Below are positions 1 to 64,000 of a stretch of 64,000 bases of DNA, piece by piece (position 1 is the first letter of the stretch; every line of letters begins with the position of its first letter). Source of the DNA: Ephemerocybe angulata. Taxonomy: Eukaryota; Basidiomycota; Agaricomycetes; Agaricales; Psathyrellaceae. Below the pieces are notes generated by a model, which was not told where the DNA came from, did no database searches, and saw nothing but the letters and a program-made list of their open reading frames with translations. A program made the translations under genes and the position numbers. The stretch covers positions 248,001 to 312,000 of the forward strand of contig JAACJK010000067.1 in NCBI GenBank assembly GCA_013368325.1. Direction: 5' to 3'.

Positions 1-463
1 GATGGTGGAGAGCGGCTCGATGTGCTCGTCGGACCAGATTCCTGAATCTTCTGGTGAGATTCTCCCTTCTGGGACGACGGAGGTAGCCTCGATCACCGTG
101 AGGCCCGGTCCCCTCGTGAAGATGCCGCCAACTGATAGGGATACCTGGGTTAGAGATCGCCCTATGCAAATGCGAAATCGAGCGTACGGTGAGCGAGGTG
201 CCATGCAGTCAATTTGCCATTATCCGCAGAGTATTGGCACATAGGCGACACCTACGGAAAGCTTGTAAGTAAACACCTAGAGATCTAGAACGGTTACGCA
301 CCCATATCCTGTTGTGAAATGTGACCCCGCGAATCCTGATGGGCTCAAATATCTTCGGAAGAGGCTCGGATGCGACTGCAGACCCAGCAGAAGGGCTCTG
401 CGCTGGAGTAAAGTACGGGATACCGTCCGCAGGGGTGTTTCGATTGGTAGGTGTAGAGGGCAT
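1..463 (-). CDS. Old yellow enzyme (NADH:flavin oxidoreductase), 5' part, runs off the window
   Basis: Partial gene of the OYE/NADH:flavin oxidoreductase family, FMN enzymes that reduce activated C=C bonds with NAD(P)H. Exon 1 (463-302) starts at ATG 463 and reads [16 protein letters not shown] then [16 protein letters not shown]. Intron 301-252 (GTGCGT...TAG). Exon 2 (251-188) gives [21 protein letters not shown] with the conserved SPMCQYSA motif of YqjM-type enzymes. Intron 187-132. Exon 3 (131 to beyond base 1) gives [19 protein letters not shown] and ends in the SDEHIEPL stretch. Frames and phases (0, 1) are consistent across all joins. The same exon layout occurs in the complete OYE gene at 32868-34405. 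No lesion is seen in the visible third; the catalytic remainder lies outside. High confidence in family, substrate unknown. Confidence 0.88.
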
Positions 464-3321
464 TATGTCGGAGGTGCAGATAAGATCCATGCACCTTGTC
501 AGCGTCTTTTAAGAGGCCTCCATGGATGACATTGCGGATTGCAAATGTTTCCGACAAATGACGGGGGTATGAGCACCGCCCAAGCCTTTGCAGTGGTCAC
601 ACGACCGGTCTACACGATGGCCTTGCTGACAGAGGAGGTATCAGACCGCTGCATGGCTCTTGGGAGGTGGTTATGTGATAGCTTACTCACCAGTACTTGT
701 TCCGACGGAGTCCCAGTGTGGTTGCGAAGAAGCATTCTGAGCATCCCTTGCGGCGATGACGTTGCGAGAAGTCCGTCTGCATACAGGTACATCGAGGACC
801 ACATCGCGGTTCGAAACCAAGTTGTATCGGCGGGCAATCACGCCGCTTCACGCGCCTCCCCGCTGGCGACGAGGTCCAAAATGAATGATCCCAGCTGGAT
901 CCCAAAGTCGAAAGTTGATGCTTCTGAGTGGATCGCCTCGCAGCTGACTGGAGTCTGGGCCCGGGCCACCTCGGAGACACGATTGATCCGTTGGTGGTCC
1001 CACGTGGGATCGCGCCGATTCACCTACCAAGCTTTCTCCCCAACCTCCACCTCGACACAATGCGCTTCTCCAGCTCTACTTCTTCTCTACCTGGACGGCC
1101 TAACCCCAAGGCTTTTGACAACGCACCGCCATGAACCACCCACTCATACTCTAGACCATCAACCCATCGTGCTCAGGCAGGTCTGTGCAGCAAGCTCCGC
1201 GCTCGACAACGCGCTGTCAGCGTTTTCGAAGGGAAGGATGTGTATTGCCAACTGGAATGTGGCCAGGATTGCCCAGTGTTCTTCCCCTGCTGCAGTGGGT
1301 GCTTTTTCCTCTCATATCTCGCAAATAATGTCCTGACTTGGTACTTGTGGCTAAATAGGCGCGCACTGGTTGCGGTCTCCGCATGCCATGCAATCGCTGT
1401 GTTTCTAGCAGCACGACCTCTTCCTCCCCACCGGCCTCCTTACACATCGACACGCTGAACTTCGCACTGGAAGCCAAAACCCTTGCCTGCCTCTGCGTCC
1501 GGGGCCCTTCCTCCCCATCTCAAGCTCGGCGGCGCCGGCGCTTCCAAGCCCATCTCCGTATTCTTATTCAAACCCAGTACGCGGGCCCGCTCATGGGCGG
1601 CGTGTCGTCTTTTGGATAGTTTAAACTGTATCTACCGAAGAAGAACGGAGAACTGGGGTGAGGTAGTGGATACCGGTGTGTTTGGCTTCGAGGAGGCCAG
1701 GCGACGTGCGTACATTCTTTTCCCGGGATACCTTGCTTATGTTCCAACAAATTAGATAGAGACCGTATAGCTCTGGCTTTCAAGCTCGTCCGAACATACT
1801 TCTAGGGCATGGGAGTTCTTTCTATCTTCCTCTGTGCGCCTGCACTCTGAAAACACGGCGCAATCCTCACGCCACTCTTCCGGGTCGATATCAGAATAAA
1901 GATCTAATCGTTCGTTGGCACCATCTTCTCCAGGCCCTCCCCCTGCAGCTTATATGAATTAAGAACTGAATGAGGTGTTCTCTCATCGAAATGGACGATG
2001 CACGCGAAGATCGGGAGCCCGCGAGTGCGCGCGCTTATTTCGAGCGCCGTTGAATACTCTCGAGTTTGGGCGGTTTGTTCGATCGAGGCGTGCGATGGAG
2101 CTCCGAGCGAGAGGCTAGGCGAGTATAGAAGATTCAACCTGCGTCTCACAATACGAAATATGGTGCTCGGGCTGGCGGTCTGCATGCTGAGTTCGGGTAT
2201 ACCGCAACCTTTCTTCTGGGCCTGACGTCGTCCGCTGTGTACTCAGGCTCAATACGTATACCAACAATTAACTGCCTGGTATAATGTTGCAAAGAATATG
2301 AATGGATTATCAATATCTGCGCTACCTTGACGACATGCATGAGGGGTATCGCGCTTATCCGGCCCTTCAGTCACTTCAACAGTCGTTTTGAGGCTACCTG
2401 CGATATCGCTGTCAAACATCACTGCTTCCTTACCGTTGCATGATACCATTCAACACCTCCCCCGTGAAGAAAATCTGTCCTCTTGCGATTCCCGCTGAAC
2501 TTCGTCGCGAAGCCGTCCATCAGGGGTGGGCGCCTATTCCGCGCGCTTGCTACTTGGGCTGCATTCTCCTCCACTACGGATGTCATGGTCCTCATCGCAC
2601 ATACTGGACGCATTCCAACACAGTACCTACATGTGCTGGAGGCATGTGTGGTGAGACCCACAAACATACTCTCAGCACAGGGACGCAACGATCGCACTGA
2701 GTCTGGCGGGCCAAACAAATGGATTCAGAGCAGCTAAAATCATAGGACTTTGAAGTGAGGATCAGTACATGGATCGTAAACTGCCGGGACAATGGATTTG
2801 GTGTTTTTCACAGAAGAGTACGTGAGGTCCAAGTCATCCTGGGGCACAAGGTCGAGTTCAGACGTTCTCTCCATTCTGTCTGCAGGAAGGGCGCGTTCGA
2901 GAAGTCGTACTGGCGAGGGGTTGCATTCTGCGAATGGTGGTGAAGGTGGTGTGAACCCGTTGACCCTGCTGTCGTCATCCACGCGATATTTCCTATTGAG
3001 CGCTATAGCGATGTGAGTATCTCGAAGAAGCCATATCAAGAGCGTTCATACCTACGAGTAGCGCTGCCGTTGATGGCATTCTCGTTCAATAACTTTTCTA
3101 ATCGGTTTCAGCGTCGAAGGTCAAGAGGTAAGGAAAGCACCAATGATTATTAATATAGACGGCAATGATCAAATTAAATAGCCATTCTACCCAAGCCTCG
3201 TCTCGCAAGATAACTTTTCAAAAGTAGGCTACTAGTAGCTATGAGGGGTGATACATTGGGGGTGGGGTGATATGGAGACAGGTGCGCCAGCACACCAGTC
3301 CAGTCAGAAGCAAGTTGGCAT
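464..3321. other. Region without a recognised gene
   Basis: Only short overlapping open frames on both strands (the longest about 265 codons at 539-1336, low-complexity translation, no conserved motif, no convincing splice-linked partner). It presumably includes the promoter of the OYE gene that starts at 463. I see no RNA gene or repeat here. Confidence 0.5.
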
Positions 3322-3824
3322 CTATCGGCGGGCTTTCGCCTTTGCTTCCCTCTCTTTTCGGAGCTTCTCCAGTGCATTCTTGTCTTCGACGATCGTCTTA
3401 TGACAGTTTGCGGCCTGATTGTGGCACATAGCAACGTCAGTTACGTATTCCAAAATTCGCGGAAAAAGGTGAAGATACGTACTCCGGCGGCGGTTGGGAA
3501 CTCCTTGTTGCAATGGAAGCAGTGGAACACGGGCTTGCTGGCGCCGCCTCCTCTAGCCTCTAGGCGGCTGGAGAGCTCATCGATGAGGTCGCGCGTTGAG
3601 ATTTCGGCAAGCTCCTCCATGATTTCTGAACGTCTGAGGAGGCTCTGGATTTCACGGGTGCTCAACTCGTCGACAAGGTCACGGGCATCGAATTGCTGTT
3701 GAAATAGGGCAGTCAGTATACAGTAGGCCAAAATTCAAGATAGTATTCTCACATCGTAGTGGCCTTGGACGTATGACGCCAAAGCGACGACGGTAGGAAC
3801 AAGGACGAGGATGTTGAAGCGCAT
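3322..3824 (-). CDS. Small secreted protein with a CxxC...CH cluster, 125 aa
   Basis: Three exons: 3824-3753, 3695-3483, 3414-3322, joined in phase 0 by 57- and 68-nt GT-AG introns; 125 residues. Residues 1-21 (MRFNILVLVPTVVALASYVQG) form a signal peptide with a clear hydrophobic core. The middle is acidic and helical, with two similar blocks (DLVDELSTRE and DLIDELSSRLEARG). The C-terminal third holds HCFHCNKEF and, across the intron, AANCHK, giving a C-x2-C...C-H arrangement that could bind zinc or form disulfides, then a Lys/Arg-rich helix. Size, signal and paired DEL blocks resemble small secreted proteins that are abundant in agaricomycetes; function unknown. A TATA box and a duplicated block lie upstream. 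Intact by reading. Confidence 0.8.
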
Positions 3825-3938
3825 GGTGTATAGAATTTAGCGTGGAGAGGGTTGAGACTTGGTTGAGACTGCTAAGTCGATTGGAGTGGGGTGTTTAGGC
3901 TGAGAGGAACTGTAGAATATCGACCGTTGAGTCCCAGC

Positions 3939-3945
3939 TTTTATA
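3939..3945 (-). promoter_or_regulatory. TATA box of the small secreted protein gene
   Basis: TATAAAA on the minus strand, about 115 bp upstream of the ATG at 3824. It lies between the gene and the tandem block at 3963-4200, as expected for a core promoter with an upstream control region. Inferred from position only. Confidence 0.5.
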
Positions 3946-3962
3946 CTTTTCGTAGGCCAGCA

Positions 3963-4200
3963 GCGCAGCCACTGCGGGTGCAGTTTAATCCCAGCAGGAG
4001 AGCGATCACCGCCGCCATATGTACCCGCAGAATATATTGCGCTCACTGGGCGCTCGCAAAGGACCCTAAGATAGCGCAGCCACCGCGGGTGCAATTTCAT
4101 TTTTACAGGAGAGAGATCACCGTTGCTATACCTTGCTATACCCGCAGGATATGTGGTGCTCACAGGGCGCTCACAGAGTACTCACAGAGGACCCTGAGAT
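3963..4200. repeat. Imperfect tandem duplication (about 113 bp) upstream of the secreted-protein gene
   Basis: Unit 1 starts near 3963 (GCGCAGCCACTGCGGGTGCA) and unit 2 near 4075 (GCGCAGCCACCGCGGGTGCA). Both continue with a shared CAGGAGAG(C/A)GATCACC segment, TACCCGCAG(A/G)ATAT, GGGCGCTC and finish with GGACCCT(A/G)AGAT. Unit 2 is slightly longer because of short internal repeats (CTCACAG). The block sits directly upstream of the TATA box of the gene starting at 3824, so duplicated regulatory sites are plausible; no binding protein is known. Confidence 0.7.
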
Positions 4201-6679
4201 ATCTATCGCGCATGCGCACAACGCCAGACAACGCCTCGACCCTGATCAACGCTGATGAGCGCTCAGAATATTCGGGCCGTCGTGTGAACGGGCGCCGAAC
4301 TGGCCAGCTCGACATGTGATAGCGTCTGCACTGGTGTATCATCTGGTAAGCTTACTGCTATACCCTGCTTTTTTGGTCATTGGCTTGCAAGCCCTCAATA
4401 TGGCGTGTAGATAGCTAGATATCGATTGAAGGCTAGGTATTTGGGAAAGGGTAGGGGCGAGAGGTGTGATGACTCGCGCCAACTGAGGCGGGCAGGTGGC
4501 GCCGCGAACCTGAGAAGATCAACTGCGACCACGCGGTGGCTCCATGCATCTATTTACCGGGATTTGCGGTTGAGATTCAGAGATGAGGGAAGCAAGAGAG
4601 GAAAGCGAGGTAAGAAAGAAGGTTTTTAAGGAAGGTATAAGTCTCCTTGCAGTTTTCTTGCAGAAGTGCAACCATCCTCAAAAATCATAGCCAGATTCGC
4701 TTTGCTGCAGGATCCTTCAACTATGTATCTAATGACTTGCCGATCCTCGCCATGCGATCACCGTTGTACATATTGCCTCCGAGCAGAGTCATCGTCTCAA
4801 CCAACGATGATCTGAGGCCGGTCATTGCCACGATATACTCGCATCCCCAATGCGCCATCAATCCATAGCCTGGTATGTAGTCTAGATGCTTTCAGGGCGT
4901 TGCTTCACACAGCAAGACAAAAAGAAGACTGGGCGCTGTCTCACAGCTCCGTGTACTGAGGCCCGAGGGCTAGTAGCATGTGGAGTCTTTCCTATATCGA
5001 ATGTCCTTTATCATCTCCAAATAGAGGGCTCTCCGCTAGATAACGATCCACGGTTGAACATTTATGCATGAACCAATTTCGAAAGGTGCACATACACTTG
5101 TGACTCTAAAACGGTTCTCCCGGGTCCGAGACGCTGCAAGTTAGAAGGCTGAACACTGAAGCTCGGTGCCAATTCCAGAGTTTCGTTAACCCAGCTGTGG
5201 GCTACTATAAAGGACTACCATGTCGCTAGTTGTCCTCTAAACTAAAATATACGAAGGCCTCCTGGTTGGTTCGCTGATGTCGGGCCCTGGTCTCGTCCCC
5301 AGAAGGCAGGAGTGGGGGCGCCATCAAAGAGATAGTTTTGGTTCCCAAGTAACGGCGGAAACTTGGCGGAAACCCGTACAAGTGGGAGCTAGAGCCGTAT
5401 GCTACCTCCCTGGCCAGACTTTCGGCAAAGTGCCGGTGCTTGGCATTTTGTGCCGAAGATGAGATGCTGATTTTTCTGTGTTCACGCCAATGCGCATTAG
5501 ATAGAGCATTGATAGCTGACGCTTACTCACGTAGCCACGCTCGCTTTGCTCCATATCCGAGTCTTTGATCTAGCACACCTCTTGTGTGAACAGTCTATCG
5601 CCTCCGAGCAATCAACGTCACCCCAAAGGGTAACACTTCCCCCAAGGAGTGTATCCTGCTGTATAAGCTCTGTCCGGTGCATGGAAATCAAAACTGCTGT
5701 TGGGCGCTTATTCTTTATGCCCTTAAGCCGCGATTTAAAGACATGCGATAAAGCCATATCAATCATGAGGAAACCCACATTAATTGATAAATGGGCCAGC
5801 CAGGATCCTGGACTAACTGCTACCCAGCTGTACACTGATACTGGCCACGCGGGGCGGGCGCTTATATCTTGGCGGAATGGTGCACCGGGTAACCGAGGTT
5901 TCTGCGTGGCATATGCCTACGAACCCCAACGCTACCGGATTTGAACGAGGTGATCGATCGGCAGGTCTAAGGAAATGACAGAGCTCGTGGCTGGCACGAA
6001 CATGGTCGGGTTCGGGGGCTAGTACGCCGCCGACGTCTCCGGCCACCTGAGCCTGAGTCGGAACACTCGGATTTGAGGCCGTTGCGCGGCCCAGGGATCG
6101 CCGCCACTGGTTCGCGGACGACGCACGGCACACCACCACGCTGTCCAGTGTCCTCGGGATCGAGCACGCCAGTCGACCGCACGAGTACAGTCAAGCGAGA
6201 CGGCAGGGAAGAAGATGGGTACCGGGCAGACAAGGGTGCGGTTAACGTTGACAGACACGCACAGCCCCTGAGCGTATCCAAGTGAAAGGTTTGACTCAAG
6301 CAAGCTGAGGAATTCGATCGCCGTCCTGGGCACGCCGGGCAGGCGAGGGGTGGCCGGTGCGCTTAGGGCTTTGCTTTGCTTGAATGGAATGGAATCGAGC
6401 CTCCGGGTGAAGGGTGCAGCGAGCAGGGTGGAGTATCGGAGATGGGTGTCCATTAGTATGCCAAACAGGCGGCGCAGGGATCGTCGCTGATTCAAGGATT
6501 ACGCACTACACTCCAGGGAATCCAGCACGCGCACGAGTACTTGCTGGCAGGATGGTGGGCGGAGAGATCACGGACCGCGTTGCTTGCGCCTGTTAAGTCC
6601 CAAAGGCTACACGCTCACGCGCGCCTTTTTCGTCACCATCCCTCCCCCACTGCCTGTCCAAAACCACTAAAACCACCCA
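4201..6679. other. Region without a recognised gene
   Basis: Several open frames of 60-160 codons occur on both strands (for example 6019-6495 minus and 5546-5944 plus). None shows a recognisable motif, signal peptide or splice-linked continuation. No RNA gene or sizeable repeat seen. Confidence 0.5.
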
Positions 6680-7205
6680 ATGTCGACTACCAATCGCAAT
6701 CCCTACCTCCTCTCAGACCCCCGGTACGTGGGCAGTCCCCACGCACCCCGCCTGCATCCCCGAACCGCCCAGCCCGCAAGGCTACCAGCGCTTCTCCTCC
6801 TCCCCAGGCCCCGGCGGACCCGTCCCCGCCCAACCGCACCTCCAACACCACCTGCAGCAACAAAGGCAGCCGATACACCCCAGCAGCGTCTCGTCTGGGC
6901 CCATGCACGGGCAGCAGCAGCAGGAGCATGTGCCATACGTGCCGGGGATGGCATGCCGGAGTTGTGACGGGGAATATGGCGGGGGGTAATTGGGAGGTGG
7001 AGTCTTGCAGGGGTGTTCCAGTCGACCTCTGGGACGTGGGGGGTCAATGATACCACTGCGCAGCTCGGGCAGAGCGCGATCGTTGCCGGGCAGGACTACG
7101 TTCAGCGTAATGTGCGTGCCCTATCTCACTTACTCACAAATGTGGCTCACGTCATGGCGCTATTGTAGTTCGGCACTATCTTCCCCCGCCCAATGATCAA
7201 ATCAG
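6680..7205 (+). pseudogene. Broken YIF1-like (ER-Golgi transport) gene fragment
   Basis: The recognisable core is WGVNDTTAQLGQSAIVAGQD then YVQRN at 7033-7110, an intron-like GTGCGTG...TTGTAG, then FGTIFPRPMIK. This matches the conserved start of YIF1, a multi-span protein that partners Ypt/Rab-interacting YIP1 on ER-Golgi membranes. Upstream, ATG 6680 begins MSTTNRNPYLLSDPR in one frame. The Pro/Gln-rich N-terminal region (PPSPQGYQRFSSSPGPGG, QQQQEHVPYVPGMA) is in another frame, and the YIF1 core needs a further frame change. After IK the frame is lost, and the membrane half of YIF1 is not found downstream. I read it as a decayed, 3'-truncated copy. Family call from memory of the motif; moderate confidence. 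Confidence 0.55.
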
Positions 7206-8329
7206 TGCAATGCGCAAGTCTTGAGCTCGCCGCACGAAAGGTGCGCGGCGTACATCTTCCGTATTGTGTACCTGTGAGCTGACCTTGGTTTGCTTCAGTC
7301 GTAGGTATCGTGGAATACATTCTGCTCACCGATCTGCACGCCAGGATCTACGTCCCAGCCGGCTTTCGCCACTCTGGCGAGGAAGCGCCTCGCTCCACCC
7401 CTCGTCCGATTCTTCGACTTCCTCATCGTGAAACCTAGGCTCTACACTCTTACTATCCAGGTGCGTATCTCTATCTTGCCTCCGTTGTGGGTCATCCACG
7501 TCTCCAGCTTTTGCCTCAGGTTTTGGTTGAGCTCCTACCCCCATCAGTCGTGTTTCTGAAAGAATTTTCTTAGCTAACCGTCGTACCAATTGCCTGCTGG
7601 CAGTGTACTCTAGATCCCTTGTCATCGATCGTGATAAATAGTTCAGCTTCCAGCTGGAAGAATCCATTGTTCACGCCTGGCATGCCTTTTTAAGCGCCCA
7701 CAGGCTCGTTGTCCAAAATCAAAGCACGTCTTAAGTCTCTCGAAGTTCGACAACCAGGTGTGCAATTTAGACTGCTGTGAGAGCAAGCAAGGGGTATGGC
7801 ATGCAGTCTCAGCGCCGCCTGTGGCCGCTATCGACTACTGCCAGAGAAGAGTGAGGGTTCGGCACGTTGCTGTTCGTTGGACTTGCACATTGGTTTGCAG
7901 AGGATGTTCCGGGACAAGGCGGTGGCCATGGGGGCTAGCATTTCGTGGTTGAGGTTACGTCGGGTTCAGGGGGTTCGGAGGCGATTGATCCGTCCGGGGT
8001 CCAATCCGAAATGGGAACTGGCGCCCGGCGTCTTCTCAGTTTCTTCCTCTACTCCCTTTCAAACGTTACGGCGGCCTCAACTCCTCTCTCAGCACGATAT
8101 TATTTTGCGCGGAAGTCGTCAACTCTATCGCCGCCATTCCAAACGACGCATTCCCCTCAATACCCACGACAATCTCAGGATCTCCCTCAGGCTCCTCGGC
8201 GTAAAGAGTGCTCAGCTGCGCAGTCCCCAGCTGAAGGATCTTGTATAATGCGGGCGGCGCTCGAGGCGAACAGAATGGAGGCGGAGGAAGACGAAGAGGA
8301 GGAGGAGAAGGTTGAATGGGGGGGACTGC
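7206..8329. other. Decayed region with one conserved-looking minus-strand fragment
   Basis: No complete gene. On the minus strand, 8257-8066 translates to an unusually protein-like stretch (ILQLGTAQLSTLY, EGDPEIVVGIEGNASFG, NNIVLREELRPP, stop) that could be the last exon of a conserved protein I cannot name. Nothing upstream in that orientation joins to it, so it may be another truncated fragment. 7326-7667 minus is open but unrecognised. Confidence 0.35.
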
Positions 8330-9390
8330 TTGGGTTTGCGATTGTGATGGGCGCGGACTGGCCCCAGGGCCCGTACGTTTACTCGCTCGACGGCGAGCAG
8401 GATGTTTCGTGCTTGCAGTCACTCATTCAATTTAGACGAACTCTGGGCATCTATCCTACACAGACACCACAACCGGAACTCATCCCCCGACCGTGCTGTC
8501 TCTGTGCTCCTCGTTACCAGATTCCTCAGCGCAGGCCTCGCTGCGGCCCTCGTCGGCGTCTGGGCAGACCAGCAGTGCGTAGTGTCTCTGCGACTCGAGA
8601 CGATAGATACTGACATTAACTCCCCTACAGCAGCCGACGCAAACACTACCTCGTCTTCTGCATACCATACACCCTTGCCTGCGTCTGTATAGCGATGCCT
8701 TTCCTACCTATCCTGCTGCTATGCCGTCTCCTCGGTGGCATCTCCACCTCCACCCTTCTCCAGCGCATCCAAGTGGCTCGTCTCCTCCTCCGTCTCCTCC
8801 TCCGCCTCTACACGAGGCCCCTGCCTCCTTCCCCACCATCATGGGCCGCTCGACGCTTACCAACGGGCTCGTCGCCACCGCTGCGCGTGTTGTGAGCAAC
8901 CAGCTCGATCGTCGGGTGACAGGCTCTTCATCGCTCCTTTCATTGCGAGTGTGGGTTTCCTTGGGCTTGGATGGCACCTGGGCCGAGAACGGGGCAGCGG
9001 TAGTGGACAGGTGGACACCGACGTCCTCTAGGTATGCAGGTTGAACCAGGCTTGGGATACCGTTAAGCGTGGTGAGTGATTCTCCCTCCCTGGTATAAGT
9101 ACTCAAACTGACGGTGATCCCGCTTCCTAGACCGGTCCTCCTCGTGCTCGGCCTCACCAGACCTGCTTCGAGGGCAGCACATACCCCTTCGTCTTCCTCC
9201 GAGTGCCCGCTCTGCAAGAAGGCAGCGCCCTCCCTAGCCTTCCCCTCGGCACACATCTTCTCCGCCTTCACGATCAGCACGATGCTTGGCTCCCTCATCT
9301 ACACCACCCTCACAGCTCTCTCACGCGGTGCCCTCCAGGATCCCAGGCGAACAGGAGTACCTTCAGGCCTTGAATATACGTCGGCGTGCC
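8330..9390 (+). pseudogene. Decayed MFS_5 / molybdate-anion-transporter-like gene, copy 1
   Basis: Recognisable pieces in order: IVMGADWPQGPYVYSL near 8338 (family motif about GADWLQGPYVY). Then DRAVSVLLVTRFLSAG and LVGVWADQ, a 56-nt intron from GTGCGT at 8578, then SRRKHYLVFC and LLLCRLLGGISTST. A one-base insertion near 8760 (CTTCTCCAGCGC where CTCTTCAGCGCC is expected) throws off the FSAFESWLVSSS segment. IMGRSTLTNGLVATAA follows in another frame. DPVLLVLGLT after the intron ending at 9130 has lost a base before the QTCFEG motif, and the IFSAFTISTMLGSLIYT segment is again shifted. The N-terminus and the last helices are missing. Intact relatives are 12-helix transporters; this copy cannot encode one. 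It is the twin of 28301-29110. Confidence 0.75.
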
Positions 9391-9644
9391 AGCCTGTATC
9401 TGTAGAGGTGTGTCTTTAGCCTGGAGCTCAAAGCTTGCTGCGCTGCTTCTGTGTCACATTCTGCATGTTCATTTCGCTCCAAACCGTTTCACGATCATTC
9501 ATTCCGATGTAACTATAACATGACACGAGGTCTATCGCCTCATGTTGGCCGGTATATCCCAGGCACCTCCACCTGCCCCTCGAGACTATTCTCTTCCTCA
9601 TTGTCCCCGTCCTTTTCCTCACCCTTGACTTTCGCCCATCCGCG

Positions 9645-12473
9645 ATGGCGGCCGGAAGTTGCACGATCCCTGGAAATCCAGACATCGCTGGCGTCGGCGT
9701 TCGTATTGCGATCTACGTCCAAACCCTCCTGTGCTTTTTTCCGGCTTTTTGGGCGCTCTTCGACGGGAAGGTTTCGCAGGGTGAATTGGACGCCGCCGAG
9801 AATCAGGCCACGACGAACCTCGTCCTCGCTTTCGCAATCCTCATCTCTTCTATCGTCCAGGCTCAGACACTCGGGTTAACGAACTACCACGCCAGCATCG
9901 TCCTCAATATGTCTTGGCTGAACAATACCAATGCGTTCATCTATTTCCTCCTCTACATCCAACACAAGAGTCAAGCCGGCGTTCGGGGGCGGGTTTCCCC
10001 TACCTGGCGCGCGTGGGCTCAACATGTTCAGGAATTGGTTGTCTCTGTCGTTCACCGCGGTGAGTACCGATGTTTTTCATCTTTCAGTTGAAGAATCTAA
10101 ACCTCTTCGCGACAGGAACTGCAAGCTCAAATCAGACGAGTGCTGGCTCAAATGCAGAACTCGGTCAGATGAAAGGCGCGGACGCTACCTCGATCCGGAG
10201 TGGTGCTGAGGGAACTCGGACAGGTGAGACGCGACTTCTTTCTAAAGCCTTGTGAATACTCACTGAACGGATGCAGAAGATCTGCAGGGCCACGGTGACT
10301 ATTCACGCGCCGGCGCAAAGCTTCTGGTCAAGCGTTTCGTTTTGCTCTTGGGGTCGTTACACCTCAGTCTCATGGCCGGTCTCGGGCTGTGGCTCTGGAG
10401 CAACATTCGGACGTTCGGAGAAGGGCAGGATGCTGCGAACGACTGTGCGGCGAAGCACGCGCTGCTCGCGATCTTGGGAAGGCATGTCCCATTCGCCTCG
10501 GAGGCACTCCGCATTGTCTCGTTGGCTATCTACGCGATATTTCTCGTCCCCGGAGCCAACCTCCTCCTCCCAATTGTATTGTTCCTCGGGTTCTATCATC
10601 TTCACCGTGTCGCTCCGACTCCGAAGATTGCTGGCACGGGAGCGAGAGCTGACTCCTATATTCGCCCTTCGAGGCTCCGCTTTTGGGGTCGCCGTGCCTA
10701 CAATTCCATCGTGCAGCGTTGGAACATCCTTCCACCCTTCATTGGCCTAATATTTCTGTTGGCCATCAACCTCGTCTTCATCGTCGACATTGAGCTTGCG
10801 CTGAAGCAAAATGCGGGCCTCCAGGGGGGGAATGAAGCCGAGTGGGGATTCGGTCAGATCCTGGCAATGCTTTTGTTGTTCATGCCTCTCCGCGATCTCG
10901 CCGAAACGGTTCTCGCTCGGAGGATGAAGCAGCGACAGAAGGACTTGGATATGGGTCTTGGGGGCGCTATCAATGCAAAGGATCGGAGCATGGTTCAAAC
11001 CTGGATTGCAAGGGGAGCGAATCCGAATGCAAATTTTGAGGGTATATCAATTCATGGTTGAAACTTGGCCTTAGCCGGTAACTGATTGAATACAGAAGAG
11101 ATATCCGCAGTGCGCATGGCTTGCAATCATGAAGATTGGAACGTCACCAGAATCCTATTAGAAGCAGGAGCAGATCCAAACATTGAAGGTAGGCTCCAAT
11201 GAGTGTGACCTGCGCGTGCACTCACCATATATATAGATGGCAATAGGAGAGATCCCTATAAAATTGACGCTGATAATAAAGATTGTCTTCGACTTCTCAA
11301 TCAAGTCGAGAACGGTTCTCTAGGTCCGTCAACTTTCAAGTAGCAGAATAGCAGATACATGACACTCATATTCATCTATAGATACAGTACAAGCACTCGT
11401 CCAGGCAGCAAGGAATGGATATGGAGCCGCAGTCAAGATCGTTCTTGGGTTTCTGGAAATTAAGCTTGGCGAAAAAGAGGTATGTACTAAAGCCTGCCCC
11501 AATATGAATCGAAAACAAAATTGTTTTCAAGAGTTTCCTTGGGGCTCTCTCCGGGACCGGAATCAATGTCAATGCCGGAAACACCGACGGGATAGCCTCA
11601 CCTGCCGCGGCAGTCACCAAGGCCCAGGAATTTGAAACTGTCATCTTGAAGCTCCTTCTCGCCGTGCCTGGGATCGACGTTAATGCTCCAGGCGACTATG
11701 GGAGGACATCTTTGAGTTTTGCAGCCGAGAAGGGCCATGAAGCTGTTGTCAAGCTCCTTCTCGCCGCGCCTGACATCGACGTCAACGCGCCAGACACCGA
11801 TGGGCGGACTCCCTTGAGTTTTGCGGCTATGTACGGCCAAGAAGCTGTTGTCAAGCTCCTTCTCGCCGCGCCTGGGATCGACGTCAACGTGCCAGACACC
11901 GATGGGGAGACCCCCTTGCACTTTGCTGCCAGCAGCCAGGAAGCTGTTGTCAAACTCCTTCTCGCCGCGCCTGGGATCGACGTCAATGCCCCAGACACCG
12001 GAGGGCAAACATCCTTGAGTGTTGCGGCCAGTAACGGCCACGAAGCTGTTGTCAAGCTCCTTCTCGCCGCGCCTCGGATCGACGTCAACGCGCCAGACAC
12101 CGATGGGTGGACACCCTTGATAGTTGCAGCAATGTATGGCAAGGAAGCTGTTGTCAAGCTCCTTCTTGCCGCACTTGGGATCAATGTCAATGCGGTGGAC
12201 ACCAGTGGGTGGACGGCCTTGACTTGGGCTGCCTTCAAAGGCAGAGAAGCTATTGTCCAAGACCTCTGCACAGTTCCCGAAATTATGGTCAATGTGGCTG
12301 ACGTCAAGCGGCGGCTTGAAAATCCACCTGAAGGCCGGGATTGGAAGTATCCTGCGTCGAAGGATGAGCAGGACAAGTGCATTCGGATATTGGAAGGATT
12401 TGTGCAATCGAAAGGGGGCGGGGATCAGGAAGGATCAGATAGCCGTGGTGGAGGATGGAGGGGTGACTTGTAG
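9645..12473 (+). CDS. Multi-span membrane protein with C-terminal ankyrin repeats, 835 aa
   Basis: Seven exons by my reading: 9645-10059, 10116-10223, 10277-11041, 11096-11188, 11237-11323, 11382-11479, 11532-12473, all with GT-AG introns of 47-58 nt and consistent phases; 835 residues. The first half holds about seven hydrophobic helices, including VRIAIYVQTLLCFFPAFWAL, NLVLAFAILISSIV, SLHLSLMAGLGLWLW, IVSLAIYAIFLVPGANLLLP and PPFIGLIFLLAINLVFIVDI. The SW(L/M)NNTNAFIYFLLY motif is one I associate with uncharacterised fungal membrane proteins. The second half has divergent ankyrin units then five or six near-identical ones of the form EAVVKLLLAAPGIDVNAPD. Probably a membrane-anchored scaffold; ligand and location unknown. 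The uniform repeats imply recent repeat turnover. Start ATG 9645 opens the first helix region and has no upstream in-frame alternative that I favour. Confidence 0.85.
11646..12270 (+). repeat. Tandem DNA repeat coding the ankyrin array (about 99-102 bp period)
   Basis: The string GAAGCTGTTGTCAA(G/A)CTCC recurs about every 100 bp (near 11738, 11840, 11940, 12042 and 12144), each followed by CTTCTCGCCGCGCCTGGGAT and a GACGTCAA(C/T)GC segment. Identity at DNA level is much higher than ankyrin function needs, including synonymous positions. Confidence 0.8.
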
Positions 12474-14349
12474 GTAAATTATAATACCGAGTTCGAGCTA
12501 TGTATGTGAATCTGTCTCTTTTACCTTCACCTACCCAACACTTTGCACTTCCTGGTACCAACATGGTACCTCCGTCACCCGGAGCATCACATCGATTCTA
12601 TCTCTGATACAAGCTTATATTTTGAGCCAACTTAATAGCGTTCTGTATCTATTGAGTCATCGACACTTTATGCCAATTACTCGTGAATCATCGTTCACAA
12701 CCTCGAGCTCACCGGAATTTCCCTCAAACCTCCTACGTAGAGGCTGCGACCCTCCTAGACAGTATACACACGTGTTCTATGACACTCGATTGGTGCGCGT
12801 CGCTGAATGCCCCATTTATCAACATGATATCCAGTCCCAGTGCATCCCGCGGCCTACCCAGCGGTCCCAGCCTTGGCCCATCGTTGATTCATCCTGAGTG
12901 CTGGTTTGCCTGAGTCAAGACATGGAATGTGGAATCTCGCTGAATGGATGAGAACGCTCGACGGGCGCTTAACTTCGCGGCATCAAGAACATACATTCTA
13001 AGGAACAATAAGTGAAGAAAACCCGCAAGTTCACTACTTTTATATGCAGAAAGCCAAGGATATAACCGTATACGTTTCACGAAGATACAGTATACTTGAA
13101 TACCAGCCGTAATATGTTTCTGCTCAGGAAAGCTACTTCCCCCGGCGCCAGCCCAATCGCACAATATCGAATGGTTCTCCCGGTCACTCGGACTCTTGTT
13201 TTCCCTAAAGCAAACTTGTGATTGCTTGATTCGGTTGGTCTCGAAGGGAGATGACGAACGATGGGAAGGGACCTCGAAGCCTGAAGGCTCGAGACAACAC
13301 GCTCGTACTTACGGATGCAGCTGCAGACCCCAAGGGAGCGAGACAACTGTTAGCCTTGAAATGTGATCGTAGATAGGAGTGTTACAGTGTAAATCACACC
13401 CACCGAGAATTACTCGATTGTCGAGAGCCGAGACGCACTCCCGGAAGGTGGGCGCCTATGCATTCTCCGGCGCCAACCTCCCGATGCTAGTAGAGTTCCA
13501 CAGAATCTGCGTTGCGATACGTAGCCATTCAGTGGATCTGCGCAAAATCTTCACCCGCCACCCCTTGCCCATCAGTCCCACCAACCGTCCATAGACGCTC
13601 AGAAGAAGGAGCGGCCATGCCGTGCGCTCGCCTCGTGATAACCTTGCATCCCACCCTTCCACCCTCGACTCTGGTTTCTCCGACGCTCCAGGGTACTCGC
13701 TATCCGACGACTGCAAGCTGTCGGTGCTACGCAAGACCAGCCCCTGCAGAGTGGATGGTCGCGCTGGCTTGTACCTACCGCCCCATCAGGGCGGTACAAT
13801 TTCCCGGCGTCTCGTACCCTCTTCGCATCCCTGGTGCATTCTCCCGGTGTTCCGCTATGTACTTCCCCCGTGTTCTGTGCACTTCCCCCATGTGAATCCC
13901 CTTCTCCTGTTCGGCTTCGAGGCTGGTTTCCTACGTTGATCATTTGTGGATCGTGGTGGATCCGTGCACGATATCGACTGCAATGGCGAGGTCAAGGCGA
14001 GGTGGTAGAAATGGAGGGCGTGAAAAACTGCCAGAAGATGTATCGAGACGTTGCGCAGGGCGACAAAGGCGGGTTGGAGGAGTGGGGTTGGATAAGAAGC
14101 CGTATGCGGGATCCCGGATGAGCGCCGGGTCGCGGCCTCCAGTTCTGCACTTCATCCCGCTGCTCGCAAGGACCTACTTCCTTCCCCTGCCTTGACCCCC
14201 GACGGTGCCGCGGAGGTGCGAAAGCAGAGGGCGAAGCGCACGAGGGAAGAATATGATGGTGGACATGATACACGACCCCATAACCGCCACTCCACCTCAA
14301 GCACCACCGGATTCGGCAGAAAGGATCGAGGGCATCTCATCCTCCTCTT
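12474..14349. other. Region without a recognised gene
   Basis: 3' flank of the ankyrin gene followed by about 1.8 kb with only short open frames. 13512-13943 is open on both strands but compositionally plain (short CTTCCCCC repeats, Pro/Ser/Arg-rich translations) and unrecognised. The expected 3' exons of the minus-strand carrier gene at 14350-15136 were looked for here and not found. Confidence 0.45.
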
Positions 14350-15136
14350 TCAAATCTTCCGGAACGCGCTCGACCTTCCTCTCCCAGGTGGCTTCGCGAA
14401 ATCTCCTTGCAGCCGCACCATCACAATCTCTAGAAGCATTTCCCAAATGAGCACGGGCCAAGCAGACAGATGTTCTCCGGAACACGGGCCTCCGAATTCC
14501 TCACTCACCTCCAGGGTTTCCTACGAACCCCGCAATTCCACCAGCTTAAGGTTTAAGGTTGTCACAACAAGGAGTTAGGACGGGGTAACAAAGCAAGCGA
14601 GGCGCGAGGACGTACCCATGCTACCAGCAGCGGCGAGCTTCCATGCTGGAGCGTCTTTCCCAGCGCCCAGGATCTTCTTGCTCTCATCGTACGCCCAGAA
14701 TCGACACATTGAGTACGACATCTGTCGCATCCAAGTACCCGATATCCCATCAAAGAGCCCTCGGACGCCTAGCAGTCGCAGTGTATTAGTGTAGGCTCGA
14801 ACCAGGGTATGCACCTGGTAGCATAGATAGCAATGCTCACCGGCCGTTCTCACTGTCTTCTTGATACTGTCCACCATCCGCTTATCACCCGAGGCCTGCA
14901 GCCGGACTTTCGTAAGATCAAGGGGGCTGCACAGAGTTAAGGGTTCGCATTGACCACTGGGACGCCGCACATGGAGGGGCAGTTACTCACTGTGTGATAG
15001 ACGCCGCTATCGTCGCTGCGACACCCCCTAGCCAGAAGGGATAAGGCTTCTTTGCGCGCGGTGGAGGGGCTGACTTCTCTGCATCGATGGCGATGGGAGT
15101 GACGGGGGTTGCGGATGCTGCTATGGTGGTTGACAT
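14350..15136 (-). pseudogene. 3'-truncated mitochondrial carrier (dicarboxylate-carrier-like)
   Basis: Mitochondrial carrier (SLC25) family, closest in pattern to fungal dicarboxylate carriers of the inner membrane. Exons 15136-14991, 14926-14841, 14768-14616, 14544-14509, 14429-14350 join in phase and give 166 residues. They show an N-terminal Pro/Lys-rich leader, PFWLGGVAATIAASITH, the first carrier signature PLDLTKVRLQ, GVRGLFDGISGTWMRQM, AGGIAGFVGNPGEIVMVRLQ (second signature, with G-E for the usual D/E-x-x) and GDFAKPP. It then departs from the family and stops. Intact carriers have three repeats and about 300 residues; the third repeat and its helices are absent in the next 2 kb. Splice sites remain good, so this is a young truncation. 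It might still be transcribed but cannot make a full carrier. Confidence 0.75.
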
Positions 15137-16199
15137 CTTCTGTCGTCGGTCGTACTGAGTAGATGGGCAAGAACGAGAGTGGAGGTGAGGGAGTCTAGTA
15201 GACGATAAGCTCTAAGATCTCTAACCCAAGTTGATGAGAGGGGGTGAAGAGGAAGAACGAAGGAGCCAAGAAGAAGGGCTGAGGCAGACACTCACTCACC
15301 TTAATAGGTAAAACCCTCCAGAACTAAAAGACACAGAACGCTCAGCGGATTCCTACCCGGATAAACTCGGGGTTAAGGTCGATGCCGTACGACGGGGCTG
15401 GAAGCAGCAGGCTATAGCGAATGTAGCTCTGCGTTCAGTGCTCTCCTGATTCTGACTGACAGCGAAGAAGGTCCTGTGGTCTGTTCTTCGAAGGCAGGTA
15501 TGTGAACTTGGAAGACCGAAATAGCAATATGTGATATGTTATCTGTCGTTAGGATCACTACAAGGCCGTCGTCCCTGCCTTCACAGCCAAGGGATCAGCT
15601 AGCCACATACCTGTGTGGTATCAGTGCGGCGGTCCTATCGTACGAAAGGCTGTAAACAACAGAACGTGTTTAGCGCCCGTCCGAACACATCAAGAGAACG
15701 CCGATCGCTCGCGTACCCGAAGTAAAACGAACGCAAAACAAGGTCCAGGTGGTTAAAGGTAAAGGGGAGTAAGGTGTTTCAAATCCGCCTTGGACAGGGA
15801 ACGGCCTGAGTGACGCAGGCGGCGTCGCAAGGCATTCTGCATGCGTTACGACACAAGAACTGTGACCAGGTTCTAAATGAGGCCAGCTGATGGACATTAC
15901 CCGATCGAGCGAGCTTGTGACCAGTCCCAGGCAAGGTTTTCGTGAACAAGAGAAGGGGCGAGACCGTTTCATGCTCTGAGTCGTATTGAAACATTGACCT
16001 CAACAAAGCGCCCATCATGGACCATAGCGCCAAAAATTACATTGGCGTACCTATACACTGGCATAAGCTAGGGTCGATATCTTCCCCATGCACGATAACA
16101 GCCTTCGCAAACTTCATACACTTCAACTACAGTGCTCATCTAGATTCCCACCTGGATAAGGGTCAAGAAACAGAGCAAATGAATAACAGTTGACTCCAC
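15137..16199. other. Region without a recognised gene
   Basis: 5' flank of the carrier gene and 3' flank of the F-box-like gene. Open frames up to 100 codons (15670-15972 minus) carry no recognisable motif. Confidence 0.5.
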
Positions 16200-17507
16200 T
16201 CACTGCTTAGTAATGTCAAGTCTAACACCTCGTGCATCGAGTCGCGTCATACTTGAGAGAAGAAGATTCCGGCTAGCCTCCCACTCCTCTTCGTCTGGTG
16301 TCCCGGCTATGCTATCGTGGTTGAAGAAGATGCATACTTCTTCAAGCAAGTCGAACTTTTCCCTTGATAAAACCTCATCTATGCGACCCCAAACCCCGTC
16401 CGCTGCGACTGTTCGAATGCGCGTCCCGATGTCAGGAAGGTTGAGGGCATCCTCCATGTCGCATTCTTCCGCCTGGAAGTCCAGGGTCACCGTATACAGA
16501 GCAACGTTATCGCTCGACTGGCACATCCTCTCGAATTCTTGAATAATGATGTTGAATGTGGTATTGTAGGGCAGACTGAAATGGTGGTAGGACGTCCAGA
16601 TGTAAAGATTCTGAAGGCCGGTGAATCTGCTAAATTCTAAGAGCATCGTGGGTGTAACAACCGCTCCTGGAATCGTTTCGGGGTTGATGTCTTCTTGAAT
16701 CGAGTATATCGAGACGCTGGAAGCGCAGGCTTGGAGAAGTGTCGAAATCGCTTCGGTCATCTCGTCGTCCCATCCGTACGCCGATAGTTGGAGCTCCATC
16801 GCATTGTGGATCGCGAGGGTAGCTTCTGCATTTTCAGCATAATCCATAAGCGCTTTCAGGGCATCGCCGCATGCTGTCACTTCAAGTCGGCCAGACCATG
16901 CGTCTTGGCCCTGAACGGCCGGGCTTTGGTTAAGCGGGAAGCAGACTCTAGGCGTTTCGTTTGATGAGCCGTCCCCTTGATAGACATCTGCCATGATAAG
17001 TTCTTCGAGGTGATGGCATTGCGAAAGAATTGCGACGTCCATATTGCGAACGCCATGGAGAGAAAGGCTGGTGAGGTTTGAATCCAAAATCCGGTCATAT
17101 AGTGCGATTTGAAGCTCTGGTGTCAATGTTTCCCAGTCCACCCACGCATTGTACGAAGGGACTCCAATCCCAAAACACCTGAGTGAGAGCCGAGGGAGTA
17201 GCTCAAGAAGTTCAGCACTTGTCGCGAGCCATTCGCCACGCTTATCCGACACGGTGAAATGCTTGATACATTCAATAAGAGCTGGCTGTTCCTTTATGAG
17301 TTCCAAGAGTTGGTGGAGTTGCTCAGCGGGATTTTCCTTTTCCCCTAGATGTATTTGTTCGAAGAGGTGAGCCCGTGAGCGCCGATACCATTGCTTCGCG
17401 ACGAGTCCGACTGCCTTCAAGGTGGTGGAATCACTTTCTAGTGCATCAATGACTGAGTCAACGAGCTCTTGTGGTAGCGCCAGAGAACTTCGTTGCGGGA
17501 ATGACAT
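16200..17507 (-). CDS. F-box-like protein, 435 aa, tandem copy 1
   Basis: Single long exon, ATG 17507 to TGA 16200, 435 residues. Residues about 9-55 (LALPQELVDSVIDALESD, TTLKAVGLVAKQWYRRSRAH, LFEQIHL) have the helical LP-x-E-L...V...W...R pattern of degenerate F-box domains that are greatly expanded in agaricomycetes. F-box proteins usually recruit substrates to SCF ubiquitin ligases. The rest is a Leu-rich, weakly repetitive substrate-binding-type region without clear repeats. A second copy of the same family follows at 18043-19323 in the same orientation. The last codons (ITKQ, stop) overlap a good splice donor, CA|GTGAGT, so a tiny terminal exon is possible. Function beyond the family is unknown. 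Confidence 0.82.
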   Translation of the reverse strand: MSFPQRSSLALPQELVDSVIDALESDSTTLKAVGLVAKQWYRRSRAHLFEQIHLGEKENPAEQLHQLLELIKEQPALIECIKHFTVSDKRGEWLATSAELLELLPRLSLRCFGIGVPSYNAWVDWETLTPELQIALYDRILDSNLTSLSLHGVRNMDVAILSQCHHLEELIMADVYQGDGSSNETPRVCFPLNQSPAVQGQDAWSGRLEVTACGDALKALMDYAENAEATLAIHNAMELQLSAYGWDDEMTEAISTLLQACASSVSIYSIQEDINPETIPGAVVTPTMLLEFSRFTGLQNLYIWTSYHHFSLPYNTTFNIIIQEFERMCQSSDNVALYTVTLDFQAEECDMEDALNLPDIGTRIRTVAADGVWGRIDEVLSREKFDLLEEVCIFFNHDSIAGTPDEEEWEASRNLLLSSMTRLDARGVRLDITKQ

Positions 17508-18042
17508 GCGCTTTTCTGAGTGGCGAAGGCGATGGATTCTGGTGGTGGAAAAAGAGTCACAAAGACGAAATTCTTCCCAGTTCCAGTGGTGCGAAATTAT
17601 GTGTCATCTTTTGATCCTTTTCCCACAGTAGATTTAAGCGCTGATCGCCCTTCCAAAAGGACTCTATCCAAACAGACGACTCTTTCAGTCGCCCCTGCCT
17701 TTGATTCCAATTCCAATCAGTCTGTATATCTGGCGGCCCTGGTCGCACACCCTCACGGGCCTCACCATATTCACTGTTAACATGGCGCCAACAGCTCTAA
17801 CACAGAAACCCCTGTTCTCAGACGTTCTACGAGGCCGAAATCAGGCCTATTCTGGGTCAACGTATACACTTTACTATTCGAGGACGCTGTAATAAGCTCA
17901 ACTAAGTAAACCCTCTCAGTGCACGGGGGAGGTATGCCTTGCGACGAGACTAGACGCTGTACATACTACATGTACAGATGCACACACAATTGGATGTTAG
18001 TGCATAGCCAAAAGGCAGATTAAAGGAGTAACGACGTGGCAC
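17508..18042. other. Spacer between the tandem F-box-like genes
   Basis: Promoter region of the gene starting at 17507 and 3' flank of its tandem copy. Short open frames only. Confidence 0.5.
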
Positions 18043-19323
18043 TCACCATGTGATATTAAACTGTACACCCCGCTCTTGGAGTCGTGGCATATGAGAAAGA
18101 AGAAGGGCCCGGCTGGCATCCAGATCCGCTTGAAATAGAGCCGGGACCCCACGGTTGAAGGTGATAACCATTTCTTTGAGAAATCTGAAAACGTCCCTAG
18201 ACAGGATTTCGTCTATCTGGTTCCAAACCCCGCTTAATGCAACTGTACGAATGCGTGTCCCAATGTCGGGGAGACCATCGGTACCCCACGGGTTGTAGTC
18301 CTGAGATTGAAAATCCAGGTCTATGCTCGAGAGAACGATAGGGTGGCTGGACCGTGACATCGTCTCGAATTCTTTAATGACGGTTTCGAATGTGGCGTTA
18401 CGAGCCATTCTGAAGTGGTGAAAAGATGACCAGATTTCGAGGCGTTGGAGTCCAGTAAAACGGCTAAATGAAAAGAGAATCGGGGGTGTGAGGGCTCTGT
18501 GAGGGTTCGAAGTTATGTTTAGTTCTTCTCGGATCGAATACTCCTTGACACTAGAAGCGCTCGTTCGGAGCAGTACTGCCACTGCTTTGGCCATGTCGTC
18601 GTCCCATCCGTATGCGGAGATTGCCAAATCCTCTGGACGATGAATTTTAAGCGTAGCTTCTCCGTTTTCTGCGGATTGCAAATGGTATTTTAAAGATTCA
18701 CCACATGCCAGAACTTCGAGGCGGCCAAGGCGTGCAGCTGGTCCTTGCACGCCAACTGGATATTCGTTAGACGGCAGCCAGGGTGTGCGTATGCTGCATG
18801 GCGGATTATTATTTATACAGACTTCGTCGATGATGAGTTCTTTCAAATGGTGGCGGTTTGTAAGAGCTGTGATGTCCATGTTATCGATGCATTCGAGGGA
18901 AAGGGCGACGAGGCCCGGATCCACAATCCGGTCGTAGAGAGCGGATTGCAATTTTGGCGGTAAGCGTGCCCAGTCCATTCCTCCGATCTCGAGAGATTTG
19001 AGGGAGAGACGAGGGAGTAGTTCGATAATTTCAACATTTGTTGTGAGCCACTCGTGGGCATGCGACAAATTAAGTTCCTTGATATACTCGAGGAGAATTG
19101 GCTGCCTTTCGATGAGTTGGGTGAGCTGGCTGAGTCGATCTGCAGGGTTTGGGCGTCCACCCAAATGCATCTGTTTGAAAAGATGCACCCTAGACCTTCA
19201 GTACCATTGCTTTCCAACGAGCCCGACTGCCATCAAGGTGCTGGTATCGTCCTCTATCGCGTCGACGACCGAGTCGATGAGCTCTTGTGGTAGAGTAAAC
19301 ACCTTTGGATGCAATAAAGACAT
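18043..19323 (-). pseudogene. F-box-like protein, tandem copy 2, one in-frame stop at codon 42
   Basis: ATG 19323 opens TLPQELIDSVVDAIEDD and TSTLMAVGLVGKQWY, collinear with copy 1. Codon 42 is TGA (19200-19198) where copy 1 has CGG (Arg), followed directly by RSRVHLFKQMHLGG in the same frame. The remaining 380-odd codons are open to 18043 and align end to end with copy 1 (GYIEY-type block, NARW-type tail, FNITW end). So the only visible lesion is one nonsense codon inside the F-box. Initiation at the downstream Met (19188) would give a 381-residue protein lacking the F-box. Alternatives are a sequencing error or readthrough. Last codons overlap a donor (ATG|GTGAGT-like) as in copy 1. Confidence 0.75.
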
Positions 19324-20006
19324 CGAAACTTTGCCCCTTGGATGACGAAGAGATGGATTGGAGCGGAGGTGGCAGAGAAAATCCCTGAGAATCCGTCCAG
19401 AGTTCGATTCGTGTGGGAAAGTGCTGAGTCATATTTTTCACACATTGAAATAAGCGCTCGCGACCTGCTCGTGCTTCCGAACTTCTCCTTGATTTGCTCC
19501 CAGGAAGAAGCGAATGTCTTTTTTTGTGCGAACATCGGACATTTCCTCCATACCAGCTACGAACATGGAGAGACTACGGTGCCATTTTTCCTGAGAAGTT
19601 GGCCATTTGCCGATTAAAAACAAAAGAAGGGGTGATGGTCTACGGAGTGGCTAAGATAGGGTACAAAGGCAGCCGGTGCCGATGGGTGCGCAAATCATAT
19701 CCTGAAGGTTTCGCCGCTCTTGACTTGGGTCAATTGCTCACATCTCTTCGAAAGTCTTCAGCTCGCATTTGGTACACCTGTCGCACTGTACTTTGTGCAC
19801 CAATTTATACATGGCAAAGGCCGCCACAAGGGGAGGATCTCGTGTAGAACAGGCCAATTCAAAGCTTTGGAGGCCTCCTTCAGGAGCTCATGAGTGAGCA
19901 TCCCTACGGTAAATGATACAGTTTCTCCATCGGAAGCAGCTCGGAGTAGAATATCAGTTAAAGCTGGCGGCTACTGCGCGGTTCATATCCAGAAACCTAC
20001 CTTCCG
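19324..20006. other. Spacer between F-box copy 2 and the CE1 esterase
   Basis: Divergent intergenic region that should hold both promoters. Open frames up to about 115 codons, none recognised. Confidence 0.5.
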
Positions 20007-21275
20007 ATGCGCTCCTTACTCTCCCTCGTCTCATTGACGGCTTTGGCTGTGACATCGACTTTAGCTGTACCCCCATACGGACAATGTGAGGCTACGCTGT
20101 GTTCATAGTTTTTTGCACGACTCATGCACCTCCCAACGTAGGCGGCGGTTCAGGATACTCTGGCTCAAAGGAATGCGACGCTGGCTCCACTTGTGTCAAG
20201 CTGAACGATTGTACGAGCGTGGTTTTCACCATTCTTATTACCTTCCTGACCATTCATGCGGACAGGGTATTCCCAGTGCCAGCCTGGCTCTGCGCCAGTG
20301 CCAACATCAACCCCTACGTCTACATTCTCCACAACAAGTGTATCTACCACTACCACTACAACGACGACGACTGCCACCGCCCCGGCATCCAGCATACCTG
20401 CGGGCGCCTTGACTAAGTTGTCGGCGTTTGGGACCAACCCAACAAACATCAGCATCTATGTTTATAAGCCCGCGAACGTGAAGCCCAACCCAGGGCTGTT
20501 ACTCGCGTTGCATTACTGTGGTGGCACAGCCCAGGTACTTGCAAAAGTTTATATCTGATCTTCCGTATTGACCTTGGCATCACAGGCGTACTTCAGCGGC
20601 ACCCAGTTCAGGCAACTCGCAGACCAACGTGGATTCATCATCCTCTACGGCTCTACAACAAACGAGAACAACTGCTGGGACAACGTCGGCGCCTCCTCCC
20701 TCGTACACGACGGCGGGAGCGACACCCTCGCTCTCGCGAACGCAGTGCGCTACGCTCTCAAGGAGTGGGGCGTCAACCGCGACAAGGTTTTCGTCACCGG
20801 CACCTCCTCTGGCGCCATGATGACCAACACCCTGTCCGGTACCTACCCCGACCTCATCAAGGCAGGCGCCGTATTTGCAGGCGTCGCCATGGGCTGCCTG
20901 AAGGGAAACCAGCCCTCGTTCCCCGCCGATCCGTGTGCGGGCGGGCAGATCAGCCACACCCCGCAGCAGTGGGGCGACATCGTGCGGAAGGGCTATCCTG
21001 GGTATACAGGCGCGTATCCGAGGATACAGATTTGGCATGGAACTGCAGACCCTGCTGTCAATATCACCAACCAGAATGAGCAGGTGAAGCAGTGGACGAA
21101 TGTGCATGGCATCTCGCAGACTGCCACTTCGACCACGGCTGGGACGCCGAAATCAAACTGGTCCAAGTCGGTGTATGGTACTGGGCAGGTGGAGAGTTAT
21201 ACTGGGCAGGGATCTGGTCATGGAATTCCTGAGGCCGGAACAGAGGTGGCTGCAATTGACTTTTTCGGATTGTAG
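20007..21275 (+). CDS. Secreted CE1 esterase (acetyl-xylan/feruloyl type) with CBM1, 368 aa
   Basis: Four exons: 20007-20085, 20142-20210, 20266-20534, 20586-21275; 368 residues. Residues 1-21 are a signal peptide (LLSLVSLTALAVTSTLA). Residues 22-57 are a fungal cellulose-binding CBM1 (PYGQCGGSGYSGSKECDAGS, then TCVKLNDWYSQCQPG) with the usual Cys and aromatic positions, built across exons 1-3. A Thr/Ser/Pro linker follows to about residue 95. The esterase domain has the alpha/beta-hydrolase nucleophile elbow GTSSGAM (Ser near 213), a candidate acid in HGTADPAV (Asp near 294) and GSGHGIPEAG (His near 351). Together these indicate an extracellular enzyme deacylating plant-cell-wall xylan while bound to cellulose. 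Intact; acetyl versus feruloyl specificity cannot be read. Confidence 0.92.
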
Positions 21276-21407
21276 ATGTACGGCGCATCGAATGTCTGTG
21301 CGTTGTAAGGTGTAACACAATTGATATTGCTCATAAATAAACTTGCTCGACTCCCTCCCCGTCCACCCTCAGTTGCAGCTTTAAAGGTCCTACATTAATT
21401 ATAAAAC

Positions 21408-22748
21408 CTACCCGCGCCTCACCAACAACATCGCAACAGGCCACTCAACCATCACCTTATCAAAGAGCCCTGCACCCTGCCCAAGCTCGTTCTGCACACC
21501 CTCTCTCAAATCCTTCCAAAACCGCACTGCGATATCCCCACCTCCCACCATACTGGGGTCCACCATCTCATTTCCTCGTACCTCGATATCTGCTAGATCG
21601 CGTTCCAAGAACCTCGTGTCATCCGAGTGCTTCTTATCCTCAGGAAAGGCTTCGTGGTACGAATGCAGCGCGCTCGACGTGCGCAGATACCCCAAGACGT
21701 CGATCCAACGCCAATCTACTTTCATGATTGTTGGGTGGACGATTTGGGGCGCGTCGGTCAGGGATATGTCGGGTATGTCACGTTTGTCATCTACTCAGGG
21801 CAAATGATAATTCGCCTTGCTTCGTTCTGGAGGAACACTCACCTGTGAAGTAGAGGCGTTGAAAATCAACAAGTCCAACGTCCCCAGGCAGAACTGCGCT
21901 TGGAGCCGGGACGTCTACGAGAAGCCTCTCCAAGACTGTCCTCCCTGGGCGCTGGAAGTACGCGCCAACGCTTGTCGTCGAACCCCGGTCCGTGCCTTGC
22001 CAGAACTCGGTGATGCGCGGCGTCAGAGAAGGGAAACTCGAAAGTCGACTTTCTCCGTAGACCTAGTGTGTGTGTGTGTCTCAGCGGCAGCAGTATCAGC
22101 ACGTTAGGGAGTGAACGCACCCAAAAAGCGGCGACTCCTCCCTGGGGCCTCAAAACCCGCTTCGCCTCAGGCCAGACTTTCTGCCAGTCAAACCAATGGC
22201 AGGCCTGGGCTTCGTTTCCACTTCAGCATCTACGCTCTACAGTGCTCTCGACCTCTGTGTCGGATGTAACTGTACTTACCAGCTATCAACAGATCCACAC
22301 TCCCCTCCTGCGTAGACGGGATGTCCTCGGCACTCCCCTGAGCAAACATGAATTTAGTGTTGGCGGTAGCGTCGGTAGCGCTAGTCCTCGTCGAAGCCTG
22401 ACCCAAGGTGGATCTTGGTTTGTTCAAAAGGAACTCGCGAGCCTTGTCGAGCATTCCTGCCGAGGGATCGACACAGACCACCTCTTTGAACACTCCATCC
22501 AAATGCGATGCGGCTTGCCCTGTTCACTCGCACCACCAGCTCAGACATCTTCTACAATAAAAGGTGCATGAGTAAGTATGCTCACCTGTCCCACACCCGA
22601 CATCGACAGCACGGTCCCAGCGCGCAGAGGAGCCCATCGGCTGGTTCTTATAGTATTCGTGTATGTATTCAAATAGTTTTGGGGAGTAGGTGGGTCGGGC
22701 GGCTGCGTATATGGCTGCGTTGAAGCTTGACTTGGCGAAGGTCGCCAT
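21408..22748 (-). CDS. SAM-dependent class I methyltransferase (trans-aconitate-methyltransferase-like), 364 aa
   Basis: Five exons by my reading: 22748-22586, 22519-22280, 22209-22121, 22062-21843, 21790-21408; 364 residues. I chose ATG 22748 (MATFAKSSFNAAIYAAARPT) over the upstream in-frame ATG because the family begins there. SAM-binding motif I is VDVGCGTGQAASHL, built across intron 1. Motif II-like VVCVDPSAGMLDKAREFL, then AEDIPSTQEGSVDLLIAGAQ and ACHWFDWQKVWPEAKRVLRP follow, all typical of the Tmt1/trans-aconitate methyltransferase-like branch. The C-terminus is an alpha-helical fungal extension ending EWPVAMLLVRRG. Probably cytosolic; substrate unknown. Convergent with the CE1 gene, only 132 bp between stops. 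Confidence 0.85.
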
Positions 22749-23265
22749 TGGGGGTGATGGTAAAAGGCAAGATGCCCTGTCTTCTATCTGACTCACTGGC
22801 TCTTATGTACACTGCTCGGCCGATGATGTCCATTCTACAAATAGGCGCTCGCATCCTATTATCAGAATCTTCGCCGACTCGGACCTATGCGCATCGTGAT
22901 TCGTAAAGTAGATCGCGGCTAGCTGGAAGCAAGCTGGAAGATTGAAAGCTCACCTATCCTCTTGTAAGTAAAGCTCAAATTTAGCAGCTGAGTAGAGGCG
23001 ACCAGCCTCTGTCAGAGTCGTCTACCGCTTTCCACTGCCGAACAATCGACTCTGGTTTGCTCCGGCAGTCCCCATGACCCTTACAGATTCTATGAGGTGG
23101 TGAAATAGCGTTTGAAATAGCATAGAATCGCGAGTTTCGAGCGTTTAAGTTTCGCGAACGATATCGTGGTTGCGGAAAGAGTTACGGGAGTGTGGCTGTG
23201 GGAATATCGTAAGTAGATGCCACGCGAACTGAAGCGCTCATCTTGCATTCGTTCCGCCATTAAGT
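22749..23265. other. Divergent promoter region
   Basis: Lies between the methyltransferase (minus) and the sugar-transporter fragment (plus). No gene or repeat recognised. Confidence 0.5.
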
Positions 23266-24290
23266 ATGACGGGCTTTGCTGCACTTCCTCTGGCCCAGGA
23301 AGAGGGCAATTCGTCCCGGAAATTCAAAGGAGTTGCGAGGATTGTCGGACCACGATGGGCGAACCTCCCGACGATAACGGTTGGGCTGTTGGGTGTGCAG
23401 ATATTTTGGAGTGTAGAGATGTCCTACGGTATGTCGCCTTCGCTTCTACCTGCTTCAATGTTAAATTGGATCGCAGCATCCCCGTACTTGCTATCTCTTG
23501 GACTCAGTAAATCGAGCATGGCCATCGTATTCGTGGCAGGACCACTTTCTGGTCTCATCATGCAACCGTTAATTGGTATGTCAGTACGCTCGCGCTTGCA
23601 CTATCTCCGGAGACCAATATCCGACTGTCTTCTAGGTATCCTCGCCGATAGCTCAACCTCGAGATTCGGTAGAAGAAGACCCTACATGCTCCTGGGCACC
23701 GTCCTGTGCATGCTCGCTATGCTCCTACTCGGCTTCACCCGCCCAGTCGCCGCGATATTCACGAGTTTCGGCTCTCATGCCGTACGCCCCACTTCTCCGC
23801 AGCCACGGCGATACCTAACACCCAACTAGAACGATGTGTTAACAATATGGCTCGCCATTCTCGCCATCTACCTCATCGATTTCTCCATCAACGCAGGTAA
23901 TCCCGACTGTCCTGCTGTACGAACATACCGTAACCCCTGCTCCACTTACAGTGCAAGCCGTGGACCGAGCACTGCTCGTAGACACCCTCCCACCGGTAGA
24001 CCAGGCCTCCGGAAACGCATGGGCAGCTCATATGCTGGGAGTCGGAAGTGTCGTTGGGTTCTTCGTGTGCGTGATACGGCTTCCAGCCGGGCTGTAACTA
24101 ACGCAGACTGTAGTGGCAACGTTCAAGACCTTACTCGCGTCTTTCCGGTATTTGGGAAGACTCAGCTTGAGGTGCTGTCTGTAGTTGTGTCGTTCTTGCT
24201 CCTTGCAGGGCACCTTGCCATGGCGTTCCTCGTCAAGGAGCGGGTGTTACTAAAGGTGGAAGTAGACCCCGCAAGGTTCGTTACACTCCT
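23266..24290 (+). pseudogene. 3'-truncated sucrose/alpha-glucoside-type (GPH) transporter
   Basis: N-terminal half of a glycoside-pentoside-hexuronide family sugar:H+ symporter (plant SUC / S. pombe Sut1 pattern). Exons 23266-23428, 23477-23575, 23636-23781, 23830-23896, 23952-24066 and from 24114 join in phase. They give VGLLGVQIFWSVEMSYASPY, MAIVFVAGPLSGLIMQPLIG, the loop signature SRFGRRRPYMLLGT, NDVLTIWLAILAIYLIDFSI, NAVQAVDRALLVDTLP, GNAWAAHMLGVGSVVGFFVG and GKTQLEVLSVVVSFLLLAGH. After LVKERVLLKVEV (about 24270) the similarity ends, and the second six helices are not found downstream. Intact proteins are about 500-600 residues in 12 helices. Splicing is still perfect, so loss of the 3' half looks abrupt rather than by slow decay. 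Confidence 0.72.
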
Positions 24291-25699
24291 CAGGTTGGTT
24301 GCCGTTCTATCTTCCGTGCCACCAACGAGGGAGGGCGGGGACGACGTGGTCTGCAGAGATGAGCTTGGACTCATGACCCGTCCTTTATTACTGTCGGCGT
24401 TCTGTCCTTCCATTCAACTCCCTGTCCTTCATTTTGACTTCTCCTGGGGTCGCATTCTTCCCTCTATAATATTCATTTGCCATCATTTCTTCGTCCTGAT
24501 TTATTCACCATTGAATTTAAATTATTCACGTTCCTTTGGCTACACTTCGCACCCCCTCAGGCTTCCAGGAGTCAGCGGCCAGCCCACTACATTCCCCCTA
24601 GTAGTTGATTTGAAGCTTCACCTCATTCCTTGTTGTATTGTACTCTACTGCCACTACTATCTGCTTGTACTAGCTCGTTCAATATCTATCTGGGATAACC
24701 CTAGTTCTGTGACTTGCGAATTGCTTGCGAACTAATGTCAAGAGGCTTTCAGTCGGCTACTAATTTGCGTTGATTCCCGGGAGGGCTGTATAGGAAACTC
24801 ACGGGGCTGCTCTGCCTTGAACTCAATGCGGATGTAAGTGCCTATGAAAGAATGAATGAATATGTCTGACGTCTCGCATCGGTATACAAAATTTCGTTGT
24901 TTTAGCCCAGGCCAGGAAGCAAGTAGCCGTGGGTCTATTAGAGCAGAGAACGACTGTTTTCTCAAAAGCTCGAAATAGAGGCTGGTCAAGGAGACTAGCC
25001 GTGGGCGCCAATTCAATATTCAACCCCATCAAGTGCTATTCAATCAGCGTAACATGAGAAATGCCTCGGGAGGGAATCCGCTTCCTTCCCAACCTGCCAC
25101 TCTTCACCCTCTCCTCGTCCTAACCACCACCTCACCCATCGAGCTATCGAGGGCCCAGCACCATTCGCCAGTTCTGTGCCCCAACAAGAGATTACCGGTC
25201 CTTCTTCCTCCAAGTACATACGAACCCGGCAAGGCTCACTTCTGGGTGACTTCCCTGCCGTAGGTTCGACGTGGCCGCAGGAGACTTTTCCTCTGAGCTA
25301 CCCGACCGACAATGGGAGGCTCAGCAACATCTAAAACTGATACAACCCTCTGGAAGCACCCCCGTACCGACTGTTAGGTTTCTGGCACTGTTTGGAACGT
25401 GGTGCGCCGCAATGGCGGAATCTTCTCTCGCCGCCTTTAAGGCGCAGGCAATTTGGAATGTAAGGCAGGCGTCTTCCATGTAGCCTGGGCGATTGCTGAT
25501 TCAAACCATTACGCAGTACGCGGTACGCCCTTCTAAAGCTTTTAAACCAGAGGAGAGCAGCATTGATCAATTTACTCGCATATATCACAATCGCCGACAT
25601 CTCACCACCGTGGTATTCAGATTATAAGTAGCTGCACCATTGTTGTCAGATAGCTTTCCTCCTTCTGGCCCCGACACGCTACTCACTTGTTGAGTTCTT
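24291..25699. other. Region without a recognised gene
   Basis: Sequence after the transporter break and 5' flank of the DUF6533 gene. A stretch near 25540-25608 (EESSIDQFTRIYHNRRH, then a possible donor) could be an upstream exon of the next gene, but it has no in-frame ATG that I can defend. Otherwise nothing recognised. Confidence 0.4.
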
Positions 25700-27123
25700 C
25701 CTTCTTTAGGTTGTGGACTACATCCAAACTCTTCCCGACGAAGTAAGCATCTGTCTTCGTAATTTCCCAGCCATCTTCAAGTTCACACTTGGTATTAGGT
25801 TCGGCTCATGTGGACAGCACCGCTCAGCATCCCTAAACTGCTATTCATCGCTGTACGGTATTCAATCTTCTTCAAAGTTTTCTCCGCTATGGTAGTGCCT
25901 GGTAAGAATTCCCCTTCGTTTCATGAACCCTTTTAACTTGATGCTCATTTTCAGGTACTTTCTTTGCGAACGATTTTTCAGTCAACGGATGTCTTCGTTG
26001 GTTCAGGCTTACGGGTTGTAAGTTACCCAAGGGATCTGCATACTTCTATTCACTGAATAATCTTTAGCAACGTCCCTGTTTATTATGATAACCTCTGAAG
26101 GTCAGTGGCTTGGGATACGGGTGACAGCCGTTTCTAACCTGGCCACTCGACTCGCCCTTTCACAGCGATATTATTCTACAGGGTGTATGCCATCTCCGGG
26201 AGGGGCAGACGAATGTTTGTCGCTCTTGCGGTTCAATTTATAGTGAGTTTCCCTCGTCCGTTACGTTTCCATGACAGGGCCCAGTCTTACTTGACACGAC
26301 TAGGTTATCCATGCGGTGGTCGCGTATTTCGTTGGTGCACACATATCCTCAGTCAAATGTCAGTTTTACTCTTACACGCCATCCCGTATATCCTGTCTCT
26401 GGCATACTCTGACTAAGGTACCCTAGTCACAATTTCGCAACTACCGGCCGGAACCACCTGCATGATAATAAGCAGCAACGGCCATCTTAACTCAGCCGTA
26501 TATGCCACCCTCTTGGGCAGTGTCACCATTGCTATGTTTCTCATGGTAGTCTTCCTATTTCGCAAACACTGGGGCTTCCATAGCAAGCTCTTGACCGCTT
26601 TCTACAGCGATGGAATATCGTACTTCGTGTGCCTCGCAGGTGCGTCAGACTACGAGTCCTTGAGGAGTCCAGGCGGCGTGGGTACCATAGACTTCTGTCA
26701 CTGACCAATCTTTTTATGTTACTAGTGCTAATATCTGCCAACGTCGCCGTGAATTGGGTTGCACAGGAATCGTACAAGTTTATCCTTATACTGTGAGTCA
26801 ATACGTGGCCCGCTCCAAAAGGCGAACCGCAGATCTAATGACAAGCTCATTGCGCTGAAAGATTTGAAATGGACGCCCACGCCATCCTTTCCACCCGAAT
26901 GCTCCTCCACATCCGCAAAGTAGCCGACAAATCATTAGACGATATATCATTCTCCAGAATCATGGCGCTACTCCCAACAAGTACTGATATAGATCCAGGC
27001 CCTCAGCTTCCTCATCCAACGAGACGGGTGTCCGACAACCTATCTACTTTACGCTTCCGTGCCTTTGACTCACTGCCCGAGCCAACAGGCTCCAGCCTTG
27101 GAGCTCAAGCGCCGGTATCATAG
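25700..27123 (+). CDS. DUF6533 seven-helix membrane protein A (5' end unresolved)
   Basis: Nine exons read in consistent phase from VVDYIQTLPDE (25711-25743), through VRLMWTAPLSIPKLLFIAV, STSLFIMITSEAILFYRVYA, RRMFVALAVQFIVIHAVVAY, LGSVTIAMFLMVVFLFRKHW, KLLTAFYSDGISYFVCLAVL and NVAVNWVAQESYKFILILFE, to MDAHAILSTRMLLHIRKVAD and the stop at 27123. The DYIxTLPDEV start, the E-A-I-L-x-x-R-x-Y-A motif and the final S-x-R-M-L-L-H-I-R block are hallmarks of fungal DUF6533 proteins, seven-span membrane proteins of unknown function very numerous in basidiomycetes. All introns are short GT-AG. The first exon could not be fixed: an acceptor ends at 25710 (CTTCTTTAG) but no convincing ATG exon is visible. 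A paralogue lies at 29888-31683. Confidence 0.7.
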
Positions 27124-27194
27124 ACCCTTCCCCCTTTAGCAAGTTTACAGAGGGCTATCAGGCCGAATAAATGTTGGAGTGCCCGTTTCCCGCC

Positions 27195-27792
27195 CTAATT
27201 CATGAATAGCTTTCTCTGCATTTTCAACGCCCTCAGGAAGGCCGACAATCCTCGACTGATCCAGGCTTTGAGTAAACAGCTCCCTCGCCTTGGTCTGATC
27301 CCCAGACACCTGTGAAAACGGCGAGCACTTAGGGCCTTATGGGCGCTTCTAGAGTCAAGCAAATGCACCTCTCGAATCATGCCAAGGTTGAACAGCATAC
27401 AGGCATATGCTACTTCACACACCGGGTGCGTCGTAAAACGATCCCTTACGCACTCGGGACGCGATTTCCAGCCCCTTGTTCGCCCACGCCTCCAACACGC
27501 CTCAGCCTGAACGAGTGACTCTGGATCGTTCTTTGTGCGAAGAATAAGCTCGGATATGTTGCCCATCAACTGTGCTGCGCGGCACTGGTCTTCCGCGGTG
27601 GTAGCTTTAAATTGGGGTGGCGGGGGCATGAGGATAGAGATGGCCTGGAGGTACAGTGGCATCGCGTAACTGCATAGTGGGGGGGTGATCAAGTTAGGAG
27701 ACTGGAGAGCCGCGAGAGGGAGAGGTCGCCATCGTAGCCCAGCACATCGTCGTCGAGGTCGAAGAGGAGGGCAAATTGATCCGTTGGTGGCC
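27195..27792 (-). pseudogene. Fragment of a TPR-repeat protein (Mgr3-like)
   Basis: Minus strand. An upstream piece (about 27790-27700) reads FALLFDLDDDVLGYDGDLSL. After an acceptor-like CTATGCAG come YAMPLYLQAISILMPPPPQF, EDQCRAAQLMGNISELILR, SLVQAEACWRRGR and VCEVAYACMLFNLGMIREV. This resembles the C-terminal TPR region of Mgr3-like mitochondrial inner-membrane proteins that assist the i-AAA protease. The frame drifts (RTRGWKSRPECVRDRFTTHP is not family-like) and the N-terminal half with its membrane anchor is absent. I regard it as a decayed fragment; the family call is moderate. Confidence 0.5.
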
Positions 27793-28300
27793 CCACGGAA
27801 TGGCCGGTGACCAACCGGTGACCTAACTTACTCGGGCGCTTCCTCCTACGGTCTACGCCCGGCGCTCAGCTTCTCTTGCTCATCCTCAACGAACGCCCCC
27901 ATCTACACCCACTCCCACGACAAAAGAGAAGTTCATGGAGGCTCAGCCTGACGACGTCGACATGCAGCATGTGAAGAAGGGCTCCAGCATCCTGGGTCTC
28001 CACCCTCACTGACCGCCAGGAAGTAGCGCCCGCCGCATTTCCACCCATCCAGCAGCCCCCACCGAAGCTGAACCCACGCCCGCCTACCTTTAGATCTAGA
28101 CTCTCCCCGCTATCGTGACCAGTTCGTCTAATGAAGGGTCTTTGCTACCCCAAGAAATCCACCTCCATGCACATGTGGGCTCGTCGTCATCGCCGTACCC
28201 GCCTCAGCACCATGTCCCAGCCCGCCGTCCTGCGCCGTAATGCGACCAACTCGGCGCCCTCTTCTTCCAGGCACCGGCGATTTTACCCTCAGTAGGACTC
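27793..28300. other. Region without a recognised gene
   Basis: GC-rich, Pro/Ser-coding in several frames. Possibly the degraded N-terminal part of the neighbouring MFS_5 copy, but no motif is readable. Confidence 0.35.
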
Positions 28301-29110
28301 ATTCTCCCCGATCGCGCTGTCTCCGTGCTCCTCGACGCTCGTCACCGGATTCCTCAGCGCAGGCCTTGCTGCGGCCCTCGTCGGCGTCTGGGCAGACTAG
28401 CAGTGCGTAGTGTCTCTGCGACTCGAGACGAAAGATACTGACATTAACTCTTCTACAGCAGCCGACGCAAACTCTACCTCGTCTTCTGCATAACATACAC
28501 CCTTTCCTGCATCTGCATAGCAGTGCCTTCCTTCCCTCTCCATCTACGTCCACCCTCTTCAGCGCCTTTGAGTCATGGCTCGTTTCCTCCTCCTTCTCCG
28601 CCGGTGTTATCCCAGCCGCCCTTTCCTCCATCATGGGCCGTGCAACGTTCACCAACGGGCTCGTCGCGCGTCGCAACAACAGCCGGGATCGTGAGCAACC
28701 AGCTCGTGGGGGCGACAGGCTCGGTCGTCGCTACTTACCTTGCGAGTGCAGGCTTGCTCGGTCTTGCGTCGGTCGGCATTCGGCCGGAAAACTGGGGCAA
28801 TGGCGGTGGACAGGCGGACACTGGACTTCTTGGTGCGCAGGTACAATATCGCCAAGCGGGGTACGCGTTTCTCCCTCAGGCTCTCTTGACCTGCTTCGAG
28901 GGCAGCACATACCTCTTTGTCTTCCTCCGAGTGCCCGCTCTGCAAGAAGGCAGCGCCCTCCCCAGCCTGCCCCTCGGCACGCATCTTCTCCGCCTTCACG
29001 ATCAGCACGATGCTTGGCTCCCTCATCTACACCACCCTCACAGCCCTCTCACGCGGTGCCCTCCAGGATCCCAGGCGAACAGGAGTACCTTCAGGCGGAG
29101 GTGGCTCGCC
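28301..29110 (+). pseudogene. Decayed MFS_5 / molybdate-anion-transporter-like gene, copy 2
   Basis: Same gene as 8330-9390 at roughly 90-95% identity over shared blocks (by eye). Readable parts: DRAVSVLL, VTGFLSAGLAAALVGVWAD followed by a TAG stop where the family has Q-H (28398-28400). Then the intron GTGCGTAGTG...CTACAG, the SIMGRATFTNGLVA region, TCFEGSTYLFVFLRVPALQE and, after a frame change, IFSAFTISTMLGSLIYT. Private lesions differ from copy 1: the TAG here, and a changed GLTQ segment. Both copies carry the same extra base just before the IFSAF segment (CTCGGCAC(A/G)CATCTTC). N- and C-termini missing. Non-functional. Confidence 0.72.
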
Positions 29111-29887
29111 ATTGATGGCGTTTGCAAAGCTGAGCAGTCTCGAGCCGCCTGCCCTCGCTGCACGCGTCAAATACCAACTTCCACGATGAGAAGCCCAGAA
29201 AGTTTCTGGGCGTTTTTTCTGTTTGATGATTGTGTCGGCATTTAGTACCCCAAGGTATACTGCACGGCACGTAAAGCTACTGTACGTCCCTCTCCCTTTT
29301 CTTTCTTCTGGGAAAGAACCCCGCGCTAATGTCGCGCCCTCACCGTAGGTCCGGGGACCACCCCAGAAACTGGCATTCGAGGCTCCGCCTGCAACTGCAT
29401 CTGGCCTTGAACTCTCCCTGCGCAGTGCACTTGATCCGAGCTTGGGTCAAGCAAGAGTAAATTCCAGCATAGCTCATTGGAAACTCGGGAGCCAGGCAGC
29501 AACGATGGCGCCCAACGTCGTAATGTGAGAGAAATATTGAGAGATATGGACTGCATTAGGCAAGCATTAGGTATTTTCGGTTTACCTTCCAGGTCCTTCC
29601 TAGACGCCGGTTCCCACTACATACTTAAGTTCCCATAGACTCTAAAACTTATATATGGAGACAGTGGACTGCATCCCGCGTTACCATGTTCCCAGGGAGG
29701 GTTCAATAACGCCGAGCGAATAGACTCTTACTCCGTCGAGTACTTATCCCTTGTTCTGGACGTTCACTGGCATTTTCGCCTTCACAGGATCCTTGACTGC
29801 ATGTCTGGCAAACAGACGCAGGGCGACTTATAGCTCCTTCACTGGCCGCGGCTGGAGTTCACCCTCGTACTACGGTTTCCGGGATAG
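29111..29887. other. Region without a recognised gene
   Basis: Downstream of the MFS_5 pseudogene and upstream of DUF6533 gene B. Short frames only. Confidence 0.45.
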
Positions 29888-31683
29888 ATGGTCGCTATAA
29901 TCCAAAAGTATTTCACTGCATCGTGTTTGACGCTCCTGGTACGTGGCCGACACACTCGCATCGCGCCTGATGATTAAAAATTACCTTTACTGCAGGTATA
30001 CGACTATGCTCTCACTTTTGAGACAGAGGCCCAGCTCACTCGCTCCAGTTCAACTCTTTCCCGCAGGTCACAACTATTTGGACATCACCATGGTCTACCG
30101 GCATCCCACTGTTCTATTTCGGCCGTTACTTGCCTATAATCGACGAAGCCATGCTAGTCTACTGTACGTTTTACTCTTGGCATATTGGTAGTCCCCTTGA
30201 TAGAGCTCTCATACCCGGGGGATAGATGGTCGCTCGACTGAGAGTGCAAAGGTATGGCTTTCTCAGAGGAAAACAGGCCTTGGTTTTCATCTTCTTATTC
30301 TCCAGACATGCGAAGCTGTATATAAGACTGCAATATGTAAGCAATGCTGTTTATACTGTGAAGCACTTGACTAATACACATCTATGATACCTAAAGGGAT
30401 GGCGTCGGTGGGAGGCATTGCGTGCCATGGTATGTGCGACCAATATGCGAATTGCGAAGTCAACATCGGATTCTGACGTTGGTGCAATCAGTGATCATAT
30501 ACTTGCACACATGTGCCCTCTGGGGTCGCACCCGTTTCGTCGTCTTCCTGCTCGGAAGTCTCCTTCTGGTAAATCATCTTCTCTCTCACAGCGGGTTCGA
30601 TTCAATGACATTCTCGCACCAGGTAGCCAGCCTTGCAGTGATTGTGCTGACCGCACTGCAGGGCATCACCATATTTTGTGAGGCCTATTCCTTGCACTTA
30701 CTACTAACTAGGCTAATGTGAATTGACGCTCCGACAGTTCTGGGGGCTTACGACCAACCGCTCGCGCCCACACCAGGATGTCGAATTATGTCTAGAAAGG
30801 CTCCATATTTACAAGGAATATATGCCGCGGGGGTAGCCGCTGAGGCAGGTGCGACTTCTCCTTCGGAGGCCTCGATAATATGTAGACTGAGAGACCTTCG
30901 ATAAACAGTGACGGTGGTGCTCATGCTGGCTCGTGGTCTTCAACACGGTACGCTCATGAGATGCTCAAAGCAGCAGCCAGACCCACTTCTGACGCTACTC
31001 TTCCGACTCATAGTACGGCAGTCAAAAGATTCGTGGGTGTTCTCGCTCTATGGGACCGGTGAGTCCGATACCTACAATTGGCGGAATGGGGGCTAACAAA
31101 GGATTGGGAAAGGTATCTTGTATTGTGTCGTGATATTGAGTAGATATCTTGGGGTTTCGTTTCGTGGCACGATGGTCACTGATTTGGTCTACCCCCAGTC
31201 CTAGGCATTGCCAATGTAGTCCTGCTCAGCCTACCTGCAATGGTGTGTACCATCAATGACAGTGTCGAGCAGCAGCCAAGTTACTGACGACCATATGCAG
31301 GTCAGCTTTGCAACGGTTCTCGCGCCGTAGGTTCCACTTCCACCCCTAATTACTAGCCCACGCATTAACCTACCACCTCGCCACTCTGTAGTCTCCAGCA
31401 CGCGATGAAGTCCATTCTATGCAGCCGGCTTATGTTTGCGATCCTTAAGCGGCGCAATATGGTCCATCGCAATACAGTGCGCAATTTGGACCCGTCCATC
31501 GAGCAATCGAGAATCAGAAACGTGGGGGAGCAATCGTTTACCTCGATTGAAGAGTACCCCAGACGCACGGTAGATGTGATCGAGCTCCAGGCCTCTGAAG
31601 GCGAGTCGACTGGCAGCTATAATACTAGAGCCTATGGTTCCGTCGGTAGCCCTGACCCTCCACAAGTTGAGCTTAGTAGATGA
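29888..31683 (+). CDS. DUF6533 seven-helix membrane protein B (possibly damaged)
   Basis: Exon 1 (29888-29938) IIQKYFTASCLTLL and exon 2 (29996-30028) VYDYALTFETE join in phase. VTTIWTSPWSTGIPLFYFGR and YLPIIDEAMLVY resume at 30067 after a 38-nt segment that begins GC, too short and with an odd donor for a normal intron. Later exons read CEAVYKTAIWMASVGGIACH, VIIYLHTCALWGRTRFVVFL, LAVIVLTALQGITIFF, VTVVLMLARGLQHVRQSKDS, WVFSLYGTGILYCVVILILG, IANVVLLSLPAM and SLQHAMKSILCSRLMFAIL, then a hydrophilic tail to 31683. These are the DUF6533 landmarks in order. Between 30164 and 30312 I could not find an in-frame path. So it is either a gene with two unusual introns or a recent pseudogene. Confidence 0.6.
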
Positions 31684-32410
31684 CACAAATGATAAATCCC
31701 ACGTTGACATTGGTAAATTGTTAATAAATGGGCGGATGCGATGACGGGGCGCTCGTCGGCGAGGGGAGAAAAGAGCTGGTGAGGCCGTCGAGCGGCCCGC
31801 AGATTAGATCAGATTCAACGTCACTCTATGAGGAATCGTGATTAGTTGCTCTGGGCGCTTAACCACAAGTTACCCACCAAAATTCTTTCCTATACCAGTT
31901 TAACAAGATTTTTTGCGTCAGCATCTATTAGGGATATAAAGAAGCTCTAGCCTGAGGCGTGGTAAGAGTCCTTTGTCAAGTGCTGAACAATTTCACTGCG
32001 GATGATGTCTTCGCACAGTGTCATCAAGATCCCCGAGGCTGAGCGCTCAGCGCTCATACAATTACGCAACCACACGGCCTCCTACATTGGTACAAGGCAG
32101 ATATATCACTCGTATAACTGTTCCTGTGTGGGTGGCCATTGCGGGGAATCTAAGGCTTTTTAAAATAGGCCATAAGGTAATGTGTTTGTAGACTGTCTCG
32201 TACGGGCGCTTATTTCGTTGTCTTAGCATCCCTGTACAAATCTCTCAGGGTGCGTTAGAGCGGGGATGAACCAGGCTCCCAGTCCCATCCTTTAAGAGTT
32301 GTCCTGGCGTGTATCAGACTTCTGTACTTGGTCGCTGGGTGCCAGGTGGCCGGCCGGCGGCGCCTAAAGACTAACGCGGAACATCCCAACAAGCGATAAA
32401 AAAGAATGGA
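31684..32410. other. Region without a recognised gene
   Basis: 3' flank of DUF6533 gene B and the pol III termination region of the tRNA (see next entry). No open frame of interest. Confidence 0.5.
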
Positions 32411-32498
32411 TAGCAGCAACTCGTTTCGATCGAGTGACCTCGGAGTGACACGCGTAATACGCTATGAGCCCCGCGCGCTACCACTGCGCCATGCTGCT
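32411..32498 (-). tRNA. Initiator tRNA-Met (CAT) with a 16-nt intron
   Basis: Minus strand. Acceptor stem AGCAGCA/TGCTGCT (A1:U72 pair), D arm GCGC-AGTGGTA-GCGC, anticodon stem CGGGG/CTCCG (one G-U), loop C-T-CAT-A, then a 16-nt insert GCGTATTACGCGTGTC at the canonical 37/38 position, variable AGGTC, T arm ACTCG-ATCGAAA-CGAGT and discriminator A. The A1:U72 pair and the AUCGAAA T-loop (A54 in place of T54) are diagnostic of eukaryotic initiator tRNA. Mature length 72 without CCA. A run of six Ts lies just downstream on the minus strand (about 32403-32398), a good pol III terminator. Confidence 0.93.
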
Positions 32499-32753
32499 AT
32501 GTTATACCTGGTTTAAAAGCCCTGAGGAAAGAGCGTTCAATGACCCCGGATAATGGATTGCGGCTGATGATGAACATCAACCACGGGTCAACCGAGTCTC
32601 TCTTTCCCCATGGCCTGCAAGTTCTCCCTGTCTCCTGGTCATTAGCGATCGGAAGACTCGTCATTATATCGCAGACTAAATCATGTGGGGCTGTAGGTAT
32701 GAGCCTGAGACCGAGTCGATCAAGGGGTGTATGACTACGTCTCGCCCCTCAAA

Positions 32754-32796
32754 TGTCTCGCGAAGTTTCAGCTCAGTACTGAAACTTCGCGAGACA
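32754..32796. repeat. Perfect 18-bp inverted repeat (hairpin) in the OYE promoter
   Basis: TGTCTCGCGAAGTTTCAG (32754-32771), a 7-nt spacer CTCAGTA, then the exact reverse complement (32779-32796). It ends 19 bp before the TATA-like element and 72 bp before the OYE ATG. A perfect 18-bp arm pair is far beyond chance in a 64-kb window. It is not a transcription terminator in a pol II context; more likely a dimeric regulator site, a cruciform, or the footprint of an excised or very short mobile element. Confidence 0.9.
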
Positions 32797-32814
32797 GTCT
32801 CAAACTCTTCATTC

Positions 32815-32822
32815 TATATAAA
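32815..32822 (+). promoter_or_regulatory. TATA box of the OYE gene
   Basis: TATATAAA 53 bp upstream of the ATG at 32868 and directly downstream of the 18-bp hairpin. Position fits a core promoter with a short leader. Confidence 0.6.
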
Positions 32823-32867
32823 TGTCAGTGAGGGCTGTCTCTCCTTATCCTCACTCACCCTCTCATT

Positions 32868-34405
32868 ATGTCGTCTAAAGCCCGCAACGTCCCTGCGCCT
32901 GGCATTCCCTACTTTACTCCCGCCCAGCGCCCCCCGGCAGGAAGCGCGTTTTTCCCACAGCCGAGTGGGAGGGACATCCCCAAGGTCTTCCAACCCTTGA
33001 GGATCCGTGGTGTCGAGTTTCATAATAGGATCTTTGTACGTTGTTCAACTATCCCTTTTTGTTCCCAATCTAATCTTGTGGGCCAACGTTAGCTCTCGCC
33101 TTTGTGTCAGTATTCGGCGGACAATGGCAAGATGACACCCTGGCATATGGCTCACAGTGAGTAACTCTATGTCTATATCTCCATCGCTCTGAAAATTCTC
33201 ATGAATTTAGTTGGAGGAATTGCCCTCCGCGGCCCAGGCTTGTCCTGTATCGAAGCCACAGCTGTTCTCCCCGAGGGTCGTATCACCCCAGAAGACGTCG
33301 GCATATGGTCGGACGAGCACGTTCAAGGCCTTTCTGAGCTCGTGACCTTTGTACACTCCCAGTCACAGAAGATAGCCATCCAGCTCGCTCATGCGGGCCG
33401 CAAGGCGTCCACCCTCGCACCCTGGATTGCTGGTGATTCCGTTGCCAGCGAGGCCGCCGGAGGGTGGCCCGACAACGTCTGGGGACCCTCGGACATTCCT
33501 TACAATGAAACGTTCCCTGTCCCGAAGGTCTTCACAAAGGAGGGTATCAACAAGGTTATCAAGGCGTTCGAGGATGGTGCGAAGCGCGCTCTCAAGGCCG
33601 GGTTCGACGTCATCGAGATTCATAGTGCTCATGGCTATCTGCTTGACTCCTTCCTCAGCCCTGCCTCCAATAAGCGCACTGATGAATATGGGGGCAGCTT
33701 CGTGAACCGAATCCGTTTGCTGCTCGAGGTTGTTGACACGGTTCGACGTGTTATTCCCGAGACCATGCCTTTGTTCGTCCGGTGAGTAACATCCACGTCT
33801 CATTATCCTTTAATCAGCCTGACCAGTGTTTTTCGTACCACTCAAGGATCTCTGCCACGGACTGGCTCGAGGAGTCTTTACCCAACGAGCCATCTTGGCG
33901 CTCCGAGGACACTGTTCGACTTGCCCCCATCCTTTACGAGCACGGTGTAGACCTTCTCGACTGCTCCACCGGCGGCAATCACGAGAAGCAAAGGATTAAA
34001 GGTGGCCCCGCCTACCAGACCCCCTTTGCTCACGCCGTCATGCAGGGTATTGGAGCCAAGGAGAGCTTTCCGATGAATACGCAGTCCCCCATGACTGGCA
34101 ACGGCAGGCTTCCTCGTCTCATTGTGTCCTCTGTTGGCGCCATTACCACCGGGCCGCTTGCGGAGAAGTTGTTGCAGAACGGCCACCTCGACGTAGTCTG
34201 CGTGGGGAGGCAGTTCCTCAGGAACCCGTTCACGGTGTGGGCGTGGGCCGATGAGTTGGAGAGGGAAGGCGAAGAGGTTCAGCTGCAACTGCCGGCCCAG
34301 ATTGGGTGGGGTTTCAAGGGACGTGGAAAGAGGTGCAGCGATGGCAAGGAGGATTGTGCGAGCAAGCCAGAGAATTGCCAGCGCGTTGGAGGGTGCAAGG
34401 TCTAA
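32868..34405 (+). CDS. Old yellow enzyme (NADH:flavin oxidoreductase, YqjM-like), 453 aa
   Basis: Four exons: 32868-33035, 33093-33156, 33211-33781, 33847-34405; 453 residues. FMN-dependent ene-reductase family. Motifs: [30 protein letters not shown] (active-site Cys and FMN loop), QKIAIQLAHAGRK (His/Gln contacts to FMN), AAGGWPDNVWGPSDIPY, AGFDVIEIHSAHGYLL with SPASNKRTDEYGGSF (the H-G-Y-L...N-x-R-x-D-x-Y-G-G-S core), FVRISATDW, STGGN and LDVVCVGRQFLRNP (FMN phosphate site). The C-terminus has a Cys-rich tail (RCSDGKEDCASKPENC). No targeting signal, so probably cytosolic. Intact. A second OYE gene with the same exon pattern starts at 463 on the other strand. Promoter has a perfect hairpin and a TATA box. 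Confidence 0.93.
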
Positions 34406-34817
34406 GCGAGACTTGTCAGGCTGGTTAGCATTCGTAGTTGGTGTAAGTTGAATGTCTATAGTATAGTTTATGACTTGAATTACGCGCTCTGCGCCTATTC
34501 TTCAGATGTGAAGTTAGTAAAGGGTTGCATGGCATTTCCTAGTTTTAAGTGTTAACAAAGACGTGTTGATTCTTTCAAGGTGAATCCAGTAGTCGAAGTG
34601 GGACTGCGAACCCCTTCCTCTAAGTGCACTTCCGTTCGCACGTCTTTCCGTATACCCATTTGCCATTCATTTCGAAACACGGCCGGGAGGCTGGTAGCAC
34701 CGTCCTATGTGCACAGGGACAAAGTTAACATTGGATTCGACCCGAATGGCTAGATTGTGCTTACCACAGTACTGTTCATGATCCCTCGAATTTCTTCTCG
34801 GCACAGCAGTGTGTCCA
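34406..34817. other. Convergent intergenic region
   Basis: 3' flanks of the OYE gene (plus) and the DUF6534 gene (minus). Nothing else seen. Confidence 0.5.
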
Positions 34818-36265
34818 TCAAAGTCTGGTATGACCATATGAGTGACCGGTTCGATACGAGTTTGCCAAATCAACACTACTAACGCAAGTATAAGCACGGC
34901 CAATTGGGACCCCAAAGGTACCGTAGAAAAGTGTCTTCGGGGAACCCAAGAAGAACACTAGGGCGAGAATAGCCATGATACTGGTAAACACCCCTTTTGA
35001 GTTAACTCTATCAGCTAATATGTGGTTCAATCATCCATCGGCGACCTACCAGACTGAATGGCGCTTCTGCCTAAGCGGTTCAGGACTGCATCAGACCGCC
35101 GGAACCCCGTCCGAGATTGCTGGAGCGTTATGAACAGCACGGCTACGCATAGGGAACGAAGGGTGAGCTCGTCAGTCGAGGATGCTCGTCTCCAAGTCAG
35201 GGCTATGGCCGATACCGCAGGGTGGCGTACCGGATATGGTCGTATCGAGAGCAACCTCCATTGTCAACCATGCTGTGAGCTGGGGCTTCACCGTCATGTA
35301 CTCTGCAAGGCTGATGAGGTCTAATCAGCAAACAAACGGACGAGGATCAGACTAGGGAGCTCACTAATCCATCGTCATCAGCTTCACCCCAAGTGCAAAT
35401 CCTAGAATTGCAGTCCCCGTGCTCACACAGCCAAAAAGGATGAGGAGCCATTTCTGATCAAGTAATCGGTAGATTCTAGCATACGGGTAGGGAATTCGTG
35501 TGAGATGGAGCTTTGATATGAAGGGCAGACCAGGCTTTACCTCAGGGATAAGAAGTTCTGAACGCCGACTGCAATTATTGATATCACGATGGCGCTGAAT
35601 GGAAGCGGCCATACTGAATCTAGAGTAAAGGATTAGAATCTGAACCACCGATGGTATCGGCCATGACCGAAGGAATCATCGTACGTGCAACGAAGGTTGG
35701 GTCACCCATGTTCTCTATCCTTTCAGAACACAGCTTCAGTCAAACGGAATCCGGACGCAGAAGTGAACTCACAGGTATACCCATACCATATATATGACCC
35801 TGTTCCGCTGCGCGTAAGCCCGATGATGCCCAAGGTGGAGATGCAGCGAGATGCCTCACGAGATGCTGTGAACTGTGTCAACACAGAACAGAGCTCCAAC
35901 AGCTGACCTGGGAGGCGCTCATTAACATAACATCCTCAAAGAGACGAAAAAGGCGACATACTTGATCCACAATGGGTCGTTGAACTCTACACGAGCTGGA
36001 TGTCAGACTGTATCCACGATGAAATGCAGCGCAGCACATACCCGTGTTGTAGTAGGTTCCATACTGAAACGTTGTCAGGCCGTACAGGTATGTGTTCACT
36101 TCATAGGCTCCTTGAGAATCCAACTTTGAGAAGCGCTGGAACGAAGATGCTTACAGACAGCACATAGGAGAAGCGCGCCTAGGCCAAGCGAGTGAGCGAC
36201 CGCTCGGCAGAGAGACTCAGAGAGTCGACTGAGAACGCACCTAGTGTCGTATCGAACGCACCCAT
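34818..36265 (-). CDS. DUF6534 seven-helix membrane protein
   Basis: About ten exons on the minus strand. ATG 36265 gives MGAFDTTLGALLLCAV, the stereotyped DUF6534 N-terminus. Then YLYGLTTFQYGTYYNTARVE, SAVGALFCVDTVHSIS (the D-T-V-H motif), WIENMGDPTFVARTMI, SVWPLPFSAIVISIIAVGVQ with NFLSLRIYRL, WLLILFGCVSTGTAILGFAL, LTAWLTMEVALDTTIS, AVLFITLQQSRTGFRRSDAV, LNRLGRSAIQSVNSKGVFTS, IMAILALVFFLGSPKTLFYG and TFGVPIGRAYT. The S-R-T-G-F-R-R-S-D cytoplasmic motif and the final Y-T-x-x-x-S-x-x-x-x-N-S-R region are typical. It is a basidiomycete-expanded seven-span family without known function. Two acceptors (near 36092 and 35022) needed a second AG a few bases on to keep frame; otherwise regular. Stop TGA at 34818. 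Confidence 0.75.
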
Positions 36266-37177
36266 TGGGGCTGAAAGCTAGAAAGCGGGATTGCGCAGCT
36301 CTAACGCTCGAGGTTATGGTGGGGGGAGGGGAAAGCAGTGGGGTGACAACGGCGCTGAACCTCATGTTAAGAGATGATATGACCTGCTCTGTACTGTACA
36401 TACCCAATGGTCTTGGCTCCACTACTAATTCAATGTTTTATCTAACTTGACAGATATCACTATTCCCGAACGGGAAGCGAACAACGCCGTGAGGCGCTTC
36501 GTGCCCTGGATCTTCCGAGTGAGGTTGAGCTAACTTCATGGGCGAACACTGTAACAGGGCCGTGAAGACTGTACTGTGAAGGGAATGAGAGGCAGGAGAT
36601 AGCTAGCGCATATGCAAGAGACCGACTGTCATCTATAGTAGCTATGAGGGACAGAAGATCCTACTATGAACATACTGTCAGCATAACGTTTTGCCGGTGG
36701 CGGCGTCGCCGCGAGCCTGTAGAAAATAGTAAAATGAGATCAGAAAGGACATGCCAGCATAGATAAAGTACGAACAAGAAGGCAATAAGAATGTTTGACA
36801 CTCACGACCTTCACGTCCGCCGCCATTTGCAGCCTTCATGTAACCACGGAACATGATCAAAGCAAGATGAAGCTGAAGTCAAGATAGATACTTATCTTAC
36901 TCTGGTTCTCATTCAGTTAACAGTGGACAGAAAGAACGGCGGCGGACATACAAGCCAGATATCCATACGTTGTGCGCGAGGCCTACGTTGTGAGGTGCTT
37001 CGAGCTGGGCTTGCTCTCGCTGCATGGCGCGATCGCGAGTCATGATCATGGCCGTTCAAGATCAAAACGAAGATGTGGGAAAAAAGGTCAAAACACAGCC
37101 TCAGGCACGATTTAGGCGCCCATCCTTCCCCAGTCTAAACTGACGATGAGGAGGAGAATCGAAGGTGGGTAGCTAAA
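36266..37177. other. Intergenic region with a possible small minus-strand gene
   Basis: On the minus strand, 37042-36960 reads MTRDRAMQREQAQLEAPHNV, GLAHNVWISGL, then a good donor GTATGTCC. About 36865-36800 reads LIMFRGYMKAANGGGREGR, then another donor GTGAGTG. The blocks look like a small, perhaps mitochondrial, protein, but I could not join them in frame. It may be a remnant of a small gene or a short conserved protein I do not recognise. The rest holds nothing obvious. Confidence 0.3.
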
Positions 37178-38983
37178 TTAACGGACGGTAAAGGGGCTGA
37201 AAAAAGACATATGGAAACATCGAGCCATTTGAACGCCATCACTCGGCCCCTGCCTTCGCCAGGCGAACCATGAGAGGAAGCTCGGTACTGCTGATGCCAG
37301 CCCGGTATGCGTCAACCCCGTATCCTCCGTGGTCGGCTGCATAACTCCGTTTTTCAGGCAGACATCCTTCTTTCCACTCGGCAAGAACTTGAGCCTTTGT
37401 ATAAAAGGGCTCAGAACGACCTCTAGTTAACAAAGTTCACAGAAAGCGAATAGCAAGTCAGATCATACGGCATTGAAACATCAATAGAGTTCGGGAGTCA
37501 AACGTACTCATCTCGAGCTGGGTGAACTTGAACCCGACGCACGAGCGGCTCCCTCCAAGGAACGTCATCCTACCAAAAATATAAGCGCGCCGCTAACAGT
37601 GCCAAGCCACGATTTTGCTTTCAGGCGAGAGTACATCCCTGGACCAGACACTCCTGCTTCTGCGATGGAAGTAGGGAGGGGGGGGGAGATCCAACGCTCC
37701 GGTTTCCACTCGGCGGCGTCGGGGCCCCAGGTGTCACGGTCTCGATTGCAGTTGCGCAACGGTGAAGGCTGCAGGGCTTAACATTTCCTTTGCTTGCGGT
37801 ACTCCTCGCCTAGATCAGTCCGGGAGTGCTTCAACATTGACTAGTACAAAGCTGTATCTCCCGCCGTGTTGACTTACCAGTCACAGACGGCAAAGCGCTA
37901 CCAAAGACCACCTTGTTTAGTAACCTGCGAAAAGGAAGAGTCTGGCCAGTCGCGATTGAATAAGTCCTCAGATGTTGAATGTACCTGATGAACTCTCTTG
38001 AGTCTCTTCGAAGCCGGTATGGTGATCCTCGTATATGCATCAGAACCTGGCTATAGTGAAGAGGTCCTCAAAGGTACCTTGGTGAAGATGCTGTGAAGCG
38101 CCTTGGGGTCATACATGTGAAGCATATCTTCCTATTCATTAACTTAGCCCAGGCTCACGCTGACGGGGTCTGAGGACACCTCTAATAACACAGAAACTTA
38201 CATTCTTGAACTCATGAATTTTGAAGAGCTTGCCGTCTGCGAAACGAAAGTGAGTCGCATGAACACCAATTCCAAAAAGTTGGGTTGACACGCACAGGCT
38301 TTGGTTAAATTGTCATGATTAGGTAGACCTTTTTTGTCAAGGAGGGTCTTCATGTTTATATTGGTTTGAGCAGGCTACGAGAGTCAACAAGTGGAACATG
38401 ATCAGTCGGGGTCACCTGCGAAGAATGAGTCTGAAGAGGCGGTCCAGGTATCTTCGAGAGGGAGGGCCAGGCAAAAAAGTTACAGAAAGGAAAACAAGCG
38501 ACTGTTGGCCAGCTGATACCTCTCTGATATCTAAAGAATGAACAGATGCTACAAAACTTACGCTTTCTTCTTAGTCGTTCGGTTGAGTACCGAGAGTCCT
38601 CGAGAGCTACACCAAAGCGCTGAGCCAGCCTTCCCCCCCTTCCCTCCTCGGTGTACGGCTTCGCACCATTTGCGTCAGCAAATGACAATGGTAGGTCGTT
38701 CCGAGAGAGGGAATGTCATAACTAGGGATCGGCGAAAACGAATCCCAAGAGAGGTCTGTCTTGAGATCGACGGTGAAGTTCTTCCGTGAACCATGGGTCC
38801 GAGCGAATCATCCAGGGGTTTTCCTTGCTGGCGTGCAGAGGGCGGGGTTATAGTGGGATCACTACCGTAGCCGCTGGTCGACCAACCATGCGCGGGACGA
38901 GGGACCTGTATAGTATTAGTAGAGACACACAACAGCGTGGATACGCCGATGCCCAATGCTGACTGCAAAATTAAGGTATTCAT
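37178..38983 (-). pseudogene. Cytochrome P450 pseudogene with central deletion
   Basis: 5' half (minus strand): KIPGPP proline hinge near 38445, ADGKLFKIHEFKN, EDMLHMYDPKALHSIFTK (about 38120), LLNKVVFGSALPSVTG and GEEYRKQRK (helix C region). There AAATGTTAA replaces the expected AAAATGTTA-type reading, a one-base loss giving a stop. Within about 60 bases the sequence jumps to the 3' part: NRDRDTWGPDAAEWKPERW (PERW motif, about 37740-37680), MTFLGGSRSCVGFKFTQLEM (haem loop FxxGxRxCxG with the Cys ligand) and VVLSPFIQRLKF. The middle of the enzyme, including helix I with its acid-Thr pair and the ExxR motif, about half of a 500-residue P450, is gone. Non-functional. Mono-oxygenase class uncertain, agaricomycete-type by motif style. 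Confidence 0.78.
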
Positions 38984-39136
38984 TATGATAAGTATGATGT
39001 TATAGCTATAGAGTGGTGAGTGTGGCCATAAAAGACATGGACGTAGGTAGAACTAGCCTCCAACAGAGCAGCGTAGCGTGTTCGTACTTTTACAAAGAAC
39101 CGAAGCGATTGCACGGCGAAACGTTCCTCCCCACGA

Positions 39137-40165
39137 TTAGACCTCGACAAAGTTCTTGACCTTCTGGAGCCACTTGACGTACTCGTTCTGCTCCTTGAAC
39201 TCGGCGTATTCGGGGATGAAGAGGGCGATGCTCTCGTTGATGCCACGCTCCTGGAGGAACTTGTCGATCTCTTCCTGGAGGCCGAGGTCGAGGGTGTCGA
39301 ACTATCACAGAGTCCGTCAGCGACACTATTCTTTGGAGGGTAGCTAGCTGCCAACACTCACCTCAGGCCCAATGTACATGCCACGGCGCTTCCAGTCAGC
39401 CTCAGCGGTGAGCTCAGTGCCGACCTTGGCATCGTCGTAGAACGACATGTTCTCAGTGATAAACTGTCCCTCCTGCACGACAGCGTCGATGTTGAGAGCA
39501 CCAGGTGCGTTCGCCTGGCGGGAGTTGTTCAGCCCCATTTCACACACGAGAGAGGCGTGTGCGCGTCACGAACCTTGGTAATGGAAACCGACACACGAAT
39601 GGGGTAGTCAGCAGTCGACTGCTCGGCCTCCTCACCCTCCGCAGCCTCAAGGTCTTCAGGCTCAGACTGAATGTCCGCAATGGAGAAGATCAGGCGAATG
39701 CTAGCATAGAAACCAAAACAAGTCTGTGGTAAGTATAAGAACTTTCTAGAACCAGCAAGCACAACGCACGTTTCCTGACCAAACTTGCGAGTCAAAGCAA
39801 CCTCGTCCTGTCCAGGAACGTCCTCCACACTCCAAACACCCTGCGACGTAAGCTCCTTCACGAATTCGGGTGTCGACGAAGCCGCGTTCTCCGTGGTCTC
39901 GTACTCCAACTCCTGCTGGAGCTTCTGCGCAAGGCTGACGTCGGCTACATACAATGCCCCGTCAGAACCAACCAAAAACCCAACTATTTAGAGACTCACT
40001 AGAACCGCTGCCGAATCGCAAAGCAGACACGGAGAAAGTTCTTGTGGCAGCAGCGATTTGACGGGTCGCGGCGGGACGCAGCACAGCGGCGCTGCGAGCA
40101 GCAGTGGAGAAGCCGGTGCGTGCAGAGACGCGGGTGACCTGGCGGAGAGCACGGAAAGCGGACAT
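39137..40165 (-). CDS. MAM33: Mitochondrial matrix p32/MAM33-type glycoprotein
   Basis: Five exons; ATG 40165, TAA 39137. The N-terminus (LRQVTRVSARTGFSTAARSA, then VLRPAATRQIAAATRTFSVS) is Arg/Ser/Ala-rich without acids, a mitochondrial targeting sequence. Then TDVSLAQKLQQELEYETTEN, VWSVEDVPGQDEVALTRKFG, IRLIFSIADIQSEPEDLEAA, YPIRVSVSITK, INIDAV-type GALNIDAVVQEGQFITENMS, WKRRGMYIGPE, FDTLDLGLQEEIDKFLQERG and a C-terminal EYVKWLQKVKNFVEV. These are the landmark blocks of MAM33/p32 (C1QBP) proteins, acidic doughnut-shaped trimers in the matrix that support mitochondrial translation and respiration. Introns follow GSS, GQE, ITK and GPE and are GT-AG. Intact, highly expressed-type codon use. 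Confidence 0.9.
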
Positions 40166-40702
40166 GGTGGTAGAAGGAAGAGGTTTAGAAAATTTGAACC
40201 CGGAACGCTGGCAGGTGAGAGTTCCATTCATTTCTACGTCACGCGGAATGTTTGTTGTTGTTGAATTCCAAGGATGTCGGTCTCCGGTTTAGCGCGCGGG
40301 CGACATTCGGGGTCTCAGACGCCCAAAGCCCCAGCTGCGGCCACTGGCAGCGGAAGAGGAAAGAAGCGCTCAATTCTACCTCAGGAATCAAGTCTGACTA
40401 CATGTATTATATCCAAATGAATAGCTATACGTTGCAAAAGTAAATACACTTAGATATTGCTTAGATATTGTTAAATTCCTCCTTCCGACGCCCAAACCGA
40501 TTCCGAGCCAGAAACCCGAGAAAAATAGCCCAGAATACTGAAGCGTGCTCAGCATATCTATCCTAATGTTCGTCAGTTGATCCATCCACATATAGTATCG
40601 TACACTTCAAGTGCTGTTCGTCAGTCTTGAATATATATCTTCGTCGCACTGTTCGTTCGTTCGTTCGTTCGTTCGTTCGTTCTTGATCTTGATCCCGTCC
40701 TT
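40166..40702. other. Intergenic region with microsatellite
   Basis: Promoter side of the MAM33-type gene and 3' flank of the WD40 gene. Contains the (GTTC)n run at 40650-40682; otherwise nothing recognised. Confidence 0.5.
40650..40682 (+). repeat. (GTTC)8 microsatellite
   Basis: Eight perfect GTTC units plus one base, just beyond the stop of the WD40 gene on its 3' side. A likely polymorphic length marker. Confidence 0.95.
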
Positions 40703-43700
40703 CTAGTTAACCCTCAACTTCAAGGACGAGTCCGAGCTCGAAAAGCTGTCCGTCCGCTTCGGCGGCCTCGACCGCCTAGGCTCCCGATACCTCTCCTGGT
40801 CACTATCCCTATCAATCATCCCAATACTCCCATGCGTACTATGCACCGAATTATTATCCTCGTCCACACTGACCGGACTCGCCGACCGCGGGCCCATCCC
40901 CCACTGGTAATTCTGGAACGTCCTCAGCCGCGGCAGCGCAAAGTCTGCCGTATGCGTCGGATCCTGCTCGTCAGGCGGCCTCGTCCACACCCGCACGCCT
41001 CCGTCATGGCTTCCAGTGGCAAACATATAGGGATCTTCGGCGGCGGGGTTCCACGCTATACAGGTAAGGTCCCCTCCATGCACTTTAGTGGCACGGATGG
41101 CGTGGACGGGCGTCGCAGACTCTCGATCCCAGATATGGATATCGCCACCTGTCGTCATAAAGTTAGGAAGCCGGATTAACTGAAGATTAAGCTGAGCGCG
41201 TGCCTTTGGTGGTACATAATACCAGTTCGTTATTTTTCCCGCCGAAGTAACTTGGTCCTGAGAAGTTGGCTGGTTTCTTCGGCATGTACGTGTGTCTACA
41301 ATGCATCTGAGTAAGGGAGCAAGGTGCGAAGGGAAGGTAACTCACCGCAGCGTCAGCCTCGCGACCGTGGCATTGTTCTCCCGGTCCTTCACGAGCTCGA
41401 TCTTCCAGAGCTGCGGCGACGCCTTGTTCTCGTAGCTCACCAAAGCCATCAAGTGGTTTCTAGTACGAGCAATGGTAATATCCCGCACGTCGTTCAGGAG
41501 CGGCGTTTGACTGGTAAGGTTTACCGTTAGTATCGACAGAAGCTATTGATGACGGTATATATACCTTTCGACCTCTTTTGTTCCGATATTGTAGACTGAT
41601 AGAAGCTAGCTGTTAGGAAGGCTACTCTTGATACGCCAGAAACCACGTACCAACAAGTCGTTTCTCTACCCTGGATTTACTAGGCTGGAGACCAGTCGGA
41701 GATTCCATTAAATGCCCAACACCAATGATTCTCGATGAGTCCGGCATTACGGCGACGTCTTGAAGTTTGACGCGACCGAATTCGTACTGGTCCAGAACTT
41801 CACCTCGAAGACCCTATTGATACACGAATCAGTATGAGCGGTTCCGTGCGCCCAGGTCCACGAGAGAAAATAACGCACAAGTTTGGTGACAGTCGACTCC
41901 TCTACGGAAAGGAAGGCTGGAATTGGGGTTTAAGATCAGTGGGTGAATAGGAGAAAGACCAAAGCAATGACGCACCTTCTCCGTCTGGCATCCATGTTAC
42001 TGTCTCTACATTTCTCTTGCGGTTAATGGTTTTCTGGCACACTCCGTCCTTTGAGACATGTCAATGAAGGGCCCGGAGCGCAACGAAAGTGACAATGTCA
42101 TACCTCAGCAGTCCAAACCTTTATGCCTCGGGCAAGCTTCGTCAATAAGATGTTCCCGAGCGGAGACCTAGTCAACAGACGCATGAGAATATGAAAATCG
42201 ACTTCTTGGAAAGTGATGCGTACCAAGCGACTTGCTGGACAAAGCCCTGAGTATGCGCCAACACGGTATGCGTTTTGAACGGATCCCCCACTTCGAAAAT
42301 CACACTCGTCCGATCCCAACTACTCGTCGCCAAATACTTTCCATCCGGCGAGAACTGAATATGCTTCACAAGCGCATTATGCGCAGGAAGTTCCTGCGTC
42401 GTCTCCAAGCCCATCACAGACGGCTTCAGCGCGGAGAGACGCGACCTAGCAGTCATAACGGGCTCCGGAACGCTCAAGAGAGTCGCACTGCGCTTCGCAC
42501 GGTCCCTCGGGTCGCCCTGACCACCAGCCGTACTCGAAGAAGCAGTATCCTTGCGTATAGGCGTAGGCCTAGGCGCCCCGATTCCGAAAGGAGTAGCAGA
42601 AGATGCGGTGATATTCGAATGCATTTTGACAGTCCGGAGTGCGTTCTTCCAGAGGAGCTTGCCGTTACTTGGGGGTGGTGCCGTAGTGGGTACCTCGGGC
42701 AGCGCCTTCTGTGCGATAGACTCGGCCGCCTCTCCTAGCTCGTCCATTGCCTGGAATCCTGGGGACATGGGCGAGTTCACTGGGGGCGGCGGTGGGCTTC
42801 TCGGTGAGAACGGGGGAGAGAGGGGTCCCTGAGACGTCGTCTTCGTGGCAGGTAGCTCATCGTGCAGAGTTGCTGACGAGCGGCGAGCTTTGCCATCTTC
42901 CGCGGGGAGCTTGGAAGCGTACTTTTCATTCGGTTCGTCCCCACCTGAGCTCTGCGCTGAGCCTGTAGCAGCTTCGACGTCGTCATTGTCGTCATCTGCC
43001 TGCCTGTGGAAACACCACAGATCAGCCACGCAGGAGAAGGCTTGCAGGCACAAGCGATTGAACCGAACAAGGCTCCGGGCAAGGAACTTGGACAATTTGT
43101 AGATCCAGCTCACTCCCGGATGGCGAATGAACTCTCCTGCGGTCTCCGTCAAGACATCGCTAAGCCATTTTTGACCCCTGTGCCGGGAGAATGCCCAACG
43201 TTCGGATGCAAACCAAGCAGAAACAGCTGCGAGGCCAAAGGACGTAAACGCCGTTAGGACCGTTGTAAGCGTGGACGTAATGTGGGCCTTTTAGATTTCG
43301 ACGAGCAGAGACAATGGGGGGTGGGGGAGTGAGTGTTTGTTGCGATACAACATGCTGAGCATGAACTACACACCTGCTTGGAAGCGTAGGTAAAGACGCA
43401 GAGTCCAACGGAGAAACAGGCAACGGAGAGCACGAGGAACACGAGGGGTGAGCGCTTGATCCAGATCAAGACCCACCAGGGCACACGATGCCCTGGCGAA
43501 CGACTATAGCGAGGTGAGTTTCCCTTGGCACAGATAAGGAGGCAGGATGAATGATAGGACTCACTACATGGCCTGTTTCCAGGTTAGTCCCAGAAGACTG
43601 TTCACAGCTGCCGCAATGCTGAAGACCAATGATGCGAACCAGAAACAGTTCACGACAGCAGCCAACGCCTCTTTCGGATCGAGTTCGTACGAGAACTGCA

Positions 43701-44917
43701 TGGTCGTGGCGGTGACTGCTGAGAAGAATGTTGCAATGGTCGAGAGGTTAAGGAGGTTCGTAGAGCCATGTTTCTGGGCAAAGCGAATAGTAGGAACACC
43801 TGTTGTTCATAGTTGTTTGAGCCGAGGGGGAGATACGATGCAACATCATGCTTACCAACTTCGATGAACATGCAAAGGGATGACGTGATATTATCGACAT
43901 GGTCTTTCATTTCCTGCGAGAGATCGTGGATGTATCGTTGGACGGCAGGGTAGCGGAATTGACCTTCAAAAGGTCAGGGGAAGGCTCGTAAGCAGCTGAA
44001 AGGCACTCACCCGTGTACTCGCGCAAGCACGAGGACCAATACATAAGGTCCCCTTCGAAAGAAAGGATGGATTGGTTGACGCCTTCGTCAGTAAATTCCG
44101 GGAATTCGTTCAGGCAGTTGAGGAACGTTTTGACATCTTTCGCTAAGGCTTCAAGATGGTCGGGAAAGTCCTCTGGGTCTAGGTTATCGGAGACGGTAGG
44201 TCGTGGAACGAGAAGGTGGGCTGCCTTCCCCCATCTCCGTTTTGTTTTCTTTCTGCGGGCCCCTGGAGGCTGGGGAATCGTATTCAAGTCGCGGGAGACG
44301 TGCGAGACCTTTCGCGGGAATAAATCTGCAGCGTTCTCTCGGTATAAGATGCGTAATTGGGCCAAGCGTTCGCGAAGGCGAAACCCTGACGAGAGGATCG
44401 CGACAGAGCTTCCAAGTTGTCGGGCAGCATTTGCAAAGTTTCGAAGCTTGATTTGATCTTAATGAGTGTGAGCTTGAGGGATAGCGAACGATACGCACCT
44501 CCTTGTCCAGAGCATCCAGTGATCTGCTGAGCGTTAGTGGTAATCGGTGACCCGGATGTGCTCACACCGACCTTGAGAATCGGTTGAAGGCCGCTGCACC
44601 GGCGTCTTGAAGATATTCATCAACGCTTGCTAGAATCGGTCAGCACAGCGACGAAAAAGAGCTCAAAGGATCACACTCACGGACATCTCTATCATCCTCA
44701 AAGCTAGGGGTCTGCGTTTTGACTGGTCCCTTTTAGGGCGGTGAATGGAACAAGGGGGACGACCGAACTCACCTCGAGCTGCATTTTCACTCTCTTGCAA
44801 TAGCATTTGTACTAGGCTGATAATAGTATCTTTCCTTGAGGGCGAATGCCGCCCGGAAGGAGACTCTGGGGAGGTCGGGACCTCCGCTGGTTCCGTGATG
44901 TCGGTAGTCGAGGCCAT
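40703..44917 (-). CDS. Large WD40-repeat protein with N-terminal membrane helices
   Basis: One gene of many exons; ATG 44917 (STTDITEPAEVPTSPESPSG), stop TAG 40703, roughly 1,100-1,200 residues. The N-terminal third is helical (DTIISLVQMLLQESENAAR; FPDHLEALAKDVKTFLNCLN; YPAVQRYIHDLSQEMKDHVD). It is followed by membrane-like segments (STIATFFSAVTATTMQFSYE; NCFWFASLVFSIAAAVNSLL; VFLVLSVACFSVGLCVFTYA; LTAFTSFGLAAVSAWFASER). A Ser/Pro-rich linker (PLSPPFSPRSPPPPPVNSPM) leads to a C-terminal beta-propeller: HIQFSPDGKYLATSSWDRTS, VAWSPLGNILLTKLARGIKV, VTWMPDGEAFLSVEES and CIAWNPAAEDPYMFATGSHD with GGVRVW. The propeller shares style with the WDR26/Gid7 group, but the membrane N-terminus differs. Function unknown. 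Intact by reading; several inner splice joins not individually checked. Confidence 0.78.
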
Positions 44918-45748
44918 AATTGCAATTTCTTGCTCGTCCTGCGAGAATGTGGGGGAAGAATAAGGTCGTGAAAAGTCGTCTGGAGCGTGAAGAGATTTAA
45001 AGGGTATCCAAGTTGCCTCGAGGTGATAGAAGGAAGGCAAGCCACGGAGAGAACGATGCCGTCAAGTTGCGCCAAACGCGTGGTATGAGGTTCCGGATTT
45101 AGACGCGCGCCCGGGGAAAGCATGCACGTGACCGGAAATTGTTTGTACACCCTTCGGTGTACAAAGAACGCGAGGACGTCCAAATATCTGGATAAACTCG
45201 CAAAACGAGGCAAATAGAACTGATAAGCATCCAGACGACAGGATGTAATCTGAGATAGTCCCTTGAAGGAGCTCACCCGCCTTTACCGTTGTCATGGCGG
45301 GGGTAAAACTCCTATGACAAGGAGGACACGGTTGGAGGCTGTAATGGGATTTGTGCTTTTGAAATCAACCTGGGCTCCAGTAATTAATGGGGCCCCTCTA
45401 AAATCGTACAAGGCGCGTACAGAGTGAACCTGTGGAAGTGGGTGAAGGTGGAAGTACGGGTTCAAGAAGCAATCCAGGCTTCGGAACCTGTCACGCGCCC
45501 GTGACCATGTCCGTGCGCAGGTCCTAGCGCGCGCCTAGTTACATATATAGAGCATATCCACGTACCTAGATTATTTGTCTCTTGGTCGAATCAACGCGTT
45601 TTCCCCGTTTCCCGCATCCTCGCCTCGTCCCTCGACCTTGCCCGTACTTAACAGAACGCGTCTTCATTGGGCGAGAGAACAAAGATGTACAAACAGCGCG
45701 ACACCTCGTGATCTGCGACTTTCTCTCTTTCTGCAAGCGTCGTCAAAG
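44918..45748. other. Promoter side of the WD40 gene up to the first transposon end
   Basis: About 0.8 kb between the WD40 start codon and the terminus of DNA-transposon copy 1. A frame at 45575-45747 (plus) is open but unrecognised. The 8 bp before the transposon are CGTCAAAG, the predicted target duplication of copy 1, whose other half lies outside the window. Confidence 0.5.
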
Positions 45749-45762
45749 AGGACCCCTGAGAA
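45749..45762 (+). repeat. Terminal inverted repeat of DNA-transposon copy 1
   Basis: AGGACCCCTGAGAA, identical to both ends of copy 2 (49097 and, inverted, 61990). Confidence 0.88.
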
Positions 45763-45783
45763 CTGGGGATTAGGTAAGATACG

Positions 45784-45935
45784 CGTCCACTCCTCAAAGG
45801 GCGCCGAAGGCGCCCGACCTCAGATACTAGCATAGTGAGCGTCCGCTCCTCGGCCGCACCGCCACGATGGGTACCTTAGATACATAGTCCACTCCTCGGA
45901 CCATTGCCGGGGAGGTTGGATACAGTCCACTCCTC
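45784..45935 (+). repeat. Subterminal repeats of the DNA transposon, 5' end
   Basis: Four units of the form GATAC-(3-10 nt)-GTCC(A/G)CTCCTC with cores near 45785, 45841, 45887 and 45924. Between the first two lies the hairpin GGGCGCC-GAA-GGCGCCC (about 45799-45815). The same array appears inverted at 61804-61955 in copy 2. Likely transposase-binding sites. Confidence 0.8.
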
Positions 45936-46129
45936 ACCGGCTATGCCGGGGATCAGGGGGCAGCTGAGTAATATACGCAATTTCAAATCCCGACTCATCA
46001 ATGCGATCACATACCCATTGTTCACTCACAAAGAACGGCTTTTGAATCTCAAACCACGGTTGTTCCTGTACTACAACATAGGTTGACGACGATTTTTCAT
46101 TCCCCTTGCCTCATCGACAGAGCCCTTCA

Positions 46130-49096
46130 ATGCCGCCCACTCCTCCAGATCCTCTGGGCATTCTCGAGCCCTGGATTGGTAAAGGGAAGACATACAAAGA
46201 TGTTCCCGACGATATCGCAGATGCTGTTACTGCCAGAGTAACCCTTAGCTCGACAGGCTTGGAGCATCTCCTCCCTTCAGTTGTCGGATGTACAATCCAG
46301 CAGCTCGTAAGCCACGAACTTCCAAAACGGTCCCATGCAACAACTATCTTCAACCCGAGAAGCCGCTACCACCCCAACCAACCAACAACCACGCTATCTG
46401 TCCTCCTTAAATGCAGCGACTGGTGTATTCCACCTCAGGCAACTTTGGATGGTCTTCGTGATGTCTCTGGCCAGGCTATCCTTGATGGTTGCAACTCGAT
46501 CAAGGTCTGGGACATGAAGGATGCTATTTACGCGCCTTTGAGTGTCATCGGTCTATGGGCATTTCTCCTCGTTGCATCGACATCTCAAGCCAAATGGAAA
46601 CTCGCACTACAGTGGCTCAACTCTGCCGCGGTTGATACAAGCTTGAAGGAGCGAGCAATCTCAGCAATGGGACGCGTCCAATGGCAGGGAAAGTTACCTG
46701 CCATCTCGGATTGGCTTGATGTCAGTCGTGCACCGGAGTTCCTCAGCAACAGTTATTTGTCCACGTCGCATGTCAATGCAATGCTCTACCTGGTTCGTGA
46801 GCGTGTATCAAGAACCTCCGCAATATCGTCGACCACTTTGATATCATCTACGGATCTTGCGGACAGACTGTCGCACACGGATACAACCTATCCGAAGAAT
46901 TCAATATTCGAAGCTCAAACATTTGGTACGTTCTCATATAGTTCCCTGGTTGACTATTTTCTCATTCAGTATGTGCAGGGAATCAATTCTCGTCTGAACC
47001 GCAGAGGTACCAGTTGCTCACGGTCGCGTACTCACCACCAAACCACTGGGCAGCTATGCGCTTGGACTTGCGAGGAAAAAATATCTCTGGCTCGTGGGGC
47101 GACTCTCTGGGCTGGAAGCAGCCGAAAAAGCTAGTCAAAGGCATCGGCATCTGGCTTGATTATCATGTACCCCTTCGACGATACACATTCTCGGATGACT
47201 TACCATGCGCGGTTCAAACGGACAGTTTCTCTTGTGGGATAGTTGCAGTCAACGCGCTCAAACACAACCTCTTTGGCGACCCTCTTTGGACGGCGCAATC
47301 AGCAGCGAAGCTACGTATCAAAGAGTTCTGCGATATTATGGATTCCGAATATCCGTGCCCCAATATCCAGCCATCCCTTGCCGAAACGTCTAGTGAACGG
47401 ACTCTGATATCAGCAGTACCATTGGAAATTCCTCGTCCGGTCCAGGGCTTGCTCGTCCCTACTCCTTCCACTCAAGATAAGCGCTCGGTACATCCATTCT
47501 TTGGTGCTCCACGCCAGCCCCCCAAGCGCAAGCCAAGTCCTACGAACGAAACAAGCTCAAAGCCGACCAAAGCGCCACGTTTGGTCGCACCAAAGCCCAC
47601 GAAGGTCAACGACAATCCAACAAGCAAGTCAAGTGGCCCGAAGAACACGTTAACCGGAAGATCTCGCTCAACTCTCGCTAAAAGGGACATAAATGAACAA
47701 GTTGCAAATGGAACATTCGTACGGTCTGACACCAAGTGGGAAGCCTACTTAACGAAGCTCAGGGGGCTTGATCCCGACGTTGAAGTGAACGAACGGGATA
47801 TCACCGAGATACGCAAAGCCCGTCACTCGCAGTGTGCGCAGTGGATTACCCAGGACGAGCCATACAACATCTGGAAATTCAAGAAGCACCTTTTGACGTG
47901 TAAAGGAAAGGCCTCGAGCCGGCCAGCTGGAAATACCCGGACTCTAATTGCTATGGATGCTGTGTCATTCATTCCGACACTAGACGCCGAGCCCAGTATG
48001 GTTGCAGCACAATCGACTTCACCTAGCAAGAAGCCAGCAGATATTGAGACATGGCCATGTCCCGGTCTCAGCCAAGAGGATGATCCCCGTATCCCGCAAT
48101 ATTTCTCCCGCACAACTCAGCCCTCTGCTGGTGGAGTAAAGGCCAATATACTCGCACAGTCTATGTTTGGTGTTGCATCAACTCGAGATCTCGACGAAAA
48201 CCAGAGCAAGGCTCTTGCACTTAGGCAGCAGGCAACACACCGATGGCGCTTAGATCATGGCGAGAAGCGGATATTTGCGATGGGAGAGCATCCATGTCAT
48301 ATCAACGTCACAGCAAAGTCCTTGGAAAACATCAAGCCGTGCCCCGCATGCAAGGATCTGCTCTCGCTTCGCGCATTCCTCACCGCTATTCACAAGCCAA
48401 TTCCTGAGGACAAGAATCGTATATACACACCTCACCAATTCCAATCTGCCTCTATTGGAAAGCAATTTGCAACAATTAAAGGCTTATCCTCACTCTTCAA
48501 TGATACGGTACGTCTCAGAGATCTCAGATGTCCGACTACCCCATCATACTAATAATTTAACTACAGAACACAGTCGGACCACTTCTCCAAAGGTTTGTGC
48601 GAACGAGCTCCGACCTTGAGAGTAAGCCTGTGTTTAAAGGCATGCTCGAGGTAATGATCGACAGGTCGGAGCGCGAGTCAAAAGGAAAAGGGCTTCAGAA
48701 CATGAAGTATAGTCCCGCCTTTGATGAATGGGTCCACGAGCTGTGCTGTATAAGCCCAGAGGCCTATCGTTCTTTCCGAGATCACTTTGGCGGAAGAACC
48801 GAGCGCAGTTTTCGAGAGATCAGAGCGAAGCAACCTTCATTCAAGGAAGGATTTAATCCTGAACAGTTGCTTTCTCGAGCCCGACAATACCTACAAGATC
48901 ATGGCTACCCGCCATCTGGTCCACTATCGATGTCCGTTGATGACACGAAACTACATCCTTCGCTTTCACCATATTTCGACAACGAGCAGAAGCGATGGTA
49001 CTTACTGGGATCAACACGGGGACCTCAGCTTGTGGATAGCTACGAACAGATCCCCGAGATCATGGCTCAGGAAAAGGATTTCAAGGCAACTAAGCT
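46130..49096 (+). CDS. Ulp1-protease/transposase fusion of DNA-transposon copy 1, 5' part
   Basis: Exons 46130-46925, 46970-48507 and 48567 onwards (interrupted at 49096). I start at ATG 46130 (MPPTPPDPLGILEPWIGKG); the frame is open 24 bases further but only from a TTG. Residues about 280-360 form a Ulp1/C48 cysteine protease: NHWAAM (His291), WGDSLG (Asp310), DLPCAVQTDSFSCG (Gln348, Cys354), all four catalytic positions present. A basic Pro/Lys/Ser linker follows. Then comes a Cys/His cluster at about 550-580 (HSQCAQW...KKHLLTC) and a second (CHINVTAKSLENIKPCPACK). The transposase part begins near residue 780 with SVDDTKLHPSLSPYFD (Asp903/904) and is cut by copy 2 after residue 954; it continues at 61991. 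Confidence 0.85.
49089..49096. repeat. 8-bp target-site duplication of copy 2, left
   Basis: ACTAAGCT, repeated directly at 61991-61998. Removing copy 2 plus one repeat restores the uninterrupted reading (ATKLRLW) seen in copy 2 it itself. Confidence 0.95.
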
Positions 49097-49110
49097 AGGA
49101 CCCCTGAGAA
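49097..49110 (+). repeat. Terminal inverted repeat, 3' end of copy 2
   Basis: AGGACCCCTGAGAA. After 14 perfect positions the two ends diverge, with only the GGT(A/C)AGATAC stretch still shared. Confidence 0.9.
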
Positions 49111-49126
49111 TCCCGGCCGAGGTCAG

Positions 49127-49252
49127 ATACCAAAATCGGCGATCCGGGGTCTCGGGGAGTGGACGGAAAATTGCGATTTTTCGGCTTCCGGGGAGTGGAT
49201 GCGGTATCTGACCTCCGAATTCGTACCTCGGGGAGTGGACTCCGTATCTGAC
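49127..49252 (-). repeat. Subterminal repeats of the DNA transposon, 3' end
   Basis: In element orientation: CAGATAC-GGA-GTCCACTCCCC, CAGATAC-CGC-ATCCACTCCCC and a third GTCCACTCCCC. Plus-strand cores near 49154, 49190 and 49230, with a further GGTCAGATAC next to the end. Same orientation within the element as the 5' array. Confidence 0.8.
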
Positions 49253-52200
49253 ATAAATAAATGCCAGAAAATCGAAAATAATTCATAATAAAATTCCTAC
49301 GCGCACTTTCTACATATCTACGTGAATTACAGATCTGTTTCGGGTGCTTCCTTGCTTTTCCGCAGTGTTGCAGTCAACTTGTCGATAGCAGCGCCAATCT
49401 GGGTCTGTTGGGAGCGGTACTTCATGAATACGCTGTCGTAGAATGACTGGTTTAGTTCCAACATCCCATTTTGCAAGGTGGACACATATTTGGCCGGGAT
49501 GAAGTGGAGGAATCGTGAGGCAGGGAGATGCGCAAACCGGGGAAGCGACAGGTGTATTGAGTGCCAGATAGCGCGGAACTGGCGCCTTCCCGGTATGTGC
49601 TGCCAGACCTGGATTGGGATGTATGAAAGACCGCCGATGGAGCTGACTTCCGACACCCATGCGTGTCGTGCTGTCTTTCCGCCGCCTTTCTCGTACATTG
49701 TGAGGACTGTAAATATATTTAATATCATATAACCTCATGTCTTAGCAGAAGAACATACCTTTCCCAACCATTAACTGCCCATCAACGAAGACGATCCCGA
49801 AACTGGCCCCAACAAGGGTTGTGAGAGCGTCAATCTTTGCTGTTGCAAGGTCACCTCCACCGGTAATAGAAGCGAATGCTTGACGCCGTTTGTTGATAAC
49901 CTATCGAACAGGTGAGCCTCATATTAAACCTGTAACTGGAAAGTGAACGACGCACTGTTGTTGCAGATGCTTTTGCGACAGCACTGGCATTCGCCGCATT
50001 GCCTGTAAGTGTGTCTGTCCGCACATACGCTGATGTGAGCTCATCGACTGAGGCTGCCGCAGTTTTCTCGTAGCGGAAGCGGCGATTTAGGCCTGACGCA
50101 ATTCGGAACTCGATGTCCCTCTTCAAAACTGACTGGATCTTGCGTGCCAGTAGCTTCCGATCCGACGTGTCTGTCGTTGCCTCGTTCGATGAGTCTACAT
50201 TCTTCTGGGCGGATCTGCGGACGGCGAGTCGTGCCTCTTTCGTTTCGTTTGCCTTTCGAACGTGGAACAAGGTCTTCAGCTCGAATCCAGAGAGATCTAG
50301 AGCGAAGGGCTGTGCATCAACTGGAGCTGGCTCGGCCGGGGTTTGAACTGAGTTAAGAAGTGCTGCCACGGCTTCTGCCCCTCGCTCGCTGTGGCGCGCA
50401 ATTGCAGTTAGATACTCCTGCACGGCAAGTTGAATCTCGCGCATTGCTTCTGGGTCATCCTCAGGGAGACTTTCACTAACTTTGATGTCAGTCAAAAGCT
50501 AATTGTTAATCTTGACAGAATACGCACATTGTCTCGTAGTCGGCAAACGAAAGTGATGCCGCTGCGTACCCGCACTCTTGAATAGCCTCTCGGCACTCTT
50601 CCAATGGAGAGATATCTGCGCAGTACCTCTCTGCGAGATCCAGAGTCTCCTCAACCTCAAGACGGTCATCAGAAATAAGTGGTTCTGGATCGATGGGACG
50701 GCCCTTGGGATCAGCTGTTGCTCGTGCTGCCAGTATGTCTTCATCTTCATCGAGGCTCTCGTCGTTCACAGCTGAGGGGGCCGCTGGAGTCATAGTTGGC
50801 GGCGATGGTGCACCAGAGCTGAAGAAATACCCCAGCAAGGACCACAGAGTCACCGCCTCATCGTAGCCACCCTTGATGGCACTGTTAATCTCTTCATCGG
50901 GCGGGAAGTCCATGAGGGTTTGGAAATTGATGTCGTCGAAGTCAAAGTAGAAATGTGAGTATCCACTGGCTGTTTTCTGGAAGTCGACGTTGACCTGCTT
51001 TCTTCGACACGCTGCCAGTAGCCGCACGCGGATTTTGGGTACAAGTCGAACGAAGTCCAGAAACGAGAACTCGGGAACCATCACCCTGGTGAACCCAAAG
51101 GTATGTTCATTTGACTCGCTGCCGACAGTCCATGGTAACAATGGATATCTCCCTTCAAGGTGGTCACGGAAGATGAACAGAAGAGACATGTATCCATTGA
51201 CGAAGATGTCAATGATGTCGTCAGCTTCGCGAGAAATGTAATGCTGTGCCTCCGAGTACCCCGCCTCTTTCAAGAATGTCTTCCAAATCTCCTTGAAATA
51301 GAACGCTCGGTATAGCATCTTGATCCTATCGAGATGTGGGAGAGATCGGTTCTGGTATGCGTCAACCATCTCACCGAAGATAAATAGGTATACCGTCAAT
51401 CCCAAGTTCTCCGAGAACTGATCAATTGCATAGTCAAGGGTCGATGCTGAGAAAAGCCTGGCTGCAGCACGGTCATCTTGGCGGTCCAACTTCTCAACAT
51501 CGCGAACGTAAAGTGGAGATCTCTCTTCGTCGATGGCCATCAGACGAATATGCTCGTAGAAAACAGTGAAGTTGCCCAGAACAAGAGTGCGAGCGCCCGA
51601 CATGAGATTATTCCGACAAGTCTTTCGGAGGTGTTTCGCATCCTGGATGACGGCCATGAGTGATCCTCGCACCGAGAGCATCTTGATCTCCAGAGTTGGA
51701 GTAAGCTGTAGGTCAGGAGAGGAGAGTCTTTTGACTTCCTCTTCAGCATATCCAGAGCGGACAGAAGCCCGGCGAGAGTCGCGTTCTACACTGGTACCGT
51801 CAGAACCAAGTGAGATTACACAGAACCCAGCAGGCAGAAGAACATCCAGTATCGCGGCTTCGAACTCGGCTAGCTGGACGGCGTTGATCTTCCCCGGAAT
51901 GCCCTTTGCAGCAAGAATGAGTGGGGGTACTGCCGGAAGGGGGATATTCAATGTCCATAGGCGCAGCTTAGTTGCCTTGAAATCCTTTTCCTGAGCCATG
52001 ATCTCGGGGATCTGTTCGTAGCTATCCACAAGCTGAGGTCCCCGTGTTGATCCCAGTAAGTACCATCGCTTCTGCTCGTTGTCGAAATATGGTGAAAGCG
52101 AAGGATGTAGTTTCGTGTCATCAACGGACATCGATAGTGGACCAGATGGCGGGTAGCCATGATCTTGTAGGTATTGTCGGGCTCGAGAAAGCAACTGTTC

Positions 52201-52806
52201 AGGATTAAATCCTTCCTTGAATGAAGGTTGCTTCGCTCTGATCTCTCGAAAACTGCGCTCGGTTCTTCCGCCAAAGTGATCTCGGAAAGAACGATAGGCC
52301 TCTGGGCTTATACAGCACAGCTCGTGGACCCATTCATCAAAGGCGGGACTATACTTCATGTTCTGAAGCCCTTTTCCTTTTGACTCGCGCTCCGACCTGT
52401 CGATCATTACCTCGAGCATGCCTTTAAACACAGGCTTACTCTCAAGGTCGGAGCTCGTTCGCACAAACCTTTGGAGAAGTGGTCCGACTGTGTTCTGTAG
52501 TTAAATTATTAGTATGATGGGGTAGTCGGACATCTGAGATCTCTGAGACGTACCGTATCATTGAAGAGTGAGGATAAGCCTTTAATTGTTGCAAATTGCT
52601 TTCCAATAGAGGCAGATTGGAATTGGTGAGGTGTGTATATACGATTCTTGTCCTCAGGAATTGGCTTGTGAATAGCGGTGAGGAATGCGCGAAGCGAGAG
52701 CAGATCCTTGCATGCGGGGCACGGCTTGATGTTTTCCAAGGACTTTGCTGTGACGTTGATATGACATGGATGCTCTCCCATCGCAAATATCCGCTTCTCG
52801 CCATGA

Positions 52807-52811
52807 TCTAA
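52807..52811. repeat. 5-bp target-site duplication of the Ty3/Gypsy element, left
   Basis: TCTAA, repeated at 59485-59489. Copy 1 of the DNA transposon shows the uninterrupted site, proving the insertion point. Confidence 0.95.
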
Positions 52812-53309
52812 TGTCAGCGAACGACCGGTCTGGTGCGCTGCTAACCCTAACTTAGGACAGAAGACGAGAGAGAGAGAAGAGGCGAGAGAATCAAGGCGAG
52901 AGACTTGTAGACAAGGCCGTGATATTGACCAGCTAAAGACTGGGGAAATACAGTGAGATCTACCTAGGTTATATACTGCTATGCTTCGTGACCGTGACGT
53001 GACTATGGCTATACGAGGCTGTACATACTGTGCAGAAGCTGTGGAATGCTATGTAAGGAATGACCGTGTATGAGTCGAAGAGCTGTGCGAGTGCTGTGCA
53101 TATGATGTCATGCTGACTGAGGTGCTGACTGATGCTGTGCCGGTCCCGTGATGTAGCAGGTGACCTGTGCATGTGATCGCACGTGCTGTGTCACGTGACC
53201 GAGACGCGTCTTGTAAATAGTAGAGAAATGAAAGACAAGAAATAAAGGAAAAAGAAAAGAAAAGGAAAAGAAAAGGAAAAAGAATAAATAGATCATCCAG
53301 GTCGTAACA
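52812..53309 (-). repeat. 3' LTR of the Ty3/Gypsy element
   Basis: 498 bp, downstream LTR in the minus-strand sense. The last 17 bases of the pol frame lie inside it. It contains a purine block (about 53240-53285, plus strand) that is pyrimidine-rich in the sense strand, in U3. Confidence 0.95.
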
Positions 53310-56300
53310 TCACCCCCCCTTTAGCTTCGTCGTCCTCGACAATTTCAGCCTCTCTCCCCCTCGCTCGGTAGTGTCGGATTTCCTTCAGTTTCCCATCTGT
53401 CCAGTCAAAGATCGCTCTCTTGTTCTCGGTAAGGTTCTCGTACGGGATAAAGCGGAGTTGGTGTGGTTGGATCCGTCTTGGTGCACTCGGGTGTTTTCGG
53501 TGGAAGTCAGCTATAGCGTCCGCTGCATTATCAACGTTCCGTTCCGGTTCCCATGTTCGTTCTTCCTCAGGGTATCCAGCCCACTCTACGAGGTAATGGA
53601 GCTTCCCTCTGATGAACTTTGAGTCGTGGATGGCTTCAACTTCGTATCGTTCCTCTGTTTCATCAACAGGTGGTGGTGGCGGTGGTTTCTGTTGAGAGGG
53701 GAATTCGGGTTTTTTGAACAGAGTTAGGAGTGATTCGTTAAAGACAGGGTGGATGGATTTCCACTTCGGAGGGAGTTGGAGTTGGTAAGCAGATTGTCCG
53801 ATCTTCTTGACAATGGGGAATGGTCCATAGCGTTTATCCGAGAGCTTCCGAGAAGGACGAGTGATCGAGATGTTGGTCCCTTCGAGGTAGACCTTGTCTC
53901 CGGGTTTGTAGTTTATGGCATCCCGGCGATGTCGGTCATAGTTCTCCTTCATCTTCTCAGCTGCTGCCTTGAGGCTGGAGCGTGCATCCTCGTGTACTTG
54001 TTTCATCCGCTCGGCGAATTGTTGCGCAGGTTCTGATTTTACACGTGTCCGGGCCTCTTTTCCTTTCCAAGGGTGCTGTCCGGAGTTGAGGAAGAATGGG
54101 GAGTAGCCTGTTGCTGAGTGGACCTTGTCGTTGTATGAGAAGACTGCTAATGGGAGCCATTCTGCCCAATCATCCTGTCGTTCGCTGATGAAGAGTCGGA
54201 GGTACTGTTCAAGCTCTTGGTTGATACGCTCGGTTTGTCCATCGGTTTGTGGGTGGAAGGCAGTGGATCGGTTGTGCTTTATTCCCAGAAGAAGAAGTAG
54301 ATCTGTCATGAAGTTGGAGACGAATTGGGTTCCTCGATCACTGATGACCTTTTGGGGAAGACCGTGGTGTCGGAAAACATAGTCCCTGTATAGTTCGGCT
54401 ACTCCTTTAGACGTAAGCTCGGTGGTTGTGGGTATGGCTTCGATCTTTTTGGAGAATCTGTCGACAATCACAAGTATGGCGTTGCTTCCATTGGACTCAG
54501 GTAATGGGCCGATCATATCGATAGAGACGATCTCCCAGGGTCTGGATGGGATCTCGTTTGGGACTAATGGGGCTGCTGGGGAGGTACGCTTGGGTTTCGT
54601 CCTTTGACAGGCTTCACATCCTTCTACATATCGTCGAACTGAGTCCTGGATCTTTGGCCACCAGTAGTTTCGTGTGATGAGTTCACGGGTTTTGTACTGT
54701 CCTGGGTGTCCAGCGGTGGGGGCGTCATGGTGTTGTCTGATGATTTCTTCCCGTAGCTTCTTGTCGACTGGTACGTAAATCCGTCCTTTCCAGGTGATGA
54801 TGCCATCTTCTGTCTCTTCCCATCCATCTTCTTTCTGTGAGAGTGCTTTTTCTACCGACTTGTCCCTATTCCTGCACACCTTCAAGATCCGTCGCATGAT
54901 GTCTTGGTCTGTTTCAATGGAAAGCGCTCGGAACCACTCGGATTTCAGGACCGTGACGTTCTCATTATCCTGTTCTCCTCTGTCATGGCCATCTCGTCTG
55001 GACAGGGCATCTGCCTTGGCCATGGTCCTCCCGGGTCGGTGATGGAGCGTGAAGTTGTAGTCCTGCATTTCTGTGGTCCATCTCGCTTGTCTCCGGTTGA
55101 GCTTCTGAGGCTTCCTAAAGTAGCTAAGGTTCTTGTGGTCTGTGTGACATTCGAAGATCTCCTCAGCTCCAAGTAGGTATTGTCTCCATTCAGATAGCGC
55201 AGTCATGATGGCGAGTAGTTCCTTATCGTAGATCTCGTAGTTCCGCTCCGTTGGGTTAAGGGCGTGCGACAAGAATGCAATCGGTTTCCATTTCCCATCT
55301 AGCTGTTGCTGTGATAGAATGGCACCGATGGCGAAGTCTGATGCATCACATTCGATTCGGAATTTCCCTTTGTCGTTGGGCATGGTAAGTACAGGTGCCG
55401 TCGTGATTCTCCGTTTTATCTCCTTGAAGGCTTCCTCTTGCTCCTTTCCCCACTCCCATTCCTTCTTTCCCGTGAGTCCCGAGAGCGGTCTCGCTAGTCC
55501 TCCAAACCCTTCGATGAATCTTCGGTAGAAGTTGGCGAATCCCAAGAACTGCTGGACTCCTTTGACGGATGTCGGAGCTGGCCAGTCTCTGACGGCTTTG
55601 ACCTTTTCTGGATCCATGCGAACTTTGTTGTGGGAGACGATGACTCCAAGGTATTCGACTTCCGTTTGTTCAAAGGAGCACTTGTCAGGCTTGGCAAAGA
55701 GCTTGTATCGCCGTAGCCTTTCCAGAACTTTGGTGACTAGTTTCCGATGTTCCTCCAGAGTGTCTGTGAAGATCAGGATGTCGTCCATGTAGATGACAAC
55801 GTGTCCATCATTGATGAGATCTCTGAAGAGGGCGTTCATCATGGTCTGGAATGTGGCAGGTGAGTTCTTGAGACCGAAGAACATGACGAGGGGTTCAAAC
55901 AGCCCACGGTTAGTGCGGAAGGCTGCTTTCCATTCATCTCCTTCTTTGATTCGGACATTATTGAAACCCCATCGGATGTCGATCTTGGAATAGTACCGCG
56001 CTCCTCGGAGTTTGTCGATGAGTTCTTGGATGAGTGGAAGGGGATATCGATTGGTGATCGTAATCTCATTCAGCCGTCTGTAGTCTTGGACAGGTCGTAG
56101 AGTACCGTCTTTCTTTTTGACGAAGAAGAGGGGTGCTCCCATCGGTGACTTCGATGGTCTGATCCTTCCTGATTTGAGGTTTTCTTCCAGGAAGGCATCT
56201 AGTTGCTTCTGCTCTTCTGGGTTCAGGGGATAGATTCGACTGTCCATTACTTCTGCTCCGGGTATGAGTTCGATCGCATGATCCCATGCTCGCCTTGGAG

Positions 56301-57240
56301 GGAGTTCATCAAAGGCTTCCTTTGAGAAGACGTCCTTGAAGCCATGATAGCATTTCGGGACTACTTCTTCAAATGTGCGCTCTTTGGTTGCCTTGTGTTT
56401 GGTTTCGGCAATTTTAGAGGCAGTGGTTTGGAAAGCCCTTATCTTGATCTCTCCTTGGATATCGATGGCTAGCAGTCGATCTCCAACCTCGATCTCTTCC
56501 CATTTGATCTCGTCTGATTCGGGGTCACCAGTTATGAGTGGCGTGCATTCGAGTGGGCATCGGTTGAATAAGATCTCTTTCTTCTGCCAATCGATAGAGG
56601 GGTTGTGCTTCTCCAGCCAGTCCATTCCTAGGAAGATCTTCGACTTGTCAAGGTTCGAAACGGCTAGCTCAATGCGTTCCGTGTGGTCCTTGATTTTGAT
56701 GAAGAGTTCCACTACTTCGGTAATGGGTCCGTTGTTGTTTGGACTTCCATCAGCGTTATAGACTGGTATAGGAAGGGGTAGCTGCCGCGTGTTGATCCCT
56801 TCTTCTTTGACGAATGCAGCATCGATACAACTTCCGGTAGACCCACAATCGATAAGACCTTCGATAGAGAAGCTTCGCTTATCATCGCGTGTGCTTGCGA
56901 CAATGTTGGCTGTAAGCTGTCTGTCCGTCCTTAAACTCCTTATGTATTGTTTGGGAGTTGCAAGACCGTTCAGTGCTTCTACTACTTCGGTGTCTGTGAG
57001 CTTTCGGAGTTTGGCAACGAGTTCATCTCCTACTTCTCGGACCTTCTTGTGATGTGTCCATGCAAGAAGAAGTCCTACTGCTCGATCGGGGCTATCATCA
57101 AGTCGCTGTGCGACCCATTCTGCCGTTCCTGGTTTTCCTTTCTTTCCTTTAAATCTGCCCTGGTTCTCTGATTCTTCGTCGAAATATAATTTATTGGGGA
57201 TGGGGCATATTACGTCGGGTATCAGAATCTGAGAGTCCAT
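53293..57240 (-). CDS. pol: Pol polyprotein (protease-RT-RNase H-integrase-chromodomain), 1,315 aa
   Basis: ATG 57240 to TGA 53293. Aspartic protease site LIDCGSTGSCID near residue 128 (D-C-G variant of D-S/T-G). Reverse transcriptase: RPVQDYRRLNEIT, YYSKIDIRWGFNNVRI and the catalytic YMDD at 484-487. RNase H: ECDASDFAIGAILSQQ near 630 and THDHKN-like HTDHKNLSYF. Integrase: H-H-C-C finger (HHDAPTAGH...CEACQRTK), then Asp near 907 (SIDMIGPLP), Asp near 967 (SDRGTQF) and Glu near 1003 (QTERINQEL). Chromodomain near 1195-1250 (YEVEAIHDSKFIRGKLHYLV, EWAGYPEEERTWEPE) with its aromatic cage positions. The frame is -1 relative to Gag and open back across the Gag stop. The end reads through the polypurine tract and stops 17 bases inside the LTR. 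Confidence 0.97.
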   Translation of the reverse strand: MDSQILIPDVICPIPNKLYFDEESENQGRFKGKKGKPGTAEWVAQRLDDSPDRAVGLLLAWTHHKKVREVGDELVAKLRKLTDTEVVEALNGLATPKQYIRSLRTDRQLTANIVASTRDDKRSFSIEGLIDCGSTGSCIDAAFVKEEGINTRQLPLPIPVYNADGSPNNNGPITEVVELFIKIKDHTERIELAVSNLDKSKIFLGMDWLEKHNPSIDWQKKEILFNRCPLECTPLITGDPESDEIKWEEIEVGDRLLAIDIQGEIKIRAFQTTASKIAETKHKATKERTFEEVVPKCYHGFKDVFSKEAFDELPPRRAWDHAIELIPGAEVMDSRIYPLNPEEQKQLDAFLEENLKSGRIRPSKSPMGAPLFFVKKKDGTLRPVQDYRRLNEITITNRYPLPLIQELIDKLRGARYYSKIDIRWGFNNVRIKEGDEWKAAFRTNRGLFEPLVMFFGLKNSPATFQTMMNALFRDLINDGHVVIYMDDILIFTDTLEEHRKLVTKVLERLRRYKLFAKPDKCSFEQTEVEYLGVIVSHNKVRMDPEKVKAVRDWPAPTSVKGVQQFLGFANFYRRFIEGFGGLARPLSGLTGKKEWEWGKEQEEAFKEIKRRITTAPVLTMPNDKGKFRIECDASDFAIGAILSQQQLDGKWKPIAFLSHALNPTERNYEIYDKELLAIMTALSEWRQYLLGAEEIFECHTDHKNLSYFRKPQKLNRRQARWTTEMQDYNFTLHHRPGRTMAKADALSRRDGHDRGEQDNENVTVLKSEWFRALSIETDQDIMRRILKVCRNRDKSVEKALSQKEDGWEETEDGIITWKGRIYVPVDKKLREEIIRQHHDAPTAGHPGQYKTRELITRNYWWPKIQDSVRRYVEGCEACQRTKPKRTSPAAPLVPNEIPSRPWEIVSIDMIGPLPESNGSNAILVIVDRFSKKIEAIPTTTELTSKGVAELYRDYVFRHHGLPQKVISDRGTQFVSNFMTDLLLLLGIKHNRSTAFHPQTDGQTERINQELEQYLRLFISERQDDWAEWLPLAVFSYNDKVHSATGYSPFFLNSGQHPWKGKEARTRVKSEPAQQFAERMKQVHEDARSSLKAAAEKMKENYDRHRRDAINYKPGDKVYLEGTNISITRPSRKLSDKRYGPFPIVKKIGQSAYQLQLPPKWKSIHPVFNESLLTLFKKPEFPSQQKPPPPPPVDETEERYEVEAIHDSKFIRGKLHYLVEWAGYPEEERTWEPERNVDNAADAIADFHRKHPSAPRRIQPHQLRFIPYENLTENKRAIFDWTDGKLKEIRHYRARGREAEIVEDDEAKGGVMLRPG
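53310..53323 (-). promoter_or_regulatory. Polypurine tract of the Ty3/Gypsy element
   Basis: Sense strand TAAAGGGGGGGTGA directly before the 3' LTR (which begins TGTTACG). Expected plus-strand primer. It lies inside the pol frame. Confidence 0.88.
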
Positions 57241-57272
57241 GACCAGCTCGCTTGGGCGTTCGAGTGGTCCCT

Positions 57273-58427
57273 TTAAAAATCCTTCAACTTGGCTTTGAGG
57301 GCCTCAATCTCGGATTCGGGCATAGCGGAAAGGTCGAAGTCGTTGACGCGGGTGTACTGGGGAGGGGCAGTGGTGTCTTTGGTGAATGGAGCAAAGGGCT
57401 TCTTGTTGGGAGACTTGCAGTCGGCGATCTTGTGTCCTTTGGCTTTGCAGTAGGCGCAGCTGACGTCGGGTACAGCCTGCCTGCAGGAGTCGGATCGGTG
57501 ACCGGGTTTCCCACAAGTGTAGCAGATGAGAGGGGAGCGGTTGCGATCTATGTCCATGGCGTTGGGGTCGCGAGCCGGGGTCGTGGCGTAGTGTGTGGGT
57601 CGATTGTTCTCCCTGGGAGTCCATCTCCTTTGGGTAGTCTGTTCGTTGTTCCGTTCCCCTTTCGCTAGGCGGAACTGTCTGTCCAAGGTGCATGCTTTCT
57701 CAGCCCATTCGGCTAAGGTCGTGGGCATCGGGATCAGTCCATAGATCTTGTCCCTGAGTGCCTTGTTCAGTCCTCGTTTGTACTCGGCAAGCATGGCCGG
57801 TTCGTTGTATCCAGCCTGGGTCGAGTATCCTTGGAAGAGGATGGTGTACTCTTCGCAGGTAGAGCTGCCTTGGACCAGGGTGCGCATCTTGTCGATGGCA
57901 GCTTCCGAGACGTTTTGGATAACGAAGTGGCTGTTGAAAGTAATGACGAATTGCTTCCAGTTCTTGAAGTAGAATGGTTCGGCGTCTGTTGCTTCATGGT
58001 TCTTGATGAAAGTTCTCTGGCTGTCTGCCCAGTGACTAGCCATGTCGTTCGTTCCTCCTTTGATCTTTGAAAGGGCGAAAATGATCCGTTGCTTCGTGTC
58101 GTCGACGTCCATGATGTCGTAGTACATCTCTAGTTCTGCGATGAAGCCTCCTGCTCTTTCAGGAGCTCCATTGAATTCTTTCGGAGGGTCGGGTTTCAGT
58201 TTCTTGAGCGCAGAAGTGGCTCGTTGCTTGGCAAGTTCCTCGGCGAGTTGGGTCTGTCTTTGGGTGAGGACGGCCTGTTCGTCGGAGGCTGCAGCGAGGT
58301 TGGTTGCTGCAGTGGAGAGTTGTGTGGTGCTTCGGTCGAAGGTTGTTGCGAAGGAGGCGACGATACTTCCAAGATTGGTCATAGTTGATGCCAGGGTGGC
58401 CATAGCGGCTTGGAGGGCTTCTGCCAT
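57273..58427 (-). CDS. gag: Gag polyprotein of the Ty3/Gypsy element, 384 aa
   Basis: ATG 58427 to TAA 57273. Helical N-terminal region, then a retrotransposon Gag domain (WKQFVITFNSHFVIQN; MRTLVQGSSTCEEYTILFQG; LAEYKRGLNKALRDKIYGL at roughly 130-245). Two CCHC zinc knuckles follow near 297-312 (CYTCGKPGHRSDSC) and 320-335 (CAYCKAKGHKIADC), which bind the RNA genome. The stop codon sits in GATTTTTAA. Pol follows in the -1 frame with its ATG 32 nt after the stop, so Pol could arise by slippage on the T run or by re-initiation. Confidence 0.95.
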   Translation of the reverse strand: MAEALQAAMATLASTMTNLGSIVASFATTFDRSTTQLSTAATNLAAASDEQAVLTQRQTQLAEELAKQRATSALKKLKPDPPKEFNGAPERAGGFIAELEMYYDIMDVDDTKQRIIFALSKIKGGTNDMASHWADSQRTFIKNHEATDAEPFYFKNWKQFVITFNSHFVIQNVSEAAIDKMRTLVQGSSTCEEYTILFQGYSTQAGYNEPAMLAEYKRGLNKALRDKIYGLIPMPTTLAEWAEKACTLDRQFRLAKGERNNEQTTQRRWTPRENNRPTHYATTPARDPNAMDIDRNRSPLICYTCGKPGHRSDSCRQAVPDVSCAYCKAKGHKIADCKSPNKKPFAPFTKDTTAPPQYTRVNDFDLSAMPESEIEALKAKLKDF

Positions 58428-58973
58428 GATAGGCGATGTGGGATAGGGGGTTGCTTGTGCGGATACTCGGTCCGATCCTATGCGTCAGGCTGCAGGATAT
58501 ACCGTACAGTCTACGCAATGCGATTTGCTTGAGGTCGTGGAGATCGAGTTGCTATCTCCGAGATGGCGACTCTTACGGAATGTGTCTACGTAGACTAGAG
58601 TGACCGTTGACAAACTACAAAGGGCCTAATTGGGCAGGAGAAAAGGGGTATTTGTAAACTAAGCCCGAGCCGTAGCTCTTGATCGCTCTGAGTACCGGTT
58701 ACCAGGTTCTTAGCTTCCCGTTATCGAAGATCACAACGAACGGGGAAGATCAGAAGTCTGGGCCTCTCACAGTGGGGCTTCTACGCTACGTGCTTAAGAC
58801 CTAAAGTCTCGCGCTCTCCAAGGTGCTGCCTCCTACAGAGGGGCGTTGCTTGGGATAAAAGAGGATAGTGTGAAAATGGAATAAAGGGACACACGCCTAG
58901 GCGCGGGCAAGGTTTGATGGTTGTTGAGAGTGGTGATGGTGTCGAGGATCGAGGTGATCGGCGACAAAGGAGA

Positions 58974-58984
58974 AGTCTTTAGCT
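58974..58984 (-). promoter_or_regulatory. Primer-binding site, self-priming type
   Basis: Sense strand AGCTAAAGACT, two bases after the end of the 5' LTR. It is the exact complement of AGTCTTTAGCT within the same LTR (59116-59106), which lies 34 bases after a TATA box and would be the 5' end of the transcript. No tRNA 3' end that I know fits. This is the arrangement established for Tf1 of fission yeast. Confidence 0.8.
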
Positions 58985-58986
58985 AT

Positions 58987-59484
58987 TGTCAGCGAACGAC
59001 CGGTCTGGTGCGCTGCTAACCCTAACTTAGGACAGAAGACGAGAGAGAGAGAAGAGGCGAGAGAATCAAGGCGAGAGACTTGTAGACAAGGCCGTGATAT
59101 TGACCAGCTAAAGACTGGGGAAATACAGTGAGATCTACCTAGGTTATATACTGCTATGCTTCGTGACCGTGACGTGACTATGGCTATACGAGGCTGTACA
59201 TACTGTGCAGAAGCTGTGGAATGCTATGTAAGGAATGACCGTGTATGAGTCGAAGAGCTGTGCGAGTGCTGTGCATATGATGTCATGCTGACTGAGGTGC
59301 TGACTGATGCTGTGCCGGTCCCGTGATGTAGCAGGTGACCTGTGCATGTGATCGCACGTGCTGTGTCACGTGACCGAGACGCGTCTTGTAAATAGTAGAG
59401 AAATGAAAGACAAGAAATAAAGGAAAAAGAAAAGAAAAGGAAAAGAAAAGGAAAAAGAATAAATAGATCATCCAGGTCGTAACA
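58987..59484 (-). repeat. 5' LTR of the Ty3/Gypsy element
   Basis: 498 bp; promoter-bearing LTR for the minus-strand transcript. TATATAA at 59150-59144, predicted RNA start at 59116, so U3 is about 368 and R plus U5 about 130 bases. Contains CTAACCCTAAC near its end, which is not telomeric (too short). Confidence 0.95.
59144..59150 (-). promoter_or_regulatory. TATA box of the Ty3/Gypsy 5' LTR
   Basis: TATATAA on the minus strand. The predicted start AGTCTTT at 59116 is 34 bases downstream of its first T, the normal distance. Confidence 0.75.
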
Positions 59485-59489
59485 TCTAA
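59485..59489. repeat. 5-bp target-site duplication of the Ty3/Gypsy element, right
   Basis: TCTAA, matching 52807-52811. Confidence 0.95.
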
Positions 59490-61803
59490 GCGCCATCGGT
59501 GTGTTGCCTGCTGCCTAAGTGCAAGAGCCTTGCTCTGGTTTTCGTCGAGATCTCGAGTTGATGCAACACCAAACATAGACTGTGCGAGTATATTGGCCTT
59601 TACTCCACCAGCAGAGGGCTGAGTTGTGCGGGAGAAATATTGCGGGATACGGGGATCATCCTCTTGGCTGAGACCGGGACATGGCCATGTCTCAATATCT
59701 GCTGGCTTCTTGCTAGGTGAAGTCGATTGTGCTGCAACCATACTGGGCTCGGCGTCTAGTGTCGGAATGAATGACACAGCATCCATAGCAATTAGAGTCC
59801 GGGTATTTCCAGCTGGCCGGCTCGAGGCCTTTCCTTTACACGTCAAAAGGTGCTTCTTGAATTTCCAGATGTTGTATGGCTCGTCCTGGGTAATCCACTG
59901 CGCACACTGCGAGTGACGGGCTTTGCGTATCTCGGTGATATCCCGTTCGTTCACTTCAACGTCGGGATCAAGCCCCCTGAGCTTCGTTAAGTAGGCTTCC
60001 CACTTGGTGTCAGACCGTACGAATGTTCCATTTGCAACTTGTTCATTTATGTCCCTTTTAGCGAGAGTTGAGCGAGATCTTCCGGTTAACGTGTTCTTCG
60101 GGCCACTTGACTTGCTTGTTGGATTGTCGTTGACCTTCGTGGGCTTTGGTGCGACCAAACGTGGCGCTTTGGTCGGCTTTGAGCTTGTTTCGTTCGTAGG
60201 ACTTGGCTTGCGCTTGGGGGGCTGGCGTGGAGCACCAAAGAATGGATGTACCGAGCGCTTATCTTGAGTGGAAGGAGTAGGGACGAGCAAGCCCTGGACC
60301 GGACGAGGAATTTCCAATGGTACTGCTGATATCAGAGTCCGTTCACTAGACGTTTCGGCAAGGGATGGCTGGATATTGGGGCACGGATATTCGGAATCCA
60401 TAATATCGCAGAACTCTTTGATACGTAGCTTCGCTGCTGATTGCGCCGTCCAAAGAGGGTCGCCAAAGAGGTTGTGTTTGAGCGCGTTGACTGCAACTAT
60501 CCCACAAGAGAAACTGTCCGTTTGAACCGCGCATGGTAAGTCATCCGAGAATGTGTATCGTCGAAGGGGTACATGATAATCAAGCCAGATGCCGATGCCT
60601 TTGACTAGCTTTTTCGGCTGCTTCCAGCCCAGAGAGTCGCCCCACGAGCCAGAGATATTTTTTCCTCGCAAGTCCAAGCGCATAGCTGCCCAGTGGTTTG
60701 GTGGTGAGTACGCGACCGTGAGCAACTGGTACCTCTGCGGTTCAGACGAGAATTGATTCCCTGCACATACTGAATGAGAAAATAGTCAACCAGGGAACTA
60801 TATGAGAACGTACCAAATGTTTGAGCTTCGAATATTGAATTCTTCGGATAGGTTGTATCCGTGTGCGACAGTCTGTCCGCAAGATCCGTAGATGATATCA
60901 AAGTGGTCGACGATATTGCGGAGGTTCTTGATACACGCTCACGAACCAGGTAGAGCATTGCATTGACATGCGACGTGGACAAATAACTGTTGCTGAGGAA
61001 CTCCGGTGCACGACTGACATCAAGCCAATCCGAGATGGCAGGTAACTTTCCCTGCCATTGGACGCGTCCCATTGCTGAGATTGCTCGCTCCTTCAAGCTT
61101 GTATCAACCGCGGCAGAGTTGAGCCACTGTAGTGCGAGTTTCCATTTGGCTTGAGATGTCGATGCAACGAGGAGAAATGCCCATAGACCGATGACACTCA
61201 AAGGCGCGTAAATAGCATCCTTCATGTCCCAGACCTTGATCGAGTTGCAACCATCAAGGATAGCCTGGCCAGAGACATCACGAAGACCATCCAAAGTTGC
61301 CTGAGGTGGAATACACCAGTCGCTGCATTTAAGGAGGACAGATAGCGTGGTTGTTGGTTGGTTGGGGTGGTAGCGGCTTCTCGGGTTGAAGATAGTTGTT
61401 GCATGGGACCGTTTTGGAAGTTCGTGGCTTACGAGCTGCTGGATTGTACATCCGACAACTGAAGGGAGGAGATGCTCCAAGCCTGTCGAGCTAAGGGTTA
61501 CTCTGGCAGTAACAGCATCTGCGATATCGTCGGGAACATCTTTGTATGTCTTCCCTTTACCAATCCAGGGCTCGAGAATGCCCAGAGGATCTGGAGGAGT
61601 GGGCGGCATTGAAGGGCTCTGTCGATGAGGCAAGGGGAATGAAAAATCGTCGTCAACCTATGTTGTAGTACAGGAACAACCGTGGTTTGAGATTCAAAAG
61701 CCGTTCTTTGTGAGTGAACAATGGGTATGTGATCGCATTGATGAGTCGGGATTTGAAATTGCGTATATTACTCAGCTGCCCCCTGATCCCCGGCATAGCC
61801 GGT

Positions 61804-61955
61804 GAGGAGTGGACTGTATCCAACCTCCCCGGCAATGGTCCGAGGAGTGGACTATGTATCTAAGGTACCCATCGTGGCGGTGCGGCCGAGGAGCGGACGC
61901 TCACTATGCTAGTATCTGAGGTCGGGCGCCTTCGGCGCCCTTTGAGGAGTGGACG
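61804..61955 (-). repeat. Subterminal repeats of copy 2, 5' end
   Basis: Inverse of the array at 45784-45935: four GAGGAG(T/C)GGAC cores with GTATC partners (plus strand) and the GGGCGCC hairpin. Confidence 0.8.
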
Positions 61956-61976
61956 CGTATCTTACCTAATCCCCAG

Positions 61977-61990
61977 TTCTCAGGGGTCCT
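61977..61990 (-). repeat. Terminal inverted repeat, 5' end of copy 2
   Basis: Reads AGGACCCCTGAGAA on the minus strand, immediately followed on the plus strand by the ACTAAGCT duplication. Confidence 0.9.
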
Positions 61991-61998
61991 ACTAAGCT
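61991..61998. repeat. 8-bp target-site duplication of copy 2, right
   Basis: ACTAAGCT, matching 49089-49096. Confidence 0.95.
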
Positions 61999-64000
61999 GC
62001 GCCTATGGACATTGAATATCCCCCTTCCGGCAGTACCCCCACTCATTCTTGCTGCAAAGGGCATTCCGGGGAAGATCAACGCCGTCCAGCTAGCCGAGTT
62101 CGAAGCCGCGATACTGGATGTTCTTCTGCCTGCTGGGTTCTGTGTAATCTCACTTGGTTCTGACGGTACCAGTGTAGAACGCGACTCTCGCCGGGCTTCT
62201 GTCCGCTCTGGATATGCTGAAGAGGAAGTCAAAAGACTCTCCTCTCCTGACCTACAGCTTACTCCAACTCTGGAGATCAAGATGCTCTCGGTGCGAGGAT
62301 CACTCATGGCCGTCATCCAGGATGCGAAACACCTCCGAAAGACTTGTCGGAATAATCTCATGTCGGGCGCTCGCACTCTTGTTCTGGGCAACTTCACTGT
62401 TTTCTACGAGCATATTCGTCTGATGGCCATCGACGAAGAGAGATCTCCACTTTACGTTCGCGATGTTGAGAAGTTGGACCGCCAAGATGACCGTGCTGCA
62501 GCCAGGCTTTTCTCAGCATCGACCCTTGACTATGCAATTGATCAGTTCTCGGAGAACTTGGGATTGACGGTATACCTATTTATCTTCGGTGAGATGGTTG
62601 ACGCATACCAGAACCGATCTCTCCCACATCTCGATAGGATCAAGATGCTATACCGAGCGTTCTATTTCAAGGAGATTTGGAAGACATTCTTGAAAGAGGC
62701 GGGGTACTCGGAGGCACAGCATTACATTTCTCGCGAAGCTGACGACATCATTGACATCTTCGTCAATGGATACATGTCTCTTCTGTTCATCTTCCGTGAC
62801 CACCTTGAAGGGAGATATCCATTGTTACCATGGACTGTCGGCAGCGAGTCAAATGAACATACCTTTGGGTTCACCAGGGTGATGGTTCCCGAGTTCTCGT
62901 TTCTGGACTTCGTTCGACTTGTACCCAAAATCCGCGTGCGGCTACTGGCAGCGTGTCGAAGAAAGCAGGTCAACGTCGACTTCCAGAAAACAGCCAGTGG
63001 ATACTCACATTTCTACTTTGACTTCGACGACATCAATTTCCAAACCCTCATGGACTTCCCGCCCGATGAAGAGATTAACAGTGCCATCAAGGGTGGCTAC
63101 GATGAGGCGGTGACTCTGTGGTCCTTGCTGGGGTATTTCTTCAGCTCTGGTGCACCATCGCCGCCAACTATGACTCCAGCGGCCCCCTCAGCTGTGAACG
63201 ACGAGAGCCTCGATGAAGATGAAGACATACTGGCAGCACGAGCAACAGCTGATCCCAAGGGCCGTCCCATCGATCCAGAACCACTTATTTCTGATGACCG
63301 TCTTGAGGTTGAGGAGACTCTGGATCTCGCAGAGAGGTACTGCGCAGATATCTCTCCATTGGAAGAGTGCCGAGAGGCTATTCAAGAGTGCGGGTACGCA
63401 GCGGCATCACTTTCGTTTGCCGACTACGAGACAATGTGCGTATTCTGTCAAGATTAACAATTAGCTTTTGACTGACATCAAAGTTAGTGAAAGTCTCCCT
63501 GAGGATGACCCAGAAGCAATGCGCGAGATTCAACTTGCCGTGCAGGAGTATCTAACTGCAATTGCGCGCCACAGCGAGCGAGGGGCAGAAGCCGTGGCAG
63601 CACTTCTTAACTCAGTTCAAACCCCGGCCGAGCCAGCTCCAGTTGATGCACAGCCCTTCGCTCTAGATCTCTCTGGATTCGAGCTGAAGACCTTGTTCCA
63701 CGTTCGAAAGGCAAACGAAACGAAAGAGGCACGACTCGCCGTCCGCAGATCCGCCCAGAAGAATGTAGACTCATCGAACGAGGCAACGACAGACACGTCG
63801 GATCGGAAGCTACTGGCACGCAAGATCCAGTCAGTTTTGAAGAGGGACATCGAGTTCCGAATTGCGTCAGGCCTAAATCGCCGCTTCCGCTACGAGAAAA
63901 CTGCGGCAGCCTCAGTCGATGAGCTCACATCAGCGTATGTGCGGACAGACACACTTACAGGCAATGCGGCGAATGCCAGTGCTGTCGCAAAAGCATCTGC
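61991..64000 (+). mobile_element. DNA transposon copy 1, 3' part, continues beyond the window
   Basis: Continuation of the element that starts at 45749. Contains the C-terminal half of the transposase gene; the 3' terminus lies outside. The matching part of copy 2 (49327-51990) agrees by translation. Confidence 0.9.
61991..64000 (+). CDS. Ulp1-protease/transposase fusion of copy 1, 3' part
   Basis: Resumes at residue 953 (ATKLRLWTLNIPLPAVPP). Exon 3 runs to 63435 (intron GTGCGTATT...GTTAG, using the second AG to keep frame). The next exon starts at 63488 and continues to the window edge. Contains the Asp1010, Asp1063 and Glu1238/1241 candidates for the catalytic triad and the acidic region DEDEDILAARATADPKG. 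No stop or frameshift seen, so before copy 2 arrived copy 1 was probably intact. Confidence 0.85.

Follow-up and report, generated by a model that had tools for sequence, protein, structure and literature searches.

A P-like transposase joined to a Ulp1-type protease in a nested transposon locus of the mushroom Ephemerocybe angulata

The window analysed, a stretch of 64,000 nucleotides from Ephemerocybe angulata (contig JAACJK010000067.1, positions 248,001 to 312,000 of the forward strand), was found to hold at 46130-63435 two nested copies (A and B) of a DNA transposon together with an LTR element, rather than one uninterrupted gene. An earlier note, made from the sequence alone, had described this interval as a single six-exon gene; an intact gene at these coordinates proved wrong, as copy A is broken at codon 952 by nested copy B (49097-61990) and copy B is broken at codon 690 by the LTR element (52812-59484). 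Copies A and B showed no difference over 6,216 bp, and the LTRs of the retrotransposon (about 498 bp), whose Ty3/gypsy-type label was assigned from its ORFs, showed zero differences. Exons 4-6 of copy A extend past the window end, to 64636 in flanking contig sequence, and within the window these exons are complete in copy B only. The features, with exons as predicted, are as follows.

45741-45748: left 8-bp target-site duplication of copy A, CGTCAAAG
45749-49096, plus strand: copy A 5' part, coding to codon 952, with TIR AGGACCCCTGAGAA at 45749-45762
46130-46925, plus strand: copy A exon 1, coding for the N-terminal region and the beginning of the protease domain (residues 1 to about 265)
46979-48507, plus strand: copy A exon 2, with C48 residues H288 (47044), D307 (47101), Q345 (47215) and C351 (47233), Cys/His clusters C551-H569-C573 and C705-C720-C723, and the conserved Gly-Gly 650-651
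48567-49096, plus strand: copy A exon 3, first piece, with predicted catalytic D900 (48939) in addition to a helical region
49089-49096: left 8-bp target-site duplication of copy B, ACTAAGCT
49097-61990, minus strand: complete element of copy B, inserted in copy A and itself interrupted
49327-49706, minus strand: copy B exon 6, stop codon included
49759-49900, minus strand: copy B exon 5
49956-50475, minus strand: copy B exon 4
50528-52494, minus strand: copy B exon 3, unbroken 655-aa transposase core, with D900 (52122-52120), D1007 (51801-51799), D1060 (51642-51640), D1153 (51363-51361) and E1238 (51108-51106)
52554-52811, minus strand: copy B exon 2, second piece, past the LTR element, second Cys/His cluster
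52812-59484, minus strand: Ty3/gypsy-type LTR retrotransposon in copy B exon 2, duplication TCTAA
59490-60760, minus strand: copy B exon 2, first piece, ahead of the LTR element, with the first of the Cys/His clusters as well as the C48 residues
60814-61609, minus strand: copy B exon 1
61991-61998: right 8-bp target-site duplication of copy B, ACTAAGCT
61999-64000, plus strand: copy A 3' part within the window, continuing to 64866 beyond it
61999-63435, plus strand: copy A exon 3, second piece, past copy B and one duplication copy, with D1007 (62162), the D(2)H motif at D1060 (62321), the insertion domain and E1238 (62855)
63488-64000, plus strand: copy A exon 4, ending at 64007 beyond the window
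64063-64204 and 64257-64636, plus strand, beyond the window: copy A exons 5 and 6
64867-64874, outside the window: right 8-bp target-site duplication of copy A, CGTCAAAG

Splicing of a six-exon gene was predicted from open frames and homology, which upholds the six-exon reading of the earlier note. The intron 1 acceptor chosen in that note gives its length of 1,780 residues, while an acceptor further downstream gives 1,777 and a protein that aligns without gaps to homolog P0121. The C48 residues which the note had numbered His291, Asp310, Gln348 and Cys354 were recovered three positions lower, as H288, D307, Q345 and C351; its two Cys/His clusters, its D-x-x-H-x-x-K-x-x-R-N motif (D1060-H1063-K1066-R1069-N1070), its AGGACCCC termini and its 8-bp duplications were likewise recovered.

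Conservation, fold and residues all support the joining of a protease and a DDE transposase in one protein, also proposed in that note. The protease-transposase order is shared by at least 17 long homologs and by three other elements of the same genome (E1-E3), and therefore exceeds chance; the family counts are lower bounds, 7,991 candidates having been scored in the long-homolog search and 7,995 in the search for core relatives. Relatives in Galerina, Pleurotus and Lactarius also have long annotated genes. It is very unlikely that two separately transcribed genes merely appear fused here: the exon joins are themselves predictions, but a single open frame in exon 2 already carries both the Cys/His clusters and the protease H, D, Q and C, and the 17 homologs are annotated as single proteins, albeit by models that are likewise predicted.

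At its N-terminus the predicted protein would have a cysteine protease domain of the Ulp1/SENP type (C48), followed by a linker of low conservation and by two Cys/His clusters that likely bind DNA in a zinc-dependent manner. Next would come a stretch that aligns with the helix-turn-helix region of P transposase, and then the RNase-H catalytic core (putatively D900, D1007 and E1238), which is interrupted by an insertion domain made up mostly of helices; a tail would complete the C-terminus.

Comparison of the transposase core with P transposase using hhalign gave 96.5% over 282 columns, with controls, and the core model matched P transposase over the whole fold. D900 and D1007 were aligned with P catalytic residues (the P triad being D230, D303 and E531); as the alignment stops short of the catalytic Glu, E1238 was assigned by the motif EHxFGxxR and its position in model helix 460-472, and residue 1238 is Lys in 3 of the 18 alignment rows. 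The RNase-H fold and triad, which the earlier note had left to be placed and named, were located in the model, in the P arrangement of D on beta 1, D on beta 4 and E on alpha 4. D1060-A-K-H1063 follows model strand 278-284 and aligns with P D339, and in the P superfamily a [C/D](2)H motif lies immediately past beta 5 (PMC8230255). The insertion domain occupies model residues 286-445, between strand 278-284 and helix 460-472, and consists of helices and two 3-residue strands. Three of the homologs in the 18-row alignment lack the D900 segment and one lacks the D1060 segment; these, like the two homologs without the Q345-C351 segment, are perhaps faulty gene models or dead copies.

Binding of GTP as a cofactor is reported to set P transposase apart from all other transposases and integrases, and the residues that contact it are kept across the P family (K385, K400, V401, S409, F443, D444, N447 and D528; PMC7776569). 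Two of these eight contacts are kept here (S409 and D444), while K400, V401, F443 and N447 are replaced by D1115, D1116, V1152 and Q1156, K385 falls in an hhalign gap and D528 is, by motif, a Glu. Since this set of contacts is not conserved, the element was filed as P-related rather than as a P element. A P-like superfamily placement is supported. The sequence match was seen only by profile-profile comparison: the protein had no Pfam match to P, PDB searches with exon 3 as a single sequence and with profile A2 against PDB sequences returned chance matches only and no P transposase, and an own-genome search with PF21787 gave no match, nor did its controls. No THAP match was obtained in residues 1-775, exon 3 or five homologs using Pfam to E 10, a search that a diverged domain could escape. 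Some of the listed P relatives likewise carry no THAP listing.

The earlier note had named both P-like and Zisupton/KDZ-like superfamilies as candidates, and only the former was borne out by hhalign and the whole fold. It is highly improbable that a KDZ (Kyakuja-Dileera-Zisupton) transposon captured a protease to give this element. Zisupton and Dileera also produce 8-bp duplications (PMC12730594) and KDZ elements are abundant in the same genome (at least 170 matches), but the protein has no match to the KDZ Pfam domain PF18758, lacks the motifs LDACF, YDIGC and EGCERFWS of the genome's KDZ ORFs, and gave an hhalign value of 0.4%, at the level of shuffled controls, with a KDZ profile whose small size (11 ORFs of one genome) limits the power of this comparison.

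8-bp target-site duplications were found at copies A and B, at the C22 element and at 9 of 9 short elements representing seven distinct sites, and it is these that test the length of the duplication independently; E1-E3 do not, because their scan required an exact 8-bp repeat. In an end-based search of the kind proposed in the earlier note, the family's own 14-base end with up to one mismatch gave 19 sites compared to 21 for the reversed control, so that one-mismatch sites are at chance level. The six exact sites belong to the two copies described here and to the C22 element. The transposase would cut at the AGGACCCC termini and insert with an 8-bp stagger, and internally deleted derivatives would likely be mobilised in trans.

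The protease model (exon 2, pTM 0.32, without the part coded by exon 1) is a partial one, in which a papain-like fold carries His, Asp, Gln and Cys in the order expected of C48. It matches SUMO, NEDD8 and ubiquitin enzymes alike, so that specificity cannot be told from it, and adenovirus and ASFV proteases were also listed. The protein had no Pfam match to C48, and none of the seven matches listed in an own-genome C48 search lay at this locus. A catalytically dead domain, kept for a structural role or for binding SUMO or ubiquitin, appears unlikely. The protease does diverge faster than the transposase (mean identity 35% compared to 53%), and two of the 17 homolog models (P0127 and P0134) lack the Q345-C351 segment, a Cys aligned in P0127 being discounted as it stands isolated beside a deletion; against this, the catalytic residues are retained even where identity falls to about 25%, as also in the C18 element, and binding alone would not need them.

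The nearest alternative to deconjugation in trans is that the protease cuts its own chain at Gly-Gly 650-651, between the Cys/His clusters, and so separates the transposase from the protease. Gly-Gly is the site after which proteases of this clan cut, and viral relatives of the fold cut polyproteins. The Gly-Gly is kept in 17 of the 18 rows of alignment A1 and, if displacements of up to two residues are allowed, in 28 of the 29 sequences that have letters at this place (own sequence and three other same-genome elements included, P0093 being the exception). However, the stretch ahead of it has no demonstrated likeness to a ubiquitin-like tail, conserved loops may keep a Gly-Gly for structural reasons, and its position is shifted in part of the sequences; self-processing is held as a possibility of secondary rank.

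We consider it probable that this is a P-related cut-and-paste DNA transposon of an agaricomycete fungus whose fused Ulp1-type protease is active and most likely deconjugates host proteins in trans. The protease would remove SUMO or another ubiquitin-like tag, with host silencing or repair proteins as putative targets; its substrate may be either a host control protein or the fusion protein itself. A broader proposal is more doubtful: a separate and undescribed superfamily that is sister to the P elements and widespread among Agaricomycetes, with a transposase no longer P-like in GTP use and an integrase and deSUMOylase in one protein, which may cut itself at the Gly-Gly to release the transposase half before freeing the element from SUMO-dependent silencing.

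A P-like transposase fused to a Ulp1-type protease in a mushroom is an unannotated variant; among the papers that a literature search listed, none was recognised as describing a P-like element with Ulp1 or P elements of Agaricomycetes. It differs from the P-element superfamily (Drosophila P transposase, THAP9, Galileo) in its N-terminal Ulp1 protease and other Cys/His clusters, in its altered GTP contacts and AGGACCCC termini, and in having no detected THAP domain. P elements of rust fungi (P-1_PSt, P-1_MLP and others) are also basidiomycete members of the P superfamily, and those of Melampsora are reported with 8-bp duplications as here; the excerpt of that source mentions no protease (PMC3164196), and the comparison is by description rather than by termini or proteins. 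Ginger1 likewise combines a transposase and Ulp1 in one protein, but its transposase is of the Gypsy-integrase type, its Ulp1 is C-terminal and it occurs in animals (PMC2836005). ULP1 domains are also described in DNA transposons of other transposase superfamilies, namely CACTA-ULP of plants (PMC2528002) and the Mutator KIU/VANC elements (PMC13317346). KIU elements counter silencing, the function of the Ulp1 domain there being stated as unknown, and KIU differs in being one of three coding genes in its element (PMC13317346). CryptonF and CryptonS also encode a C48 peptidase but use a tyrosine recombinase and no DDE transposase, the C48-bearing ones coming from oomycetes (PMC3212892). A distant P relative of the same fold, with altered GTP contacts and a fused protease, allows one to ask what in the P mechanism is ancestral, and also why Ulp1 is gained repeatedly by mobile elements that are unrelated to one another (Ginger1, CACTA, Mutator, Crypton and this one).

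The transposase core has at least 120 relatives for which no precomputed Pfam domain is recorded, and nearly all those named are labelled hypothetical or uncharacterized, which is why they are missed in annotation. L059, a same-genome relative (C18:754 kb), counts against universal presence of the protease, as no protease half was found there, nor a AGGACCCC end or a duplication. The subterminal GATAC/GTCCACTCC motif found in copy A is absent from E1-E3 and occurs once in the C22 element. A further search gave 33 end matches, 22 of them in 11 pairs (two being E1 and E2, and nine fetched) and 11 unpaired, and an additional exon-3 match was observed at C18:795407.

Repeat analysis of the window, which lies in an assembly of 58.7 Mb in 232 contigs, revealed that one element is present as two copies (A and B), the second nested in the first and itself carrying an LTR retrotransposon:

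Nested insertions
45749-49096, then from 61999 to 64866 (end outside the window), plus strand: copy A
49097-61990, minus strand: copy B
49089-49096 and 61991-61998: ACTAAGCT, flanking copy B
52812-59484: LTR retrotransposon inside copy B, with TCTAA duplications

The LTR element is of the Ty3/gypsy type, with identical LTRs of approximately 498 bp, a 5-bp duplication (TCTAA) and open frames of 1,336 and 403 amino acids (one of each). A separate duplication, CGTCAAAG, surrounds copy A. The nesting gives the order of insertion as copy A, copy B and then the LTR element. With the inserts set aside, copies A and B were compared over 6,216 bp without a difference, which suggests that the insertion steps were recent; the LTR retrotransposon is young.

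The earlier note had read 46130-63435 as one six-exon gene for 1,780 residues. This region does not hold an intact gene, as the coding sequence of copy A is interrupted at codon 952, which falls between residues D900 and D1007 of the core, and that of copy B at codon 690. The six-exon reading was retained, with a protein joined across five predicted GT-AG introns, each 52-59 nt long, but the length was not: 1,780 residues depends on an acceptor 9 nt upstream, while the shorter form, of 1,777 residues, aligns without gaps to the homologous protein P0121. When the assembly was searched with 1,460 bp of DNA (mostly exon 3, which encodes the transposase core), the only matches, a lower bound, were copies A and B; an uninterrupted member of the family did not turn up.

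A whole-length protein search identified at least 17 homologs, between 1,402 and 2,039 residues long, and the best single alignment of each spanned 46-100% of the query; long homologs occur in Candolleomyces, Galerina, Lactarius, Pleurotus, Hericium, Mycena and Hermanssonia. In local comparisons the alignment started at or before residue 47 in 15 of the 17 and extended past residue 1,400 in all of them. The closest named relatives of the whole protein are from Candolleomyces (51-52%), which belongs to the Psathyrellaceae, as does Ephemerocybe angulata, while the closest named relative of exon 3 among the matches listed is from E. angulata itself (76%). Scoring 7,995 candidates against exon 3 yielded 315 matches (E up to 0.001), a lower bound for the family. 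The 120 matches that were listed all lack a precomputed Pfam domain, and we take all named ones among them to be agaricomycetes. Distance matrices for the protease and transposase were correlated (r = 0.955, somewhat inflated by rows from one species; 0 of 10,000 permutations as high) over 16 of 18 rows, P0134 and P0135 being left out for coverage, a pattern expected if the fusion arose once and both parts have since been inherited together. P0134, a Pleurotus ostreatus homolog, is labelled 'Methionine--tRNA ligase, mitochondrial' in one source, apparently wrongly.

Related elements, named here by contig, occur elsewhere in the genome:

Related elements in the same genome
C125, 6,750 bp: AGGACCCC ends, 8-bp duplications, both protein halves
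C220, 6,770 bp: AGGACCCC ends, 8-bp duplications, both protein halves
C18, 7,149 bp: AGGACCCC ends, 8-bp duplications, both protein halves
C22, 1,323 bp: ends and 8-bp duplication

As the C125 and C220 elements closely resemble one another, the first three represent two further lineages. A search for relatives based on the terminal repeats, as the earlier note had proposed, was made with the end of the C125 element and matched 33 sites, compared to 0 for the reversed control. Nine short elements with both ends (292-851 bp) were fetched, all with perfect 8-bp duplications. Loci L079, L080 and L081 (contigs C49, C204 and C206) have a common target-site duplication, one in reverse complement, and the nine therefore represent seven distinct sites; these three are probably a single insertion copied along with its surroundings, which suggests duplicated genome segments. 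Four short elements (L082-L085) resemble the C125 element with internal deletions, four shorter ones (L078-L081) have mainly the ends in common with it, and L086 had no match to C125 or C220 in the comparison made. The short elements would be mobilised in trans. In one further relative, L059, the transposase part alone was seen.

The composite motif GATAC-N-GTCCACTCC occurs in copy A three times at the 5' end (starting at 45778, 45879 and 45919) and once near the 3' end (64715, outside the window), all in one orientation, and starts at 49248 in copy B. In C125 and C220, GACCAGACA is repeated at the 5' end instead. These subterminal repeats are possible transposase-binding sites.

A Gly-Gly pair (residues 650-651), positioned between the two Cys/His clusters, was present in 17 of 18 alignment rows and, with a shift of 1-2 residues allowed, in 28 of the 29 sequences that have letters at this place (own included; the exception was the homolog P0093). 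Proteases of the C48 protease's clan cut after Gly-Gly, which makes the pair a candidate self-cleavage site. In the exon-2 structure model the pair falls within a confident loop, and it may equally be structural.

By homology, the Cys/His clusters and helical region would bind the terminal DNA, and the P-like core would excise the element and insert it with an 8-bp stagger; the most likely role of the protease would be to strip proteins at the site of SUMO or a similar tag, or to cut its own chain. Ulp1 has precedents in Ginger1 (PMC2836005), CACTA-ULP (PMC2528002), Mutator KIU elements, a group that counteracts silencing (PMC13317346), and, as C48/Ulp1, Cryptons (PMC3212892); as far as these accounts go, its function is established in none of the four. 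The element belongs to a P-related lineage of Agaricomycetes bearing an N-terminal Ulp1. Surprise is limited by such fusions in other superfamilies and by P elements being known from rusts, where they were reported in 2011 (PMC3164196); the interest lies in the combination of P-like core and Ulp1, in the changes at the GTP site, in the conservation of the Gly-Gly pair and in the lack of annotation. On the minus strand of contig C18, a KDZ transposase match (687176-687616) is followed approximately 2.3 kb downstream by a C48 protease match (684471-684920), so that Ulp1 may be carried by a KDZ element too.
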